64,000 nucleotides of DNA. It comes from Oscillospiraceae bacterium (lineage in GTDB: Bacteria; Bacillota; Clostridia; Oscillospirales; Ruminococcaceae). The DNA lies in contig JAFXCV010000058.1 in the NCBI GenBank assembly GCA_017521325.1, positions 1-64,000 of the forward strand. The letters are read 5' to 3'. The notes under the pieces are model-generated. The model saw only the letters and a program-made list of their open reading frames with translations, had not been told where the DNA came from and searched no databases. Below are positions 1 through 64,000 of the stretch, piece by piece. How positions within the stretch are numbered: position 1 is the stretch's first letter; every line of letters starts with the position of its first letter. A program made the translations under genes and the position numbers.

Positions 1-118
1 AGGGGGGTGTGGGGGGAAACCGAAAGGGAAGGGGAAATGAGTTCCCCTTCCCTTTGGGTTCTCCACCCACATACTGAAGTGCAGTTTTAAATTTAAAATG
101 CGTTTTAAAAGAATATAG
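1..118. repeat. Dispersed repeat family A, copy 1 (inverted)
   Basis: GC-rich palindromic core (AAAGGGAAGGGGAA ... TTCCCCTTCCCTTT) followed by CCACCCACAT, a TGAAGTGCAG block and an AT-rich arm with AATGCGTTTTAAAAGAAT. The same module lies in the opposite orientation at 8505-8665 and in shorter form at 4536-4600, 11334-11420 and 44465-44570. The element may be cut by the window edge. It has no coding potential. Confidence 0.75.
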
Positions 119-174
119 AATGAAGAATAATGAAGAAAGAATAAAAATTAACCTCTCCGTCACGGCAGCGCTTC

Positions 175-241
175 GCCGCACACCGTTTCCGCTTGACAGC
201 AAAGCTGTCAAAGGAAACATCTCACCTGCGGCGGTTCGCCG
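175..241. repeat. Dispersed repeat family B, single copy downstream of sigE
   Basis: CCGTTTCCGCTTGACAGC, a short loop, then GCTGTCAAAGGAAACATCTCACC and the palindrome GCGGCGGTTCGCCGC. The unit pairs with itself (CTTGACAGC/GCTGTCAA). The same unit occurs at 1868-2100 (tandem), 4603-4668 and 11418-11482. On the minus strand it sits just after the sigE stop, so it may form a transcript-end hairpin; that role is inference. Confidence 0.7.
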
Positions 242-943
242 CTACACGGTCTGTTCCAGCACAAGCCGCAGTTTTTTGATGATCTTCTTTTCCAGTCTTG
301 AAATATATGACTGCGAAATGCCGATTTTCTCCGCAACCTCCTTCTGTGTCAGCTCCCTGCCGCCGTACAAGCCGAATCGCATTTCCATGATCTCACGCTC
401 CCGATCGGGCAGGCTGCGTACCGCCGCACGCAGCATCTCCCGTTCCGATTCCATTTCGATGCCACGGTTCACCACGTCCTCATCCGTGCCGAGGATGTCC
501 GAAAGCAGCAGTTCGTTCCCGTCCCAGTCCACGTTCAGCGGCTCGTCAATGGAAATTTCCCCACGATACTGCGACGCCTTGCGCAGAAACATGAGAATTT
601 CATTTTCAATGCAGCGTGACGCATAGGTCGCAAGCTTGATGTTCTTTTCGGGACAGAAGGTGTTGACCGCCTTAATTAGTCCGATCGTCCCGATGGAAAT
701 CAGATCCTCCAGACAGATCCCCGAGGTTTCAAATTTTCTGGATATGTACACCACAAGCCGCAGATTGTGCGTGATCAGAAGCTCCCTCGCCTCGTTTTCC
801 CCCTGCCGCAATCGGCAGAATACTGCATCCTCCTCCTCCTTCGTCAGAGGGGGCGGCAGGGTGTCGGGTCCGTTGATGTAATCCACGGAGCAGGGCGGCA
901 GAATGCTGCCGATCCATCGGCGAAGCTGTGACAATAATTTCAT
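242..943 (-). CDS. sigE: Sporulation sigma factor sigma-E (pro-form)
   Basis: Mother-cell sigma factor of early sporulation, a sigma-70 protein of 233 residues. Region 2 is clear ([49 protein letters not shown]), followed by [17 protein letters not shown] and a C-terminal region 4 helix-turn-helix ([21 protein letters not shown]). These stretches match the Bacillus subtilis protein almost word for word. The first ~25 residues, before the LPPPL motif, form a basic/hydrophobic pro-sequence, slightly shorter than in Bacillus, which SpoIIGA is expected to remove. The start has a strong GGAGGAG site. The gene lies 38 bases after spoIIGA in the classical spoIIG order, but sigG is not next to it. 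Confidence 0.97.
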
Positions 944-981
944 AAAGACTCCTCCTTCGGTAGTTTTATCTGCGAAAGCCC

Positions 982-1797
982 CTACATACGCAGGAGCTTG
1001 GGATTGAAAATTGCCTTGCGGTTTTCACGTTCCCCGATGCCGATCAGGACATCCACCTTTTTGCAGCGTCCGTCCTGCTCCGAACGGATCACCACCTCGT
1101 CCGGACGGAATACCGGAATCACGCCGCTGCCCGAAACCGTCGAGCATGGCAGCAGACGGAAGCCCTTCACGGGCGTTTCCATGTCCGGAATCGGAATTCC
1201 GCCAAGCTGCGTGGCGTCACAGATAATTACGGGCTTTCCGGTGAAGAAATCCACCAGAGAATTTCCCGTATCCGCAAGCCCCTCCAGCTGTGCCGTGCAG
1301 CAGCGGTATCGGATACAGACCCGATACCCTCCGTCCGCTGCATGCGTCCGATCATGCAGATACTGCACGGCATGCAGGAGCAGATACGCAGCAATGGTAA
1401 ACAGAACCAGATGCAGGAGGGATACATCCGGATACCAGCAGGAGTTGCCATGCAGCACCCGAACACCGCAAAGCAGCGACAGGGCAAGCAGGATTCCTGC
1501 CAGCAGAAAGCTGCTGCCGAACAGACAGATGCTGCTCCAGCACAGGCGCATCGGATCTTTCACACCGAATGCGCACAGGCACAGCAGCACTGCCACGAGC
1601 AGCTTGCAAAGAACGGAGAGGAAGAGGGGCAGGGGCGGCAGGAGAATCATCAGCGTCGAGAGGCTTCCGAGTGCCGAAACGGCAAGACATCTGCCGAACC
1701 GCAGCCGGCAGTGCGTCAGCCTTGCCGTCATGCGCAGCAATATGTAATTGACATAAAGATTGAACACGAGCAGCACATCGAGATAGATCGCCTGCAT
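982..1797 (-). CDS. spoIIGA: Sigma-E processing peptidase SpoIIGA
   Basis: Membrane-embedded aspartic protease that cleaves the pro-sequence of sigma-E at the septum. The N-terminal half has about five hydrophobic segments, starting [18 protein letters not shown] as in known SpoIIGA. The soluble C-terminal domain carries [17 protein letters not shown], with the DTG(N) catalytic aspartate of the family. The protein is 271 residues from the chosen start. An upstream in-frame ATG (1830) would add 11 residues, but it overlaps the candidate -10 box at 1829-1834, so the ATG at 1797 is preferred. Transcribed with sigE. Confidence 0.93.
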
Positions 1798-1828
1798 ACC
1801 GCCACCGCCTTTCCTTCTGTTCACTTCC

Positions 1829-1861
1829 ATTATACACCGTTTGTCCTGCGGATTATGTCAG
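1829..1861 (-). promoter_or_regulatory. Candidate spoIIG promoter with long spacer
   Basis: Minus strand: -35-like CTGACA (1856-1861) and perfect -10 TATAAT (1829-1834), 21 bases apart, about 32 bases before the spoIIGA start. The B. subtilis spoIIG promoter is known for a spacer of about 22 bases and activation by Spo0A-P. A partial 0A-like GGACAAA lies in the spacer (1841-1847 region). Architecture seen; Spo0A control inferred. Confidence 0.55.
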
Positions 1862-1865
1862 ATGC

Positions 1866-2103
1866 GGGCGGCGAACCGCCGCAGGTGATTTGTTTCCTTT
1901 GACGGCTTTCGCCGTCAAGCGGAAACGGCGAACCGCCGCAGGTGATCTGTTTCCTTTGACGGCTTCGCCGTCAAGCGGGCGGCGAACCGCCGCAGGTGAT
2001 CTGTTTCCTTTGACGGCTTTCGCCGTCAAGCGGGCGGCGAACCGCCGCAGGTGATCTGTTTCCTTTGACGGCTTCGCCGTCAAGCGGAAACGGCGTACCG
2101 CCG
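1866..2103. repeat. Tandem array of four family B units
   Basis: Four consecutive copies of a ~56-base unit: GGCGAACCGCCGCAGGTGAT, CTGTTTCCTTTGACGGC, a short loop, GCCGTCAAGCGG. Copies differ by single bases (CTTTCG versus CTTCG in the loop; GCGGGC versus GCGGAAAC joints). Each unit holds two hairpins. The array lies directly upstream of the spoIIGA promoter. A frame of 76 codons runs through it but only repeats a short peptide, so it is not called a gene. Confidence 0.85.
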
Positions 2104-2180
2104 CCCTTGTACAATTCGTACAAATACCCGTCCGTAATTTGTGTACAATAGAGAATGTAAATGCAATTTACAGAATGCGC

Positions 2181-2209
2181 TTGCTTTATACAATTTGGTG
2201 TTGTATAAT
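2181..2209 (+). promoter_or_regulatory. Promoter of the LRR/dockerin gene
   Basis: TTGCTT (2181-2186), 17 bases, TATAAT (2204-2209); about 50 bases before the chosen start at 2262. Confidence 0.65.
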
Positions 2210-2261
2210 AGAATTATCAAATATGCCACGTTTGGCGTGGAAAAGGAAAAGAGGAATGGAT

Positions 2262-4475
2262 ATGAACAGAGTCAGAAAAACGATTGCAGGATTGTCAGCA
2301 CTTGCAGTCATGGTTTCAGGCGGATTCGGCGTTGTGCCGGAGTCTGCGGTGGATTTTAGTGTTACTGCGAATGCATCGGGGATCGTCGATGAATCGGAGG
2401 AGTTCAGCATTACAAAACTTCCGGATAAAACGCAGTATGCAATCGGCGAGAATCTTGATATGACGGGCGCACAGTATGACGCATACTACTCTTGTGTGTT
2501 TGATGACGGTGAAACAACTGAAGGCTGTGGAAACTTTGTTCCCGTAGAGGGCAGCATTGAAGACGGCAGCATCACGATTGACGATTCTGAATTTGACAAC
2601 ACAAAGCCCGGTACCTACAAAATTACCCTGATATTCCACGGTACGACAGGCGATCTGACTGATTCCTTTGAAGTTACCGTGAAGGAAGGCGAAGCATCAG
2701 ACTACACCGAAGGCACCTATGAAGCGCTTACCTACCGCAATTATGGGGATCATATTGAGATCACAGACTGTGATGAAACACTGAAATATGCAAGTATCCC
2801 TTGGGATATTGATGATATTCCGGTAACAGCAATCGGCGATGAAGCATTCAAGGACTGCACAAAGCTTGTATCAATTGACATGGATGGTTATTACATCACG
2901 TCCATCGGGCGTGGTGCATTTGAAAACTGTGAAAGTCTTGAATTAATTTTTTTGTCGTGTGTAATCGACAAGATCAGTGCCGACATGTTCAAGGGCTGCA
3001 AGAATCTGAATTATCTTTACTTTGATTGTGGTGTGAAAACCATCGAAGAGGATGCATTTTCCGGCTGTGAGAACCTCAGAAGAATTTGCTACGATGGCGG
3101 CAATGAAGAATCATGGGGCGACGTGGTGACAGGGGACGGAAACGACGCTGTCAAAAACGCTGATATTTTTTTTGATATTGACGCATTCTATTATATCGTA
3201 GACGAAGGCGGCATTGCGCTTTTGAGCGTTCCCGACAAAACAGAATATCTGATCGGCGAAGAGCTGGATCTGACGGGCGGAAGATTTAGCGGCAGCTATA
3301 ATAGAATAGATTTGTATGGAAGTGAAGAGCACGGTGACATTTTCCCGACTTCGCTCGATGACGGCATAGAGCGAGGCGCGATCACGCTCGACGCATCCGA
3401 GTTTGACAACACAAAGCCCGGCACCTACACGATCTATATCCGTTACGACGCTTATGACGATGTAGAATCTTTTGAGGTTACCGTAAAGGATGGCGAAAAT
3501 CCCACAGAACCGGAAGTTCCCCTCGGCGACCTCGACGGCAATGATGCCATCAACGCAACCGACGCTGCAATGGTGCTTTCCGCAGCAGCGGCAGTAGGTG
3601 CAGGCGTTGACAGCGGACTGACCGAGGAGCAGATGAAGGCTGCCGACGTTGACGGAAACGGTTCGTTCGACGCAAGCGATGCATCCTATATCCTTGCGTA
3701 TGCGGCATACACGGGTGCGGGCGGAGCGGATTCGCTTGATGAGTTCCTTGAAAGTCTGGTTGAACCGGATGTACCGACCGAACCGGAGGTACCGACCGAA
3801 TCGGATAATCCGATCGTGGCACAACTGTGTTATGAAAACAAAGGCGGTTACATTGAGATTACCGGCTGCCAAACAAATGACATTACGGAACTGGTGATCC
3901 CTGCGGAAATCGACGGAGTTCCGGTGAAGAGCATTGCAAACGAGGCGTTTCAACAATATGCAGATCTGGTTTCTGTCAGCATTGCCGACGGTGTAACGAG
4001 TATTGGCGACTTTGCATTCTGGAACTGTTCAGGTCTGACCTCTATCACTCTTCCCGATAGTATTGAAAATATTGGGGAAGCTGCATTCAGTAATTCCGAC
4101 AGACTGGAGAGCATCCATGTTTCCGAAAACAACAAGTTCTTTAAGTCGGTTGACGGCGTTTTGTTCAGTAAGGACGGAACAGCGCTTCTTGTATTCCCGA
4201 TGGCAAAAACATGTACTTCCTACATCATTCCGGATGGCGTGACAACTGTTAGGGGTTATGCGTTTTTCTCCTGCAAAAATCTGAATGCAGTCATCATCCC
4301 GACCACGGTCAAGAGCGTGGAGACACGTGCATTCGACTGCTGCGTAAACCTCACCGATATCTACTATACCGGTACGGAGGAGGAATGGAAGGAAATCGTG
4401 ATTGCCAATGAAGGTGAAGATGAAGAGCCTCCCGCTCCTGTGATTCATTACAACTACGTTTCCGAGATTTCTTAA
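2262..4475 (+). CDS. Secreted leucine-rich-repeat protein with an internal type I dockerin
   Basis: Predicted extracellular protein of 737 residues. A signal peptide (RKTIAGLSALAVMVSGGF) is followed by an Ig-like domain (LPDKTQYAIGENLDMTG ... FEVTVKEGE), a BspA-type LRR block (IGDEAFKDCTKL, IGRGAFENCESL), a second Ig-like copy (VPDKTEYLIGEELDLTG), then a type I dockerin at about residues 420-495 with two calcium-loop repeats (GDLDGNDAINATDAAMVL and DVDGNGSFDASDASYIL), and a second LRR block. Dockerins usually close a protein; here one is internal. Likely role: attachment to a cellulosomal scaffold with the LRRs as binding surface (inference). The start at 2262 has GAGG 7 bases upstream; 2256 is an alternative. 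Confidence 0.85.
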   Translation: MNRVRKTIAGLSALAVMVSGGFGVVPESAVDFSVTANASGIVDESEEFSITKLPDKTQYAIGENLDMTGAQYDAYYSCVFDDGETTEGCGNFVPVEGSIEDGSITIDDSEFDNTKPGTYKITLIFHGTTGDLTDSFEVTVKEGEASDYTEGTYEALTYRNYGDHIEITDCDETLKYASIPWDIDDIPVTAIGDEAFKDCTKLVSIDMDGYYITSIGRGAFENCESLELIFLSCVIDKISADMFKGCKNLNYLYFDCGVKTIEEDAFSGCENLRRICYDGGNEESWGDVVTGDGNDAVKNADIFFDIDAFYYIVDEGGIALLSVPDKTEYLIGEELDLTGGRFSGSYNRIDLYGSEEHGDIFPTSLDDGIERGAITLDASEFDNTKPGTYTIYIRYDAYDDVESFEVTVKDGENPTEPEVPLGDLDGNDAINATDAAMVLSAAAAVGAGVDSGLTEEQMKAADVDGNGSFDASDASYILAYAAYTGAGGADSLDEFLESLVEPDVPTEPEVPTESDNPIVAQLCYENKGGYIEITGCQTNDITELVIPAEIDGVPVKSIANEAFQQYADLVSVSIADGVTSIGDFAFWNCSGLTSITLPDSIENIGEAAFSNSDRLESIHVSENNKFFKSVDGVLFSKDGTALLVFPMAKTCTSYIIPDGVTTVRGYAFFSCKNLNAVIIPTTVKSVETRAFDCCVNLTDIYYTGTEEEWKEIVIANEGEDEEPPAPVIHYNYVSEIS

Positions 4476-4495
4476 ACCTCGGCGATAAACAAAAA

Positions 4496-4527
4496 ACGGA
4501 CGGCGTTTGCCGTCCGTTCGTTTTTTC
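4496..4527 (+). terminator. Rho-independent terminator after the LRR/dockerin gene
   Basis: Stem ACGGACGGC / GCCGTCCGT with a TTT loop, followed by TCGTTTTTTC. Confidence 0.85.
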
Positions 4528-4535
4528 AAAAGCCT

Positions 4536-4668
4536 TATGGATGAGGTGCAGCTTCAAATTCAAAATGCGTTTGAAAAGAATAAAGAATGAGGAAAATAAA
4601 ACTCACCGTTTCCGCTTGACAGCGAAGCTGTCAAAGGAAACATCTCACCGGCGGCGGTTCGCCGCCTT
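4536..4668. repeat. Family A fragment joined to a family B unit
   Basis: 4536-4600 holds the inner part of family A (GCAGCTTCAAATTCAAAATGCG, AAGAATAAAGAATGA). It is joined to a complete family B unit at 4603-4668 (CACCGTTTCCGCTTGACAGC ... GGCGGCGGTTCGCCGCC). The same A-B junction occurs at 1-241 and 11334-11482, so the two modules seem to travel together. Confidence 0.7.
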
Positions 4669-5386
4669 ACCCCATCACAAAACCGCCGTTCACACCCAGC
4701 ACCTGCCCCGTGATGAAATCCGCATTCTCACCGCAGAGAAATACCGCAGCCTTGGCGATATCCTCGGGCGTGCCGAGTCTGCCCAGAGGGGTTTCCTGTG
4801 CAAGGGAATCGAGGGTTTTTGCATCATAGTAGTCAAGCATGGGCGTGCGGATGACGCCGGGGGCGATGCAGTTGACACGGATGCCGCTTGGGGCGACCTC
4901 CTGTGCAAGTGCCTTGGTAAAGCCGATGACCGCCGCCTTTCCTGCGGAATAATCCACCTCGCAGGAAGCGCCGACCTGCCCCCACATGGAGCTGATGTTC
5001 AGAATACAGCCGCTTTTGCGGTGTACCATCTGCGGCAGGAATACTCGGGTGCATTCGATCGTACCCAGCACATTCACATCAAACAGCCGCCTGCGCTGCA
5101 AGGGAGATATGTCCGTGAGAAGCCCCGACAGGGAGAATGCGGCGTTGTTCACGAGCACATCCACACGACCTGTGCGGGAAAGTACGGTTTCCGCCATGGC
5201 TTCAATGGAGGTGACATCTCCCAGATCCGCCTGCACGGCAAAGCCGCCAAGCTTTTGTGCCATTTCCTCCATGCCCTCGCCATGCGAGCAGTAGTGCAGC
5301 ACAGGGAGGAATCCGTCCTTTGCAAGTGCTGCGGCAATTGCCGCACCGATGCCGCCGCTGGCGCCCGTAATCAGTGCCGTTTTCAT
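4667..5386 (-). CDS. Short-chain dehydrogenase/reductase (FabG-like)
   Basis: NAD(P)H-dependent Rossmann-fold oxidoreductase of 239 residues, the usual classical SDR length. Cofactor motif TGASGGIG at residues 7-14, NNAA near 80, catalytic triad Ser133-Tyr146-Lys150 (ISSMWG, YSAGK) and the C-terminal TGQVLGVNGG signature of FabG-like enzymes. Its start overlaps the stop of the upstream CPBP protease gene by an ATGA junction, so the two are translationally coupled. No acyl-carrier or fatty-acid genes lie nearby, so the substrate is open: 3-oxoacyl-ACP reductase is the nearest family name, but a sugar or hydroxy-ketone dehydrogenase is possible. Confidence 0.88.
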   Translation of the reverse strand: MKTALITGASGGIGAAIAAALAKDGFLPVLHYCSHGEGMEEMAQKLGGFAVQADLGDVTSIEAMAETVLSRTGRVDVLVNNAAFSLSGLLTDISPLQRRRLFDVNVLGTIECTRVFLPQMVHRKSGCILNISSMWGQVGASCEVDYSAGKAAVIGFTKALAQEVAPSGIRVNCIAPGVIRTPMLDYYDAKTLDSLAQETPLGRLGTPEDIAKAAVFLCGENADFITGQVLGVNGGFVMG

Positions 5387-6357
5387 GCGGCTGCCTCCTG
5401 CTTTTTGCCGAAGGGAACGAACAGGAGAATTGCAATGACAGCGGAAAGTACAATGGTTGTGGGAAGTCCTGCTTCTGCGCCGAATGTGCCGCCGTTTGCG
5501 AGGTTCATGCCCTCATTGAGGGAGAAGGAGAACACGGAATCGCCCGAATCTATGCCGCTGACGGGCAGACCGAAGAAATTGCCCTGCACGAAATTCCAGA
5601 TGCTGTGCAGTGCGCATGCGCCCCAGAGATTGTCCGTGCGCAGCACATACAGGGAGAACATCACGCCGCAGAGGAAGAGATTGACAAGTGCAAGCAGGCT
5701 GATGCCGGGGTTTGCGCCATGCAGGATGGCAAAGATAACGGAGTTGGAAACGATGGCAACCCATGGCTTGTGATGGCGCAGTGTGGTTGTCATGAAGTAG
5801 CCACGGCAGAGGACTTCTTCGCTCATGCCCTGAATGCCGAAGCCCAGAAGAGCAAGGAGAATGCCCGAAATCTTGCCGTTTGCAAGTCCGTTTGCGGTAA
5901 GTCCCCCCATGAGGTAGGAAATGCCCACAACGGCGCTGAACATGGCAAAGCCGACGCCAAGACCTAAGAGATACTGGGGGAATGCGCCCTTTTTGGAAAG
6001 TCCGATTGTGGAGAGCTTTCTGCCCTCGAACACACGGCAGTAGAAAAATACGGTGAGTGTGATGGCAAGGGTGCTGAACAGGGTCAGCACGGTCAGGGAC
6101 GGATCCATCATGAATTCCGTCACGAGCTTCATTGCCTCGTCATAATCGAGGCTGCCGCCGTTCGATTCCATCAGTTCATACGTCCATTTCATGAGCTTGG
6201 GCATGATGCCGATGGTCACGATGACGCTCTGGACGATGCTTGCCGCCATAAATACAGCAATGAAAATCAGGATCTGCAGGACGTGATTTTTGGGCGTGTT
6301 GAATTTCTCAAGACTGCGGATGCGGTCAACCATGGGGTAGTTTGTGATCATTTTCAT
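5383..6357 (-). CDS. CPBP-family intramembrane glutamic protease
   Basis: Polytopic membrane protein of 324 residues with about eight hydrophobic segments. It has the ABI/CPBP motifs: the EExxxR-type GMSEEVLCRGYF (motif 1) and a later histidine motif ILHGANPG (motif 2), the predicted active site of this prenyl-endopeptidase-like family. Physiological substrates of bacterial members are mostly unknown; some act in bacteriocin immunity. The start has a GGAGGA site 7 bases upstream. First gene of a two-gene unit with the SDR enzyme. Confidence 0.88.
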   Translation of the reverse strand: MKMITNYPMVDRIRSLEKFNTPKNHVLQILIFIAVFMAASIVQSVIVTIGIMPKLMKWTYELMESNGGSLDYDEAMKLVTEFMMDPSLTVLTLFSTLAITLTVFFYCRVFEGRKLSTIGLSKKGAFPQYLLGLGVGFAMFSAVVGISYLMGGLTANGLANGKISGILLALLGFGIQGMSEEVLCRGYFMTTTLRHHKPWVAIVSNSVIFAILHGANPGISLLALVNLFLCGVMFSLYVLRTDNLWGACALHSIWNFVQGNFFGLPVSGIDSGDSVFSFSLNEGMNLANGGTFGAEAGLPTTIVLSAVIAILLFVPFGKKQEAAA

Positions 6358-6384
6358 ATGTAGTTCCTCCGATATGTAGATGTG

Positions 6385-6669
6385 TTATTTCAGCAGAAGC
6401 CAGACGGGCAGGGCGATCTGCCACAGAAGCCCCGCAATATTGACTGCCCAGAAATACCAGTGCTTTGTTTTGTGGCGCAGAAGCTTCATGCCGAGCAGTG
6501 CGCCGATGGCTCCGCCGAGAAATCCAAGTCCCAGCAGTACCTTTTCCGGAATGCGCCATGCGCCTTTTTTGGCTTTTTTCTTGTCCGCTGCATAAAAGCA
6601 GAATGCAATCACGCTCAGGAGTGCGTAGGCTGCAAGCAGAATGCAGGCGATCAACTGCATTGTTGTCAT
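6385..6669 (-). CDS. DUF1294 small membrane protein
   Basis: 94 residues with an N-terminal hydrophobic helix, a short basic loop (YAADKKKAKKGAWRIPE), then LLGLGFLGGAIGALLGMKLLRHKTKHWYF and a final helix. This is the DUF1294 pattern (often fused to cold-shock domains elsewhere); its function is unknown. Its start codon shares one base with the lipase stop (TAATG), so it is probably translated by coupling from the lipase gene. Confidence 0.85.
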   Translation of the reverse strand: MTTMQLIACILLAAYALLSVIAFCFYAADKKKAKKGAWRIPEKVLLGLGFLGGAIGALLGMKLLRHKTKHWYFWAVNIAGLLWQIALPVWLLLK

Positions 6670-7496
6670 TAAAATCCTCTCCTTTTCAATTCCCGCACAA
6701 CGCCGAGGTAGAAATTCGTAATATCGGAAATCTTCCTGTCCTCGTCGGAATTTTTGCGTGTGAACGGCAGGCGCATGTAGTCGATCTCATCCGGATGCGA
6801 AACACCACGCTGCGAGGTGCCGCTATAAATGCCACGGAAATTCGTCCAGCGAGCGTTTTGGGGGGATACCATTCCGTCATTTTTGCCCTCAAAGCAGCTG
6901 ACAATGGCATTGGGAATGCTCATCAGCGGATCGCTCAGGGGACGCTTCATGAGGAATGCGAAGCTCTGGTAGTAAACCCTCGGATCATCGAGGTTGCGCT
7001 GATTGAAATCCTGCATGTAGCCGGTGGAAAGCTCCCGTATGACAAGGTAGGTCTGCGGATCAAAATCGCCGCAGCACAGGCGGATGCCGTCCATGACGGT
7101 GCTTCCCATGCGGATGATGGGATCAAAATGCGCCAGAAGCCAGTCAATGGTGGGAGAGCCGTGATGGGGCGTGGCGATGGTGGTGACGGATGCAATGGAA
7201 TCCCCCATGCCCATCGTGGAGATCATGCAGCGTGCCTCCGCACCGCCCTTGGAATGGGCGATGATATTGAGCTTTTCCGCCCCTGTTTCTCTGAGGATGC
7301 GTTTCACCACGGAAACAAGCAGTCTTGCATTGAATTCGATCGTAGCGTTTCCGTCCTGATTGCCGAAGTAGACCTCTGCACCATGCTGCTTGAGTGCTTC
7401 GGGGATTCTGCCCCAGTACCAGTGATGCGGTGTAGTATCGTGAAATCCCATGCCGTGCAGCAGCAGGATGGGATAGCGTGTCTGACAGGAATGCAT
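6669..7496 (-). CDS. Alpha/beta-hydrolase, lipase-like
   Basis: 275-residue serine hydrolase. PILLLHGMG near the N-terminus forms the oxyanion-hole HG motif, and IIAHSKGGAEAR gives the nucleophile elbow (H-S-K-G-G, Ser as nucleophile). ASVTTIATPHHGSPTID matches the triacylglycerol-lipase/EstA-type group. There is no signal peptide, so it is probably cytoplasmic. The start at 7496 has a strong AGGAGGG; the upstream frame extension (to 7580) covers the promoter and is rejected. Substrate not deducible. Confidence 0.85.
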   Translation of the reverse strand: MHSCQTRYPILLLHGMGFHDTTPHHWYWGRIPEALKQHGAEVYFGNQDGNATIEFNARLLVSVVKRILRETGAEKLNIIAHSKGGAEARCMISTMGMGDSIASVTTIATPHHGSPTIDWLLAHFDPIIRMGSTVMDGIRLCCGDFDPQTYLVIRELSTGYMQDFNQRNLDDPRVYYQSFAFLMKRPLSDPLMSIPNAIVSCFEGKNDGMVSPQNARWTNFRGIYSGTSQRGVSHPDEIDYMRLPFTRKNSDEDRKISDITNFYLGVVRELKRRGF

Positions 7497-7551
7497 GGAT
7501 GTCCCTCCTGTAATGATGGTTGCATCGGAAGTACGATGCGCTCTCACTTTT

Positions 7552-7580
7552 ATTATAGCACACCACGCTGTAAATGTCAA
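7552..7580 (-). promoter_or_regulatory. Promoter of the lipase/DUF1294 unit
   Basis: Minus strand TTGACA (7575-7580), 17 bases, TATAAT (7552-7557). Consensus sigma-A promoter. Confidence 0.85.
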
Positions 7581-7600
7581 TTACCGGCAGAGAAATAGCT

Positions 7601-7637
7601 AAAAAATACACCCCCGACCATGGGAGGACGGGGGTGC
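7601..7637 (-). terminator. Terminator after sigG
   Basis: On the minus strand GCACCCCCGTCC ... GGTCGGGGGTGT followed by ATTTTTT. Confidence 0.85.
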
Positions 7638-7641
7638 GAAA

Positions 7642-8415
7642 TCAGATGGCATCCTTGATTCTGGCGATGGCTGCCTTTTCGAGTCGTGAAACCTGCGCTT
7701 GGGAAATTCCGATTTCCCCTGCGACCTCCACCTGTGTTTTGCCGCAGAGAAAGCGCAGGTAGAGGATGTTTTTTTCACGTTCATCGAGAGATTTCATGGC
7801 GTCACGCATCGCAAAACGGGAGAGCCAGTTTTCGGCGCTGCTCTTGTCGCTGAGCTGATCGAGGACATAGAGCGTATCGCCCGAATCCGAATACACCGGC
7901 TCATAGAGGGAAACGGGGTCGCTGATGCTTTCGAGGGCAATGACCACATCTGCACGATTTTCCCCGATTTTCTGAGCAATTTCATCCATGGTCGGGTCAC
8001 GCTGCAAATCATACGTCAGCTGTTCCTTTGCCTGAATGGCACGGTAGGCAAGGTCACGCAGGGAACGGCTGACCTTGATCTGGTTGTAGTCACGCAGGTG
8101 CCTGCGCAGCTCGCCGCTGATCATCGGCACGCAGTAGGTGGAAAAGCGCACTTCCTTGGTCAGATCAAAATTGTTGATCGCCTTGATCAGCCCCACCACG
8201 CCGATCTGGAAGAGGTCATCCACATCCTCGCCACGTCCTGCGAAACGCTGAATGACGCTGAGGACGAGCCGCAGATTGCCCTGAATGAGCCTGTCCCTTG
8301 CCGCCTTGCTGCCGGTTTCCTTGAATTCACGCAGCAGTGCCATTTTTTCGTCTTCTTTCATAACTGTCAGTTCAGAGGTGTTGATACCGGATATGACGAC
8401 CTTGTGATATGCCAT
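7642..8415 (-). CDS. sigG: Sporulation sigma factor sigma-G
   Basis: Late forespore sigma factor of 257 residues (B. subtilis 260). The N-terminus KVVISGINTSELTVMK is diagnostic for SigG. Region 2 reads NLRLVLSVIQRFAGRGEDVDDLFQIGVVGLIKAINNFD, region 3 follows at RDPTMDEIAQKIGENRADV, and region 4 ends with TQVEVAGEIGISQAQVSRLEK. Start at 8415 with AAGGAGGT. In Bacillus and most Clostridia sigG directly follows sigE; here it sits about 6.6 kb upstream of spoIIGA-sigE on the same strand, with five other genes between. It has its own terminator. Confidence 0.97.
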   Translation of the reverse strand: MAYHKVVISGINTSELTVMKEDEKMALLREFKETGSKAARDRLIQGNLRLVLSVIQRFAGRGEDVDDLFQIGVVGLIKAINNFDLTKEVRFSTYCVPMISGELRRHLRDYNQIKVSRSLRDLAYRAIQAKEQLTYDLQRDPTMDEIAQKIGENRADVVIALESISDPVSLYEPVYSDSGDTLYVLDQLSDKSSAENWLSRFAMRDAMKSLDEREKNILYLRFLCGKTQVEVAGEIGISQAQVSRLEKAAIARIKDAI

Positions 8416-8445
8416 AGCGTGTACCTCCTTTGTGATTTCCTTGAC

Positions 8446-8474
8446 AGTATGCACGGAAATGGGGAGGTTCATAC
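8446..8474 (-). promoter_or_regulatory. Candidate sporulation-type promoter of sigG
   Basis: Minus strand GTATGAACCTCCCC ... TGCATACTGTC, about 30 bases before the sigG start. A very similar string (CATGAACCTCCC ... TGCATAGAATC) precedes sipL at 50178-50204. The GCATACT part resembles -10 elements of sporulation sigma factors. Similarity is seen; the promoter role is inference. Confidence 0.35.
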
Positions 8475-8479
8475 AGTGG

Positions 8480-8800
8480 GGTGCGGCGGTTCGCCGCAGG
8501 TGAGATTATTTATTCTTTCTTCAATATTCTTCATTCTTTATTCTTCTGAAACGCATTTTGAAATTGAAGCTGCACTTCAGCATGTGGGTGGAGAACCCAA
8601 AGGGAAGGGGAACTCATTTCCCCTTCCCTTTCGGTTTCCCCCCACACCCCCCTTCCCGATTCCCATCCTCTTTGATGAGTGGATGCGGATGGTGCCAACC
8701 CTTCGGGCGAGGGGGGACGAGTGGTCTTGCGACCACCGTCCTGTTTGAGAGATTATGGAAACAGCTCACCGGCGGCGGTTCGCCGCAGGGGGCTTCTCGC
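8480..8800. repeat. Repeat cluster (B fragment, full family A copy 2, B fragment)
   Basis: GTGCGGCGGTTCGCCGCAGGTGAG, then the AT-rich arm with TTCTGAAACGCATTTTG, the GCTGCACTTCAGCATGTGGGTGGA box and the palindrome AAAGGGAAGGGGAA / TTCCCCTTCCCTTT, followed by a run of CCCCCACACCCCCC. This is the longest family A copy and is the reverse of 1-118. Near 8765 another GGCGGCGGTTCGCCGC palindrome occurs. Apart from the candidate sigG promoter nothing else was found between 8416 and 8851. Confidence 0.75.
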
Positions 8801-8810
8801 TTTGCGACAA

Positions 8811-8844
8811 AAAACTCCGCCGTGCAAAAAGCACAGCGGAGTAT
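8811..8844 (-). terminator. Terminator after the GH9 cellulase gene
   Basis: Minus strand ACTCCGCTGTGC, AAAAA-type loop, GCACGGCGGAGT, then TTTTTTG. Confidence 0.85.
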
Positions 8845-8851
8845 GAGTTTG

Positions 8852-11191
8852 TTATTTCACAGGCAGGCTCTTGTAGAGTTTGACGAGGAATTTCATAATG
8901 TGCAGGGAGTCTGCGGATGTGGGCTTGCCGTCAAGGTCAACGTCGGCATTCGTTTTGCCCTGTGCGGTCAGATCGCCCTGTCCGAGCAGATTGCGGTTCA
9001 GTACGATGATGTCGAGGATATCCACCGTGCCGCTGCAGTCTGCATCGCCGTACACTGCATCCGCAGGTTCGTCGGCAGGCTTCGTTGCCTCGGGTTCGGA
9101 GGGCTTTTCCGTAGGCTTTTCGGTGGTTTCCTCAGTGGGCTTCTCCGTAGGCTTCTCTGTAGGCTTCTCTGTAGGCTTGTCGGGTTCGGGAGTGATATCC
9201 GAATCGCCGTTTGCAGTTGTGCCGTCGGGTTCGGTGCCATAGTACAGCTTGCCGTCGATGTAAACGGGGATGTTCTTTGTCACGATCGGATCTTCCGCAT
9301 CAAGGAGTCCCTCATTGGAGAAGTCGTTGGTTGCATCCCAGCCGGTACCGTAATTCGGATAAACAAGTGCCAGCATCAGTTCGCACTGGTGTCTGCCCTC
9401 GGAGATCGGCAGTGCCACACGTCCGTCGGGGTAGGTCACCTCGATGTAATAGATGTTGCCGTCGTACTGGATCGGCTTGGAAATTTCCACGGGCTTGATG
9501 CCGTCACCGGAGTACATTGCCGCCTGGTCACGATCGACACGAACGACCAGATCGCTTGCGGCATGCCCTGCTTCGATCATTTCGGAGAGATCCATGTAAT
9601 AACGATAAGAAACATTGTCCACCACTCTTGCCGGCCATGCGGTGTGGTTGGTGATCTTCAGGCTGAGCGTCACGCCGCCGGAGGTATTGTCCTTAGCGAG
9701 TGCTTCTACGAAGATCTCGGGGCCGTCGTGCGCTTCCTTCTCGGGGAAGTTCGGGTCGGTTTCGCCGCCGTAGACATCCACCATCTTGCAAAGCAGTGCT
9801 GTCAGACCAGCGTTGTAGTCATCGGCAACCTCGTTGTTGATGTAGTTCTGACGGTCATCCTCATAGCTGCCGTCCTGGTTCGGGCCGCCTGCAAGTGCGC
9901 CGTAGAGGATGTGGCGGTTCTTTTCGGGAATTGCAAGGTCGTTTTTCCAGCTGCCGTGTGCGGTTCTGTGGTGGGGATTCAGCGGATACTTATCGCCGTA
10001 TCCTACCATATAGCTGAGGTTGAGGGGGTTATTGCCCAGAACATAGTCCATCTGTTCCTTGTAGAATTCCTCATAAGCTGCGGTATCCTTATCGGCAAGG
10101 ATGGTATCGCATGCAACTGCTGCAAGGAATCCGGTGTTCAGCGGATAACGCAGGCAGCCCCATGTGGTGTTCCAGCGCAGGCCGCCGGGCAGCTCGGATA
10201 CGTCATTGAGCCAGTATTTCAGGTGCTTTTCGACATGGTTGATGTAATTTGCTTCCTTCGTGTTGATTGCATACAGCAGCATTGCACCCTGCATGGTATC
10301 ATCCCAGCAGTGCGCCCATGTATACTTGAGAACATCCTGTCCAAGCTCCTTGTCGAGGTTCGGGATGTAGCCGGTTGCCTTGTCGAGATATGCCTTATCG
10401 CCTGTTGCGATGTACAGCCAGTTGGAAGAATAGAACAGCTCATCATAGAAGTGGCTGGAGCGATAGAATCCGGAGGCGTTGCTGTCGTTGTACACAGCGT
10501 CGCTCTTGGAAGCATCCGCAAGCTTGAACATATTTTCCGCAGAAGCGAGATATCCTTCACGCTTTGCGTCATCCACCTTGCCTTCGAGTGCGCAGTAGCC
10601 TGCTGCAAGTGCAGCTGCCATGCCGCCGAATACAGCGGAGCATCCGTCGGAGGATTTGAGGATGGCACGGGATGCTTCATAGGAATTGCCCTGATCGGTC
10701 ATGCCGTACTCATACATCTCAACAGGGCCCCACCAGGTATGGTCCATGGTACCGTTGCCGACCTGGAACACGATCTCATCGCCGAGGTCGCATGCCTTGA
10801 GGTAGTCCATGACAAATTCGAGGTTGTTGACATAAGTATCCAGCTCGCCGCATTTTTCCAGACCATCGGGATACTGATACAGACCCCATGCCATCATGGA
10901 TGCAGTGAATGCCATGGGCAGGTTGAATTTCACATGGTCGCCGGCGTCGTACCAGCCGCCCTTGATCTCGTCGATCATGGTGGAATCTGCACGCCATTCT
11001 ACTCGGTTCCATTCGGGTAGGGGACCTGCCTGCTGGCACTCGTAGAAGTACAGACCTTTCTGCAGCGCTTCGGCATAATTGGGGTTATCCGCAGCATTTG
11101 CATTCTGTACGGCATCGGAAAATCCGACGGTACCGAGGGATGCGGTGAGCATCACGGCTGCGACAATGCCGCCTGTCATTCTTTTCAGCAT
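8852..11191 (-). CDS. Cellulosomal GH9 endoglucanase with CBM3 and dockerin
   Basis: Secreted cellulase of 779 residues. Signal peptide (about 1-33, ending ANA-AD). GH9 catalytic domain about 35-480: GGWYDAGDHVKFN with the catalytic-base pair Asp82/Asp85 and NNEVADDYNAG with the proton donor Glu454; WYD, HHRTAHGS and YVLGNNP are typical. It is followed by a CBM3c-like module (about 490-640: KITNHTAWPARVVDNVSYRYYM, YPDGRVALPI), the usual fusion for processive endoglucanases. A Thr/Glu/Lys/Pro linker of repeated EKPT units leads to a C-terminal type I dockerin (GDADCSGTVDILDIIVLNR, ADVDLDGKPTSADSLHI). The start with GAGGAGC is preferred over upstream ATGs. Confidence 0.95.
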   Translation of the reverse strand: MLKRMTGGIVAAVMLTASLGTVGFSDAVQNANAADNPNYAEALQKGLYFYECQQAGPLPEWNRVEWRADSTMIDEIKGGWYDAGDHVKFNLPMAFTASMMAWGLYQYPDGLEKCGELDTYVNNLEFVMDYLKACDLGDEIVFQVGNGTMDHTWWGPVEMYEYGMTDQGNSYEASRAILKSSDGCSAVFGGMAAALAAGYCALEGKVDDAKREGYLASAENMFKLADASKSDAVYNDSNASGFYRSSHFYDELFYSSNWLYIATGDKAYLDKATGYIPNLDKELGQDVLKYTWAHCWDDTMQGAMLLYAINTKEANYINHVEKHLKYWLNDVSELPGGLRWNTTWGCLRYPLNTGFLAAVACDTILADKDTAAYEEFYKEQMDYVLGNNPLNLSYMVGYGDKYPLNPHHRTAHGSWKNDLAIPEKNRHILYGALAGGPNQDGSYEDDRQNYINNEVADDYNAGLTALLCKMVDVYGGETDPNFPEKEAHDGPEIFVEALAKDNTSGGVTLSLKITNHTAWPARVVDNVSYRYYMDLSEMIEAGHAASDLVVRVDRDQAAMYSGDGIKPVEISKPIQYDGNIYYIEVTYPDGRVALPISEGRHQCELMLALVYPNYGTGWDATNDFSNEGLLDAEDPIVTKNIPVYIDGKLYYGTEPDGTTANGDSDITPEPDKPTEKPTEKPTEKPTEETTEKPTEKPSEPEATKPADEPADAVYGDADCSGTVDILDIIVLNRNLLGQGDLTAQGKTNADVDLDGKPTSADSLHIMKFLVKLYKSLPVK

Positions 11192-11252
11192 AATGTTAGC
11201 TCCTCTCATAAATTCGGAAGATGCGCAGTTCTTCCGCAGTATTGATATCCTA

Positions 11253-11281
11253 ATTATGCCATATATGCGGGGAAAAGTCAA
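11253..11281 (-). promoter_or_regulatory. Promoter of the GH9 gene
   Basis: Minus strand TTGACT (11276-11281), 17 bases, CATAAT (11253-11258), about 60 bases before the start codon. Confidence 0.7.
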
Positions 11282-11333
11282 GAGCTATGTAATAATTTGC
11301 GGAAAAATTACGGGGCGGCGAACTGCCGCCAGT

Positions 11334-11482
11334 GAGAATGTTTATTCTTTATTCTTCTAAAACGCATTATAATTTTGAAGCTGCACTTCGCATGTGGGTG
11401 GAAGACCCAAAGGGAAGGCGGCGAACCGCCGCAGGTGAGATGTTTCCTTTGACAGCTTTGCTGTCAAGCGGAAACGGTGAGT
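11334..11482. repeat. Family A (truncated) joined to family B
   Basis: TTTATTCTTTATTCTTCTAA, ACGCATTATAATTTTGAAGC, TGCACTTCGCATGTGGGTGG and ACCCAAAGGGAAGG of family A, broken exactly at the start of its palindrome and continued by a family B unit (GGCGGCGAACCGCCGCAGGT ... GCTGTCAAGCGGAAACGGTGAG). The second half of the A palindrome is missing. Confidence 0.75.
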
Positions 11483-11573
11483 TTTTCTTCGTTTCCCCTG
11501 AAAGGCGTGACGGAGGGGTTAAGGATGGAGGAGGGCGCAAAAAGCCCCGCCATACGGCGAGGCTTCTTTTGTA

Positions 11574-12233
11574 TCACGCATCCTCTTTGATGAGATACAG
11601 CGTGCCGTCCTGCGGGGCTTCGAGTGCATCGTATTCGCTCTGCGTGAGCGTGACGATGGGGGTGAGGGCAGCGATGGCTGCGGTGTTTGCGCTGACGTCA
11701 TTTTCAAGCTTGCGGATGGCGTTCTCGTAATTGACGATCTCATTTTCAAAATCCAAGACCATCGCTTCGATCACGGAAATGGCGGTGTTTGCGGTTTCCT
11801 TGACCTGCATGAGAAAATCCGTGTAGCTGTGCGTTTCCAGAATCGTATCGCTTTCGGGCAGGGGTCTGACCTGCACGGGCGCAAGCTGGTAGCGGATGAC
11901 ATGCGTCGGTGTATCCTGCGTGGGATCCGCATTCTTTTCAAAGACGCTTGCAAACAGGTCAAGCGACAGCGTGCCTGCTTCGGCGGTGAAGCCCTGTCCC
12001 ACCGCCCAGAACAGACGGATGGTCTGCTCCTGAATTTCCGTGGGAAGCTCCGCCATGACCTCGCCCCCCGACTGCGTCACGCCACGCAGGCAGAAGGAGA
12101 ATTCCGCAAGATCCAGCCCATCATGAAAACGGTCAACCTCGAATACGACTGTATCCGCCAGCACCTCCTCCTGCGACAACAGATCGGCAATGGGGAGTGT
12201 GTCGATGCATTTTCCGATTGCTTTGAGTAACAT
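11574..12233 (-). CDS. Phage tail/baseplate-like protein of unknown role
   Basis: 219 residues, no signal peptide. The N-terminal ~150 residues are acidic and mixed; residues ~150-195 form a probable coiled coil (VKETANTAISVIEAMVLDF, ENAIRKLENDVSANTAAIAA). The protein ends with LTQSEYDALEAPQDGTLYLI, a phrase typical of the ends of phage tail-fibre and baseplate proteins. It stands alone between the GH9 cellulase and ppk1, about 12 kb from the capsid gene block of this window. Start at 12233 (GGAG 7 bases upstream); 12239 is possible. Assignment as phage-derived is by resemblance only. Confidence 0.5.
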   Translation of the reverse strand: MLLKAIGKCIDTLPIADLLSQEEVLADTVVFEVDRFHDGLDLAEFSFCLRGVTQSGGEVMAELPTEIQEQTIRLFWAVGQGFTAEAGTLSLDLFASVFEKNADPTQDTPTHVIRYQLAPVQVRPLPESDTILETHSYTDFLMQVKETANTAISVIEAMVLDFENEIVNYENAIRKLENDVSANTAAIAALTPIVTLTQSEYDALEAPQDGTLYLIKEDA

Positions 12234-12288
12234 ATCCATGCTCCTTTCCGGAGGATACCCCTCCGCAAAAGCATGCTGCGGCAGCCGT

Positions 12289-12310
12289 GGTTGCACGATA
12301 ATGTGCAACC
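12289..12310. promoter_or_regulatory. Perfect hairpin between divergent genes
   Basis: GGTTGCAC, 6-base loop, GTGCAACC. The same 8-base arms form the terminator stem at 24319-24340. It has no T-run here, so an operator or RNA hairpin is possible. Confidence 0.4.
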
Positions 12311-12359
12311 GCAGGGCGACATCGAAATATTAAATTCGGGTAAAATTTTGCAAAACCTA

Positions 12360-12388
12360 TTCCAATCCATGAAAAGATGTGATATAAT
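12360..12388 (+). promoter_or_regulatory. Promoter of ppk1
   Basis: TTCCAA (12360-12365), 17 bases, TATAAT (12383-12388). Confidence 0.6.
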
Positions 12389-12447
12389 AATAGGTAAGTA
12401 CATTCATCCGCAGATGCGGAATATTATAGAACGGAGGTTTTGGGAAT

Positions 12448-14502
12448 ATGCCGCAGCCTTATTATGAAAACCGTGAATTATCCTGGATCGGATTTAATAC
12501 CAGAGTACTCGAAGAAGCGGAGGATCCCTCGGTTCCGCTGCTGGAACAGCTGAGTTTTTCGGCAATTTATCAAAGCAACCTCGATGAATTTGTGATGGTG
12601 CGTATTGGCAAGATGCTCGACCGCATGCAGGAAACCCCCAAGGAACGGGATTCCAGAACGGGCATGAAGCCCAAGGAGCAGGTGAATGCCATGCTCGGTG
12701 CGATTGCAAAGCTGCTTCCACGCAAGGATGCAGCGTATTTCCGCACGATGGCACAGCTGAAGGATTACGGCATTGCGCATGTCGGCTTTGCGGATGCAAC
12801 TGCCGAGGAAAAGGCATTTCTGGAGCTGTATTTCAAGCGTGAGATCAAGCCCCTGCTCTCGCCCGTGATCATTGACAAGCGCCAGCCGTTTCCGTTTCTG
12901 CGCAACAAGGAGATCTACATTGTCGTGCATCTCCAGTCGAAATCGGGCGTGAAGCTCGGTGTCATTCCGACGGCGGGATTCCATGACCGTGTGATCCGTC
13001 TGGACAAGAAGGGCAGATTTATGCTGCTCGAAGACCTGCTGCTGCATTTTGCGCCTGCGGCATTCAAGAATTACAAGGTGCTTGATGCTGCCGTGATGCG
13101 CATTACACGAAATTCCGACATGCAGTTCTCTGCAATGGCAGCAGATGAGGAAACGGATTTCCGTGACGAGATGGAAACCCTGCTCAAAAAGCGCAAGAAG
13201 CGTGAGCCTGTGCGCTTACAGATGAACAGCAGCCTGAATGCGGAGGCAATGGAATACCTCCTCTCGCAGCTGAAGCTGAAGAAAAAACACCTGTTTTTTG
13301 AGGAAACACCCCTCGACCTTTCCTTTGTCTACAAGCTCGGGGATTTCAATTCCGACCCTGCACTGCGCTTTGCGCCGCACAGGCCGCAGAGCCGCAATGA
13401 TATTTCGACAAGACAGGACATGTTCTCACAGATCGCAGAGCGTGACATCCTGCTGTCGTACCCTTACGAATCCATCACGCCCTTCCTGCGGCTGCTGCAT
13501 GAGGCGGCGCTTGATCCGGACGTGGTGTCCATCAAGATCACCCTCTACCGCCTTGCCTCCAACAGCCGTGTGATCGAATCGCTCTGTCAGGCTGCCGAAA
13601 ACGGCAAGGAAGTGCTGGTTATGGTGGAGCTTCGTGCAAGATTTGACGAGGAAAACAACATCCACTGGGCGGAGCGTCTGCTGGATGCAGGCTGCACGGT
13701 CATCTACGGACCGCACAATATGAAGGTGCATTCCAAGCTCCTGCTGATCACTCGCAGGACGGAGGAGGGCGTGCAGAATTTCGTACAGATCGGCACGGGC
13801 AATTACAACGAGAAAACCTCAAGGCTCTACACGGATCTGACGCTGATGACGGCAAATCCCGATATTGCGGAGGATGCACGGCATGTGTTTGATGCGCTGT
13901 CTACGGACAGCCTTGTGCAGGATACCAAGGCGCTGCTGGTGGCGCCACTTTGCCTGAAAAGCAGGATCCTTGAAATGCTGGACGAAGAGATCGAACATGC
14001 GAAAAACGGCGAAGAAGCGTACTTTTCCGCAAAGGTCAATTCCATCTCCGACCGTGATGTGATGGACAAGCTTGCAGAGGCTTCGCAGGCAGGCGTGAAG
14101 ATTGAGCTTGTCGTGCGTGGTATCTGCTGTCTGAAGGCAGGCGTGAAGGGCTACACGGACAACATTCGTATCGTGAGCATCGTGGGCAGGTATCTGGAGC
14201 ACAGCCGTATCTACCTGTTCGGAACGCCGGAACGCCGCAGAATCTACATCAGTTCGGCGGATTTCATGACAAGAAACACCATGCATCGTGTGGAAGTGGC
14301 AGCTCCCATTCTTGACGAGAAGCTGAAAGACAGGGTGGCGGCGATGCTCGCACTGTGCCTGTCGGACAACGTCAAGGGACGTGAGGGAATGCCCGACGGA
14401 AGCTTCCGCCATCTGCAATGTGCAGCAGGCGAAACGCCCGTGAATGCACAGGAAACGCTCTACGCACAGGCATGTGATGCCGCACAGGATAAGAAATCGT
14501 AA
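12448..14502 (+). CDS. ppk1: Polyphosphate kinase 1
   Basis: Polymerises ATP gamma-phosphate into inorganic polyphosphate and back. 684 residues, the family's usual size. The N-terminus YYENRELSWIGFNTRVLEEA is the PPK1 N-domain signature, and QSNLDEFVMVRIGKM follows. The catalytic half shows DVVSIKITLYRLASNS, ELRARFDEENNIHWAERL and MKVHSKLLLI, whose His is the autophosphorylated residue in this family; a second PLD-like site occurs late (VVRGICCLKAG, YISSADFMTRN). Good GGAGG before the start. The AI-2E-type permease follows 25 bases downstream, probably on the same transcript. Confidence 0.97.
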   Translation: MPQPYYENRELSWIGFNTRVLEEAEDPSVPLLEQLSFSAIYQSNLDEFVMVRIGKMLDRMQETPKERDSRTGMKPKEQVNAMLGAIAKLLPRKDAAYFRTMAQLKDYGIAHVGFADATAEEKAFLELYFKREIKPLLSPVIIDKRQPFPFLRNKEIYIVVHLQSKSGVKLGVIPTAGFHDRVIRLDKKGRFMLLEDLLLHFAPAAFKNYKVLDAAVMRITRNSDMQFSAMAADEETDFRDEMETLLKKRKKREPVRLQMNSSLNAEAMEYLLSQLKLKKKHLFFEETPLDLSFVYKLGDFNSDPALRFAPHRPQSRNDISTRQDMFSQIAERDILLSYPYESITPFLRLLHEAALDPDVVSIKITLYRLASNSRVIESLCQAAENGKEVLVMVELRARFDEENNIHWAERLLDAGCTVIYGPHNMKVHSKLLLITRRTEEGVQNFVQIGTGNYNEKTSRLYTDLTLMTANPDIAEDARHVFDALSTDSLVQDTKALLVAPLCLKSRILEMLDEEIEHAKNGEEAYFSAKVNSISDRDVMDKLAEASQAGVKIELVVRGICCLKAGVKGYTDNIRIVSIVGRYLEHSRIYLFGTPERRRIYISSADFMTRNTMHRVEVAAPILDEKLKDRVAAMLALCLSDNVKGREGMPDGSFRHLQCAAGETPVNAQETLYAQACDAAQDKKS

Positions 14503-14527
14503 GGCAATAACCGGAAAGGAGACTATT

Positions 14528-15949
14528 TTGCAGAATCCCATCTTTGAACCGCAGAAGGAAACGTGGCAGAGCCGTGCAAGCAGATTTCTGTGGACGTTTC
14601 TGACAATTGCAGCGTCAATTTTATTCTTTTACATCATTCAGTATCTCGGACAGATCTCATCATTCATCGGCACGGTGCTCAGCTCCCTCAGCCCCATTCT
14701 GTGGGGTCTGGTGATTGCATATCTGCTCGATCCCGTTGCACGTTTCTATGAAAAATATGTATCGAAAATCCTGACGGAGAAAACGAAGCATCCCGAACGC
14801 ATGCGGAAAACCTCCCGTGTGATCGCAGCCTTTCTCTCGCTGTTTACGGCGATCGGCTTTGTGTCGCTTTTGCTGTGGCTGATCGAGCCGCAGATCACGT
14901 CAAGCGTTTCGGGGCTTGTCAAGGAGCTGCCCTCGCAGGTTGACGAGCTGATGCTGCAGCTGGAGACCAAAACGATTTTTGACAATGACACGGCATTCGG
15001 AGAGTACGCAAACGATGCGCTGCTCGGTGCCCTCGAAAGCTTTGAAAGCTGGCTGATGACGGATATTCCTTCGCAGGCTGACCTGCTGTTCGGCTATTTC
15101 TATACGGGCGTGAAGGGCGTGTTCAGCTTTGCGTCCAATCTGCTCATCGGCATGATTCTTTCCGTCTATGTTACCATTGACAAGAGCCGTCTGCTGCGTC
15201 AGGTCAAGCAGATGACCTACAGCATTTTACCCACCACTACCGCAGGGCGCCTGTGCCGTGTGATGAGCAGGGGCAACAAGAAATTCAGCGCAGCCATCCG
15301 TGGCAAGATGCTCGACTCGCTGATCATCGGCATGATCTGCTTTATTGTACTGACGTTTCTCAACATGCTGCCGTTTCTGGAATTCCCGTACCCTGTGCTG
15401 CTCTCGGTAATCGTGGGCGTGACGAATGTGGTGCCGTTCTTCGGGCCGTTCGTCGGTGCATTCATCACGGGCGTGCTGGTGCTGTTTGATAATCCGGGCA
15501 TGGTAATTCCGTATCTGCTCTGGATTCTGGTGCTGCAGCAGTTTGACTGCAACTATCTCGATCCCCACATTGTCGGAGGCTCCATCGGACTGCGTCCGTT
15601 CTGGTCGATTTTCGCATGTTTGCTGTTCAGCGGCATGTTCGGCGTTCCGGGTTTTGTCATCGGTCCGCCCATGTTTGCGTTCATCTATGAGATCATCAGC
15701 GAATGGTCGGAGGATCGCCTGCGTGCAAAGCATCTGCACGAACTCTTCCACATCTCGCCCGAGGAGGATTTTGAGGACTTTGCGGAGCTTGACGAGGAAT
15801 TCATTGCGGATATGCTCTATGAGGAAACGCAGGAGCTTGAGGAGCAGCGCCGTGAACAGGAACGTGAACAGCGTTCGCAGGAGCTGAAGGAGAAATTCAG
15901 GGGCATGCTCGAAAAGCACAGAAAGCAGGAAAAGCAGGAGAAAAAATAA
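14528..15949 (+). CDS. AI-2E family (PerM-like) membrane transporter
   Basis: 473-residue polytopic membrane protein with about eight transmembrane segments. It has the family blocks LSPILWGLVIAYLLDP, VVPFFGPFVGAFITGVLVL and DPHIVGGSIGLRPFWSIFACLLFSG. Some members export autoinducer-2, others Na+/H+ or unknown solutes. The C-terminus is an unusually charged Glu/Arg/Lys coiled-coil tail of ~60 residues (EEQRREQEREQRSQELKEKF). Start: TTG at 14528 with AAAGGAG upstream; the ATG-based extension overlaps ppk1 and looks spurious. Confidence 0.88.
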   Translation: MQNPIFEPQKETWQSRASRFLWTFLTIAASILFFYIIQYLGQISSFIGTVLSSLSPILWGLVIAYLLDPVARFYEKYVSKILTEKTKHPERMRKTSRVIAAFLSLFTAIGFVSLLLWLIEPQITSSVSGLVKELPSQVDELMLQLETKTIFDNDTAFGEYANDALLGALESFESWLMTDIPSQADLLFGYFYTGVKGVFSFASNLLIGMILSVYVTIDKSRLLRQVKQMTYSILPTTTAGRLCRVMSRGNKKFSAAIRGKMLDSLIIGMICFIVLTFLNMLPFLEFPYPVLLSVIVGVTNVVPFFGPFVGAFITGVLVLFDNPGMVIPYLLWILVLQQFDCNYLDPHIVGGSIGLRPFWSIFACLLFSGMFGVPGFVIGPPMFAFIYEIISEWSEDRLRAKHLHELFHISPEEDFEDFAELDEEFIADMLYEETQELEEQRREQEREQRSQELKEKFRGMLEKHRKQEKQEKK

Positions 15950-15957
15950 CCTGCGGC

Positions 15958-15986
15958 TTGACATTTCCGAAAAAATTGTATATAAT
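15958..15986 (+). promoter_or_regulatory. Promoter of the cysE-cysS leader
   Basis: Perfect TTGACA (15958-15963), 17 bases, TATAAT (15981-15986). Confidence 0.92.
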
Positions 15987-15992
15987 AGTAGG

Positions 15993-16233
15993 GAACAGCA
16001 TATGACAAAGGCGTAGCAGTCAGAGTAGGATGAACGCAGCTTTTCAGAGAGTGTCGGGTTGGTGCGACGGCATGGGCGGTTTATGTGAAGTGCGGCTGTC
16101 AGCCTCTGCGGGGAACGGAGGTTTCTCAGTATCCGCAGACGTGGGATTCACGTTACGAATCATCGTAAGTTTCAGAGTGGAACAGCGTATTAACGTCTCT
16201 CTTGCGTTTTGCCGCAAGAGGGACTTTTTTATT
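15993..16233 (+). promoter_or_regulatory. T-box leader (cysteine-type) before cysE
   Basis: Transcribed leader with T-box marks: CAGAGAGTGTCGGGTTGGTGCGA (AG-bulge and stem I distal part, ~16045-16067), GTGAAG-TGC-GGC with candidate Cys specifier UGC at 16091-16093, a T-box-like GAGTGGAACAGCG (16175-16187; consensus GGGTGGNACCGCG, so two positions deviate), and a terminator stem GTCTCTCTTGCG/CGCAAGAGGGAC (16195-16224) with TTTTTT. Uncharged tRNA-Cys should favour the antiterminator and expression of cysE and cysS. The position just before cysE supports cysteine specificity. Confidence 0.85.
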
Positions 16234-16249
16234 GAGAGGAGGAATGTCC

Positions 16250-16891
16250 ATGTTCCGACAGCTCAGGGAGGATATTGCCCTTGTCAAGGAGCGAGATCCT
16301 GCGGCAAGGAGCAGCTTTGAGATTCTGCTGACGTATTCGGGGCTGCATGCGATTCATCATTATCGGATGGCGCACTGGTTCTACAAGCACAGGATGTTCA
16401 TGATGGCGAGGATTATTTCGCAGACATCCAGATTTTTCACGGGCATTGAGATTCACCCCGGTGCGACGATCGGCAAGGGATTTTTCATTGACCACGGTAT
16501 GGGCGTGGTGATCGGTGAAACGGCGGTGATCGGCGATAACTGCCTGATTTATCAGGGCGTGACGCTCGGCGGTACGGGCAAGGACAAAGGCAAGCGTCAT
16601 CCGACGCTCGGCAACAACGTGATGGTCGGCTCCGGTGCGAAGGTGCTCGGCCCCTTTACGGTGGGAAACAACGTGAAGATTGCGGCGAATGCCGTGGTGC
16701 TTGAGGCGATTCCCGACAACTGCACGGCGGTGGGCGTTCCGGCAAGGATCATCAAGCGTGACGGCGTGCGTGTGGAGGAGCCGGTTGTGAAGAATCTCGA
16801 TCAGGTGCATATTCCCGATCCGGTTTCGATGGAGATTTGTGCTTTGCGTGCAAGGCTGGAAAGACTGGAGAAGTCACTGGAAGAAAAATGA
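16250..16891 (+). CDS. cysE: Serine O-acetyltransferase
   Basis: Makes O-acetylserine from serine and acetyl-CoA, first step of cysteine synthesis. 213 residues. N-terminal helical part ([20 protein letters not shown]), then left-handed beta-helix hexapeptide repeats: [53 protein letters not shown], with the catalytic His region DHGMG. The C-terminus ends in a helix rather than the inhibitory GxxxxI tail, so feedback sensitivity is unclear. The start at 16250 has GAGGAGG 7 bases upstream. Under the T-box leader; cysS follows after a repeat. Confidence 0.96.
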
Positions 16892-16907
16892 TATTACTGT
16901 GGGATGG

Positions 16908-16985
16908 TCTTCGAAGGACTGCCCCCACCCCAAACCCCTCCCCGAGGGGAGGGGCTTTTAAAGCGGGGGCTTTGCCCCCTGCACC
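16908..16985. repeat. Family E palindromic repeat, copy 1
   Basis: GCCCCCACCCCAAACCCCTCCCCG / AGGGGAGGGG palindrome, then GGGGGCTTTGCCCCC. Between cysE and cysS. Confidence 0.65.
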
Positions 16986-17030
16986 CCCTTGTTCTATTTA
17001 TTATCATTAAGTTATATGGAGGAAAATGAA

Positions 17031-18422
17031 ATGCAGGTATTCAACACCCTTACCAACAAGAAGGAAGAATTCAGGACGCTTGAGCCAAACAAGGTGCGCA
17101 TGTATGTGTGCGGCCCGACGGTTTACAATTTCATTCATGTGGGCAATTCACGCCCGATCTGCGTATTTGACGTGTTCCGCAGATTCTTGCAGTATCGTGG
17201 CTATGACGTGACTTTCGTGCAGAATTACACGGATGTCAACGACAAGATCATCAAGCAGGGCGAGAAGGAGGGGATTTCCCCCGAGGCTTGTGCGGAGAAG
17301 TACATTGCCGAATATCAGACGGATGCAAAGGGGCTGAATGTTCTGCCTGCAACGATTCATCCGAAGGTTTCCCTGTATATGGACAAAATCATCGGCTTCA
17401 TCCAGAAGCTCGTGGACAACGGCTATGCGTATGAGGTGCAGGGAGATGTGTACTACAGAACCAGAAAATTCGACGGCTACGGCAAGCTTTCGGGACAGTC
17501 CATCGACGATCTGAATGCCGGTGCGAGAGTGGAGATCAACGACATCAAGGAGGATCCGCTGGACTTTGCACTCTGGAAATCCTGCGGCACGGACGAGCAG
17601 CACTGGGATTCCCCGTGGGGTCCGGGACGTCCGGGCTGGCATATCGAATGCTCCGCTATGGCAAAGGACTGCCTTGGCGACACGATCGACCTGCACTGCG
17701 GCGGTCATGACCTGATCTTCCCCCATCACGAGAATGAAATTGCACAGTCCGAGGCTGCAAACGGTGCGCCGTTTGCGAATTACTGGATGCACAACGGGCA
17801 TATTACGGTGGACAACAAGAAGATGTCCAAATCCGCAGGAAATTTCTTCCTTACCCGTGATGTTGCGGCAAAATACGGCTATGAGGTCATCCGCTATCTG
17901 ATGATTCAGGCGCAGTACAGAGCGCCCATGAACTACAGCGTGGAGCTGCTGGACGCTTGCAAGGCTTCTCTTGACAGACTCTACGAGTGCCGTGATACGG
18001 TGAAGCGTGCGGCAGAAAACGCAAAGAATGGCGAAGTTTCCGCTGCGGCACAGGAAATCTTTGACAAGTACAGAGCGCAGTTTATCGAGGCACTGGAGGA
18101 TGATCTGAACACAGCGGATGCGCTGACAGCGGTATTTGAGCTGGTGCGTGAGCTGAATATCATGGCATCGGATGCCAATACCTCTAAGGAGCAGCTGCTG
18201 GCAGGCTCTGCGGTATTTGAGGAGCTGATTTCCGTTCTGGGACTTCTCTATGAGCGCAAGGAGGAGGAGATTCCGCAGGAGGTGCTCGATCTCGTAGAAC
18301 AGCGTGCGGCTGCAAGAAAGGCAAAGGATTTTGCAGAGGCTGACAGACTCCGTGATGCAATTGCGGCACTGGGCTATTCCGTGCGTGAAACACGTCAGGG
18401 CGTGGAGATCAAGAAAGTCTGA
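17031..18422 (+). CDS. cysS: Cysteinyl-tRNA synthetase
   Basis: Class I synthetase charging tRNA-Cys. 463 residues, normal length. YVCGPTVYNFIHVGNSRP holds the first Zn-binding Cys and the HIGH-type motif (here HVGN). WHIECSAMAKDCLGDTIDLHCGGHDLIFPHHENE carries the remaining zinc ligands. KKMSKSAGN is the KMSKS loop. The C-terminal ARKAKDFAEADRLRDAI is the family anticodon-stem segment. Start at 17031 with GGAGG 8 bases before; two upstream ATGs are rejected. Paired with cysE behind the T-box. Confidence 0.97.
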   Translation: MQVFNTLTNKKEEFRTLEPNKVRMYVCGPTVYNFIHVGNSRPICVFDVFRRFLQYRGYDVTFVQNYTDVNDKIIKQGEKEGISPEACAEKYIAEYQTDAKGLNVLPATIHPKVSLYMDKIIGFIQKLVDNGYAYEVQGDVYYRTRKFDGYGKLSGQSIDDLNAGARVEINDIKEDPLDFALWKSCGTDEQHWDSPWGPGRPGWHIECSAMAKDCLGDTIDLHCGGHDLIFPHHENEIAQSEAANGAPFANYWMHNGHITVDNKKMSKSAGNFFLTRDVAAKYGYEVIRYLMIQAQYRAPMNYSVELLDACKASLDRLYECRDTVKRAAENAKNGEVSAAAQEIFDKYRAQFIEALEDDLNTADALTAVFELVRELNIMASDANTSKEQLLAGSAVFEELISVLGLLYERKEEEIPQEVLDLVEQRAAARKAKDFAEADRLRDAIAALGYSVRETRQGVEIKKV

Positions 18423-18427
18423 GAGCG

Positions 18428-18500
18428 GGTGGAGGGTACGCAGTACCCTCCTAATATAGCCCCTCCCCCGATGGGGGAGGAGTTGGGGTGGGGGCAATTT
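18428..18500. repeat. Family E repeat, copy 2
   Basis: GGGTACGCAGTACCC hairpin followed by GCCCCTCCCCCGATGGGGGA, GGAGTTGGGGTGGGGGCAAT. Just after cysS, so it could end the transcript. Confidence 0.65.
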
Positions 18501-18610
18501 TAGCCTGCTGATCCCCATAAAGGACTTTTTGACAATCCGGGGGAAGTACGCAGCTGCGTGCTTCCCCAAAGAATATGACGGCGCAGAAGCGTCTGAAAGG
18601 TCGGTCGTTT

Positions 18611-19405
18611 ATGTACAAAAAAAGCAAAACTCTCTCCCGTCTGGGAATTTTCCTCGTTCTGACCTCGGTCATCAGCTTTATCGTGTTCTATCTGGTGGTC
18701 ATGCTCTCCAGTCAGGGCTACACCTATGTGGATGTGGAAACGATGGAGCTTGTGCAGACGCAGGAAATCAAAGAGGGTGCGCCGGTTGCAGTGATCGAAA
18801 CTACCTACGGGGAGATCCGTGCGGTGCTGTATCCGGAATATGCCCCGAAAACCGTGGAAAATTTCATTGCCCTTGTCAATGACGGCTACTACGACGATAC
18901 CTATGTGTTTGAGCAGAAAGAGGATGTGTATTTTGCCGCAGGTACGCCGAATGCCGATGGCTCCCTGTCGGGAAACAGAGAAACCAACGAGCTGGTTCCG
19001 CTGGAAACCCACCAGAACCTCTGGCCGTTCAAGGGTGCGCTTTGCGTGATGAATACGACCGTTGACGGCGGATTCTTCGACAGGCTCTTTCAGAATGTGA
19101 AAACCTACACGGGCAGCCGTTTTATGGTGCTGGGCAGCGTGGATTTTTCCGATGAGGAATTCGTCACGCAGTTCCGTGAGGCATCGGGCAGCGAGGAGCT
19201 GGCGGATGCATTTGTGTCAAGGGGCGGTGTGCCGAACTTTGCACAGCAGCTGACGGTGTTCGGGCAGGCATACGAGGGGATCGACGTGATCGAGGAGATC
19301 TGCGCCGCCGAAATTCAGGCGGAAACCAATGTTGCAGGCTATACGCCGCCGGTGAAGGAATGCAAAATTCTGAAGATCACGATGGAAGAATACCATGCAG
19401 AATGA
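18611..19405 (+). CDS. Membrane-anchored cyclophilin-like protein (degenerate)
   Basis: 264 residues with one N-terminal transmembrane helix (LGIFLVLTSVISFIVFYLVVML) and a cyclophilin fold domain outside. VAVIETTYGEIRAVLYPEYAPKTVENFIALVNDGYYDDTYVF matches the start of bacterial PpiA/B proteins and VFGQAYEGIDVIEEI the end. The central active-site block (usual FHRVIxxFMxQGGD and QFF) is replaced by FEQKEDVYFAAGTP and SRFMVLG, so proline-isomerase activity is doubtful. It lies directly upstream of an intact paralogue. A folding or scaffold role at the membrane is inference. Confidence 0.8.
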   Translation: MYKKSKTLSRLGIFLVLTSVISFIVFYLVVMLSSQGYTYVDVETMELVQTQEIKEGAPVAVIETTYGEIRAVLYPEYAPKTVENFIALVNDGYYDDTYVFEQKEDVYFAAGTPNADGSLSGNRETNELVPLETHQNLWPFKGALCVMNTTVDGGFFDRLFQNVKTYTGSRFMVLGSVDFSDEEFVTQFREASGSEELADAFVSRGGVPNFAQQLTVFGQAYEGIDVIEEICAAEIQAETNVAGYTPPVKECKILKITMEEYHAE

Positions 19406-19520
19406 CGAAAAAATGTTTGCAGAATTATGATTTTCGTGTGAATTTCCACAAGGTTTAAGGTTTCCTGCATGAAAAACTCAACAGTTTCGCTAAATACATC
19501 CGAAAAAATGGGATTTTGTC

Positions 19521-19549
19521 TTTACAAATGCAGGAGAATGTTGTATAAT
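19521..19549 (+). promoter_or_regulatory. Promoter of the cyclophilin lipoprotein gene
   Basis: TTTACA (19521-19526), 17 bases, TATAAT (19544-19549). Confidence 0.8.
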
Positions 19550-19633
19550 AATTGGGATAGGTTCTCAAAGGGGTTGTTATGCCCTTTTGGGGATGTGTGT
19601 ATGCAGAAAAATCGGATGCGAGAGAGGAATCGT

Positions 19634-20395
19634 ATGAGATATAGAGTAATGGCAGCGCTTGTCAGTGCGATGATGCTGACGGCAGTAACAGGCTGCAAGA
19701 AGGAAATTGAGATTACGGAAAAGCCCATCCTCAACTACACTGCACCAGCAGAGGGTGAGGAGATCGTGGTGATCCATGTGCGTGATCGTGGCGATGTCAA
19801 GATCAGGCTGTTCCCCGAGCTTCTGCCGGAGGCTTGCGAGAATTTCACGACGCACGCAAAGAACGGCTACTATGACGAGCTGATCTTCCATCGTGTGATC
19901 GAGGGCTTTATGATTCAGGGCGGCGACCCCAAGGGCGACGGCACGGGCGGCGAGAGCTGCTGGGGCGGCAAGTTCAACGGCGGTGTGACCGAGCAGCTCA
20001 TCCATGTTCCGGGTGCGCTTGCGTATGCAAACAGCGCAGGCCCTGCAACGGACGGCAGCCAGTTCTATATTGTAACGGGCGACAAGACGGATGCGGAAAC
20101 GCTGAAGTATTACGAGGAGGTTTATGATCAGGATCCTCGTGTGACGTATGACATCAACTTCACAAAAGAAGCCGAGGAGCTGTACATTCAGAACGGCGGT
20201 GCGCCCCATCTGGACGGCGGCTACACGGTATTCGGTCAGGTCATTGACGGACTTGACATTGTATTTGAAATTTCACAGGTTCCCGTGAACGGCTCAAGCA
20301 AGCCGAAAGAGGCGGTATATATTGACAGCATTACTGTAGAAAGCTATGACGGCAGCACAATCCGCTGGTACAAGAGCGATTACGGTATTCAATAA
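19634..20395 (+). CDS. Peptidyl-prolyl cis-trans isomerase, cyclophilin lipoprotein
   Basis: 253-residue extracytoplasmic foldase. N-terminal lipoprotein signal with lipobox LTAVTGC. The cyclophilin domain is intact: LIFHRVIEGFMIQGGDPKGDGTGG has the catalytic FHRV..FMIQGGD block, GALAYANSAGPATDGSQFYI the second active-site block, and YTVFGQVIDGLDIVFEI the end. An insertion between the last two blocks (about 40 residues, EEVYDQDPRVTYDINFTKE) lengthens it. Start at 19634 with AGAGG; upstream in-frame ATGs lie inside the promoter region. Transcribed from its own promoter. Confidence 0.93.
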   Translation: MRYRVMAALVSAMMLTAVTGCKKEIEITEKPILNYTAPAEGEEIVVIHVRDRGDVKIRLFPELLPEACENFTTHAKNGYYDELIFHRVIEGFMIQGGDPKGDGTGGESCWGGKFNGGVTEQLIHVPGALAYANSAGPATDGSQFYIVTGDKTDAETLKYYEEVYDQDPRVTYDINFTKEAEELYIQNGGAPHLDGGYTVFGQVIDGLDIVFEISQVPVNGSSKPKEAVYIDSITVESYDGSTIRWYKSDYGIQ

Positions 20396-20437
20396 ATGGC
20401 AGCAGAGATAGAAGGCTGCGACTAAGGAGAGAATAAC

Positions 20438-21721
20438 GTGGATAAATTTGTAATACGGGGCGGCAATCGTCTGATGGGAGAAATCCAGGTCAGCGGTGCA
20501 AAGAATGCCGCAGTTGCGCTCATTCCGGCAGTTCTGCTGTGCGATGAGCCGTGCGTCATTGAGAATGTTCCGGATATCAGTGACGTATCCATCTGTCTGC
20601 GCATCCTGTACGAGCTGGGCGCAGAGGTGGAGATGCTCAAGAGCGACACCTACCGCATTTCCTGCAAGGGTGTCAGAAGCTTCAGTGTTCCCTATGAGAG
20701 CGCAAAGCAGATGCGTGCATCCTATTATTTTCTGGGTGCGCTGCTGGGAAGAACGGGAAGAGCGAGAGTTTCGATGCCGGGCGGATGTCCGCTGGGCGAC
20801 AGACCGATCGACCAGCATCTCAAGGCGTTCAATGCACTGGGGGCAAATTCCTGCAACGATCACGGCATGATCGACCTGCATGCGGACAAGCTGCGTGGCG
20901 GTCAGATCTACTTTGACGTGGTTACGGTGGGTGCAACGATGAATGCAATGCTCGCTGCGGTCAAGACAGAGGGGCTGACAATTATTGAAAATGCGGCAAA
21001 GGAGCCGCATATCGTAGATCTTGCGAATTTCCTTAATTCCATGGGTGCGGATATCCGAGGTGCCGGCACGGATGTGATCAAGGTGCGTGGTGTTTCGTAT
21101 CTGCATGGAACGACCTATTCGGTGATTCCCGATCAGATCGAGGCAGGCACTTTCATGGTGGCTGCTGCGGCAACGGGGGGCGACGTGCTGGTAAAGGGCG
21201 TGATCCCGAAGCATCTGGAGCCGATCACAAAGAAAATGCGCAAAATCGGCGTAAACATTGACGAATACGATGACGCTGTGCGTGTCTGGGTGGAAGGCCC
21301 TCTGGTGAAGGCAAGCATCAAGACACAGCCGCATCCGGGCTTCCCGACGGACATGCAGCCGCAGATGGCAACGCTCCTGACGCTTGCGGAGGGAACGAGC
21401 ATCGTGACGGAGGGCGTCTGGGAACAGAGATTCCGTTATGTGGACGAGCTGCGCCGCATGGGTGCGGACATTGCGGTCAATGACAAGGTGGCGATTATTA
21501 CCGGCACGGGCAAGCTGATGGGTGCGCCTGTGAAGGCATGCGATCTGCGTGCAGGTGCGGCACTGATCATTGCAGGTCTTGCGGCACATGGCGTGACGGA
21601 GATCGAGGATATCCACCACATTGAGCGTGGCTACGGCAATATTGAAACCAAGCTGCGTGGCATTGGCGGCGATATCTGCAAGGTATCCACACCGCCCACG
21701 GCGATGAAGAAGGCGTTATAA
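20438..21721 (+). CDS. murA: UDP-N-acetylglucosamine 1-carboxyvinyltransferase
   Basis: First committed enzyme of peptidoglycan synthesis: transfers enolpyruvate from PEP to UDP-GlcNAc. 427 residues, standard length. N-terminal GGNRLMGEIQVSGAKNAAVAL contains the conserved Lys-Asn pair. The active-site loop MPGGCPLGDRPID carries Cys117, the fosfomycin target. Late blocks TDMQPQMATLLTLAEG and RAGAALIIAGLAA are typical. GTG start with GGAGAG upstream. Firmicutes often have two murA copies; which one this is cannot be told here. Confidence 0.97.
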   Translation: MDKFVIRGGNRLMGEIQVSGAKNAAVALIPAVLLCDEPCVIENVPDISDVSICLRILYELGAEVEMLKSDTYRISCKGVRSFSVPYESAKQMRASYYFLGALLGRTGRARVSMPGGCPLGDRPIDQHLKAFNALGANSCNDHGMIDLHADKLRGGQIYFDVVTVGATMNAMLAAVKTEGLTIIENAAKEPHIVDLANFLNSMGADIRGAGTDVIKVRGVSYLHGTTYSVIPDQIEAGTFMVAAAATGGDVLVKGVIPKHLEPITKKMRKIGVNIDEYDDAVRVWVEGPLVKASIKTQPHPGFPTDMQPQMATLLTLAEGTSIVTEGVWEQRFRYVDELRRMGADIAVNDKVAIITGTGKLMGAPVKACDLRAGAALIIAGLAAHGVTEIEDIHHIERGYGNIETKLRGIGGDICKVSTPPTAMKKAL

Positions 21722-21729
21722 TTGGGTGA

Positions 21730-21765
21730 CAGAAAGCCTGCCTGCGGATGCGGGCGGGCTTTTGG
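21730..21765 (+). terminator. Terminator after murA
   Basis: AAAGCCTGCCTGC, GGAT loop, GCGGGCGGGCTTTT; G-U pairs in the stem. Confidence 0.75.
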
Positions 21766-21778
21766 TATATGAACTTTG

Positions 21779-22000
21779 TTTCCGCTGAAGCGGAAAGGGA
21801 AGCAAAGCAATACGGCAGGGTAGGGGCGGCTCTCTATCGCAGAGCACGCCCCTCTTTCAAAAACAGTCCGCCGGACTGTTTTTGAAATTCACCCCCGTGC
21901 AGAGCTCACGTTGTAATATTTCGCTCACTTTGTGAGCGCCAAGGGGCGCCGCCCCTTGACCCCGCAAGCCTTTTGAAAAAGGCTTGTGCGAAAACTTTTC
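21779..22000 (+). repeat. Family C multi-hairpin repeat, copy 1
   Basis: A ~222-base element that recurs nearly unchanged at 48326-48554. Order: TTTCCGCTGAAGCGGAAA palindrome; AATACGGCAGGGTAGGGGCG, CTCTCTATCGCAGAG, CACGCCCC; CAAAAACAGTCC(G/A)CCGGACTGTTTTTG; ATTCACCCCCGTGCAGAGCT; TTTCGCTCAC..GTGAGCG; GGGGCGCCGCCCCTTGACCC; AGCCTTTTGAAAAAGGCT; GCGAAAACTTTT. Five or six self-pairing segments and no open frame of note. Confidence 0.9.
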
Positions 22001-22027
22001 AGACTGCTCCGCTTTGGGAGGGATGGT

Positions 22028-22813
22028 ATGGCTAAATTTTACCCATTGTTCAGTTCCAGCAGCGCAAATGCGTCCTATGTGGGCGGCAGAAATGCCGGAA
22101 TTCTCGTGGATGCAGGCGCAAGCTGCAAGAAAATTCTGGAGGCACTCGACAGAAACGGACTGCAAAAACAGTGCGTGCAGGGCATTTTCATCACGCACAC
22201 GCATTCCGACCACATCAAGGGGCTGCGGGTGCTGGCAGGAAAGCTGGGCGTTCCGGTGTATGCAACGCAAAGCAGCCTTGAAACGCTGGAGCAGGGCGGA
22301 CACATTCCGGCAGGCATCAGGACGATTCCTGTGGATACGGGGGCGATTTGCTGCGGTGACTGCGAAATTACGGCATTCCCGACGATGCATGATGCAAAGG
22401 GGAGCTGCGGCTACAGGATACATACGGCGGACGACCGATTCTGTGCGGCATGCACGGATCTGGGGGTGGTGACCCCCGAGGTGCGTGAGGCGCTGCAGGG
22501 CTGCGAGATGGTGCTGCTCGAATCGAACTATGATCCCACGATGCTGCGCAACGGCCCGTATCCTCCGGAGCTGAAACGCAGAATTGCGTCGGAATACGGG
22601 CATTTATCGAACGAGGAGAGTGCGTCCCTTGCGGAATTTCTGGTGCGCAGCGGCACGACGAGGATTCTGCTCGGGCATTTAAGCCCCCACAACAACACGC
22701 CGCAGAGGGCGGCACAGGCGGCTGCCGAGGGGCTGCGTGAATTTACGAACGGTCTGGATTATCTGCTGGGCATTGCGCCCGTGGAAACACAGGGAGGAGC
22801 AGTGATTTTCTGA
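22028..22813 (+). CDS. YycJ/WalJ-type metallo-beta-lactamase-fold hydrolase
   Basis: 261 residues. N-terminal LFSSSSANASYVGGRNAGILVDAGAS is the YycJ (WalJ) pattern, a putative 5'-3' DNA exonuclease family. The metal motif THTHSDHIKGL is HxHxDH; further ligands are likely in FPTMHDAKGS, CTDLGVV and LGHLSPHNN. The start at 22028 has GGGAGGG. Its stop overlaps the rlmH start by one base (TGATG), a coupling often seen in Firmicutes where these genes are neighbours. The family is linked to cell-wall/DNA coordination, but the substrate is unproven here. Confidence 0.9.
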   Translation: MAKFYPLFSSSSANASYVGGRNAGILVDAGASCKKILEALDRNGLQKQCVQGIFITHTHSDHIKGLRVLAGKLGVPVYATQSSLETLEQGGHIPAGIRTIPVDTGAICCGDCEITAFPTMHDAKGSCGYRIHTADDRFCAACTDLGVVTPEVREALQGCEMVLLESNYDPTMLRNGPYPPELKRRIASEYGHLSNEESASLAEFLVRSGTTRILLGHLSPHNNTPQRAAQAAAEGLREFTNGLDYLLGIAPVETQGGAVIF

Positions 22814-23286
22814 TGCTGGTACAGCTTCTGACGGTTGGCAAGCAGAAGGAGCCGCATCTGACGGCGGCGCAGGAGGTTTATCAGAAACGACTGACGCCCT
22901 TCTGCAAATTTCAGTTTACACAGCTGCCTGCCGTGCGGCTTTCCGACAAGCCGTCGGAAAAGGAAATTGCGGCTGCACTTGAGCAGGAGGCAGCGGCGAT
23001 CCGCAAGGCAAGCCGTGGCGTGATGATTGCCATGTGCATTGAGGGAAAGCAGATGGGGAGCGAAGCCTTTGCAAGGCTCCTGACGGAGGAGATCCCGATG
23101 CGTGAAAGTGCGGTGACATTTGTGATCGGCAGCTCCTTCGGGCTTGCGGAGAGTATCAAAAAAGAAGCGTACAGGCGGCTTTCGATGTCGGAGATGACAT
23201 TTCCGCATGCGCTGGCATCGGTGATGCTCATGGAGCAGGTTTACAGGGCATATCAGATCGACAGGAATACGGGGTATCATAAGTAA
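22813..23286 (+). CDS. rlmH: 23S rRNA pseudouridine-1915 N3-methyltransferase
   Basis: SPOUT-class enzyme that methylates the pseudouridine at position 1915 in helix 69 of 23S rRNA. 157 residues, the family length. The knot region is clear: FVIGSSFGLAESIKKEA (SAM loop) and LSMSEMTFPHALASVMLMEQVYRAYQI, ending in the conserved NTGYHK tail. The family core IGGSxG is IGSSFG here. Translationally coupled to the upstream hydrolase gene. Confidence 0.96.
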   Translation: MLVQLLTVGKQKEPHLTAAQEVYQKRLTPFCKFQFTQLPAVRLSDKPSEKEIAAALEQEAAAIRKASRGVMIAMCIEGKQMGSEAFARLLTEEIPMRESAVTFVIGSSFGLAESIKKEAYRRLSMSEMTFPHALASVMLMEQVYRAYQIDRNTGYHK

Positions 23287-23340
23287 TCGGCGGAGAGCCT
23301 CCGCCGGCGATTTTCCGGTTCGGGTTTGCCTTTGCATCCC

Positions 23341-23390
23341 CAACCGCAATGCACCTTTGCCTTTGGCAAGCGGTGCAAAGCTGGTTTCAA
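23341..23390 (-). repeat. Family F repeat, copy 1
   Basis: On the minus strand CAGCTTTGCACCGCTTGCC, AAAGGCAAAGGTGCATTGCG, GTTG. A close relative in plus orientation is at 44653-44702. Inner palindrome around TTTGCC/GGCAAA. Confidence 0.6.
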
Positions 23391-23454
23391 TCAATTGACC
23401 GCCGCCGAAGGCGGCTTGCGTGCAGTTTAAAAGAACGATCAGGAGGAAATTTTC

Positions 23455-24084
23455 ATGGCAAAAGCAATGACGCTGACGTATGAAGCAGGCGAAAATTTAT
23501 ATGTGAATGTGACCAACCGCTGTCCTTGCAGATGCACGTTCTGCATCCGCAACAACGGCGACGGTGCCTACGGTTCGGATCCGCTGTGGCTGGAGCATGA
23601 GCCGGATATGGAGGAAATGCAGGCGGATTTTGCAAAGCGTGATCTGTCGAAGTACAAAAGTATCGTATTCTGCGGCTACGGCGAGCCGCTGATGCGGCTG
23701 GAATTTGTCTGCAAGCTTGCAAAATACCTACGTGAAATCAAGCCCGATGTCAATCTGCGGCTGAACACGAACGGCCTTGCGGATCTGTACAATGCGAGCG
23801 AAGCAAACGGCACGGCGGCACAGCAGGTGGCGGCGGTATTTGACAAGGTATCCATCAGTCTTAACGGCGGCAATGCGGAGGTTTACAACCGTGTGACAAG
23901 ACCGCAGGGCGGTGGGGATGCGCCGTATGAAACGATGCTGCACTTTGCGAAAACCTGCAAGGAACTGGGAATGGACGTGCTGTTCACGGTGGTGGATGTG
24001 ATTTCCCCCGAGGAAATTGCACAGGCGCAGGAAACTGCGGATTCTCTGGGAATCACGCTGGATGTGAGGGAGTATATTCATTGA
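23455..24084 (+). CDS. Radical SAM protein, TatD-associated type
   Basis: 209 residues. NVTNRCPCRCTFCIRNNGDG holds the CxxxCxxC iron-sulphur motif (Cys23, Cys27, Cys30) of radical SAM enzymes. VFCGYGEPLMRLE is the GGE-like SAM-binding segment, LRLNTNGLADL and VSISLNGGNAEVYN complete the half-barrel. The pattern matches the small radical SAM family usually found next to or fused with TatD-type hydrolases; no tatD gene is beside it here. Reaction unknown. GGAGG precedes the start. Confidence 0.88.
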   Translation: MAKAMTLTYEAGENLYVNVTNRCPCRCTFCIRNNGDGAYGSDPLWLEHEPDMEEMQADFAKRDLSKYKSIVFCGYGEPLMRLEFVCKLAKYLREIKPDVNLRLNTNGLADLYNASEANGTAAQQVAAVFDKVSISLNGGNAEVYNRVTRPQGGGDAPYETMLHFAKTCKELGMDVLFTVVDVISPEEIAQAQETADSLGITLDVREYIH

Positions 24085-24087
24085 GAT

Positions 24088-24117
24088 AAGAAGCACCGCT
24101 TTGGCGGTGCTTTTTTT
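24088..24117 (+). terminator. Terminator after the radical SAM gene
   Basis: AGCACCGC, TTTG loop, GCGGTGCT, then TTTTTT. Confidence 0.85.
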
Positions 24118-24129
24118 GAAATCATTTCT

Positions 24130-24161
24130 AAAAGGCTGCACGCAAACGTGCAGCCTTTTTC
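24130..24161 (+). terminator. Second hairpin terminator
   Basis: AAAGGCTGCAC, GCAAAC, GTGCAGCCTTTTT. Nearly identical to 24316-24351; the two flank a family E repeat. Confidence 0.75.
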
Positions 24162-24185
24162 AGTCTGTCAAAAAAGTGTTATTAC

Positions 24186-24290
24186 GGTTAAATTTGCCCC
24201 TCCCCCGCCCTCCTGCGGAGTACTTTTGGGCTATATACCGGGGGTAGTAGGGTGACTCCTCACGGGGGGGAGATGTCACGCAGTGACTGG
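24186..24290. repeat. Family E repeat, copy 3 (diverged)
   Basis: TTAAATTTGCCCCTCCCCCG, CCCTCCTGCGGAGTAC, then GGGGGTAGTAGGGTGACTCC and a GTCACGCAGTGAC hairpin. Flanked on both sides by the twin terminators at 24130-24161 and 24316-24351. Confidence 0.5.
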
Positions 24291-24315
24291 ACGGGACTTT
24301 TTTCGACAAGCTGTG

Positions 24316-24351
24316 AAAGGTTGCACGCAAACGTGCAACCTTTCTTTTTTT
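24316..24351 (+). terminator. Twin terminator upstream of the phage-derived block
   Basis: AAAGGTTGCAC, GCAAAC, GTGCAACCTTTCTTTTTTT. It would insulate the phage-derived genes from upstream transcription. Confidence 0.8.
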
Positions 24352-24380
24352 ACGCCCTTGTCTGAAGGGAGGTGCAAAGC

Positions 24381-24689
24381 ATGGCGAGGAAGAAAACGGA
24401 TACGGAGCTGGTTTACGACGGGCTTCGCAGGCTTGCCTTCGGGGAGGTCAACGACGCTGTGCGGCTTGCGTTCTGCGATGAGATGCCGTCGGCGGAAACG
24501 CTTGCAGGAATGAACCTGTTCCTTGTTTCCGAAATCAAGAGGGACAAGGGCGGCGGCGTGGAGGTGCGGTTCTTCGACAGGCTCAAGGCGATCGAAAAGC
24601 TGTATGACTACGCCCACGCAGGAGAAAACGGTGCCGCGGCGGCAAGCCTGCTTGAGGCACTGACGGGGGCGCAGACGCATGAACTTTAG
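24381..24689 (+). CDS. Probable terminase small subunit
   Basis: 102 residues. First gene of the phage-derived block and immediately before the large terminase, the usual place of a small subunit. Central VEVRFFDRLKAIEKLYDYA resembles the KLKALELLGKHL helix found in many small terminases, and the acidic N-terminal half could bind DNA only weakly. GGGAGG lies 8 bases before the ATG at 24381. Assignment rests on position and this motif; a typical N-terminal helix-turn-helix is not obvious. Confidence 0.6.
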   Translation: MARKKTDTELVYDGLRRLAFGEVNDAVRLAFCDEMPSAETLAGMNLFLVSEIKRDKGGGVEVRFFDRLKAIEKLYDYAHAGENGAAAASLLEALTGAQTHEL

Positions 24690-25926
24690 TCGGTTTTCCC
24701 CGAAACAGCGCCTTGCCCTGCGGTGGTGGACGCTGCCGGAATACCGCACGAAGGATGCACTCATCTGCGACGGTGCGGTAAGAAGCGGAAAGACGCTGTG
24801 CATGTCGCTGGGGTTTGTGTGCTGGGCGATGACCTGCTTTGACAGGGGGACGTTCGCCATCTGCGGCAAGACCATCACCTCGCTGGAACGCAATCTTGTG
24901 CGTCCCCTTTTGCAGGTGCTGGAGGATGTGGGCTTTGAGTGCGTGTCCCGTGTGAGCAGGCATTATGTGGATATCACGGCACTGGGCAGAACCAACCGTT
25001 TCTATCTGTTCGGCGGCAAGGACGAAGGCTCGGCGGCACTGATTCAGGGCATGACGCTGTGCGGCGTGCTGTTTGACGAGGCAGCGCTCATGCCACGTTC
25101 CTTTGTGGAGCAGGCACTGGCGAGATGCTCGGTGAATGGAGCGAAGCTCTGGTTCAACTGCAATCCGGAACATCCGCAGCACTGGTTCTACCGTGAGTGG
25201 ATCAAAAAATGTGAGGAAAAGCGTGTGCTGTACCTGCATTTCACAATGGATGACAACCCCTCCCTTTCGGAGCGTGTAAAGGAACGTTACCGCCGCATGT
25301 ACGGCGGTGTGTTCTACGACCGCTTCGTGCTTGGGAAATGGACAGTCTCGGAGGGGCTGGTTTATCCGATGTTTGACAAGGTGCGGCATGTGGCAGCGGA
25401 AATTCCGCAATGCTCACGCTTTGTGATTTCCTGCGACTACGGCACGGTGAATCCCACTTCCATGGGATTATGGGGCGAAGCGGACGGGGTATGGTACCGC
25501 ATTCGGGAGTACTACTATGCGGCAAGGCGTGAGGGAATCTCCCGCACGGACGAGGAGCATTATGCAGGACTTGCGGCGCTTGCAGGGGAGCTTGACATTG
25601 AGTGCGTGGTGGTCGATCCATCGGCGGCAAGCTTTATTGCGTGCATCGCAAGGCACGGGAAATTCCGTGTGATGAAGGCAAAGAATGACGTGCTGTCGGG
25701 CATCCGTCTGGTGAGCGATGCGCTGCAGTGCGGAAAGCTCCGCATTGGCAATCAGTGCAGCGATATTCTGCGGGAATTTTCGCAGTACTGCTGGAATGAC
25801 AGTGCGGTGGGGGATGCGCCGAGGAAGGAGCATGACCATGCGATGGATGACATGCGGTATTTTGTTTCCACGGTGCTTGGCAGGAAGCAGGAGGAAGAAT
25901 TTGTGGCAATGAGTCTGGCGAGGTGA
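24679..25926 (+). CDS. terL: Phage terminase large subunit (PBSX-type)
   Basis: DNA-packaging motor of 415 residues with both halves intact. ATPase: Walker A GAVRSGKT (residues 32-39), Walker B LCGVLFDEAA, coupling region WFNCNPEHPQHWF. RNase-H-like nuclease: ISCDYGTVNPTS, CVVVDPSA and HDHAMDDMRYF give the three acidic clusters. Family: terminase_3/PBSX XtmB-like, a group that includes headful packagers. It overlaps the end of the small subunit by 11 bases. No frameshift or missing catalytic residue is seen, so the enzyme looks functional. Confidence 0.93.
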   Translation: MNFSRFSPKQRLALRWWTLPEYRTKDALICDGAVRSGKTLCMSLGFVCWAMTCFDRGTFAICGKTITSLERNLVRPLLQVLEDVGFECVSRVSRHYVDITALGRTNRFYLFGGKDEGSAALIQGMTLCGVLFDEAALMPRSFVEQALARCSVNGAKLWFNCNPEHPQHWFYREWIKKCEEKRVLYLHFTMDDNPSLSERVKERYRRMYGGVFYDRFVLGKWTVSEGLVYPMFDKVRHVAAEIPQCSRFVISCDYGTVNPTSMGLWGEADGVWYRIREYYYAARREGISRTDEEHYAGLAALAGELDIECVVVDPSAASFIACIARHGKFRVMKAKNDVLSGIRLVSDALQCGKLRIGNQCSDILREFSQYCWNDSAVGDAPRKEHDHAMDDMRYFVSTVLGRKQEEEFVAMSLAR

Positions 25927-25930
25927 TGGA

Positions 25931-27064
25931 ATGCAATTGAGAAAACGAAGAAAAGAAAAGGAAACGCCGCCGGTGGCGGCAATTCAGACGCAGGGGTGCA
26001 GGGCGGCGGAGGAATACCCCGTACAGCTGTACACCTACGAGCTGTTTGAAAAGGTGCGCCGCACGGTGCCGCTGGTGGATGCGGCAATTTCAAAGCTTGT
26101 CCGCCTGATCGGCTCATTCAGGGTGGAATGTGCGGACAGGGATATGCAGAAACGCCTTGACGCATTTCTGGAGGATGTGCCGGTGGGACTGACGGGACAG
26201 TCGGTCTACAGCTTTATTGACAGTTATCTGGACAGTCTCTTGGTCTACGGCAATGCGGTGGGCGAAATCGTGCTTGACCGTGAGGGGCGTTATGTGGCAG
26301 GGCTTTGGAATGGCAGGATTACGGATGTTGCGGTAAGGGCGGGGGATTCCCCGATGACACGGCAGTATGTGCTGCGCCGTGGGGAGGAGGAAATACTGCT
26401 TCCGTATCCTGAGCGCATCCTGTTTTCCGCACTCAAGCCGCCGGACGGCGGTGTTTACGGCGTATCGCTGTTGCAGGGGATTCCTGTATTTGCAAGAATT
26501 CTTCTGCGGATCTACGAATCGGTGGGGCAGAATTTTGACCGTGCAGGCAATGTGCGCTATGCGGTGACGTACCATCCGTCGGAGGATCCTGCGGAGATGG
26601 CATATGCAGGAGAACGTGCAAAGCAGATCGCAAAGGAATGGTCGGACGGCATGCGTGCGGCAAAGTGCGGAGAAGTCCGTGATTTTGTGGCGGTGGGCGA
26701 TGTGGGCATCAAGGTGATCGGTGCCGACTGCCGGATGCCCGAAACGGAAGTTCCCGTCAGACAGCTTCTGGAGCAGATTCTTTCGAAGCTGTCGGTGCCG
26801 CCCTTCCTGCTGGGGCTGAACTGGTCATCCACAGAGCGCATGTCCGCCCAGCAGGCGGATATCCTGACATCGGAGCTGGAGTATTACAGGCGCATTCTGG
26901 AACCGGTGATCAGCAGAATTGCACGGATGTTTTTGCAGCTGAACGGCTCGCAGGCAAGGGTAAAAATCGTATGGGATTCCATCAACCTGCAGGATGAAGC
27001 GGAGCTTGCACTGGCAAGACTTCACAACGCACAGGCGATGGAGATCGAGAGCAGGCTGGGATAG
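25931..27064 (+). CDS. Phage portal protein
   Basis: 377 residues; forms the DNA-entry ring of the capsid. Four bases after terL. Typical portal features: VRRTVPLVDAAISKLVRLIGSF, DSYLDSLLVYGNAVGEIV, IKVIGADCRMPE, and the clip/stem region VPPFLLGLNWSSTERMSAQQADILTSELEYYRRILEPVISRI. Shorter than SPP1-type portals (~500) and close to HK97-type size. Intact. Confidence 0.88.
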   Translation: MQLRKRRKEKETPPVAAIQTQGCRAAEEYPVQLYTYELFEKVRRTVPLVDAAISKLVRLIGSFRVECADRDMQKRLDAFLEDVPVGLTGQSVYSFIDSYLDSLLVYGNAVGEIVLDREGRYVAGLWNGRITDVAVRAGDSPMTRQYVLRRGEEEILLPYPERILFSALKPPDGGVYGVSLLQGIPVFARILLRIYESVGQNFDRAGNVRYAVTYHPSEDPAEMAYAGERAKQIAKEWSDGMRAAKCGEVRDFVAVGDVGIKVIGADCRMPETEVPVRQLLEQILSKLSVPPFLLGLNWSSTERMSAQQADILTSELEYYRRILEPVISRIARMFLQLNGSQARVKIVWDSINLQDEAELALARLHNAQAMEIESRLG

Positions 27065-27115
27065 CAGGGGACACTGTTATCCGCTTATTTCAACCAATCA
27101 AAGGAGGAAAAATTG

Positions 27116-28081
27116 ATGTATAATGATGTAAAACTGGAAAAGGGTATGTATCATCTGGCAAACAAGAGCTTTCTGCAGGCACTTGAGGAGCAGGATCCTG
27201 CGGCGCAGTATGCGCAGACTCCGCTTGCAAAGCTCGATGCCTACGAGCGTCAGCTCAAGCGCTTCGACATCCGTGTGAACGGCGCAGGCTGTGACAGAGT
27301 GGAGAAATTCTTTACGACAACGGAAAGTGCCGTGCTGTTCCCGGAATTCATCAGACGCTCTGTGCTGCAGGGCATGCAGGAGGCAGTGCTTTCGGACATG
27401 GTGGCGGTGGTTTCCAGAAGTGAATCCAATCGTTATCAGGGCTGCACGCTGACGGATTCCGCAGAATACAGCACCACACAGGAGGGCGGCGAAATTCCTG
27501 CATCCACGATCATGGAAAGCAGCGAAATTGTGACGCTTTCCAAGTACGGCAGAGTGATTCAGGCATCCTACGAGGCAGTGCGTCAGCAGCGTCTGGATGT
27601 CTTTGCGCTGATGCTGCGCCGTGTGGGCAGACAGCTTGCGGAAAGCATTGTCGGCAAGGCGCTCGACGTGCTGAAAACGGCAGCAAATGCAGCTGCCATT
27701 ACAAAGGCAGGCAGTGAGCTGTCCTATTCCGATCTGGCGGCACTTTATGGCAAATTCACCACATGCAGTCTGACAACGATTCTGGCTTCTCCTGCGGTGA
27801 TGGCGGAGATCCTCGTAATGAACCAGATGCTCGAGGCATCCTCCGAGGAGGCAGCGGAGATCCGTCTGCCGTTCGGCGCAAAGCTTGTCAAGTGTCCGCA
27901 GCTGGAGGATACGGTGCTGCTGGGACTGGATAAGGATTTTGCCCTTGAACAGATTCAGAGCAGCGACGTGGTGCTGGAAACCGACAAGCTCATCGACCGC
28001 CAGCTTGACTGCATCACCGTTTCCGTCAACGCAGGCTTCCGTACCCTCATTGCGGATGCCGTGCAGATGCTGAAGCTGTAA
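27116..28081 (+). CDS. Phage major capsid protein (HK97-like)
   Basis: 321 residues. VEKFFTTTESAVLFPEFIRRSVLQGM, GGEIPASTIMESSEIVTLSKYGRVIQASYEAVRQQRLDVF and LETDKLIDRQLDCITVSVNAGF are the A-/P-domain signatures of a coat protein seen in Clostridial phages. A positively charged, probably cleaved or scaffold-like N-terminal ~60 residues (YERQLKRFDIR) precedes the core. The start is the ATG at 27116 (AAGGAGG 8 bases upstream). An encapsulin is excluded by the neighbouring terminase and portal genes. Confidence 0.88.
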   Translation: MYNDVKLEKGMYHLANKSFLQALEEQDPAAQYAQTPLAKLDAYERQLKRFDIRVNGAGCDRVEKFFTTTESAVLFPEFIRRSVLQGMQEAVLSDMVAVVSRSESNRYQGCTLTDSAEYSTTQEGGEIPASTIMESSEIVTLSKYGRVIQASYEAVRQQRLDVFALMLRRVGRQLAESIVGKALDVLKTAANAAAITKAGSELSYSDLAALYGKFTTCSLTTILASPAVMAEILVMNQMLEASSEEAAEIRLPFGAKLVKCPQLEDTVLLGLDKDFALEQIQSSDVVLETDKLIDRQLDCITVSVNAGFRTLIADAVQMLKL

Positions 28082-28262
28082 GCGGCGAGTCGCCGCTGAC
28101 AATTTGCTCCCAATGCGGCTTCGCCGCAAAGGTCGCATGTGGGGGACACTGTCCCCCACAGCAGGGTCAAGGGACGCAGTCCTTGGCGGGGTGGAGGGGT
28201 CGCAGACCCCCCATTTGATTCCCCCTCCCTCTGGGAGGGGGTTAGGGGGTGGGCAAGTATTG
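28082..28262. repeat. Family E composite repeat, copy 4, inside the phage-derived block
   Basis: GGCGAGTCGCC, GCGGCTTCGCCGC, GTGGGGGACACTGTCCCCCAC, GGGTCGCAGACCC and CCCCCTCCCTCTGGGAGGGGG hairpins in a row. The longest family E copy. It separates the capsid gene from the protease gene, where phages normally have no gap. Confidence 0.75.
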
Positions 28263-28343
28263 CAACGCAAACCCTCAAAAACTGAGCAATTGCTCTTGCC
28301 CGATATGGGCAGTGTTCGATTGTATAAATGAGGAGGGAACCAT

Positions 28344-29183
28344 ATGAAAGACAAACTCAGCAAGATCAACCGCTTCACTCGCAGAGAACTGACTGCGGAG
28401 GAAGTCTACCTGTTCGATGTGATCCTGTGTGACAACGACATCGACAGGGACGGGGAATGCTTTTCGGAAGCGGCGCTTGAACAGATGAAGGGACTTTTCA
28501 TCGGAAAAACAGGCATCTTTGACCACGATCCCAGAAGCAGCGGTCAGACGGCAAGAATCTTCGATACGGAGATCGTGCAGGATGCGGAAAAGAAAACCAC
28601 AGACGGCCGCTCCTATGTGTGCCTTAAGGCGCACGCCTATATGGTGCGCACGCAGGCGAACGAGGCGCTGATTGCGGAAATCGAGGGCGGCATCAAGAAG
28701 GAAGTGAGCGTTTCGTGCTGTGCGGCAAAACGCATCTGCTCGGTCTGCGGTGCGGACAGACGTGAATCCGCCTGCGGTCATATTGACGGCAGGATGTACG
28801 GCGAAAAGCAGTGCCACACGATCCTCGATGATATCAGAGATGCCTATGAATGGAGCTTTGTGGCGGTGCCTGCGCAGGTTGCGGCAGGCGTGACAAAGCA
28901 TTTTTCTGCAAAGGAGGATACTGTCATGGAGATGGAAAAACGTTTTGAGCAGCAGGAAAAGCTCCTCGCTCAGGTGGAATACAGCGTAAGACATGAGGTC
29001 ATGCAGCTTTGCAGCCGTACAAAGAGTGCAGCGGTTTCCAAGGCACTGTGCATGGCGGCGGAAAAGATGGGGCTGCAGGAGCTGCTTGATTTCAAGCAGG
29101 CACTGCTTGCCGAGGAAAGCGGCGTGCCGCAGGTACAGCTCATGGGCGAATGTATGACGGCAGTGGAGGAATTCTGCTGCTAA
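28344..29183 (+). CDS. Prohead maturation protease-like protein
   Basis: 279 residues. EEVYLFDVILCDNDIDRDGECFSEAALEQM, KTGIFDHDPRSSGQTARIFD and KKEVSVSCCAAKRICSVCGAD...CGHI are the phage protease pattern seen in Clostridial prophages, with a Cys cluster and DAYEWSFVAVPAQVAAGV near the catalytic end (His in FDHD, Ser in VSVS as likely catalytic pair). The C-terminal ~90 residues (MEKRFEQQEKLLAQVEYSV) are coiled and could act as scaffold. Unusually it lies after the capsid gene, not before. Strong GGAGGG before the ATG. Confidence 0.75.
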   Translation: MKDKLSKINRFTRRELTAEEVYLFDVILCDNDIDRDGECFSEAALEQMKGLFIGKTGIFDHDPRSSGQTARIFDTEIVQDAEKKTTDGRSYVCLKAHAYMVRTQANEALIAEIEGGIKKEVSVSCCAAKRICSVCGADRRESACGHIDGRMYGEKQCHTILDDIRDAYEWSFVAVPAQVAAGVTKHFSAKEDTVMEMEKRFEQQEKLLAQVEYSVRHEVMQLCSRTKSAAVSKALCMAAEKMGLQELLDFKQALLAEESGVPQVQLMGECMTAVEEFCC

Positions 29184-29207
29184 GCGGACGGAGAAGGAGG
29201 CGGAAAC

Positions 29208-29558
29208 ATGAACATGCAAATGATCGGTTCGCTCTTTTCCCTTTTTTCGGGAGAGAGCGATGTGCAGCTGCACATGCCGCTGCTGATGACGGCAATTCAT
29301 GAGGTAACGGCAAAGCTGCGCAGCGATGGGGACACGGGCGAAGTGCGGCTTTGTTATCTTGCCGCAGCCATCGCAAATCTTCGCTACACGCAGATGTACG
29401 GTGCAAGGGAGAAGGCACTGGCGACTTATGCAGGCACAATCGCCCGTCAGTCGGACGGGGAACAGCAGCTGCGCTTTGCAAGGCAGCTCGTACGCTCCTA
29501 TCAGGCACTGTGCTGCGATCTGCTGCGTGACGAGGCGTTCGTATTTGTCGGCGTATAG
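29208..29558 (+). CDS. Probable head-tail connector protein
   Basis: 116 residues, mostly helical (CYLAAAIANLRYTQMYG, QLVRSYQALCCDLLRDEAF). Position after the capsid/protease genes and before two completion-protein-sized genes fits an adaptor/connector (gp6-like). There is no diagnostic motif. GGAGG and a second in-frame ATG follow the chosen start. Confidence comes mainly from gene order. Confidence 0.5.
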   Translation: MNMQMIGSLFSLFSGESDVQLHMPLLMTAIHEVTAKLRSDGDTGEVRLCYLAAAIANLRYTQMYGAREKALATYAGTIARQSDGEQQLRFARQLVRSYQALCCDLLRDEAFVFVGV

Positions 29559-29568
29559 GAGGGGTGGC

Positions 29569-29982
29569 ATGCAGGAACTCTTACAAGGACTGCTCGAAAG
29601 ACTGCAAAGCAGCGGCGTGGGGGAGGTGTATGCCTCCTTCGATGCGCTGCCGGTGGAGAAGAAATCCCACAGCTGCTTTACGGTGGTCGGTCTTGAACAG
29701 GTGAAAACGGGGGAGGGATACCCTGTGGAAAGGGGCGTTGCATATCCGTTTGCGGCGCAGCTGCGGGTGGATATTCTCACGCCTATGACGGAAAATCCGC
29801 AGGAATCACAGCGGATTTTCTTCGAAAGCATCGTGCCCGCCATGGCGCAGGAGGAATGCAGCCTTCTGCGTTTTGATGCAGGTGCGCCCAAGCCCGATCT
29901 CAGGCTCGGACGCATGGTATACGGCGGCACTTTCTGCCTGCTGGGGGTACTTTGCACACAGAAGGAGGATGATGCGGCATGA
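29569..29982 (+). CDS. Probable tail-completion/terminator protein
   Basis: 137 residues. N-terminal helix MQELLQGLLERLQS, then a beta-rich part with CFTVVGLEQVKTGEGYPVERGVAYPFAAQLRVDILTP. Size and order match phage tail-terminator (neck) proteins, which finish and join the tail. Start at 29569 with GGAGGGG. Overlaps the next gene by ATGA. Confidence 0.5.
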   Translation: MQELLQGLLERLQSSGVGEVYASFDALPVEKKSHSCFTVVGLEQVKTGEGYPVERGVAYPFAAQLRVDILTPMTENPQESQRIFFESIVPAMAQEECSLLRFDAGAPKPDLRLGRMVYGGTFCLLGVLCTQKEDDAA

Positions 29983-30374
29983 CGGAATTGAAACTGCGCC
30001 CGATCAGGCGTTTTCCCGTGACGGTCGGGGGCATTACGCTGTATCTTTCCTCGTGCAGGACGGTCGGGACGAGCGTGCTGCGTGAGCAGTGCACGGCGGA
30101 CAATACGGCGGCAGTCACGGCAAGCTGCCCGAAAGGAACGAGGGTGACGCTGGAGGGATGGCTTGCGCCTGCGCAGGATGCGCAGGCAGTGATCGCCGCA
30201 TTTGCAGCAAGGCTGTTTGACGCATCCGAGGAGGATATGACGGTGTGTGGACTTTGTTTTCAGAACGCAAGGCTCTGTGCCTACACGGTCAATGAGAATC
30301 AGGAGCATACGGCGGTAACGCTGACGTTTTATTCGCCGCTTGCACCGATGAAGTCGGAGGGTGAGGCGGAATGA
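29979..30374 (+). CDS. Phage-block protein of unknown function
   Basis: 131 residues, beta-rich (FPVTVGGITLYLSSCRTVG, ENQEHTAVTLTFYSP), no signal or membrane segment. Overlaps both neighbours by ATGA junctions, so it is made in fixed ratio with them. It sits where tail-tube or baseplate genes normally occur but is too short for a sheath or tape measure. No known motif recognised. Confidence 0.7.
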   Translation: MTELKLRPIRRFPVTVGGITLYLSSCRTVGTSVLREQCTADNTAAVTASCPKGTRVTLEGWLAPAQDAQAVIAAFAARLFDASEEDMTVCGLCFQNARLCAYTVNENQEHTAVTLTFYSPLAPMKSEGEAE

Positions 30375-31309
30375 TCAACAAATTTATGCTCCGCATCCAA
30401 TCGGGAGAAAGCTATGTGTTTGAAGCGCAATGCCTTGCGGTCACGCTGGAGCGTGAGGCGTACACGCCCTACACGCAGGTGACGGCGACATTCCTTTCAC
30501 AGGGGGAGGACTACGGAAATGTGACCTCGGTGCAGCTGTATTACCGAAACGCCCGCATCTTCCTCGGACTTGTGGACAGCGTGCGGCAGTACCGCCGTGA
30601 CGGAAAATGCTTTGTGCGTGTGCGATCGAAGAGCTTTACCTCGGTGCTTGCGCAGAATGAATTTGTGCCGGGACTGCATTTTGACATGACGATGGCGAGA
30701 ATCATGACGGGGTTCTACACATTTCCGAATGTGTATTACGAAGATTACGCAGGTTCGGGGTATATTTTTGTCAAGGACGGTTCAAGCGTCTGGGACAGTG
30801 TGGTGAATTTCGGCTACAAGCTGTCGGGGAAATACCCGTATATCCACATGAACACGGTGCGGCTCACGCCCCATGAGAATCCGAAGGTCATTTCCCCCGA
30901 CAGCGGAAGCGTGCTGGAATACGGCACGGCGCATGACATGACGAGGATCGTGAGCATGTACCACATGGCGGATCTGAATGACAATTATGATGCCTACCGT
31001 CTGGAAAACATGGCGGCAACGGCAGCGGAGATCGTCCGTCACAAGCAGATTCTGCTTGACAGGCAGTATCTGTCGGAGCCGGAACAGGCACTGGAATTCC
31101 GCAACCGTTTTTCGCAGAGGGGCTATCGTGCGAGGTATGTCGAATACAGCGGATTTGCCAATGAGGAAATCTGCGACAGGGTGAGTTTCGGCGAATTCCT
31201 GCCGGAATCCTATATCTGCCGTGTACGCATGACCTTCAGCGGCAGCGGTGTGCGGACAAGGCTCTGGGCGTATGATGACGGCTTCTACCGCATCGGGCAG
31301 GCGCAGTAA
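30371..31309 (+). CDS. Baseplate hub (XkdQ / late-control-D-like) protein
   Basis: 312 residues. NKFMLRIQSGESYVFEAQ at the start, IFLGLVDSVRQYRRDGKCFVRVRSKSFTSVLAQNEFVPG and KSGVWDSVVNFGYKLSGKYPYI-like text resemble XkdQ/gpD hub proteins of contractile-tail phages, which sit at the tip of the tail tube. A hub protein without sheath, tube or tape-measure genes is odd. Last gene of the coupled phage-derived operon. Confidence 0.65.
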   Translation: MINKFMLRIQSGESYVFEAQCLAVTLEREAYTPYTQVTATFLSQGEDYGNVTSVQLYYRNARIFLGLVDSVRQYRRDGKCFVRVRSKSFTSVLAQNEFVPGLHFDMTMARIMTGFYTFPNVYYEDYAGSGYIFVKDGSSVWDSVVNFGYKLSGKYPYIHMNTVRLTPHENPKVISPDSGSVLEYGTAHDMTRIVSMYHMADLNDNYDAYRLENMAATAAEIVRHKQILLDRQYLSEPEQALEFRNRFSQRGYRARYVEYSGFANEEICDRVSFGEFLPESYICRVRMTFSGSGVRTRLWAYDDGFYRIGQAQ

Positions 31310-31348
31310 CGCTTTTCTTCGTGCGGCATATACTGTGAATGAGGGATG

Positions 31349-31380
31349 GGGTGGGCAGTCCTCTGAATGGCTGCCCACCC
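31349..31380. other. Strong inverted repeat between the phage-derived block and feoA
   Basis: GGGGTGGGCAG ... CTGCCCACCCC, 11-base perfect arms, no T-run. Could slow transcription from the phage-derived genes into feoA. Confidence 0.5.
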
Positions 31381-31416
31381 CGAAATCCCACCATCATCCT
31401 CAGACAGGAGCAGTGC

Positions 31417-31650
31417 ATGGAAGAAACAATACGCACGCTTGCCATGCTTGAGGAGGGCGAATGCGCAAGGGTCCGCAGCCTGTGCATGGGCGGTGCGCTT
31501 TCGAATCGGCTTGCCGACATGGGGCTGATTGAAGGAACCCTTGTGCATTGCCTGCAAAAAAGTCACGCAGGCGGACTTGCGGCATACCGCATCCGTGGCG
31601 CCGTAATTGCCCTTCGCAGGCAGGATGCAGGAGAAATTCTGGTGCAATGA
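31417..31650 (+). CDS. feoA: FeoA-domain protein
   Basis: 77 residues with the SH3-like FeoA fold: GECARVRSLCMGGALSNRLADMGLIEGTLVHCLQKSHAGGLAAYRIRGAVIALRRQDAGEILV. FeoA normally binds the cytoplasmic side of the FeoB ferrous-iron transporter; no feoB is next to it. The ATG at 31417 has CAGGAG 6 bases upstream; the longer frame covers the hairpin at 31349-31380. Located between the phage-derived block and a bidirectional terminator. Iron function is by family only. Confidence 0.88.
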   Translation: MEETIRTLAMLEEGECARVRSLCMGGALSNRLADMGLIEGTLVHCLQKSHAGGLAAYRIRGAVIALRRQDAGEILVQ

Positions 31651-31652
31651 TA

Positions 31653-31687
31653 GAAAAAGCCCGAAGCAGCAAAGCTTCGGGCTTTTA
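31653..31687. terminator. Bidirectional terminator
   Basis: AAAAAGCCCGAAGC ... GCTTCGGGCTTTT between convergent feoA and the LRR lipoprotein gene. Confidence 0.85.
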
Positions 31688-31691
31688 TACA

Positions 31692-32384
31692 TTAGGAAAG
31701 AATCTCCGTCGGGAAGCCGTTTTTCTCCGCCCACGTCAGAATCTTTGCACCCTCGGGAGCGCAGATCGTGCAGGGAACTTCCAGTTCCTCCAATCCCCAG
31801 CTTGCATAGGGGAGGTCGGGGTTTTCTACATAGAGGACTTCCAGCGGACAGCCGATGAAAAGCTCCTCATCCGTTACGGTGACGGTTTCGGGAATGGTCA
31901 TTTCCATGAGCGCTGTGCAGCCCGCAAAGGTCGCACGGCGAAGTGTTGTGACCTTGGAGGGAATGTTCACAGATTCCAGACTCTCACAGTCAAGAAACGC
32001 CTGTTCTCCGATGAAATCCACGGTTTCGGGGATCTCGACCGAAATCACGTTCCAGCACGCCTCAAAGGCATACTGCCCGATCTGCGTCACGGGAACCCCC
32101 TCCAGACGGGAGGGAACGATGACTTCCGTTTCCTTGCCCTTGAAATCCGTGATGACGGCATAGCCGTCCTTGATCTCATAGGCAAAGCTTTCGGGCGGTG
32201 TTGCATTTTCATCAAACAAAGGCTCCGTGGTCGCTTCTTCGCTTGCCTGCGTGGTTTCTTCGGTGGAAACCTGTGTCGCAGGCTCTGTTTCTGCCTTGGA
32301 ACTGCCGTTTTCCTGCGGCTGTGTGCCGCAGCCCGTCAGTAATGCCGCAGCCAGAAGTGCGGCGGTGATTGCAAGTCTTTTCAT
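31692..32384 (-). CDS. LRR (BspA-type) lipoprotein
   Basis: 230 residues. Lipoprotein signal LAITAALLAAALLTGC, a Thr/Glu-rich linker (about 25-60), then BspA-type leucine-rich repeats: IGQYAFEACWNVISVEIPETV, IGEQAFLDCESLESVNIPSKV, TFAGCTALMEMTIPETV. Similar repeats form the LRR blocks of the dockerin protein at 2262-4475. Probably cell-surface anchored; ligand unknown. No dockerin. Confidence 0.9.
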   Translation of the reverse strand: MKRLAITAALLAAALLTGCGTQPQENGSSKAETEPATQVSTEETTQASEEATTEPLFDENATPPESFAYEIKDGYAVITDFKGKETEVIVPSRLEGVPVTQIGQYAFEACWNVISVEIPETVDFIGEQAFLDCESLESVNIPSKVTTLRRATFAGCTALMEMTIPETVTVTDEELFIGCPLEVLYVENPDLPYASWGLEELEVPCTICAPEGAKILTWAEKNGFPTEILS

Positions 32385-32397
32385 ATCGCTGCTCCTT

Positions 32398-32715
32398 TTA
32401 AGGATTCATCATCACAAACAGGAAGAATGAGAAAATCATTCCTGCTGCGGAAAACAGAACGGAAAGCACGCCTTCCTTCCAACCCCAGCTGTCGGCAATC
32501 CTTCGGCAGATGACAAATGCTGCTGCCTGCACGATGACAAAGATCACAAGGGGCAGGAAGAACCAGAAATTGCTTGCCGCCTGCTCGGATGCGGAGGGTG
32601 TGGAGAGAAATTGGGAATTTTCCATGACGATGCCGACATAGATGTGTTTGAATGCCAGGTAGCCAAACAGAATGTGCAGAGCAAATGTGGAAATGAAATA
32701 GAGCAGTTTTTTCAT
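32398..32715 (-). CDS. Small membrane protein of unknown function
   Basis: 105 residues with three hydrophobic segments (LLYFISTFALHILFGYLAF, WFFLPLVIFVIVQAAAFVIC, VLSVLFSAAGMIFSFFLFVMM). No recognised domain. Lies 13 bases upstream of the LRR lipoprotein gene and 25 bases after typA on the same strand; GGAGAG precedes its start, so it may be part of the typA transcript. Confidence 0.75.
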   Translation of the reverse strand: MKKLLYFISTFALHILFGYLAFKHIYVGIVMENSQFLSTPSASEQAASNFWFFLPLVIFVIVQAAAFVICRRIADSWGWKEGVLSVLFSAAGMIFSFFLFVMMNP

Positions 32716-32740
32716 GATGCTCTCTCCTTTTCAGGTATTG

Positions 32741-34561
32741 TTACGCCTTCTTGCTCTTCTGCTTTGCACGCAGGGAGTTGTCCAGAATGCGCTTGCGGAT
32801 ACGCAGGGATTCGGGAGTCACCTCCAGCAGCTCGTCGTCCGCCAGAAATTCCAGACAATCCTCAAGGCTCATGATTCTCGGCGGCACCAGACGCAGTGCG
32901 TCATCCGAGCCGCTGGCTCTTGTGTTTGTCAGGTGCTTTCTCTTGCAGACATTCACGACCATGTCATCCGCCTTCGGGGAAACACCCACGACCATGCCCT
33001 CATACACGGGCACGCCTGCGCCGATAAAGAGCGTACCACGCTCCTGCGCATTGTAAAGTCCGTAGGTCACTGCCTCGCCCGATTCATGACAGATCAGGGA
33101 ACCCGAGCTTCTTCTCGGAATATCACCCTTATACGGGATGTAGCTGTCAAATACGCTGCTCATGATGCCCTCGCCACGGGTGTTCGTGAGGAATTCTCCC
33201 TTGTAGCCGAACAGACCTCTGGAGGGAACGAGGAATTCCAGACGCATGCGGCTGCCCTGCGGATGCATCGTCTGCAGCTCGCCCTTACGGGTACCCATCT
33301 TTTCCATAACGGTGCCCACGCATTCCTCGGGAACATCCACAACCAGACGTTCCTGCGGTTCATACAGCTTGCCGTCGATTTCCTTGTACAGTACTCTGGG
33401 GGTGGAAACCGCCAGCTCATAGCCCTCACGGCGCATGTTCTCTACGAGGATCGACAGGTGCATTTCACCTCTGCCCGCTACGCTGAAGGAATCGGTGTTG
33501 TCGGTTTCCGTCACACGCAGGGAAACGTCCTTCAGCAGCTCCTTGAACAGGCGTTCACGCAGCTGACGGGAGGTCACATACTTGCCCTCCTGCCCTGCAA
33601 AGGGGCTGTCGTTGACGGAGAATGTCATTTCCATTGTCGGTTCGCTGATGTGCGCAAAGGGCAGTGCTTCGGGGGCATCGGGTGCGCAGAGGGTATCGCC
33701 GATGGTGATGTCCGCAATGCCGCTGATGCAGACAATGTCGCCGACGGTGGATTTCTCCACATTCACCTGACCCAAGCCCTGCATCTGCGCAAGCGTTACA
33801 ATTCTCGCAGGTCTGGGATTCTTGTCGGAATTGGCGTTGCAAACCACAACGGGCTGATTCACCGTCATCGTACCACGCTGAATTCTGCCGATGGCGATTC
33901 TTCCGACATAATCATTATAGTCGATCGAGGAAATGAGCATCTGCAGCGGCTCATCCGGTTCGCCCTTGGGCGGCTCAATGTAGCTGATGATCGTTTCAAA
34001 AAGCGGCTTGAGATCCGTGCCTGCCTCATACTGGCTCAGGGAAGCCGTGCCTGCTCTGCCGGAGCAGAAGAGAATGGGGCTTTCGAGCTGCTCCTCATCT
34101 GCGTCAAGGTCAAGCAGGAGTTCGAGCACCTCGTCACCGATCTCGTCAAGACGTGCATCGGGACGGTCAATCTTGTTCACCACGATGATGATCTTGTGTC
34201 CCATCTCCAGCGCTCTGGAAAGAACGAATCTTGTCTGCGGCATCGGGCCTTCGGCTGCATCCACAAGGAGGATGACGCCGTCCACCATGCTCAGAACACG
34301 CTCCACCTCGCCGCCGAAATCGGCATGTCCGGGGGTGTCAATGATGTTGATCTTGATGTCCTTGTACTGCACCGCTGTATTTTTTGCAAGGATCGTGATG
34401 CCACGCTCACGCTCAATGTCGTTCGAGTCCATGACACGATCCGCAACGTTCTGGTTTTCACGGAATACGCCGCCCTGCTTGAGCATCTCATCCACAAGCG
34501 TGGTCTTGCCGTGGTCAACGTGGGCAATAATGGCGACATTTCTCAAATTCTCTCTGATCAT
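32741..34561 (-). CDS. typA: Ribosome-associated GTPase TypA/BipA
   Basis: Translational GTPase of the EF-G group that helps 50S assembly and stress growth. 606 residues, standard. G1 AHVDHGKTTLVDEML, G3 DTPGHADFGGEVERVL, G4 NKIDRPDAR, G5 area SGRAG. Domain II (IGRIQRGTMTVNQPVVV) and the C-terminal BipA-specific domain (SLRIRKRILDN) are present. Start at 34561 after AGGAAGG; an upstream ATG pair is rejected. Confidence 0.97.
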   Translation of the reverse strand: MIRENLRNVAIIAHVDHGKTTLVDEMLKQGGVFRENQNVADRVMDSNDIERERGITILAKNTAVQYKDIKINIIDTPGHADFGGEVERVLSMVDGVILLVDAAEGPMPQTRFVLSRALEMGHKIIIVVNKIDRPDARLDEIGDEVLELLLDLDADEEQLESPILFCSGRAGTASLSQYEAGTDLKPLFETIISYIEPPKGEPDEPLQMLISSIDYNDYVGRIAIGRIQRGTMTVNQPVVVCNANSDKNPRPARIVTLAQMQGLGQVNVEKSTVGDIVCISGIADITIGDTLCAPDAPEALPFAHISEPTMEMTFSVNDSPFAGQEGKYVTSRQLRERLFKELLKDVSLRVTETDNTDSFSVAGRGEMHLSILVENMRREGYELAVSTPRVLYKEIDGKLYEPQERLVVDVPEECVGTVMEKMGTRKGELQTMHPQGSRMRLEFLVPSRGLFGYKGEFLTNTRGEGIMSSVFDSYIPYKGDIPRRSSGSLICHESGEAVTYGLYNAQERGTLFIGAGVPVYEGMVVGVSPKADDMVVNVCKRKHLTNTRASGSDDALRLVPPRIMSLEDCLEFLADDELLEVTPESLRIRKRILDNSLRAKQKSKKA

Positions 34562-34605
34562 AAAGCTACCTTCCTTTGGTTTTCTGTTCATTGTTCGCAT
34601 TTATC

Positions 34606-34634
34606 AGTATATCACAATTTTTCGCTGAATGCAA
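34606..34634 (-). promoter_or_regulatory. Promoter of typA
   Basis: Minus strand TTGCAT (34629-34634), 17 bases, TATACT (34606-34611). Confidence 0.75.
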
Positions 34635-34757
34635 GGTTTCTTCAGAAATATGGCGTTTTTTACGAATGCCATGCCCCATCCAATCCGCATTATGGCAATT
34701 TTTTACCCTGATATTCCTAAAAAAAGAAATTTTTATCGAAAAATCCCATTCCACCCC

Positions 34758-34786
34758 TTGACAAAAGCCCTCCAATCCGTTATAAT
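34758..34786 (+). promoter_or_regulatory. Promoter of the sodium/solute symporter gene
   Basis: TTGACA (34758-34763), 17 bases, TATAAT (34781-34786). The 76-base leader after it has short AAGCATC-type repeats and no recognised riboswitch. Confidence 0.9.
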
Positions 34787-34862
34787 AAGTAATGTGATTT
34801 AATGCATAAAAGCTTAAAAGCATCAAAGCATCAAAGCGCAAAAGTGAAAGGAAGGCAGAATT

Positions 34863-36422
34863 ATGATTAAGTGGATCATTCTGGTGTGCTACCTGCTGAG
34901 CATGGTGGGCATCGGATTTTACTGCAGCAAAAAGACAAAGAATGTCAGTGATTTCGTACTGGGCGGCAGAAGCATCGGCCCGTGGTTTTCGGCATTTGCA
35001 TTCGGCACGTCCTATTTCTCGGCGGTGGTATTCATCGGCTACGCAGGACAGTTCGGCTGGAAATACGGCATTTCCGCCACATGGATCGGTCTTGGCAATG
35101 CTCTGATCGGCTCGCTCTTGGCGTGGATGGTACTGGGCAGACGCACGAGAATCATGACAAAGCATCTCGACTGCAAGACGATGCCGGAATTTTTCGAAAA
35201 GCGCTACGACAGCAAAGCGCTGAAGATCGCAGCATCCCTGATCGTGTTTATTTTCCTGATTCCCTACACAGCGTCCGTTTACAACGGACTGTCCCGACTC
35301 TTTGAAAGCTCACTGGGCATTCCCTATATCTACTGCATCATCATCATGGCGGTGTTTACGGCGATTTATGTCATTGCAGGTGGCTTCCACGCAACGGCAC
35401 TCAATGACTTCATTCAGGGTATGATCATGCTCGCAGGCATTATCGCCGTGGTTATCACTGTTGTGAATGCGCAGGGCGGCATGGGCGAAGCAATGCAGAA
35501 CCTCGGCAAGATCGCCGACGACAGCGGCAACACGGGAACGCTCAACAGCACATTCGGCCCGTATCCTGCGGATCTTTTGGGCGTTGTGGTACTTACCTCC
35601 CTCGGCACATGGGGACTGCCGCAGATGATCCAGAAGTTCTACTCGATTTCCGATGACAATGCCATCAAGCGTGGCACGATCATTTCCACGGTATTTGCCC
35701 TGATCGTATCGGGCGGCTGCTATTTCCTCGGCGGCTTTGGCAGACTGTTTGCAACAACGGATGCAGCGGATATTTCCAAGACGCTGATCAATGTTGTAAA
35801 CGGCAAGCTGGAATACGATGCGATCATTCCGGCAATGCTCGAATCCGCACTTCCGGAATTTCTGATTGCGCTTGTGGTGGTTCTGGTGCTTTCCGCATCC
35901 ATGTCCACGCTCTCCTCTCTCGTGCTGACCTCCAGCTCCACGCTGACGCTTGACCTGATCAAGCCTGCCATGAAGAAGAACATGTCCGAGAAGCAGCAGG
36001 TGCTGATCATGCGTATTTTCATTGCAGTGTTCCTGCTGATTTCCGTCATCATGGCGGCAAACAAGAATGCCTATATTACGACACTTATGTCGATTTCATG
36101 GGGTGCGCTGTCCGGCTCCTTCCTTGCGCCCTTCATGCTGGGACTCTTCTCAAAGAAGATCACCCCTGCATCTGTCTGGGCATGCTTCGGCTTTGCCGTG
36201 ATCTTCACACTCGGACACACGGCACTGTTCTGCATGGGCTGGTTCCCGGAGATCGCCAAGGCTGCAAATAGTCTGCCGATTCCCGTGACCATCACTTCTC
36301 CTCTGAATGCAGGTGCATTCTGCATGCTGTTCTCCATTGTGATCTGCTATGTGGTAAGCCTGTTTACCAAGGTCAAGGATGAAAAGCAGGTAGAAAAAGT
36401 ATTTGCCTGCTACAGCAAATAA
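34863..36422 (+). CDS. Sodium:solute symporter (SSS family)
   Basis: 519 residues, about 13 transmembrane helices, LeuT-type fold. N-terminal VCYLLSMVGIGFYCSKKTKNVSDFVLGGRSIGPWFSAFAFGTSYFSAV is the SSS signature (SDFxLGGR, Na+-site residues in helix 2). WGLPQMIQKFYSISDD and VLVLSASMSTLSSLVLTSSSTLTLDL match PutP/PanF-type members (Na2-site Ser/Thr). Substrate (proline, pantothenate or another) cannot be fixed from sequence. Own consensus promoter and terminator: monocistronic. Confidence 0.93.
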   Translation: MIKWIILVCYLLSMVGIGFYCSKKTKNVSDFVLGGRSIGPWFSAFAFGTSYFSAVVFIGYAGQFGWKYGISATWIGLGNALIGSLLAWMVLGRRTRIMTKHLDCKTMPEFFEKRYDSKALKIAASLIVFIFLIPYTASVYNGLSRLFESSLGIPYIYCIIIMAVFTAIYVIAGGFHATALNDFIQGMIMLAGIIAVVITVVNAQGGMGEAMQNLGKIADDSGNTGTLNSTFGPYPADLLGVVVLTSLGTWGLPQMIQKFYSISDDNAIKRGTIISTVFALIVSGGCYFLGGFGRLFATTDAADISKTLINVVNGKLEYDAIIPAMLESALPEFLIALVVVLVLSASMSTLSSLVLTSSSTLTLDLIKPAMKKNMSEKQQVLIMRIFIAVFLLISVIMAANKNAYITTLMSISWGALSGSFLAPFMLGLFSKKITPASVWACFGFAVIFTLGHTALFCMGWFPEIAKAANSLPIPVTITSPLNAGAFCMLFSIVICYVVSLFTKVKDEKQVEKVFACYSK

Positions 36423-36431
36423 ATGATACAC

Positions 36432-36465
36432 AAAACCCCCGAAGCCTCAGCCTCGGGGGTTTTTC
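36432..36465. terminator. Bidirectional terminator
   Basis: AAAACCCCCGAGG-type stem (AAAACCCCCGAAGCCTCAG, CCTCGGGGGTTTTT) between convergent genes. Confidence 0.85.
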
Positions 36466-37587
36466 TCATATACTTTTGCGGAACCAGTCCGGAGTATCGC
36501 CGAAATCAGCGAAAAGCGCCTCGCCGTAGGAATCCAGCGTTTTCACACAGAACGCCGCAAATGCTCTGATGATGTCCTGTGTTTCGCTCTCCTGCGAAAC
36601 CGCACAGGTCTTTGCGCACGAGATCGTGAAATTACAGCCGGAAATCTGCAGCTCCATCTGGAATTCGTTGAACGCCGGATTGCGGTACACCGTCACCTTG
36701 TACAGGTAGCCGTGTGCATCCACACAGGTGAGGACATTCTCACAGCCTGCGGCATTCTTCTGCAGCTCGTAGCGGGTGGATGCAAATGCACGTCTGACCA
36801 GCCGCTTATCCATCAGATGTGCAAACAGCTGTGCCGATGCGGACGGTGCGGCGTTTGTCTGCACGCACGGGATTGCTTCATCCGCAAGCGCACACAGACG
36901 CTCGGTGTGCTTCAGACTGCACTGCATGAAGTGTTCCTGCATTTCCTGCGGAAAGACGCAGCTTCTGCCCGACCATTTCGGATCGCCCAGATAGGGGCGC
37001 AGCTTGTGGATGATCTCCGCCGTGGAACGTGGTGACGGATCGTCCGTCGCCTCCACGCAGACCTTGATGGTGTTGTATTTCTGTCCGTCGTCGAAATCAC
37101 GCAGATGCATGATGCGGTTGGACTTGAACGGCGGATCGGTCAGCGTCGGGTGCTTGCCCTGCTGTTTGCGGAATTCCACCGCAAGACTCGGATTGCTGTC
37201 GGAAAACCAGTTGATGCCGTCAAGAATGAGCGTTCCGAAGGGAACCTCATACTGCCGTGGAATCTTGGAGAACAGTGCAATGATGTCGTCCTCATCCCCA
37301 CGCTCGGCGTGGATCACACCGTTTCGCCAGTCCTCCGAAAAGCTGCTCAGGTAAGGGTCGGCAGAGCCGTCAAAATCCTCGGTGTAGTAATACTTTTCAA
37401 GCATCGGGAACTGCTGCAGCATTTTCTCAAACACCTCGCTGTTGTTGACGGTGTGCAGAGAAAAGGCGAGGTGGGAATAGGAAAATCCCAGTTCCTCCAG
37501 CATCTGTTCGAGGTAGGGCGTGGTCTGTCCGAAGCTTACTTTGTCGGCAATGTTGTACAGGTAGGTGTCAAAAATGCGCATTTTCAT
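36466..37587 (-). CDS. Uncharacterised protein
   Basis: 373 residues, soluble, no signal peptide and no family recognised. The N-terminal third is Tyr/Asp-rich (YYYTEDFDGSADPYLSSFSEDW); the middle has FGTLILDGINWF and IKVCVEATDD; the C-terminus is Cys-containing (GCNFTISCAKTCAVSQ). Single gene with a consensus promoter and a shared terminator, so it is surely expressed. Base usage resembles its neighbours. Function unknown. Confidence 0.85.
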   Translation of the reverse strand: MKMRIFDTYLYNIADKVSFGQTTPYLEQMLEELGFSYSHLAFSLHTVNNSEVFEKMLQQFPMLEKYYYTEDFDGSADPYLSSFSEDWRNGVIHAERGDEDDIIALFSKIPRQYEVPFGTLILDGINWFSDSNPSLAVEFRKQQGKHPTLTDPPFKSNRIMHLRDFDDGQKYNTIKVCVEATDDPSPRSTAEIIHKLRPYLGDPKWSGRSCVFPQEMQEHFMQCSLKHTERLCALADEAIPCVQTNAAPSASAQLFAHLMDKRLVRRAFASTRYELQKNAAGCENVLTCVDAHGYLYKVTVYRNPAFNEFQMELQISGCNFTISCAKTCAVSQESETQDIIRAFAAFCVKTLDSYGEALFADFGDTPDWFRKSI

Positions 37588-37655
37588 GTTTCTTCCCCCG
37601 ATATTATTTTTTCTGTTTTGTAAACATGATTTGCCAAAAACTGTTTATTAGTTTC

Positions 37656-37684
37656 ATTATAGCACACGAATTTTTGAAAGTCAA
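37656..37684 (-). promoter_or_regulatory. Promoter of the uncharacterised gene
   Basis: Minus strand TTGACT (37679-37684), 17 bases, TATAAT (37656-37661). Confidence 0.85.
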
Positions 37685-37806
37685 TGAGAAATTGACGAAA
37701 AATGCGGAATTTTGAAAGAAAAGAGCGGAAAAATCCGCACCTTTTATGAGACAGCGCCCGAAAGGGGGAGGGGGGACAGCGATCCCGATAAAATTCATTT
37801 TCGGTG

Positions 37807-37835
37807 TTTACAAATGCAAAAAACTGTGCTATAAT
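37807..37835 (+). promoter_or_regulatory. Promoter of metG
   Basis: TTTACA (37807-37812), 17 bases, TATAAT (37830-37835). Confidence 0.85.
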
Positions 37836-37882
37836 AAGAATAACGCCGCTTTGCGGCAGACAAAAAAAGGAGGAATTTCCCC

Positions 37883-39823
37883 ATGTCCAAACCGTATTAT
37901 ATCACCACGCCGATTTATTACCCGTCGGGTAATCCCCATATCGGCCATTGCTATACAACCGTTGCGTGCGATTCCATTGCACGTTACCGCCGCATGCAGG
38001 GCTATGATGTCATGTTCCTGACAGGAACGGACGAGCATGGTCTGAAGATCGAAAAGAAGGCTGCCGAGGCAGGTGTCACCCCCAAGGAGTACGTTGACGA
38101 GATCGTGGAGATCTTCAAGAAGCTCTGGGAATACATGAACATCAACTACGACCGCTACATTCGCACAACGGATGATTATCATGTGGAATCCGTGCAGAAG
38201 ATCTTCAAGGCGCTCTATGACAAGGGCTACATCTACAAGGGCGAATACACGGGCAAATACTGCACGCCCTGCGAGAGCTTCTGGACTTCTTCCCAGCTCA
38301 AGGACGGCAAATGCCCCGACTGCGGCCGTGAGGTGAGCGATGCCAAGGAAGAGGCATATTTCTTCAAGATGTCCCCCTTTGCAGAGCGTCTGGAGAAGCT
38401 GCTGACGGAAACCGACTATCTGCAGCCCCGCACCCGTGCAACAGAGCTTGTCAACAACTTCATCAAGCCCGGTCTTGAGGATCTGTGCGTTTCCAGAACC
38501 TCCTTCACATGGGGCGTTCCGGTTTCCTTCGACGAAAAGCATGTTGTGTATGTGTGGATCGACGCACTTTCCAACTACATCACGGCACTCGGCTATGAGA
38601 ACGGTGCCTATGCAGATTTCGACAAATTCTGGCCTGCGGATGTCCACATGGTTGCAAAGGACATCATGCGTTTCCATGCGATCATCTGGCCGGCAATGCT
38701 CATGGCACTCGATCTTCCGCTGCCCAAGCATCTTGCCGTACACGGCTGGATCACCTTCAACGGACAGAAAATGTCCAAGTCCCTCGGCAACGTGGTCGAT
38801 CCCTTCGTACTCGGACAGCGTTACAGCCCCGATGCGATCCGCTACCACATCCTGCGTGAAATGGCACTCGGCGCTGACAGCTCCTTCTCGAATGAGATCA
38901 TGATCAACCGCATCAACTCCGACCTTGCAAACGGCTTCGGCAATCTCGTTTCCCGTACCGTTGCCATGGCGGACAAGTATTTCGGCGGCACACTCCCCGA
39001 GGAGCGTGAGGCAGGCGAATTTGACGACGAGCTGATTTCCGTTGCATCCTCCGTTCGTGATGCAGTGGACGGCTATATGGACAATACGCAGCTGAACCTC
39101 GCACTGACGGAAATTTTCAAGCTCGTGGACAGAGCCAACAAATACATTGACGAAACCGCACCGTGGGTGCTGGGCAAGGACGAGAGCAAGAAGGCAAGAC
39201 TTGCAAGCGTGCTGTACAACCTGCTCGAAAGCATCCGTATTGCCTCCACACTGCTGTCGTGCTTCATGCCGACGACCATGCCCAAGGTTTGGGAGCAGAT
39301 CGGTGCTGCCGAAGGCGATGTGACTTATGAAAATGCAGGAAAATTCGGCGTTCTCCCTGCAAATGTGACGGTACACAAGGGCGACATGCTCTTCCCCCGT
39401 ATTGACGTGGAGAAGGAAATTGAGGAACTCAACCAGATCATCAAGAATGCAGAGCCGAAGGAAGAGGAGCCTGCCTACACACCCCAGCCGCAGGCAGAGG
39501 AAATCGAATTTGATGATTTCATGAAGGTTGACCTGCGTGTGGCAAAGGTGACGGCGTGCGAAAAGGTGAAGAAATCCAAGAAGCTCCTGTGCCTGCAGCT
39601 GGATGACGGCATGGGCGGCAGACAGGTGGTTTCGGGCATTGCGCAGTGGTATGCGCCCGAGGATCTGATCGGCAAAAAGGTTATCATCGTGGCAAATCTC
39701 AAGCCCGTCAAGCTCTGCGGCGTGGAAAGCTGCGGCATGATCTGTGCGGCAGATATGCCCGACGGCAGCGCAAAGGTACAGTTTGCGGATGACGCTTATC
39801 CGTGCGGCGCAAAGCTGAGATAA
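37883..39823 (+). CDS. metG: Methionyl-tRNA synthetase
   Basis: Class I synthetase, 646 residues. TTPIYYPSGNPHIGHCYT holds HIGH; a zinc knuckle CTPCESFW...CPDCGR follows; KMSKSLGN is the KMSKS loop (~residue 295). The C-terminal appended OB-fold domain (DFMKVDLRVAKV, VSGIAQWY, KLCGVESCGMICAA) is the Arc1p/EMAP-type tRNA-binding domain that makes the enzyme dimeric in Firmicutes. GGAGGA precedes the start. No T-box is seen in the short leader. Confidence 0.97.
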   Translation: MSKPYYITTPIYYPSGNPHIGHCYTTVACDSIARYRRMQGYDVMFLTGTDEHGLKIEKKAAEAGVTPKEYVDEIVEIFKKLWEYMNINYDRYIRTTDDYHVESVQKIFKALYDKGYIYKGEYTGKYCTPCESFWTSSQLKDGKCPDCGREVSDAKEEAYFFKMSPFAERLEKLLTETDYLQPRTRATELVNNFIKPGLEDLCVSRTSFTWGVPVSFDEKHVVYVWIDALSNYITALGYENGAYADFDKFWPADVHMVAKDIMRFHAIIWPAMLMALDLPLPKHLAVHGWITFNGQKMSKSLGNVVDPFVLGQRYSPDAIRYHILREMALGADSSFSNEIMINRINSDLANGFGNLVSRTVAMADKYFGGTLPEEREAGEFDDELISVASSVRDAVDGYMDNTQLNLALTEIFKLVDRANKYIDETAPWVLGKDESKKARLASVLYNLLESIRIASTLLSCFMPTTMPKVWEQIGAAEGDVTYENAGKFGVLPANVTVHKGDMLFPRIDVEKEIEELNQIIKNAEPKEEEPAYTPQPQAEEIEFDDFMKVDLRVAKVTACEKVKKSKKLLCLQLDDGMGGRQVVSGIAQWYAPEDLIGKKVIIVANLKPVKLCGVESCGMICAADMPDGSAKVQFADDAYPCGAKLR

Positions 39824-39848
39824 GCGGATTTTTCATAATTTTTATGAC

Positions 39849-39872
39849 TTTCCCCTGTCTTTGACAGGGGAA
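39849..39872 (+). terminator. Hairpin after metG
   Basis: TTCCCCTGTC, TTT, GACAGGGGAA; weak T-run, so termination may be partial. Confidence 0.5.
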
Positions 39873-39898
39873 TCTTATATCCCGAAAGGAGCAGCAGC

Positions 39899-40696
39899 AT
39901 GCAGTACATCGACTTTCACGCACATGCATTTTCGGATAAAATTGCAGAGAGAACCATCGCCTCGCTTGCCGCAATCTGCGGCGAAACGCCCGAAACAAAC
40001 GGCACGCTCGCCGATACGGAGCGTGTGATGAAGGAGTGGGGCGTGGATGGCTTTGTCATCCACAGCATCGCCACAAAGCCCTCGCAGCACCTCGTCTGCA
40101 ACAACTGGGCGGCATCTGTCAAAGCACCGCATATCTTCCCCTTCGGCAGCGTTCATCCCGACGGCGAGGATGTGATGGAGGAGCTGGAGCGCATCAAGGC
40201 ACTCGGACTTTACGGCATCAAGCTCCATCCCGATTACCAGAATTTTATGGTGGATGAGGAGAGAATGTTCCCCATCTACCGCAGATGCGGGGAACTGGGA
40301 CTTCCCATCCTGTTCCACGCAGGCTTTGATCCGCTGAGCCCCGATCTCGTCCACTGCACGCCGCAGGGGGCAGCAAGGGCGCTTGCGGCAGCCCCCGAAA
40401 CCACCATGATCATGGCGCATATGGGCGGCAATGAACGCTGGGATGAGGTGGAGGAAGTCCTCTGCGGAAAGTTCCAAAATCTCTATCTGGACACCTCCCT
40501 GTGTGCCAAGGCGATGACGGGGGAGCAGTGTCTGCGGATCATCCGCAAGCACGGTGCGGACAAAATCCTCCTCGGCAGCGACTGTCCGTGGGACAATGCC
40601 GCCAATACCATCGAAAAGCTTCGCAATATCGGGCTTTCTGAGGATGAGCAGCGCATGATCTTTGCGGAGAATGCAAAGAGGGTGCTGGGACTGTAA
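39899..40696 (+). CDS. Amidohydrolase-family metal hydrolase
   Basis: 265 residues, TIM-barrel of the amidohydrolase superfamily. DFHAHAF gives the HxH metal pair, GIKLHPDYQ the next His, IMAHMGG another and LLGSDCPW the final Asp. This set is typical of amidohydrolase-2 (ACMSD/decarboxylase-like) and TatD-like proteins. Substrate unknown. AAAGGAG before the start. It lies 75 bases after metG (a place often held by TatD genes), but the sequence favours amidohydrolase-2. Confidence 0.88.
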   Translation: MQYIDFHAHAFSDKIAERTIASLAAICGETPETNGTLADTERVMKEWGVDGFVIHSIATKPSQHLVCNNWAASVKAPHIFPFGSVHPDGEDVMEELERIKALGLYGIKLHPDYQNFMVDEERMFPIYRRCGELGLPILFHAGFDPLSPDLVHCTPQGAARALAAAPETTMIMAHMGGNERWDEVEEVLCGKFQNLYLDTSLCAKAMTGEQCLRIIRKHGADKILLGSDCPWDNAANTIEKLRNIGLSEDEQRMIFAENAKRVLGL

Positions 40697-40723
40697 TGCT
40701 TCTATGGCACATCTGCAGCTTCC

Positions 40724-40757
40724 ATCCGGAGGGGATACCCCCTCCGGATTTTATTTT
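40724..40757 (+). terminator. Terminator after the amidohydrolase gene
   Basis: ATCCGGAGGGG, ATA, CCCCCTCCGGAT, then TTTATTTT. Confidence 0.85.
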
Positions 40758-40810
40758 ATCTGTACAAAAATGTGCTTTAAATTTGTGCATCCGTCCAAAT
40801 TGCAAAGCAA

Positions 40811-40886
40811 ACTTGGCAAATTACTTGACAAGTACACTTGGCAATGCTATAATAGAAACATAGAGAACGCCAAGCGAACTTGGCAA
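40811..40886 (+). promoter_or_regulatory. Promoter with four ACTTGRCAA operator copies
   Basis: TTGACA (40825-40830), 17 bases, TATAAT (40848-40853). ACTTGGCAA or ACTTGACAA occurs at 40811, 40823, 40836 and 40878; the second copy contains the -35 box and is part of the palindrome TACTTGACAAGTA. CCAAGCGAACTTGG is a further palindrome near 40870. Likely sites for the XRE regulator encoded in this operon (inference). Confidence 0.75.
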
Positions 40887-40913
40887 ACACTGCAAACAAT
40901 ACAGGAGGAAACG

Positions 40914-41222
40914 ATGATGACAAGAGAAGAAATTCTGGAAAAGAGCAGACAGGAGAACAAAGAACGGGATCCTTACGAAAAAAGCGTAGACATTACCGCT
41001 GAACGCATCGCATTGTACGTCATGCATGCACTTACAATTCTTCTGACAACTATCAGATTTCTGAAGACAGGTGAACCGGATGTAGGACTCTGGCTTATCA
41101 TGCTTACCGGCGATGCAGTTATGTATATTTACACGGCATTCAAGCTGAGAACCAAGAAAGCAATCACTGAGTCACTTTTATTCATCGCTTTGGATGCACT
41201 GGTTCTTTTTGATTTGTTCTGA
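40914..41222 (+). CDS. Small membrane protein (DUF6442-like) of an XRE operon
   Basis: 102 residues. Charged N-terminus (EEILEKSRQENKERDPYEKSVDITAERIALYVMHAL), two or three transmembrane segments (LTILLTTIRFL, LWLIMLTGDAVMYIYTAF, LLFIALDALVLFDLF). This pattern is common in gut Firmicutes next to a short XRE regulator. AGGAGG precedes ATGATG; either ATG may be used. Function unknown; a membrane sensor or antitoxin-like partner is possible. Confidence 0.8.
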   Translation: MMTREEILEKSRQENKERDPYEKSVDITAERIALYVMHALTILLTTIRFLKTGEPDVGLWLIMLTGDAVMYIYTAFKLRTKKAITESLLFIALDALVLFDLF

Positions 41223-41233
41223 GAGCTGCAATT

Positions 41234-41443
41234 ATGAATGACGCATTGATTTTAAGAAACCGTCTGAAAGAAGTGAGGACGGAGCAGAAAATTTCGCAGG
41301 CAGAACTTGCGAAAAGTGTGGGTGTGTCCCGCAACACCATTAGTTCCATCGAAACCGGACAGTACCAGCCAACTGCTAAGCTTGCACTGATCTTGTGCAT
41401 TGCACTGGATAAGAAATTTGAAGAGCTTTTCTACTTTGATTAA
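41234..41443 (+). CDS. XRE-family regulator
   Basis: 69 residues, a single HTH_3 domain: LRNRLKEVRTEQKISQAELAKSVGVSRNTISSIETGQYQPTAKLALILCIALDKKFEELFYF, with the recognition helix at SRNTISSIE. Eleven bases after the membrane-protein gene, so co-transcribed. Probably binds the repeated ACTTGGCAA sites in front of the operon and represses it. Its last ~35 bases are copied again downstream at 41577-41612 (see findings). Confidence 0.92.
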   Translation: MNDALILRNRLKEVRTEQKISQAELAKSVGVSRNTISSIETGQYQPTAKLALILCIALDKKFEELFYFD

Positions 41444-41445
41444 AA

Positions 41446-41572
41446 AGGTGTAGGTTACTCTAAACTTACCCCCACCCCAACCCCTCCCCCAGAGGGGGAG
41501 GGGCAATATTGCGTGGGTACTGCGTACCCACACCCGCCAAAGGACTTCGTCCTTTGAACCTGATAAAGTTTT
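41446..41572. repeat. Family E repeat, copy 5, flanked by a 37-base direct repeat
   Basis: AAACTTACCCCCACCCCAAC, CCCTCCCCCAGAGGGGGAGG, GGCAATATTG and GTGGGTACTGCGTACCCAC. On either side the end of the XRE gene occurs twice (41410-41446 and 41576-41612, one mismatch). Confidence 0.8.
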
Positions 41573-41612
41573 TCGTAAGAAAATTGAAGAGCTTTTCTAC
41601 TTTGATTAAAAA

Positions 41613-41641
41613 AGCACCCCTGTCTTTAGACAGGGGTGTCA
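41613..41641. terminator. Bidirectional terminator
   Basis: AGCACCCCTGTCT, TTAG, ACAGGGGTGTC with A-run before and T-poor tail after; between XRE operon and CYTH gene. Confidence 0.65.
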
Positions 41642-41646
41642 TAGTA

Positions 41647-42177
41647 TCAATTAAGCTGCGGAAACGCCAGCTGTTCCGAGAGCGCATAATTGCTGAATCG
41701 CTCATCATCCGTCACATCACGGATAATCTGCACAAAGGACGGCAGATTCACAGGGCTGTCAATGCTCGGAAGCTCGATTTCGAGCGTTGCAAGCGTATCG
41801 CTGAACGCATACACATCCAGTTCAAACACCTGCCTGCGGAACGTAAAGCAGTACCGCACCTTGCGTACGGGCTGCTTGTCGGGGTGCGCTTCGCTGAGCA
41901 ATGCATCGAACTGTTCGGGAGTAATTTTCTCCTCAAGCTCAATGCGCTCACCGAATCCCACATGCCGCTTCTTCGTCAGCGTGTAGGCATACCCCCTCTG
42001 CGGATTGCCACGCTTGCGCACACGGCGGCTCATGCCGTCCTCGTCCGTCAGGTAGATCTGCTCGATCTGCGTTGCCTCACATCCGGGAATCAATGACAGC
42101 TTTACCATATCGGGGTATGCAATCAGATATTTTCTTTCAATTTCTCTCGGCATATCGCCGTTTTTCATTTCGCTCAT
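41647..42177 (-). CDS. CYTH-domain protein
   Basis: 176 residues. MPREIERKYLIAY holds the ExExK motif of the CYTH triphosphate tunnel fold; the rest (IEQIYLTDEDGMSRRVRKRG, YTLTKKRHVGFGERIELEEKI, RKVRYCF, ELDVYAFSDTLATLEIELPS) supplies the alternating charged residues of the tunnel. Family members hydrolyse inorganic or thiamine triphosphate or make cAMP; triphosphatase is likeliest in Clostridia. Its start overlaps the thioesterase stop (ATGA), last gene of a four-gene operon. Confidence 0.92.
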   Translation of the reverse strand: MSEMKNGDMPREIERKYLIAYPDMVKLSLIPGCEATQIEQIYLTDEDGMSRRVRKRGNPQRGYAYTLTKKRHVGFGERIELEEKITPEQFDALLSEAHPDKQPVRKVRYCFTFRRQVFELDVYAFSDTLATLEIELPSIDSPVNLPSFVQIIRDVTDDERFSNYALSEQLAFPQLN

Positions 42178-42569
42178 GCCTTTCCCTTCTGGTTTGTCTT
42201 GCTCTGGAATTTCTCTGCAAACACCACAAAGCGCTTGTGCGTGCCGCTGCCGATCTCGCCTGCTTCGTCGAATGCACGGACATTCAGGGAAATCTCACGT
42301 CCATTGACAGCCGTGATTTCCGCTTCGGCTCTGACGCTCATGCCCTCGGGCGTTGCCGCAGCATGGTCGATGCAAAGCTGCGTGCCGACGGTGGTTTCTC
42401 CATCCTCCAGAAAGGGCGAAACTGCGTCGCATGCGGCTGCTTCCATCAGTGCCGCCATCATGGGCGTTGCAAATACCCGCAGAGAACCGCTGCCGACGGA
42501 AACGGCAAGCTTGTCCTCCGATGCGGTTGTTTCCGCTGTGCCTTTATAGCCAATGGTCATTTCTTTCAT
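42174..42569 (-). CDS. Hotdog-fold thioesterase (FlK-like)
   Basis: 131 residues. VFATPMMAALMEAAACDAVSPFLEDGETTVGTQLCIDHAAATPEGMSVRAEAEI matches the fluoroacetyl-CoA-thioesterase-like family, with Glu in MEAA, Thr in TTVGT and His in DHAAAT as the likely catalytic set; C-terminal GSGTHKRFVV is typical. CAGGAGG precedes the ATG at 42569; the longer frame has no support. Substrate probably a short acyl-CoA. Confidence 0.88.
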   Translation of the reverse strand: MKEMTIGYKGTAETTASEDKLAVSVGSGSLRVFATPMMAALMEAAACDAVSPFLEDGETTVGTQLCIDHAAATPEGMSVRAEAEITAVNGREISLNVRAFDEAGEIGSGTHKRFVVFAEKFQSKTNQKGKA

Positions 42570-42625
42570 GGGAATTTTCCTCCTGTGATCATTTCGGTGT
42601 AGGATGCGGCGTACCTTCGCCGTTG

Positions 42626-43216
42626 TTATTTGAGCATGCCCTCTGCCTTTGCAGCGGCGATGAGTTCCTTGGCGTATTGTCCGATGGTGTCGGAGCCTTC
42701 CGCCACTGTCGGGACGTTGCGGCATGTGACCTGTTCCTCGGTAATGCCGTGGCGCATCCATGAAACGCCGCCCTTTGCGTAATTGAGCAGCATCGGCTGC
42801 ATGCGGTCAAGGGCGTTGGCAAATTTCGATTCGGGTGTTTCCCTTGCTTCAAATTCATCCCACAACCTGCGGTATTCCGCTGCCTGCTCCTCGGGGAGCA
42901 ACGCAAACAGGCGGTCTGCGGCTTTCAGCTCACGCTCCGCCTTGTCCTCATAGCCCTTCAGATCGTAGCAATAGGTGTCGCCTGCGTCAATTTCCACGAC
43001 ATCGTGCACCAGCACCATCTTCATGACATGCAGCACATCCACAGGCTCGTTGGCATGCTCGGCAAGCAGTGCCGCCATAATTGCCAGATGAAAGCTATGC
43101 TCCGCATCGTTCTCCGCCCTGTCCTCGTGCAGCACAAGGCTGCGGCGGTAGACATTCTTGAGCTTGTCCAGCTCCAGAATGAATGCAATCTGCTGTTCAA
43201 AACGTGCGTTATTCAT
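42626..43216 (-). CDS. HD-domain phosphohydrolase (YfbR/HDDC2-like)
   Basis: 196 residues. The HD motif is spread as R..EN-D-AEHSFHLAIMA and LVHDVVEIDAGDT, the YfbR/HDDC2 5'-deoxynucleotidase pattern (His33-like, HD pair, late Asp in LDRMQP). It should dephosphorylate deoxynucleoside monophosphates. AAGGAGG precedes the ATG at 43216. Start overlaps the nagZ-like gene's end by 8 bases: same operon. Confidence 0.9.
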   Translation of the reverse strand: MNNARFEQQIAFILELDKLKNVYRRSLVLHEDRAENDAEHSFHLAIMAALLAEHANEPVDVLHVMKMVLVHDVVEIDAGDTYCYDLKGYEDKAERELKAADRLFALLPEEQAAEYRRLWDEFEARETPESKFANALDRMQPMLLNYAKGGVSWMRHGITEEQVTCRNVPTVAEGSDTIGQYAKELIAAAKAEGMLK

Positions 43217-44447
43217 TGTTTTCCGCCTCCTTACTGTATACAAGCAGTCCCTTTTCTTCCTTTTCACGCAGAATGCGTGTGACGCTCTCGTCAATGCGGC
43301 TTTCGGGAATTCTGCCGCTTCTCACGGCATCCAGAACGCCTGCCGCCGCCTCGCTCACGTTCTGCGGCATGAGAATCATATCCATGCCTGCTTCGATCGC
43401 AAGAACGGAAGCCTCGGCGGAAGTGTAGCTTCCCGAAATCGTGTTCATCACATGGGAATCGGTGATGGCAATGCCCTCAAAGCCGAGTTCGTTTCTCAGA
43501 TACTCCGTCACAATCGTATAGGAAAGGTCGGAGGGAAGGGATTTTTCATCAAACGTCATGATCTGGTGACCGACCATCACAAAATCCGCACCTGCGTCGA
43601 TGCCTGCTGAGAAGGGGATGAATTCCGCATTTTTCAGCTGTTCCGGCGTGCGGTCAATGATCACCTTGTCATCGTCATGGGAGTTGCCGTCCTCGGCACC
43701 AAGTCCTGGGAAATGCTTGAGCGTTGCGGAAACGCCCGTTTCCTGCAAGCCCTTTACAACGGAGGACACCATATTTGCAACGACCTTGGGATCACTGCTG
43801 AAAATACGGTCGCCCAGTTCGTTTCCGTCACACAGATCCACATCCGCAACGGGGGCAAAGTCCACATTAAAGCCGAGCGCCCCGATGTCCGTGCCGATCG
43901 TTTTTCCGATGCCGTATGCCTCCTGTGCATCATTTTTTGCGCCATAGTGCGCCATATCTTCAAACTCTGTCGTTCCAAGGGAGTTTGCCACACGGGCAAC
44001 CGTGCCGCCCTCCTCATCGACAGCCAGAAACAATCCGATGCCGCTGCTTCCCTTTGCGAAAGTCTGTGTTCCCGAAAGCAGGGAGCGTGTCTGCTCGACA
44101 TCCTCCAGATTCTGCGCAAAGTAGATGATGCCGCCGACGGGGTAATTCATCAGCGCACTTCTCGTGCGTTCGCCCGCAACGGTTGCACAGCCCACGCCCG
44201 TGAGCTGTTCGGGGGTGACCATAAAAAGCTGCCATACCTTTTCTTCGAGCGTCATCGAGGCAAGAATTTCCGTGCAGACGGAAGTTTCCTCCGTCTGCTG
44301 ATTGCCCTCCTGTGCCGTTCCTGCAGGAACCGTTGTCACGGGAATCGGCTGTGCGGAGTTGTCCACCGGCTTTGTGTTCTGATTGGTGCATCCGCAGAGG
44401 AGAACTGCCGATAGAAGGATGAATGATAATCGTTTCACACTTTTCAT
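43209..44447 (-). CDS. nagZ: GH3 beta-N-acetylhexosaminidase-like lipoprotein
   Basis: 412 residues. Lipoprotein signal with LLCGC, a Thr/Gln-rich linker, then a GH3 catalytic domain: MTLEEKVWQLFMVTPEQL, FLAVDEEGGTVARV, NVDFAPVADV and KHFPGLGAEDGNSHDDD, the NagZ Asp-His dyad loop. ITDSHVMNTIS carries the nucleophile Asp. In Firmicutes such surface NagZ-type enzymes remove GlcNAc from muropeptides. First gene of the operon; CAGGAG 9 bases before the start. Confidence 0.93.
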   Translation of the reverse strand: MKSVKRLSFILLSAVLLCGCTNQNTKPVDNSAQPIPVTTVPAGTAQEGNQQTEETSVCTEILASMTLEEKVWQLFMVTPEQLTGVGCATVAGERTRSALMNYPVGGIIYFAQNLEDVEQTRSLLSGTQTFAKGSSGIGLFLAVDEEGGTVARVANSLGTTEFEDMAHYGAKNDAQEAYGIGKTIGTDIGALGFNVDFAPVADVDLCDGNELGDRIFSSDPKVVANMVSSVVKGLQETGVSATLKHFPGLGAEDGNSHDDDKVIIDRTPEQLKNAEFIPFSAGIDAGADFVMVGHQIMTFDEKSLPSDLSYTIVTEYLRNELGFEGIAITDSHVMNTISGSYTSAEASVLAIEAGMDMILMPQNVSEAAAGVLDAVRSGRIPESRIDESVTRILREKEEKGLLVYSKEAENNE

Positions 44448-44464
44448 ATTGATTCTCCTGTAAT

Positions 44465-44570
44465 TTTTCATACTGCACTTCATTGTGCGGGGGAAACCCA
44501 AAGGGAAGGGAGACTCGTTCCCCCTTCCCTTTCGTTTTCCCCCACTCCCCCTTCCCGATCCCTACCCCTT
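44465..44570. repeat. Family A, copy 5
   Basis: ACTGCACTTCATTGTGCGGG, ACCCAAAGGGAAGGG ... CCCCTTCCCTTTCG, then CCCCCACTCCCCCTTCCCGA. Same order as at 8560-8665. Confidence 0.75.
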
Positions 44571-44603
44571 TGATGCGTGGAATCGGAAGTGAGCAAGAGG
44601 TTT

Positions 44604-44641
44604 ACAAGCGGCGGATTACCGCCGCTTGTGAGTTTTTGTTT
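44604..44641 (+). terminator. Hairpin with T-run, plus strand
   Basis: ACAAGCGGCGG ATTA CCGCCGCTTGT then GAGTTTTTGTTTTT. No plus-strand gene ends here, so its function is unclear. Confidence 0.5.
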
Positions 44642-44652
44642 TTACTGCACTG

Positions 44653-44702
44653 CCAAATCAGCTTTGCTCCGCTTGCTGCAAGCAAAGGAGCATTGCGGTT
44701 AG
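44653..44702 (+). repeat. Family F repeat, copy 2
   Basis: ATCAGCTTTGCTCCGCTTGC, TGCAAGCAAAGGAGCATTGC, GGTT. Matches the minus strand of 23341-23390. Confidence 0.6.
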
Positions 44703-44767
44703 TGCTGAAAAGGCATTCCCTGACAGTTCGTCTCGCCAGTGCGGGCTCCGCACGCCGCACGCCGCAC

Positions 44768-46213
44768 TTAATAAGCCTTGCCCCAGAGAACCATGTGCTG
44801 TGCGGGCTTGCCGCAGCATACGCACTTGTCGGAGAGATTCTTCTGGTTCAGCGGAATGCATCTGGAACCTGCGCCGGTCTGTGCCTTTACTTCATCCTCG
44901 CAGGCTTCCTCGCCGCACCACATTGCTTCAATAAAGCCGTCGCCCTTTTCTTCGAGCGCCTTATTGATTTCCTCAATTGTTGTGCACTGGTAGGTCTTGT
45001 TCTCACGGTTTGCGAGCGCCTTTGCGAACATGCCGTCATGCACATCCTGCAGCTTCTGTGCAACCATTGCCTCGAATTCATCCAGAGAAACAAAGGTCTT
45101 TTCACGGTTGTGACGTGTTACGATGACGCACTGATTTGCCTCGATATCCTTCGGGCCGATCTCAATACGAACCGGTACGCCCTTCATCTCGTATTCTGCA
45201 AACTTCCAGCCGGGGGAATTATCCGTATCGTCAAGCTTCACACGAATGCCTGCATTCTTCAGACGCTCCTTCAGCTCATTTGCCTTTTCAAGCACGCCTT
45301 CCTTGTGCATTGCAACCGGAACGATCACTGCCTGAATGGGTGCAACTGCCGGCGGCAGCACCAGACCGTTGTCATCGCCGTGGGTCATGATGATCGCACC
45401 GATGAGACGGGTCGTCACACCCCAGCTTGTCTGGTGCGGACGCACTCTCTTGTTCTCCTTGTCGGTGTATTCAATATCGAATGCCTTAGCAAAGCCATCG
45501 CCGAAATAGTGGGAAGTACCTGCCTGCAGTGCCTTGCCGTCGTGCATCAGTGCTTCGATGGCATAGGTGGAAACGGCACCTGCGAACTTGTCGGATTCTG
45601 TCTTTTTTCCCTGAACTACGGGCATTGCAAGGGAATCCTCGCAGAACTTCGTATAGACATTGAGCATGCGCTCGGTTTCTTCAATTGCCTCCTCTGCGGT
45701 TGCGTGGATGGTGTGACCCTCCTGCCAGAGGAATTCTCTGGAGCGCAGGAACGGACGGGTGGTCTTTTCCCATCTGACAACGGAAACCCACTGGTTGTAG
45801 AGCTTCGGCAGATCTCTGTAGGAATGTACGATATTTGCATAATGCTCACAGAACAGTGTTTCAGATGTCGGGCGCACGCAGAGCTTTTCCTCCAGTCTGT
45901 CGTGACCGCCGTGGGTTACCCATGCAACCTCAGGCGCAAAGCCCTCAACATGATCCTTTTCCTTCTGCAGCAGGCTTTCGGGGATGAACATGGGCATGTT
46001 CACATTCTCGTGACCTGTTTCCTTGAACATGCCGTCGAGGATGCGCTGGATGTTCTCCCAGATCGCATAGCCGTAGGGACGGATGACCATGCAGCCCTTA
46101 ACGCTGGTGTAGGCGATCAGCTCCGCCTTCTTGCAGATGTCGGTGTACCACTGTGCAAAATCCACATCCATGGAAGTAATGGCATCCACCATTTTCTTGT
46201 CGTTCTTAGCCAT
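44768..46213 (-). CDS. proS: Prolyl-tRNA synthetase (archaeal/eukaryotic-type, ProS3)
   Basis: Class II synthetase, 481 residues, the short type without a bacterial editing insertion. Motif 2 region [31 protein letters not shown], motif 3 [27 protein letters not shown], anticodon-binding domain and a C-terminal zinc part with [11 protein letters not shown] and CVCCGK. Start at 46213 with AAAGGAT. The upstream 86-residue gene is 25 bases away and may share its promoter. Confidence 0.96.
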
Positions 46214-46238
46214 AATTTCGTATCCTTTCGATCGAGAT

Positions 46239-46499
46239 TTATTGTTCCTCAGGAGAAGTTTCGGATTCCGTCTGTTCTTCCTGCTTTGCCGGCTTTTTCG
46301 GCGGCAGCTCGTAGATGGAACGCACGGAATAGGTTTCGTCACGGGACGGTGAATGGTTCTCACGGTATCGTGCGATCCATGCATCCACCTTTTTTGCCAT
46401 CCAGGGCGTAAGCACTGCAAGTGCAAAAATCGCCGCAAATATGCAGAGCGTCGTGAGTGCAAACTGTACGATCTGCGCAGTGCTGATGGTATCCCCCAT
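46239..46499 (-). CDS. Small single-pass membrane protein
   Basis: 86 residues: one transmembrane helix ([21 protein letters not shown]) and a charged cytoplasmic tail ending [19 protein letters not shown]. No known domain. AAGGAGG before the start and a good promoter 34 bases upstream. Co-transcribed with proS by position. Confidence 0.8.
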
Positions 46500-46532
46500 G
46501 ACTGATTCCTCCTTTTTGATAGTCCATCTTAT

Positions 46533-46561
46533 ATTATAGCAAATTTCAAAGCGTTTTTCAA
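46533..46561 (-). promoter_or_regulatory. Promoter of the small membrane protein/proS unit
   Basis: Minus strand TTGAAA (46556-46561), 17 bases, TATAAT (46533-46538). Confidence 0.85.
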
Positions 46562-46643
46562 GGGGTATGGGGGATTTTTTTGCATAAAAGCAAAAAGGGG
46601 GGTACAAAGCACCCTCCCTCAGTCAGAAAAACAATATCTCATA

Positions 46644-46809
46644 CTAATCCCCAAAACCCCAATAGACAATTGGGGTTTTGGGGGCGGCTGACTGCGTCAT
46701 CCGCCGATTTGAACGCTTTGCGTTCAAATCCCGTCTCATGCAATCCCCTACGCCGCCTCTGGCGGCTAAACTCGAATAGACTTTTGTCTATTCGAGTTAA
46801 GGGGATTAG
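46644..46809. repeat. Multi-hairpin element with terminal inverted repeat
   Basis: Ends CTAATCCCC (46644-46652) and GGGGATTAG (46801-46809) pair with each other. Inside: CCCCAAAACCCCAAT / ATTGGGGTTTTGGGG, GATTTGAACGCTTTGCGTTCAAATC, CCGCCTCTGGCGG and AACTCGAATAGACTTTTGTC, TATTCGAGTT. Folds as a cruciform-like set of stems. No open frame; it abuts the spoIVA stop. Confidence 0.75.
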
Positions 46810-46811
46810 CA

Positions 46812-48284
46812 TCAGAGAATAAAGCAGATCAGTCCGCTGCAGCCCTCGTTGATGACACGTTCGAGTGTTTCCTGCAGCTTCATGCGTGCCTCCACAGGCA
46901 TTTTGAACAGCTTGTTGTGCAGTCCTTCGTTTACCAGCTCGTGAAGGGATTTTCCGAAAATATTGGATTCCCAGATCTTTGTCGGATCCTCCTCAAAGCC
47001 CTGCAGCAGGTACATCACCAGCTCCTCACTCTGTTTTTCCGTTCCGACAATGGGGCTGACCGTGGTGTTGATGCCTGCCTTCATCATGTGAATCGACGGT
47101 GCGGATGCCTTCAGGCGCAGACCGTATTTGCCGCCCTGTCGGATGATTTCCGGCTCTTCCAGATGCAGCTCCTCCATCTCCGGCATGACAATGCCGTAGC
47201 CCGTAGCCTCCACTTCACGCAGGGCAGGCTCCAGTCTTGCATATGCCTTTCTGACGGCTGTCAGCTCACGCAGGAGTTCCAGAAGGCTGCCCTCGTCACG
47301 GATCTCCAGCCCCGTCGCTTCCCCGAGAATCTTGAAAAACAGGCTGCCGTCAAGCGTGACGCCGATCGTGACCGTACCCGTACCGAGGTCGATTGCTGTC
47401 GGCTCAGCGCACAGGATGTGGCGGCATTTGCAGATGGGCTTTGCAAGCGCTGCGGCATCCTGCACGGTGGACAGCCCCTGCGCCGCCTCACGGATGGCGC
47501 CGAACACCTCCTGCTTGACGTGATGTCCCTTTTCAAGCATGGAGATCCAGCCGGGCATGGCGAAATTCACCTCACGGATGGGGAATGCATACAATAAAGC
47601 AGTGAGGATTTCACGGATATCCTCCTGTGACAGCTGCGTGCAGCTCACGGGGAGTACTGTCGTGCCGTAGCTTTCCTGCAGCTGTGCGGCGAGTGTTCTT
47701 GCTTCCTCGCTGTCGGGATCCACGCAGTTGAGCAGGACGACAAAGGGCTTGCCCAGTGCCTGCAGCTCTGTGATGACCCTTGCCTCCGCCTCGGCGTATT
47801 CCTCTCTCGGAATGTCGGAAATGCTGCCGTCCGTTGTCACCACAAGTCCGATGGTGGAATGCTCCGTGATGACCTTCTGCGTGCCAAGCTCGGCTGCCAT
47901 GTTGAAGGGGATTTCCTCCTCAAACCACGGCGTCATGACCATGCGTGGCATTTCGTTTTCGATGTAGCCGAGGGCACTCGGCACGATGTAGCCCACGCAG
48001 TCGATCATCCTTGCACGGAACTGCGCACCGTCGGCAAGATGCACGGGAACGGCTTCCTCGGGGATGAATTTGGGTTCGGTCGTCATGATGGTCTTGCCTG
48101 CTGCGGACTGCGGCAGCTCATCGACGGCACGTTCCTTTTTGTAGTCGCTTTCGATATTGGGGATCACAAGCGTTTCCATAAAACGCTTGATGAGCGTGGA
48201 TTTTCCTGTGCGCACGGGCCCGACCACGCCGATGTAAATATCGCCGCCCGTCCGCCTTGCAATGTCGGTGTAGATGTCTTTCAT
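46812..48284 (-). CDS. spoIVA: Spore coat basement-layer ATPase SpoIVA
   Basis: Cytoskeletal ATPase that polymerises on the forespore surface and founds the coat. 490 residues (B. subtilis 492). N-terminal Walker A GPVRTGKST (22-30) after MKDIYTDIARRTGGDIYIGVV, then VDELPQSAAGKTIMTTEPKFIP and DCVGYIVPSALGY, all classical. The C-terminus SGLICFIL is the conserved polymerising/anchoring end. Transcription should be sigma-E dependent; no clear -10/-35 was found in front. The partner gene sipL is directly upstream. Confidence 0.98.
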   Translation of the reverse strand: MKDIYTDIARRTGGDIYIGVVGPVRTGKSTLIKRFMETLVIPNIESDYKKERAVDELPQSAAGKTIMTTEPKFIPEEAVPVHLADGAQFRARMIDCVGYIVPSALGYIENEMPRMVMTPWFEEEIPFNMAAELGTQKVITEHSTIGLVVTTDGSISDIPREEYAEAEARVITELQALGKPFVVLLNCVDPDSEEARTLAAQLQESYGTTVLPVSCTQLSQEDIREILTALLYAFPIREVNFAMPGWISMLEKGHHVKQEVFGAIREAAQGLSTVQDAAALAKPICKCRHILCAEPTAIDLGTGTVTIGVTLDGSLFFKILGEATGLEIRDEGSLLELLRELTAVRKAYARLEPALREVEATGYGIVMPEMEELHLEEPEIIRQGGKYGLRLKASAPSIHMMKAGINTTVSPIVGTEKQSEELVMYLLQGFEEDPTKIWESNIFGKSLHELVNEGLHNKLFKMPVEARMKLQETLERVINEGCSGLICFIL

Positions 48285-48325
48285 GGGTTCCTCCTGATTT
48301 GTGGTGTTGGGTGGAAAGAAATGTA

Positions 48326-48554
48326 TTTCCGCTGAAGCGGAAAGAAAAGTACTGCAATACGGCAGGGTAGGGGCGGCTCTCTATCGCAGAGCACGCCCCT
48401 CTTTCAAAAACAGTCCACCGGACTGTTTTTGAAATTCACCCCCGTGCAGAGCTCCCTACGGATGTTATAGGATTTCGCTCACTGCGGTGAGCGACAAGGG
48501 GCGCCGCCCCTTGACCCCGCAAGCCTTTTGAAAAAGGCTTGAGCGAAAACTTTT
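48326..48554 (+). repeat. Family C multi-hairpin repeat, copy 2
   Basis: Same element as at 21779-22000 with about 15-20 differences concentrated in one middle segment (TCACGTTGTAATATT versus TCCCTACGGATGTTATAGGA). Here it separates spoIVA from sipL. Confidence 0.9.
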
Positions 48555-48575
48555 AAGTTGTTCCACCATATATCG

Positions 48576-50120
48576 TCAGTTCACGATCGGGATAAGCAGC
48601 ATGCCGTCCTCTGTGAGGGAATCGCCCGTCAGGTCGTTCTCCTCCATGATGGCGGAAACACTCGTGCGGCAGCGCTTGGCGATCTCCCAGATCTCCTCCT
48701 GCACCTTGCCGAAATACAGCTTGAGTGCGTGGTTTCTCGGATGCGCCGCATCCTCCTGCACCTCAAAATCCGTCAGCACCTCGCACAGCCTGCTGCAACA
48801 GAGTGTGCCCTCCAGACGAAGATGTGTTTTCAGAGAAACCTCCGACTGCCCCGTCAGTGTGTAGGAGCAATCCTCGATCACCGCAGAAAACTGCACGCTG
48901 TCGTGCATGTGAGGCTTTACCGTCATACGGTGTTCAAAGGGTTCCTCATGCTCAAGAAGCCTTGGCATGCCGCCGCCCTCACGCACCAGAACATTGCAGC
49001 AGAGCATGCCGCCCAGCAGCAGTTCGCCGCTTTGTTCGTCCGTGCGGCTTGAAAGATTCTTCACCTCGCACCATGCGTCATACACGCACACCGGCTCGCA
49101 GTCCTCGCAGGAAAGCCTTGTGCTGACGGTCACAGGCTCGGCAAATACTTCCGGAACACCGCCCGTGTGGAGAGCAGTGGTGCTGCAAACGCTCTGATGC
49201 TCGGTGGAAAATGCATCGCAGACAAGCATCTGTGTTGCCATGCGCACCGCTGTGCAGCAGATGCGAAGCTCCGCCTCCAGACGCAGGATATGGACATTCC
49301 CCTCGGCATCCGTCACGGGCTTGATGTCGCAGGCGGCAACCGTCGTGCGCACATGGCAGTGATCGTCCTCCTGTAGATTTTCGGTTTCGAGGAGTTTGCT
49401 GTAGGGAATGCGGAAGGACATCGGCTCCAGACTGCTCTCGCCATCCTTTTCACAGGCGTAGAGCAGGCGCACTTCCAGTGTTCCCTGCGTCATAAGCTTG
49501 CCCGAAACCTGCTTGTGAGATTCCTCCAGCGTGACCGCATCACAGCGGACGACGTGAAGAACGGGGGGCTTCTGTGTTCCAAGCTCCAGATCCTCCGAAA
49601 GCACCACGTTTCCTGTGGTCTGCACTGTGCTTTCAGGGTATTCCACGGGAATCTGCCTGCACTGCACGCTTTTTTCGGGGATGTCGCAGATTGCCTCCTG
49701 CCTGCTGCAGGGCTGCATGCGGATGCGTACCGTCACAGCCCCACGCACATCCAGACGGCGGCGGCTCACGGCACGGCAGTTGACATAATCCGTCACGGGC
49801 GTAATTTCCACGCAGCAGCCCTCATCGGGAAGCTCCGTTTCCAATGTGCGGCTGAAATGCAGCGTCTGGGTTACGCACTGCAGCAGATGGCTGTCCTCAC
49901 TGCAATAGAGAATGCGGATCTGCGCACGCAGCTCGTAGGTAATCCGTCCGCCGCTGATGGTTTCGGCGGTGATGGTCGGGGTGACCATGCATCTGACAAG
50001 CTTGCAGACATCGGGATAGTAGTCCGGCAGGACATAATCCAGCTCCAGTCCCTGTTCCTGTACCGAAGTCTGTGCAGGCATGGCGGCAGTAATGACAGCC
50101 CGTTTGGTTTTCAGTTCCAT
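48576..50120 (-). CDS. sipL: SpoIVA-interacting protein SipL (SPOCS/LysM)
   Basis: 514 residues. Two or more SPOCS (DUF3794) domains: LELDYVLPDYYPDVCKLVRCMVTP, LETELPDEGCCVEITPVTDYV, ILRLEAELRICCTAVR. The C-terminal LysM domain KVQEEIWEIAKRCRTSVSAIMEENDL is the part of C. difficile SipL that binds SpoIVA. Only Clostridia-type spore formers have sipL. Start at 50120 with AGGAGG. Adjacency to spoIVA strongly supports the name. Cys-rich (over a dozen), unusual for a cytoplasmic coat protein. Confidence 0.92.
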   Translation of the reverse strand: MELKTKRAVITAAMPAQTSVQEQGLELDYVLPDYYPDVCKLVRCMVTPTITAETISGGRITYELRAQIRILYCSEDSHLLQCVTQTLHFSRTLETELPDEGCCVEITPVTDYVNCRAVSRRRLDVRGAVTVRIRMQPCSRQEAICDIPEKSVQCRQIPVEYPESTVQTTGNVVLSEDLELGTQKPPVLHVVRCDAVTLEESHKQVSGKLMTQGTLEVRLLYACEKDGESSLEPMSFRIPYSKLLETENLQEDDHCHVRTTVAACDIKPVTDAEGNVHILRLEAELRICCTAVRMATQMLVCDAFSTEHQSVCSTTALHTGGVPEVFAEPVTVSTRLSCEDCEPVCVYDAWCEVKNLSSRTDEQSGELLLGGMLCCNVLVREGGGMPRLLEHEEPFEHRMTVKPHMHDSVQFSAVIEDCSYTLTGQSEVSLKTHLRLEGTLCCSRLCEVLTDFEVQEDAAHPRNHALKLYFGKVQEEIWEIAKRCRTSVSAIMEENDLTGDSLTEDGMLLIPIVN

Positions 50121-50177
50121 AAATGACCTCCTTGCTTTGTCCGAAGCTGCCATCGGGCGGCTCCGCTGTTGGTAGAT

Positions 50178-50204
50178 TCTATGCAGGGGCAGGGAGGTTC
50201 ATGC
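50178..50204 (-). promoter_or_regulatory. Candidate sporulation-type promoter of sipL
   Basis: Minus strand CATGAACCTCCC ... TGCATAGAATC, sharing ATGAACCTCCC and TGCATA with the sequence in front of sigG. Spacing between the parts differs by two bases between the genes. Confidence 0.35.
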
Positions 50205-50322
50205 CAAAAACGATTCTTTTTCTTTCTCAGCTTATCGGCATCCCTGAATCCTGCCCCACCCCAATCTGTCATATCTCCCTCAATTTGTAATATAATTGAT
50301 ACGGAATGTCATCCTTTGTTTA

Positions 50323-50351
50323 TTGCAATGAAGCAGGTTCTGTAGTATCAT
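50323..50351 (+). promoter_or_regulatory. Promoter of the Thr/Glu-rich lipoprotein gene
   Basis: TTGCAA (50323-50328), 17 bases, TATCAT (50346-50351). Confidence 0.65.
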
Positions 50352-50385
50352 ATAGATACAGAAATCCCAAGGAGGCTAATTTTTT

Positions 50386-51279
50386 ATGAAGTTATTCAGA
50401 TGTATGGCTGTATGCTCCGCCCTTGCACTTTCGCTTTGCCTGACGGCATGCGGCAGCAAGCCCCAGACACCGGCAGAATCCGCCACGGAAACCACAGCAG
50501 CACAGACAACGCAGGCTGCCACGGAAACAGAAACAACGACGGATACACAGGCTTCCACCGAAGCGGAAACAGCCGCTGAAACAGAGGCTCCCACCGAAAC
50601 AGAAACAACCGCCGAAACAGAGGCTCCCACGGAAACAACCACCGAATCACAGTCCTCTGTCGGATACAAAGAAATGACGGCATATGATTCGCAGAATCCC
50701 GATTCCTACGTCCGCTATCCGATGCAGGAGGGCGGCAAGGATGCGGATGCTGTCAATGCGCTGATCAAAGCAAGGGTGGATGAGATGCTCGCTTCCATCC
50801 ACGACGAGGATCTTGACGTGCCCGATATGGAATGGACTTGCAATCTCTATGTCGGAAACTACGAGATCACAAGGGATGATGACAAATACCTGAGCATTCT
50901 CTGGACGGGTGACTGGTACGTCAGCTATGCCGCCCATCCGAACAATTTTGCACAGTCGATCATCATCGACAAGGAGAGCTTGAAGGAAGTAAAGTTCAGC
51001 GATCTGTACACCGTTGACGAGGCACTCGTGCAGAAAGTGCAGGCGCAGGTCGATGCAAAGCTTCACGGTGCACTTGCGGAGAAATTCGACGTTTCCACGG
51101 ATGAAGTTTCGGAGATCACAAGCAGCGTGTCACTTGACGATCTTCTGCAAAGCGGCACCGAATTCGGCTGGGGACGTCCTGTGTGTCTGACGGAAAACGG
51201 CATTATCCTGAGCGTTTCCGTTCCCCACTATATCGGCGATCACTGCGAAATTGAAATTGCAAACGATGTGCTTTCTTAA
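50386..51279 (+). CDS. Thr/Glu-rich lipoprotein with DUF3298-like domain
   Basis: 297 residues. Signal and lipobox LCLTACG, then ~65 residues of almost pure Thr/Glu/Ala repeats (ATETETTTDTQASTEAETAA), a likely glycosylated stalk. C-terminal ~190 residues resemble the RsiV/PdaC-type DUF3298 domain: VRYPMQEGGKDADAVNALIKARV, GNYEITRDDDKYLSILWTGDWYVSYAAHP, LKEVKFSDLYTVDEAL. A related lipoprotein is at 53723-54637. Cell-surface role unknown; lysozyme or muropeptide binding is known for the family. Confidence 0.82.
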   Translation: MKLFRCMAVCSALALSLCLTACGSKPQTPAESATETTAAQTTQAATETETTTDTQASTEAETAAETEAPTETETTAETEAPTETTTESQSSVGYKEMTAYDSQNPDSYVRYPMQEGGKDADAVNALIKARVDEMLASIHDEDLDVPDMEWTCNLYVGNYEITRDDDKYLSILWTGDWYVSYAAHPNNFAQSIIIDKESLKEVKFSDLYTVDEALVQKVQAQVDAKLHGALAEKFDVSTDEVSEITSSVSLDDLLQSGTEFGWGRPVCLTENGIILSVSVPHYIGDHCEIEIANDVLS

Positions 51280-51284
51280 ACTGA

Positions 51285-51317
51285 CAAATCCCCCTGTTGT
51301 GACAGGGGGATTTTTGT
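51285..51317 (+). terminator. Terminator after the lipoprotein gene
   Basis: CAAATCCCCCTGT, TGTG, ACAGGGGGATTTTTG. Confidence 0.85.
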
Positions 51318-51329
51318 TCTTATGAAACA

Positions 51330-51412
51330 CGAAAAGCGGGTACAGGGACGCAGTCCCCGAACGATAACCCCTCCCCCTTTGGGGCAGGGGTTGGGCTGGG
51401 GGCAAGTTTAGA
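51330..51412. repeat. Family E repeat, copy 6
   Basis: GGGACGCAGTCCC, CCCCTCCCCCTTTGGGGCAG, GGGTTGGGCTGGGGGCAAGT and TTAGAGAAACCC, which ends like copy 5. Confidence 0.65.
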
Positions 51413-51494
51413 GAAACCCACCCCATTTTTGACTGCGGAATCAACAAAATAAGTTCAATTTTTTCAAAAACACAGAAAAACATCCAAAAAACTA

Positions 51495-51523
51495 TTGATT
51501 TTTTTGGAAGAATCCGTTATAAT
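51495..51523 (+). promoter_or_regulatory. Promoter of the sensor-GGDEF gene
   Basis: TTGATT (51495-51500), 17 bases, TATAAT (51518-51523). Confidence 0.75.
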
Positions 51524-51595
51524 GTATAGTGAAATAACATATGCATCGGATAATTTTAGGGGTGTAATCAGTGATATAAAGGAGGAAAACCATTC

Positions 51596-53539
51596 ATGCT
51601 GAAGAAAATAGCAGTCATCGTGTCGGGTATTGATGAGGAATACCAGAGCACGATCCTTGCGGGATTGCGTGACAGTGCAAGAAAGCACGGCGCTAAGCTT
51701 GTGCATTTCGTCGCATTCGGCGGCGTTCTGCACAACGAAAATCACGACATCGGCGAGTACAACATCTACAAGCTGTGCAATTATGCGGAATTTGACGGCG
51801 TTGTGCTCCTGACCAACACCATTGCGGACGTAAGCGTCACAGCGTCCATCGTGGAGGAGATCCAGAAATTTGACATCCCCGTGGTCTGCGTGGACAATGA
51901 TCTGGATGTGAAGTTCCACCATGTGGGAATCGACAATTTCAAAGCAATGGAACAGATGGTGCGCCATGTGACGGAATTCCACAAATGCCGAAAGATCGGC
52001 TATATTTCCGGTCCCGAAACCAATCCCGAGAGCATCATGCGCTTCAATGCCTTCGAGCAGGTGATGCGTGAACATGGCATTGCCCTGACGGAGGATATGA
52101 TCTATTACGGAAGCTTCCGCAGCTGTGACGGACGTGAGGGTGCGGAGTATTTCCTGAAAAACGAAAACGGACTTCCCGAGGCGATCATCTGCGCCAACGA
52201 CGCCATGGCACTGGCAACCGTCCTCACGCTGGAGGAATGCGGCATCCGTGTGCCGGAGGATGTGATCGTGACGGGCTTTGACAATATCTATGCCGCACGA
52301 AATTTTGATCCGGCGATTTCTTCGGTAAAACGCCCTCTGTACCAGTCGGGCTATCTTGCAGGCGAGAAGCTTCTGAATGCGGATACCAAGGAAATGCCAC
52401 GCAGCGTGATACTCGAAACCGAGAGCGTGTTCCGCAGCAGCTGCGGCTGCGAGGTGGCAGAGCGTGGCTCCGAGGAGGAGCGTGACAGCAACCGTTCCTT
52501 CCGCAAGACCAATTACAGAATTCTGGATTTCTATCAGGTGAATATCCCCATGGTCAACCGCATGTCCTGCAATCTGGCGGAAAGTAATAATTTTTCCCAT
52601 AATCTGGACATTCTCAAGCCGTTTATCCAAAAGATCGACTGCGATCGTTTTTATCTCTGCCTGAACGAGAACTGGAACGAGATCCGTCAGGACAGGGAAG
52701 TGGGCGGTCAGAAGCTCAAGCTTGTGGATACCTATGTCACGGGCGGCTACACAGAGCGCATAATCGTTCCGCTTGCGTATGTAAACGGCGAATTCACGTC
52801 ACTTCCGGCGTTCTCTTCCGAGAAAATGCTGCCTGACTGTGAGGCGGAATTTGACGAAACAATGATGTATTATATGCTGCCGCTGCATTTCCGTGACCGC
52901 TGCTTCGGCTACTGCGTGATCTGCAACGACGAACTGGATATGGAAAATCCGCTGCTGCATTCGTGGGTGATGAACATTGCCAACTCCCTTGAAAGCGTGC
53001 GCAAGACGGAGTACCTTGACAGGGCGATGTACGAGCTGGATCAGCTGTATGTGATGGATCCGCTTTGCAAGATCAACAACCGCAACGGCTTCAACAAATT
53101 CTCGGCGGATATTTTTGACGAATGCCGCCGCCTGAACAAGCAGGTCATGATGATGTTCATCGACATGGACGGACTGAAGATGATCAACGATACCTACAGC
53201 CACGAGGAAGGCGACAACGGTCTCAAGCAGCTGGCGAGGGCGATCAAGCTCAGCTGCAGGAGCGGTGAAATTTACGCAAGATTCGGCGGTGATGAGTTCA
53301 TCATCTTCGGACCGGATTTTGACGAAGCACATGCACAGGATCTGGCAAACCGCATTCAGGCATGGATGGACGAATACAACAGCACCTCCGGCAAGCCCTA
53401 TCCCGTTGCAGCGAGCATCGGCTGGTACATTTGTCAGGTGGATGCGGATTCCTCCCTCTATCCGCTGATCACGGCTGCGGACAAGAAGATGTACGAGGAG
53501 AAGAAGCGCAAGAGAGTTTCGAGATATTTAAGACACTGA
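51596..53539 (+). CDS. Diguanylate cyclase with a cytoplasmic LacI-type sugar-binding sensor
   Basis: 647 residues. Residues ~1-290 are a periplasmic-binding-protein-like fold as in LacI regulators (FDGVVLLTNTIADVS, IPVVCVDNDLDVKFHHVGIDNFKAM, CANDAMALATVLTLEECGIRVPEDVIVTGFDN), but there is no N-terminal helix-turn-helix and no signal peptide. A linker domain (300-470) leads to GGDEF (~480-647): DPLCKINNRNGFNKF, FIDMDGLKMINDTY and the active site RFGGDEF (~563-567). The I-site position five residues before reads RSGE instead of RxxD. Sugar-controlled c-di-GMP synthesis in the cytosol is inferred. Confidence 0.93.
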   Translation: MLKKIAVIVSGIDEEYQSTILAGLRDSARKHGAKLVHFVAFGGVLHNENHDIGEYNIYKLCNYAEFDGVVLLTNTIADVSVTASIVEEIQKFDIPVVCVDNDLDVKFHHVGIDNFKAMEQMVRHVTEFHKCRKIGYISGPETNPESIMRFNAFEQVMREHGIALTEDMIYYGSFRSCDGREGAEYFLKNENGLPEAIICANDAMALATVLTLEECGIRVPEDVIVTGFDNIYAARNFDPAISSVKRPLYQSGYLAGEKLLNADTKEMPRSVILETESVFRSSCGCEVAERGSEEERDSNRSFRKTNYRILDFYQVNIPMVNRMSCNLAESNNFSHNLDILKPFIQKIDCDRFYLCLNENWNEIRQDREVGGQKLKLVDTYVTGGYTERIIVPLAYVNGEFTSLPAFSSEKMLPDCEAEFDETMMYYMLPLHFRDRCFGYCVICNDELDMENPLLHSWVMNIANSLESVRKTEYLDRAMYELDQLYVMDPLCKINNRNGFNKFSADIFDECRRLNKQVMMMFIDMDGLKMINDTYSHEEGDNGLKQLARAIKLSCRSGEIYARFGGDEFIIFGPDFDEAHAQDLANRIQAWMDEYNSTSGKPYPVAASIGWYICQVDADSSLYPLITAADKKMYEEKKRKRVSRYLRH

Positions 53540-53543
53540 TGAT

Positions 53544-53574
53544 AAAAAAGGACGGCGTAAAGCCGTCCTTTTTG
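53544..53574 (+). terminator. Terminator after the GGDEF gene
   Basis: AAAAAAGGACGGC, GTAAA, GCCGTCCTTTTT. Confidence 0.88.
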
Positions 53575-53576
53575 CT

Positions 53577-53690
53577 GTGCAGTATGCTGCGTCAGCACAT
53601 AGCTGGGGGGATCGGGGGCGAAGCCCCCGAGGTATCCCCCTCCCCTTTGGGGAGGGGCAGGGGTGGGGGCAGTTTCAAGTAAACCTTCAC
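53577..53690. repeat. Family E repeat, copy 7, between two near-identical hairpins
   Basis: GGGGGCGAAGCCCCCG, CCCCTCCCCTTTGGGGAGGG, GCAGGGGTGGGGGCAGTTTC. The flanking terminators (53544-53574, 53695-53722) are near copies. Confidence 0.65.
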
Positions 53691-53694
53691 AAAG

Positions 53695-53722
53695 AAAAAG
53701 GACGGCTCATGCCGTCCTTTTG
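53695..53722 (-). terminator. Terminator after the second lipoprotein gene
   Basis: AAAAGGACGGC, TCAT, GCCGTCCTTTT; works on the minus strand. Confidence 0.8.
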
Positions 53723-54637
53723 TTATTTTTTGTACGCTGCAAGCTCCGCATACGGAATGCGGATTTCCGCATCGCTCTTGGTGATCTTGGCTGCCGGCAG
53801 ATGCAGCACCACCGCATCCTCCGCAAGGAATGCCGTGAGTCTGCCCTGCTTCGTGTCGTATTCCTTCAGGCTTTCGAGCAGAAAGTCATCCAGCATATTC
53901 AGCTTTTCGCCTTCCTGCGCCTCGTATTTATCACGCACAAGCTTTGCAAATGACGCATCCACGTTGTAGAGATCGGAGAGCGTCACGGTCTTTCCCGTTT
54001 TTGCATCCAGAATCAGCCCCTCCGAAAAGAGTCCGATACCGAACGCCACGCTCCTGCCGGAGGTATTGCCCTTGAGCAGAAGGCTGATGTACTCGCCGTC
54101 AAGTCGGGTGATGGTGTAATCCCCCGTCATGGGAAATTTGATTCCCTTGGGCTGCTCGGGTGCAGAGGTTTCTCCCCATGTGCCGTTGAATTTCTTCTCA
54201 ACGGGCTTGCCGTCGGGGGTGATGGTGCCGGGGGTATGCTCCAGAACGGATGCCTTGACAAAATCACGGATCGCCGTGTTGAGCGCATTTGCATTCTCAC
54301 GGCTGTCGGGGAACTGCGGATAGGCAACCGCCATATAGCGGCTGTCGGAGGATTCCGTCACATAGAATTTCTCCGCCTCCTTGTCAAATGCCGAGGTTTC
54401 GGTGATGGTTTCCGTTTTGGTTTCGGTGGTTTTGGTGTATTTGCTCAGAATGTCAATTTTTGTGGAAGTTTCCGTTTCGGAAACCTTTGTGGCAGGCACG
54501 ACAATGGCATTGGTGAACTTCGTGCTTGCGGTGGTTTCCTGCGTGACGGAGGATTCCGCAGCGGAATTGCCGCAGCCCGATACCCCTGCAAGCAGCAGGC
54601 AGGCGCAGAGCGCAGCGGTGATGCGTTTAGGATTCAT
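53723..54637 (-). CDS. Thr-rich lipoprotein, paralogue of 50386-51279
   Basis: 304 residues. Lipobox AGVSGC, a Thr/Glu/Lys linker (ETSTKIDILSKYTKTTETKT), then a DUF3298-like domain (YMAVAYPQFPDSRENANALNTAIRDFV, MTGDYTITRLDGEYISLLLKG, ILDAKTGKTVTLSDLYNV). Motif order matches the lipoprotein on the other side of the GGDEF gene. It has a KTVTLSDLYN block typical of the family. Start at 54637 with GGGGAGG. Function unknown. Confidence 0.8.
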   Translation of the reverse strand: MNPKRITAALCACLLLAGVSGCGNSAAESSVTQETTASTKFTNAIVVPATKVSETETSTKIDILSKYTKTTETKTETITETSAFDKEAEKFYVTESSDSRYMAVAYPQFPDSRENANALNTAIRDFVKASVLEHTPGTITPDGKPVEKKFNGTWGETSAPEQPKGIKFPMTGDYTITRLDGEYISLLLKGNTSGRSVAFGIGLFSEGLILDAKTGKTVTLSDLYNVDASFAKLVRDKYEAQEGEKLNMLDDFLLESLKEYDTKQGRLTAFLAEDAVVLHLPAAKITKSDAEIRIPYAELAAYKK

Positions 54638-54711
54638 AGGTTCCTCCCCTTGAAAAATACAGGACGGCAAAATGCCGTCCTGTTATCATGTTGTATATCG
54701 TCCGTACAGAC

Positions 54712-55878
54712 TTACTTTGTGATCACACGAACACGGATCACATTCTCCATTGCCTCGAACTTTGCAGCAACGTCAGCAGTTACCTCGCCTGCAACGTCAA
54801 CCATGGTGTATGCATAATCCTTCTTGGAAGCGTTTACCATGTTGTCGATGTTCAGACCTGCAGCAGCCAGCTCGCTTGTGATGGTGGAGATGATTGCAGG
54901 AACATTCTTGTGCAGGATGCAGAGCTTTGTGCCGTTTGCATTCATCACTGCATTCGGGAAGTTCACGCTGTTCTTGATGTTGCCGTTTTCGATGTAGTCG
55001 ATCAGTTCCTTTGCAGCCATGATTGCGCAGTTGTCCTCGCTCTCGGGAGAGGATGCACCCAGATGAGGAATTGCAATCACACCGTCCATTGCAACGGTCT
55101 TTGCATTCGGGAAGTCTGTCACATAGCAAGCGATCTTGCCGCTTTCGAGTGCTGCCTGCATATCGTCATCGTTTACCAGCTCACCTCTTGCGAAGTTCAG
55201 CACTCTTGCGCCGTCGTTCATCTGTGCAAATACATCAGCATTGAGCATGCCCTTGGTTTCTGCATTGAACGGCAGGTGCAGTGTCAGGTAGTCAGCCTGT
55301 GCATATACTTCTTCTCTGGTCTTTACAACCTTGATGTGGTGGTTGAGCTGCTGTGCGCCTTCAACGGACAGGAACGGGTCAGTACCCACAACCTTCATAC
55401 CCAGGTGGATTGCAGCATTAGCAACCTTTGCACCGATGGCACCCAGACCGATAACGCCGAGTGTCTTGCCCTGGATCTCAGGGCCTGCGAAGCTGCTCTT
55501 GCCTTTTTCTACGAGCTTGCCAACCTGATCGCCCTCATCCTTGAGTGTCTTTGCCCACTCAATTGCAGCGGTGATCTTACGGCTGGACAGCAGCAGTCCT
55601 GCCAGAACCAGCTCCTTTACTGCATTTGCGTTTGCACCGGGTGTGTTGAATACAACGATACCCTCTTCTGCGCAGCGGTCAACGGGAATGTTGTTTACGC
55701 CTGCGCCTGCTCTGCCGATTGCCAGCAGATCCTTGCCGAAATCCATTTCGTGCATGGATGCGGAACGAACCATGATTGCAACCGGATTCTCAGGAGAATC
55801 AGCAACATTGTACTTTGCCTTGTCAAACAGATCGGTGCCGCATGCAGCGATCTTGTTCAGAGTCTTGATATTGTACAT
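54712..55878 (-). CDS. serA: D-3-phosphoglycerate dehydrogenase with ACT domain
   Basis: Oxidises 3-phosphoglycerate to 3-phosphohydroxypyruvate, first step of serine synthesis. 388 residues. Rossmann motif GVIGLGAIGAKVANAA, catalytic residues in FARGELVND (Arg) and IPHLGASSPESE (His), C-terminal ACT domain (KLCILHKNVPAIISTITSELAAAGLNIDNMVNASKKDYAYTMVDV) for serine feedback. Missing the intervening domain of long SerA. Downstream of serC and probably on its transcript. Confidence 0.96.
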   Translation of the reverse strand: MYNIKTLNKIAACGTDLFDKAKYNVADSPENPVAIMVRSASMHEMDFGKDLLAIGRAGAGVNNIPVDRCAEEGIVVFNTPGANANAVKELVLAGLLLSSRKITAAIEWAKTLKDEGDQVGKLVEKGKSSFAGPEIQGKTLGVIGLGAIGAKVANAAIHLGMKVVGTDPFLSVEGAQQLNHHIKVVKTREEVYAQADYLTLHLPFNAETKGMLNADVFAQMNDGARVLNFARGELVNDDDMQAALESGKIACYVTDFPNAKTVAMDGVIAIPHLGASSPESEDNCAIMAAKELIDYIENGNIKNSVNFPNAVMNANGTKLCILHKNVPAIISTITSELAAAGLNIDNMVNASKKDYAYTMVDVAGEVTADVAAKFEAMENVIRVRVITK

Positions 55879-55939
55879 GGGATATACCTCCAGTTATGTA
55901 TTATTTTTAGTGGAGCTTCTGTAAAACCAATCCGTTAGC

Positions 55940-56075
55940 CGACAAGGGGGCAAGGGGAACGAAGTCCCCCAAAGCCGCCGCAAGGCGGAAATGGGGTGCA
56001 GGGGCGAAGCCCCTGCACTAACACCCCCTCCCCTCCGGGGAGGGGGCAGGGGGTGGGGCAGTTTCGCAGAAACTA
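55940..56075. repeat. Family E repeat, copy 8
   Basis: GGGGGCAAGGGGAACGAAGT, CCCCC, GCCGCCGCAAGGCGG, GGGGCGAAGCCCC, CCCCTCCCCTCCGGGGAGGG, GGCAGGGGGTGGGGCAGTTT. Between serC and serA. Confidence 0.65.
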
Positions 56076-56140
56076 CCGAATGTGCTGTTTCCGCTTATGC
56101 GCAGCACAAAGGAAACAAATTGCCGGTGCGGGTTCCGCAC

Positions 56141-57223
56141 TTACTTGTTTTCAGCCTCGAACTTCTTCATGAACTCTACCAGAGCCTCAACGCCCTCGAT
56201 CGGCATTGCGTTGTAGATGGAAGCTCTCATACCGCCAACGCTTCTGTGGCCCTTGAGGTTCTCAAAGCCTGCTGCCTTTGCAGCTGCAACGAACTTGGCA
56301 TCCAGCTCATCATTGCCTGTTACGAACGGTACGTTCATCAGAGAACGATCCTTCTTCTCAACAGTGCCCTTGAACATTTCGCTCTGGTCGAGGAAATCGT
56401 ACAGGATTGCAGCCTTCTTTTCGTTGTGAGCCTTCATTGCTTCCAGACCGCCCATCTTCTTGAGCCACTTGAATACCTTGCCGCAGATGTAGATGCCGTA
56501 GCAGGGAGGTGTATTGTACATGGAGCCATTCTCGGACTGTGTCTTCCACTTGAGCATGGTGGGTGTACCCGGCAGGCACTCATCCGGAATCAGATCCTCA
56601 CGAACGATGGCAATTACCACACCTGCAGGGCCTACGTTCTTCTGTACACCGCCGTAGATGACACCGTACTTTGTTACGTCAACCGGTTCGGACAGGAAGC
56701 AGGAGGACTGGTCAGAAACCAGAACCTTGCCCTTGGTATTCGGCAGAGTCCAGAACTTTGTACCGTAGATGGTGTTGTTCTCGCAGATGTATACATAGTC
56801 TGCATCTTCCGGAATATCCAGATCGGAGCAGTCCGGAATGTAGGAGAAGGTCTTGTCAGCGGAGGATGCAACTGCTACAGCCTCACCGTAGATCTGTGCT
56901 TCCTGGTATGCCTTCTTAGCCCACTGGCCTGTTACAACGTAAGCAGCCTTCTTGTTCTTCATCAGGTTCATCGGAACTGCTGCGAACTGCTGGGATGCAC
57001 CGCCCTGCAGGAACAGAACCTTATAGTTGTCCGGAATGTTCATCAGATCACGCAGATCCTGCTCTGCATCATCAATGATCTGCTGGTACATCTTGGAACG
57101 GTGGGACATTTCCATAACGGACATACCGCATCCACGGTAATCCATCATTTCCTCTGCTGCTTCTCTCAGGACTTCCTCCGGCAGGACAGCCGGACCTGCG
57201 CTGAAATTATAAACTCTGCCCAT
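56141..57223 (-). CDS. serC: Phosphoserine aminotransferase
   Basis: PLP enzyme that converts 3-phosphohydroxypyruvate to phosphoserine. 360 residues. MGRVYNFSAGPAVLPEEVLREAAEEM is the SerC start; GGASQQFAAVPMNL, NNTIYGT and YGGVQKNVGPAG (Lys of QKN binds PLP) are conserved, and the tail GHRSVGGMRASIYNAMP is the substrate loop. The middle has SDQSSCFLSEP where most have ADMSSxFLSRP. Start at 57223 with GGAGG. First gene of a serC-serA unit; 262 bases (family E repeat) separate them. Confidence 0.97.
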   Translation of the reverse strand: MGRVYNFSAGPAVLPEEVLREAAEEMMDYRGCGMSVMEMSHRSKMYQQIIDDAEQDLRDLMNIPDNYKVLFLQGGASQQFAAVPMNLMKNKKAAYVVTGQWAKKAYQEAQIYGEAVAVASSADKTFSYIPDCSDLDIPEDADYVYICENNTIYGTKFWTLPNTKGKVLVSDQSSCFLSEPVDVTKYGVIYGGVQKNVGPAGVVIAIVREDLIPDECLPGTPTMLKWKTQSENGSMYNTPPCYGIYICGKVFKWLKKMGGLEAMKAHNEKKAAILYDFLDQSEMFKGTVEKKDRSLMNVPFVTGNDELDAKFVAAAKAAGFENLKGHRSVGGMRASIYNAMPIEGVEALVEFMKKFEAENK

Positions 57224-57319
57224 TTTGAATACCTCCAATGTAATCAAAAAATATAATATGAAAATTGATTTGTAATATCCGTCCGCCCTCCTGTAGCAGG
57301 GTGTACGGACTCCTTACAT

Positions 57320-57348
57320 ATTATACTATTTTTTTCTATTGAAGTCAA
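57320..57348 (-). promoter_or_regulatory. Promoter of serC
   Basis: Minus strand TTGACT (57343-57348), 17 bases, TATAAT (57320-57325). About 95-base leader with a GTCCG ... CGGAC hairpin. Confidence 0.85.
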
Positions 57349-57461
57349 GGTATTCCGAAGGATTCCTATGCATTTGTAAAATTTCCCCTGTTCCGACAAG
57401 CGTATTTTGTGTAAAGATACGAGCGCAGTCGGGAAGACATCCAAAAAAATTGCAAAAATGC

Positions 57462-57490
57462 TTGTATCGTTCATATTTCCGTGGTATAAT
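57462..57490 (+). promoter_or_regulatory. Plus-strand promoter pointing into the 3' end of a minus-strand gene
   Basis: TTGTAT (57462-57467), 17 bases, TATAAT (57485-57490). Downstream is only the antisense of the permease-like gene, so it may drive an antisense or small RNA, or be fortuitous. Confidence 0.45.
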
Positions 57491-57512
57491 AAAAGGTAGT
57501 GCGTGCGAAATG

Positions 57513-57899
57513 TCAGGTGCTGAGGTACGCATTGAGCTTCAGGCATACGATGCGTGCAGGCACGCAAAGAAAGAACCAGAATACGCTGTAGAGCAGGCTG
57601 ATCTGTCCGTGGAAATTCAGCGGCAGATCGCTGTAATCCCATACATCCCACTGCATGCGGCGGTTTACCCAGAGTCCCACGAGAAGCTCGGCGGCGGTGA
57701 TGATGATCGCACCGAGCAGATATTGCAGGGATACCGGCATTTTTGACGGCGCTCCCGTAAAGAGCTGAAACAGCATTGTCAGGACAAGACCGCCTGTCAG
57801 CGCCATTGTCCAGTGGGTGTAGCCCCTTGCTACGATCTCGATCATGGCATAGAGAAAATATCCCAGAAAAAAGGGAATGCACAATCTTGCAAGCTTCAT
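57513..57899 (-). CDS. Putative ABC-permease-type small membrane protein (DUF1113/PF06541-like)
   Basis: 128 residues, four transmembrane segments. LLVGLWVNRRMQWDVWDYSDLPLNFHGQISLLYSVFWFFL is the hallmark of the 'putative ABC-transporter type IV' family (conserved Trp-Trp-Asp-Tyr and Pro-Leu-Asn-Phe). Biochemical role unknown. GGAGG lies 7 bases before the ATG. Alone between serC and rmuC. Confidence 0.85.
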   Translation of the reverse strand: MKLARLCIPFFLGYFLYAMIEIVARGYTHWTMALTGGLVLTMLFQLFTGAPSKMPVSLQYLLGAIIITAAELLVGLWVNRRMQWDVWDYSDLPLNFHGQISLLYSVFWFFLCVPARIVCLKLNAYLST

Positions 57900-58060
57900 T
57901 CCATCGCCTCCTGCCGGAAGTTTGCCCGATTTTCAGGTGTTTATACAGTGAGGGAGGCATTTGAAGTCATTTATTATTCCGGCAAATAAATATAGCTACT
58001 TTTGGGGGCAGCACTCCAAGGCTGCCCACACCCATACAGAAAAACAGAAAGGAAAGCAAC

Positions 58061-59365
58061 ATGCAGGAAACATTATTGTGGATTTTACTTGTCGTCTGCA
58101 TCCTCATCGGCATCCTGTGCATCGTGCAGGGTGTGATGCTGTGGCGGCTTATGAAGGATGGCGGAAAACAGCCTGCCGTGCAGGACGATTACGAAGCACT
58201 CCGTCAGAAGCTCACAGAGCTTGGCGTGTCCATGCAGGCAACACAGCAGACGGCATCGCAGTATTTTGAGAAAATGGCAGGCATCCTGCAGGAGGATCAG
58301 CGCCGTGCGGCGGTGTCCCTTGAAGAAAAGCAGGTGCTGCTCGGAAAACAGACCATACAGAATCTGGCAGAGATCCGCACCTCCAACGAGGCGCTGACAC
58401 TGCGCACCGAGGAACGTCTGCGGACGTTTGCGGCAGAGAATGAGCAGAAGCTCGGTGCAGTACGGCAGACCGTGCAGCAGGGCTTGCAGCAGATGCAGCA
58501 GGAGCAGGAACGACAGCTCAGCGAAATGCGCAAGGTCGTGGATGAGAAGATGCAGCGTGTGCTCGATGAGCGCATGAAGCAGGCGTTTTCCGCAGTCAAT
58601 GAGCGTCTGGAGCAGGTGCATAAGGGACTGGGCGAAATGCAGACACTTGCGGTTGGCGTGGGGGATCTCAAGAAGATCCTGACAAACGTGAAAACAAGGG
58701 GAGAGATCGGAGAGATCCAGCTTGCATCGCTCCTTGCGGATGTCCTGAGCGAGGGGCAGTATGTGCAGAACGCAAAGCTTGGCAAGGGCGTTGTGGAATT
58801 CGCCGTGCGTATGCCCGACAGCACGGGCGGCGAAGCACTCCTGCCGATCGACGCAAAATTTGCAGGCGACACCTATGCACATTTGCAGGATGCCTACGAA
58901 TCGGGCGACAAAACGGCGATTGCACAGGCGCAAAAACAGCTTGCATCACGCATCCGCAGCGAAGCGCAGGATATCGCAGAAAAATATGTGGATCCGCCGA
59001 TGACGATGGATTTCGGCATTTTGTTCCTCCCCACGGAGGGGCTTTATACGGAGGCGGTACGTTTGGGACTGCCGGACGAAGTGTTCCGCAGGCACAGAGT
59101 ATTCATCACAGGCCCGACAACGATTACGGCGATCCTCTGCACATTGCAGATGGGCTTTCAGAGCATTGCCGTGCAGAAATCAAGCGGAGAGGTCTGGAAG
59201 CTTCTTGCCGAGGTGCGCACGGAATTCCATAAGTTCGCCGACGCACTTGCCAGAACGCAGGACAAAATGCAGAGTGCCAGCGACGAGCTGGATAAGCTTG
59301 TGGGCGTGAGAACAAGACAGATGGTGAAAAGGCTGGATAATGTACAGAATTATCTCACTGACTAA
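58061..59365 (+). CDS. rmuC: DNA recombination protein RmuC
   Basis: 434 residues. One N-terminal transmembrane helix (TLLWILLVVCILIGILCIVQ), a long coiled coil (~30-200; MQQEQERQLSEMRKVVDEKMQRVLDE), then the RmuC nuclease-like core: RGEIGEIQLASLLADVLSEGQYVQN, PIDAKFAGDTYAHLQDA and MDFGILFLPTEGLYTEA. RmuC limits DNA inversions in E. coli. AAAGGAAA precedes the ATG at 58061. No partner gene beside it. Confidence 0.95.
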   Translation: MQETLLWILLVVCILIGILCIVQGVMLWRLMKDGGKQPAVQDDYEALRQKLTELGVSMQATQQTASQYFEKMAGILQEDQRRAAVSLEEKQVLLGKQTIQNLAEIRTSNEALTLRTEERLRTFAAENEQKLGAVRQTVQQGLQQMQQEQERQLSEMRKVVDEKMQRVLDERMKQAFSAVNERLEQVHKGLGEMQTLAVGVGDLKKILTNVKTRGEIGEIQLASLLADVLSEGQYVQNAKLGKGVVEFAVRMPDSTGGEALLPIDAKFAGDTYAHLQDAYESGDKTAIAQAQKQLASRIRSEAQDIAEKYVDPPMTMDFGILFLPTEGLYTEAVRLGLPDEVFRRHRVFITGPTTITAILCTLQMGFQSIAVQKSSGEVWKLLAEVRTEFHKFADALARTQDKMQSASDELDKLVGVRTRQMVKRLDNVQNYLTD

Positions 59366-59369
59366 CGAA

Positions 59370-59502
59370 CAGGGGGACGCTGTCCCCCTGACCCCCTGCC
59401 AAAGGGATGTACATCCCTTTGGAATCCCTTAGCGTTTCGCCATTGCCCCCTGTGGGGGACAAAGGCGAAACGTTAAGATTGCAAGCAATCCATTCTTTGG
59501 CG
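59370..59502. repeat. Family D repeat, copy 1
   Basis: AGGGGGACGCTGTCCCCCTG, CAAAGGGATGTACATCCCTT, GCGTTTCGCCATTGCCCCC, GGCGAAACG, GATTGCAAGCAATCC: three inverted repeats and a long-range GCGTTTCGCC/GGCGAAACG pair. Recurs at 63483-63614 with few changes. Confidence 0.88.
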
Positions 59503-59574
59503 AGGTGAACAGGGAACAAAATCCCCTGTCCATTTGACAATGATATATTATGAACATTAAGGAGGCTTTACACC

Positions 59575-61098
59575 ATGAGAAAAAGCGGCATACTCATGCA
59601 CATTTCCAGCCTTCCATCCCGATTCGGCATCGGACGGATGGGCAAGGCTGCTTACGATTTTGTAGATTTTCTGAAGGCAAGTGAAACTGCCTGCTGGCAG
59701 ATCCTTCCGCTTTCACCCACAAGCTACGGGGATTCTCCCTATCAGTCGTTCTCCGTACATGCAGGAAACCCCTATTTCATCGACTTTACGCTTTTAGAGG
59801 AACAGGGACTGCTCACGCACGAGGACTATGCCTCCATGCTCTGGCAGAGAACGCTTGACAGCGTGGATTATGAGCTTTTGTACAGAAACAATATCACCGT
59901 CCTGCGCAGGGCGTTCGTGAAATTCCAAAGCACCCAGAAAAAGGGCTATGCTTCCTACAAAAAAAACCAGAAGCACTGGCTGCCCGAATATGCCCTTTTT
60001 ATGGCGCTGAAAGAAAAACATGACGGAAAGCCGTGGTACGAGTGGGAACCCGAGCTTGCGATGCGTGACAAAAAGGCACTCGATGCCGCAAAAAAGGAAC
60101 TTTCGGAGGAAATCGAGCTGCACAGCTTCATTCAGTTCATCTTCACGCAGCAGTGGCAGGCGCTGAAAGCCTATGCGAATCAGAATTCCGTGGAGATCAT
60201 CGGCGATATGCCCATCTACGTTGCCTACGACAGTGCGGATGTGTGGGTATCTCCGCAGCTTTTCGCACTGGACGAAAACAAACGCCCCATTGAAGTGGCA
60301 GGCTGTCCGCCCGACCCCTTTTCTCCGACGGGGCAGCTGTGGGGAAATCCCCTCTATGACTGGGAATACCACAAGAAAACCGAATACAAATGGTGGATCG
60401 AGCGTCTGAAATTCGCCGCATCCCTCTATGATATCATCCGCATCGACCATTTCCGTGGCTTTGAGAGCTACTATGCAATCCCCTTCGGCAACGAAACCGC
60501 CGAACAGGGCAGATGGCGCAAGGGGCCGAACAAAGCGCTGTTCCTTGCGGCAAAGAAGGAACTCGGCGAGCTTCGGATCATCGCCGAGGACTTGGGCTTT
60601 ATTACGCCCGGCGTGCGCAGAATGGTCAAGTCGCTCAAATACCCCGGCATGAAGGTGCTGCAATTCGGATTTGACAGCGACCCGACAAACGAACACCTGC
60701 CGCATAATTTCCAGACGCCCAACTGCGTTGCCTACACCGGAACGCATGACAACGAAACACTGCGTGGGTGGCTGGAATCTGCCAATAAAAAGACAATCAA
60801 ATACGCAAAAAAATACCTGCGTGTAGCCAAAAAATCCCACATTCCCGATGCGATTGTTGCCTGTGCATGGCAGAGCATTGCGGAGCTTGCAGTGGCGCAG
60901 ATGCAGGATTTCCTGCATGCGGACAAGAGCTGCCGCATGAATACCCCCTCGGTGCTTGGCGGCAACTGGCAGTTCCGCACGGACGCAGCAGATTTTACAG
61001 AGGAGCTTGCGATGCAGATCCGAAAGCTCAACCGCACCTACGGCAGAAATGTGCCGCAGGCAGAAAATACCGAAAACACGGAGGAAACAAGCGAATGA
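59575..61098 (+). CDS. malQ: 4-alpha-glucanotransferase (amylomaltase)
   Basis: GH77 enzyme that moves alpha-1,4-glucan chains between acceptors. 507 residues. RKSGILMHISSLPSRFGIGRMGKAAYDFVDFL is the MalQ start, WQILPLSPTSYGDSPYQS, IIRIDHFRGFESYYAIP (nucleophile Asp in RIDHFRG), IAEDLGFITPGVRRM (acid/base Glu) and YTGTHDNETLRGW (third Asp) give the complete active site. GGAGGC before the start. Overlaps glgP by ATGA, so coupled. Confidence 0.97.
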   Translation: MRKSGILMHISSLPSRFGIGRMGKAAYDFVDFLKASETACWQILPLSPTSYGDSPYQSFSVHAGNPYFIDFTLLEEQGLLTHEDYASMLWQRTLDSVDYELLYRNNITVLRRAFVKFQSTQKKGYASYKKNQKHWLPEYALFMALKEKHDGKPWYEWEPELAMRDKKALDAAKKELSEEIELHSFIQFIFTQQWQALKAYANQNSVEIIGDMPIYVAYDSADVWVSPQLFALDENKRPIEVAGCPPDPFSPTGQLWGNPLYDWEYHKKTEYKWWIERLKFAASLYDIIRIDHFRGFESYYAIPFGNETAEQGRWRKGPNKALFLAAKKELGELRIIAEDLGFITPGVRRMVKSLKYPGMKVLQFGFDSDPTNEHLPHNFQTPNCVAYTGTHDNETLRGWLESANKKTIKYAKKYLRVAKKSHIPDAIVACAWQSIAELAVAQMQDFLHADKSCRMNTPSVLGGNWQFRTDAADFTEELAMQIRKLNRTYGRNVPQAENTENTEETSE

Positions 61099-63482
61099 TG
61101 CATTACAGTAAGGACATTTTTCTGAGCTTCATCGAAGGCTCCCTGACAAAGCCTGTGGAAGAAACCACACCGCAGGAGCTGCACAACATTCTCGGCGAAA
61201 TGGTCATGAACCTCATGACCGAGGACTGGGAGGACAGCAGGGCTGCGCACAGAAATACACGGCATGCGTGCTATTTCTCCATGGAATTTCTCATGGGCAG
61301 GAGCATTTTCAACAATCTCCTCTGCCTTGGCATTTATGATGAAGTGGAAGCTGCCATGCAGGAGCTTGGCACATCGCTGACGGAACTCGAATGCATCGAG
61401 GATGCCGCCCTCGGAAACGGCGGTCTTGGCAGACTTGCGGCGTGCTTCCTTGACAGTGCGGCAGCACTCGACCTGCCGCTTGACGGCTACGGCATCCGCT
61501 ACAAATACGGACTCTTTAAGCAGAGCATTGAGGACGGCTTTCAGAGGGAGGATGCCGACGACTGGACACGCTTCGGCGATGCGTGGTCGGTTCGCTGCGA
61601 GGAGGATGCACAGCTGATCACATTCAGCGATCAGGTGGTAAAGGCAGTTCCCTATGATATGCCGATCATCGGCTATGGTACGAAGAATATCGGCACACTG
61701 CGCCTGTGGCAGGCGGAACCTCTGAAGCAGTTCGATTTCCACACCTTCAACAGTCAGCACTATCTGGAGGCATGCGCTGAACAGATCTATGCGGAGAATA
61801 TTTCCCGCTGCCTGTATCCGAACGATGACACGGACGAGGGCAAGAAACTGCGCTTAAAACAGCAGTATTTCTTCTGTTCGGCATCGCTGCAGGATCTGCT
61901 GAAAAAGCATTTTGAAGACAACGAAACGATGGAGAATCTCCCCGATGCCATTGCCGTTCAGCTCAACGACACGCATCCTGTGATTTCCATTCCGGAGCTG
62001 ATTCGTCTGCTGACAACGCAGTACGACGCTGCGTTTGAGGATGCAGCGGAGATGGCGAGAAAGATCTTCCGCTACACAAACCACACCATCATGGCGGAGG
62101 CACTGGAAAAATGGAGATGCGACCTTGTGCGTGAGCTTCTCCCTGAAATCTATCAGATCATCGTCAGACTCCACGAAATGCTCATTGCCGAGCTTTACAA
62201 TAAGGGCGCAGAAAAGGCAGAAATCAATAAGATGCGCATCATTCAGGACGGCATGATCCACATGGCGCACATGGCGATTTTCATGGGCAGCTTTGTCAAC
62301 GGCGTTGCGGAAATCCACACGCAGATTCTCAAGGATACCGCCCTTTCCGACTGGTACAAGTACTACCCCGAGCGTTTCTCGAACAAGACAAACGGCATTA
62401 CCCAGAGAAGATGGCTGCGCCTTTGCAACCGTGAGCTTTCCGCACTTCTGACGGAGCTTCTCGGCAGTGAGGACTGGGTGACAAACCTCGATCTTCTCAA
62501 GCAACTTGACAAATATGCGGAAGATACAGAGGTCATGAATCGCTTTATCTCCATCAAGCAGGAAAAGAAACAGCAGCTTTGCGATCTGATCTTTGAGCGT
62601 GAGGACCGCATTGAAGAAAAGGCATATTTCAACACGGACAGCGTGTTCGACATTCAGATCAAGCGCCTGCATGAATACAAGCGTCAGCTCTTGGCGGCGT
62701 TCTCGATTCTGTATCTCTACTACGGACTGAAGGACGGCAGCATCACGGATATTCCGCCTGTGACCTTCTTCTTCGGCGCAAAGGCGGCTCCCGGCTACCG
62801 CAGAGCCAAGGCAATTATCAAGTTCATCAACGAAATTGCGCAGATGATCGCAAGTGATGAGGAAATCTGCGGCAAAATCAAGGTATTCTTCGTATCCGAT
62901 TACAACGTATCCTATGCTGAAAAGCTGGTTGCGGCGGCGGATATTTCCGAGCAGATCTCCACCGCAGGCACGGAGGCATCCGGTACGGGCAACATGAAGC
63001 TCATGCTCAACGGTGCGGTAACCCTTGGCACCTATGACGGTGCGAATGTGGAGATCGTGCAGGAGGCAGGCGAGGAAAACAACTACATCTTCGGCGCAAG
63101 AGTCGAGGAGCTCAAAGAAATCGTTCCGAACTACGACAGCCGTGCAGTTCTTGCAAAGGATGACAAGATCCGCAGAGTCGTGCAGACCCTCATGGACGGC
63201 ACGTTCGATGACGGCGGCAGCGGCGATTTCAAGGAGCTTTACGATGCCCTCACCGAGGGCGCAAGCTGGCATGCCCCCGATCATTATTACGTACTGGGCG
63301 ATCTTGACAGCTACGTCAAGGCAAAGGTACAGGCTTTGCAGGATTATCAAAATGACCGCATGGCGTTCGCCAAAAAACAGTGGCACAATATCTGCGGCGC
63401 AGGTAAATTCAGCTCTGACAGAACCATCCGTGAGTATGCACAGGAAATCTGGCAGATTGAGCCTGTTTCCTTTCAGAACTAA
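61095..63482 (+). CDS. glgP: Glycogen/maltodextrin phosphorylase
   Basis: GT35 PLP-dependent phosphorylase releasing glucose-1-phosphate from alpha-glucans. 795 residues, normal for the family. ACYFSMEFLMGRSIFNNLL at the N-terminus, LEDAALGNGGLGRLAACFLDS-type block (here IEDAALGNGGLGRLAACF), DGYGIRYKYGLFKQSI, and the PLP lysine block TEASGTGNMKLMLNG; KRLHEYKRQLL is also typical. The start MMHYSKD overlaps the malQ stop. With MalQ it makes a complete malto-oligosaccharide degradation pair. Confidence 0.97.
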   Translation: MMHYSKDIFLSFIEGSLTKPVEETTPQELHNILGEMVMNLMTEDWEDSRAAHRNTRHACYFSMEFLMGRSIFNNLLCLGIYDEVEAAMQELGTSLTELECIEDAALGNGGLGRLAACFLDSAAALDLPLDGYGIRYKYGLFKQSIEDGFQREDADDWTRFGDAWSVRCEEDAQLITFSDQVVKAVPYDMPIIGYGTKNIGTLRLWQAEPLKQFDFHTFNSQHYLEACAEQIYAENISRCLYPNDDTDEGKKLRLKQQYFFCSASLQDLLKKHFEDNETMENLPDAIAVQLNDTHPVISIPELIRLLTTQYDAAFEDAAEMARKIFRYTNHTIMAEALEKWRCDLVRELLPEIYQIIVRLHEMLIAELYNKGAEKAEINKMRIIQDGMIHMAHMAIFMGSFVNGVAEIHTQILKDTALSDWYKYYPERFSNKTNGITQRRWLRLCNRELSALLTELLGSEDWVTNLDLLKQLDKYAEDTEVMNRFISIKQEKKQQLCDLIFEREDRIEEKAYFNTDSVFDIQIKRLHEYKRQLLAAFSILYLYYGLKDGSITDIPPVTFFFGAKAAPGYRRAKAIIKFINEIAQMIASDEEICGKIKVFFVSDYNVSYAEKLVAAADISEQISTAGTEASGTGNMKLMLNGAVTLGTYDGANVEIVQEAGEENNYIFGARVEELKEIVPNYDSRAVLAKDDKIRRVVQTLMDGTFDDGGSGDFKELYDALTEGASWHAPDHYYVLGDLDSYVKAKVQALQDYQNDRMAFAKKQWHNICGAGKFSSDRTIREYAQEIWQIEPVSFQN

Positions 63483-63614
63483 CAGGGGGACGCTGTCCCC
63501 CTGACCCCCTGCCAAAGGGATGTACATCCCTTTGGCATCCCATGGCGTTTCGCCATTGCCCCCTACGGGGACAAAGGCGAAACGTTAGGATTGCAAGCAA
63601 TCCATTCTTGGGCG
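63483..63614. repeat. Family D repeat, copy 2
   Basis: Same order as 59370-59502; CATCCCATGG and CCCCCTACGGGGACA replace two segments. The two copies bracket malQ-glgP. Confidence 0.88.
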
Positions 63615-63681
63615 GGGAGCAGAGGACACCCCACCCTATCAGTGCGGAAACAAACAGCACAAACAAGGAGATGTATCCTAT

Positions 63682-64000
63682 GACAAATAACTACGATGTC
63701 ATTATTGCAGGTGCAGGTGCGGCGGGGCTTTATGCCGCCATCAACCTGCCGAGTACGGCAAAAATCCTGCTGCTGACCAAGCGTGAGCTGGGGCTTTGCA
63801 ACACAGCCCTTGCGCAGGGCGGCATTGCAGGCGTGTACAATTCCCCCGAGGACCGCACGTCGCTGCATGAGAACGACACCTACATTGCCGGGGGATTTCA
63901 GAACAACCCCGAAACCGTCCACATTCTGGTAGAAGAAGCGGCGCAGGATATCGAACGCATCATCGAGCTTGGCGTGGATTTTGACAAAAAGCCCGACGGC
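63682..64000 (+). CDS. nadB: L-aspartate oxidase, N-terminal part (cut by window end)
   Basis: The first 106 residues are in the window. NNYDVIIAGAGAAGLYAAINL is the FAD-binding GxGxxG fold, and LCNTALAQGGIAGVYNSPEDRTSLHENDTYIAGGFQN matches NadB (SxxAQGGIA block, here NTALAQGGIA, with the DTxxAG segment). NadB oxidises L-aspartate to iminoaspartate for NAD synthesis; nadA and nadC would be expected next. ATG at 63682 with AAGGAGAT upstream. It runs out of the window. Confidence 0.9.

Follow-up and report, generated by a model that had tools for sequence, protein, structure and literature searches.

Family C, a multi-hairpin element present in two copies in the window (the whole 64,000-nt stretch of DNA analysed), is probably a family of MITEs mobilised by a hairpin-directed DDE transposase of the IS1182 type, and the two window copies would be worn members of it. 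Better-kept relatives carry terminal inverted repeats, CAGNYTGTCRAWAAAG, and are placed between two copies of one host hairpin.

Both window copies are located on the + strand, in agreement with the earlier note, which had described a co-oriented pair. The copies and their segments are as follows.

21779-22000, + strand: first family C copy; homologous to copy 2 over ~21771-22002
21779-21796, + strand: stem H1, copy 1; supported by fold, alignment, and covariation
21823-21852, + strand: stem H2, copy 1; three sequence types across the family, 3' arm echoed after H3
21855-21887, + strand: stem H3, copy 1; palindrome with A-run and T-run, two-way-terminator-like, outer pairs covary
21888-21920, + strand: TTCACCCC motif and variable middle segment, copy 1
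21922-21938, + strand: stem H4, copy 1; supported by fold, alignment, and covariation
21940-21958, + strand: stem H5, copy 1; supported by fold, alignment, and covariation
21965-21986, + strand: stem H6, copy 1; supported by fold, alignment, and covariation
48326-48554, + strand: second family C copy; antisense to the spoIVA and SPOCS-domain genes on its two sides
48402-48434, + strand: stem H3, copy 2

The two copies are identical in 207 of 229 alignment columns (90.4%). They are clearly alike, although "near-identical", the wording of the earlier note, is a little strong for 22 differing columns of 229. Its statement that most of them cluster in the middle is roughly correct, as 11 of the 22 fall in a middle segment of 26 columns, compared with 6 of 121 columns on the left and 5 of 82 on the right. 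The predicted folds (copy 1, -105 kcal/mol, z -7.3; copy 2, -110.5 kcal/mol, z -8.1; 200 shuffles each) are far beyond chance and contain six stems (H1-H6), where the earlier note had counted five or six.

The window contains other repeats, as well. Another multi-hairpin intergenic family has many copies in both orientations (189-241, 1864-2088, 4604-4665, 8757-8786, and 11414-11472), the one at 1864-2088 being a four-fold tandem array. A further hairpin-rich repeat is present in two copies 4.1 kb apart (59364-59513 and 63477-63625; 90-94% identity), and a long inverted repeat has 145-nt arms, 94% complementary and 8.4 kb apart (1-145 and 8509-8653).

The search for more copies that the earlier note had proposed gives four in the source genome (2.48 Mb, 75 contigs), of which two lie beyond the window.

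C21:19307-19464: third source-genome copy, 79% identity; worn ends (13 and 12 of 16) and the last 9 nt of the duplicated hairpin
C20:16451-16605: fourth source-genome copy, 74% identity; a hairpin adjoins its left side

Matches to the window copies occur in 17 of the 61 genomes searched, source genome included (match counts in this search include second-strand matches of the palindromic stem). A pattern scan of genome contigs finds at least 119 stretches with the family C pattern, and the matches listed come from MAGs titled Ruminococcus, Oscillospiraceae, Clostridiales, or Clostridia. In all, 134 distinct copies were gathered by the core and the TTCACCCC motif, mostly from rumen or gut Ruminococcus/Oscillospiraceae MAGs. 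The outcome that the earlier note had equated with a simple duplication, namely two copies only and no compensatory changes in the stems, is not what we find, since copies are many and compensatory changes are present. The 90% identity of copies 1 and 2 would also be expected had a single intergenic region simply been duplicated or gene-converted, but this is highly improbable given that the flanking genes are unrelated, that the source genome has two further copies, that 134 distinct copies were gathered in all and many genomes contain the family, and that the family has target duplications and an empty site. Nor is the suggested gene conversion needed, because the divergence between copies 1 and 2 (about 90% identity) is close to that separating copy 2 from the orthologous copy of genome G022, the nearest relative (92%).

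Some family C copies contain additional sequences. A second small element (~50-60 nt, GCGCTCGTTCCTCGCTGGC or its complement) is located within the stems or the middle segment in L024, L148, and L050, and an insert with GAGTCTCGGCTGCCGCCTCGGTCGG is located in the H5 loop in L157 and L162. The H3 palindrome, AAACAGTCCNCYGGACTGTTT, is also found in 14 stretches of viral contigs (L166-L179), four times in L172; their flanks are different, and they were excluded from family C.

Ends were scored in 87 of the 134 copies, the other 47 being left out for short flanks. With a score of at least 13/16 as the criterion for a terminal repeat, the left end is recognised in 26 of 87 copies, the right end in 23, and both in 15, whereas reversed-sequence controls give 1 and 0 of 87. 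At least one terminal repeat, CAGYYTGTCRAWAAAG, is present in 34 of the 87, and the left end lies at a near-fixed distance from the core (100-109 nt in 25 of 26 copies). Neither end reaches 13/16 in 53 copies, both window copies included. The two-ended family C elements are 225-335 bp long, later inserts included, which is below the 500 bp taken as the upper limit for a MITE, and contain no gene.

The flanks of two-ended elements point to hairpins as the target. We assembled 59 such elements (14 of family C, 43 with other interiors, and 2 IS1182) and looked for direct repeats of at least 14 bp and at least 85% identity within 3 nt of the ends. Direct repeats are present in 45 of the 59, including 11 of the 14 of family C, and missing from 14; pairing the left and right flanks of different elements as a control gives 0 of 1155. 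Of the 45 repeats, 42 form a stem of at least six pairs, and in 37 of these 42 neither repeat end is more than 2 nt away from the stem foot, at repeat lengths of 17-41 bp. A T-run after the right copy or an A-run before the left copy accompanies 25 of the 45. Therefore, what these repeats show is a hairpin, and not strictly a terminator. Adjoining and tandem elements occur as well (L026 and L122).

The same ends enclose other interiors. A scan for the end pattern gives 76 forward and 76 reverse matches in genome G002, 53 and 48 in G009, and 25 and 9 in the source genome, against 0-2 for reversed-pattern controls. Most of the G002 elements examined have a different, hairpin-rich interior of 162-166 bp. 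In the source genome, a 151-bp element with another interior and IS1182-type ends (L010:7296-7446, contig C20) is flanked by a perfect 28-bp hairpin target duplication. A 1540-bp end-to-end pair in L294 was considered as an IS and rejected, as it consists of two neighbouring elements around two genes, which by eye from the translation look phosphoglycerate-mutase-like and SpoVA-like. In two elements of the G013 interior type (L215 and L219), a further element is nested, bounded by inverted ends of its own (AATGCCAACAACTTAG ... CTAAGTTGTTAGCATT).

Autonomous relatives with the same ends are found in the IS1182 family. Within the genus, 16 of 38 genomes contain genes that match this family (NF033551), 2 of them above cut-off; within the order, 55 of 197 do, 16 of them above cut-off. 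Among 20 IS1182 loci examined, eight (L314, L316, L406-L408, and L410-L412) have ends like CAGNYTGTCRAAAAA, and all eight have hairpin direct repeats of 27-35 bp; no repeat of this length is found at the 12 loci with other or no clear ends. L404 and L405, which have other ends, are located between two different hairpins. No IS1182 gene was found in the incomplete MAGs G002 (152 terminal-repeat ends), G013, G015, G022, G027, and G029, and the source genome has only an 18-bit match. The partner may have been lost from the element-rich genomes, missed in MAGs, or supplied from outside. The DDE families PF13751 and PF01609 were also tried as autonomous partner in 13 genomes and rejected, with few matches and none between paired ends.

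The window copies are located in two different gene contexts, as the earlier note had observed: copy 1 comes after the murA terminator and has the orientation of the next gene, whereas copy 2 is antisense to both neighbours.

20438-21721: murA
21733-21762, + strand: murA terminator hairpin, also present at the unoccupied site in G022
46812-48284, - strand: spoIVA, flanking copy 2
48576-50153, - strand: SPOCS-domain gene, flanking copy 2

A search for empty sites in relatives, also proposed in the earlier note, finds one for copy 1. The nearest relative, G022, has the same murA terminator and no element (L374 versus L375), and copy 1 is likewise missing from the other 28 loci compared. Copy 1 starts ~5 nt past the foot of the murA hairpin, not at the foot, and comparison of the locus with relatives reveals no second hairpin after it. 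Its right end merges into the leader of an MBL-fold gene; because the G022 sequence differs there, a deletion at this end is likely. Copy 2 is present in 2 of 30 loci, those of the source genome and G022, at the same place in both. At its site, 22 of the 28 element-free relatives have no terminator and a gap of 11-38 bp between the genes. In genome G004 (L366), an unrelated repeat is present in tandem between the SPOCS-domain gene and spoIVA, indicating that this site upstream of spoIVA takes up elements repeatedly.

No end of either window copy scores above 11/16, which is control level, and no duplicated hairpin is found at either site. The best explanation is that the window copies are worn family members with an intact interior, whose terminal repeats and target duplication are no longer recognisable; their assignment to the IS1182-type MITE family would thus be by interior homology alone. 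Copies without terminal repeats could instead have spread by a second hairpin-recognising route, for example a Y1/REP-type transposase, with the IS1182 ends marking one branch only. The copies in genome G023, which are alike inside and have unrelated flanks right up to H1, and the position of window copy 1 away from the hairpin foot are consistent with such a route. However, some of these copies (L035 and L095) keep apparent worn ends just after a terminator hairpin, and the fixed end position in several genomes argues that the ends are ancestral. For two-ended copies, the long direct repeats argue against a REP/BIME element mobilised by RAYT. We consider the second route unlikely.

For the family, the suggestion of a mobile non-autonomous element is supported by the copies, the terminal inverted repeats, the target duplications, the empty site, and the autonomous IS1182 relatives with the same ends, and from these comparisons of sequence we infer that family C transposes.

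The interior of the element is conserved in pairing. In 21 diverse sequences (alignment A3), 94.6% of the cells of the six stems are paired. Changes on both sides of a pair are seen at 24 pairs and in 118 cells, compared with 15.0 and 36.6 in shuffles, of which 0 of 500 reach either value, and with 7-9 pairs and 10-26 cells when the partners are slid by 1-3 columns as a control; shared descent among copies inflates all such counts. The signal is carried by H1, the outer pairs of H3, H4, H5, and H6. Alignment A2 comprises 44 of the 65 usable copies among the 134, and A3 comprises 21 of those 44, picked for similar interior type. The invariance of the H3 core in A2 and A3 partly reflects the way in which copies were picked out, by a match to this core with at most one mismatch; it is variable among copies from the whole-element search (CAGCAT/ATGCTG in L029), and two G002 copies examined (L028 and L042) have a mismatch within it.

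H2 occurs in three types, which the aligner put out of register. The H2 assignment of RNAalifold is therefore wrong and was replaced by one set by hand, and the hand-set stem is only 79.4% paired for the same reason. In every type, the sequence following H3 is an echo of the H2 3' arm, and type and echo change together. Matching the 3' arm, the echo provides a second possible partner for the 5' arm.

These observations raise the question of whether the interior is a functional structured RNA, either a cis element or a small RNA, that is under selection while its mobility is incidental, and in which the 5' arm of H2 could alternate between two partners, its own 3' arm and the echo. The covariance analysis called for by the earlier note does reveal strong compensatory change, the H2 type and the echo vary jointly, and the interior is retained in copies without terminal repeats, all as expected for such an RNA. 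However, maintenance or repair of palindromes at the DNA level can yield the same compensatory signal, so that, of the two readings in the earlier note, the mobile element is supported for the family and the "structured RNA" is a candidate only, and the H2-echo evidence comes from few independent types. In addition, Rfam gives no match within the window at the gathering threshold and three at E up to 1, all implausible; no promoter-like site was found at copy 1 or copy 2; and no constant relation to any gene is seen. We regard a functional RNA as rather doubtful.

In the preferred reading, that of a hairpin-directed MITE, the IS1182-type transposase would act in trans on gene-less family C elements. 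The targets would be hairpins, mostly terminator-like, and insertion would duplicate the whole host stem-loop, with the repeat ending at both stem feet whatever the stem length. Because a complete hairpin copy would be present on each side of the element, the stop signal would outlast the insertion. The six-stem interior is most likely passenger sequence in which pairing is kept, and H3 perhaps ends read-through transcription.

A broader proposal, which we hold to be about as likely as not, is that in a subgroup of IS1182 transposases the target is gauged by its shape, with DNA joined at the feet of an extruded hairpin. The duplication would then be a hairpin of any length (17-41 bp here), with termination kept on both sides, and gene-less passengers with several unrelated hairpin-rich interiors would exploit this, their interiors possibly having grown by hairpin uptake. 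The elements would thus form a large natural set of integrations in which the target duplication tracks DNA shape and not a fixed stagger, and with which the mechanism of hairpin-directed DDE transposition becomes testable. The set also suggests how elements could pile up harmlessly, each insertion at a terminator leaving a terminator on each side, and would explain a substantial share of the multi-hairpin DNA between genes in this genus.

Short intergenic repeats with strong secondary structure are known from other bacteria. The bcr1 repeat of the Bacillus cereus group is thought to be a MITE and differs from family C in sequence, host, and target. IS1182 elements are listed in reviews with direct repeats that can reach tens of bases, and we therefore claim no priority for the hairpin-sized duplication. 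Our literature search found no report on MITEs in Ruminococcus.

The closest known systems, as far as the available portions of the sources describe them, share either the target or the ends of family C. IS1272 and TnSha1, of the IS1182 family, target hairpins irrespective of their sequence, and several of these hairpins are confirmed terminators (PMC5678879, PMC4923244). Both these elements and the family C set are hairpin-targeted and IS1182-type, but IS1272 and TnSha1 are described as deleting the target stem-loop, without target duplication (PMC5678879, PMC4923244), whereas in the family C set the whole stem-loop is duplicated. Duplication of the whole hairpin appears in PMC5678879 as the hypothetical pathway b, and the family C set looks like a realisation of that pathway. 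MITEPye1 of Paracoccus yeei has IS1182-family-like ends, an intergenic location, a long stem-loop fold, and 1-3 copies per chromosome; the host is different, and the available description mentions no hairpin-sized repeat or multi-stem covarying interior (PMC11578231). The ISMac2-related MITEs of Methanosarcina acetivorans (160 and 169 bp) are assigned to an IS1182-family partner, and their listed direct repeats are apparently 4 and 0 bp, in contrast to the hairpin-sized repeats of family C (PMC3852290). Hairpin targeting by IS1182 elements and MITEs with IS1182 ends are thus already known from these sources; as far as our searches reach, what is new is the family itself, together with its covarying interior of several stems and the scale on which hairpin-sized duplication is seen.
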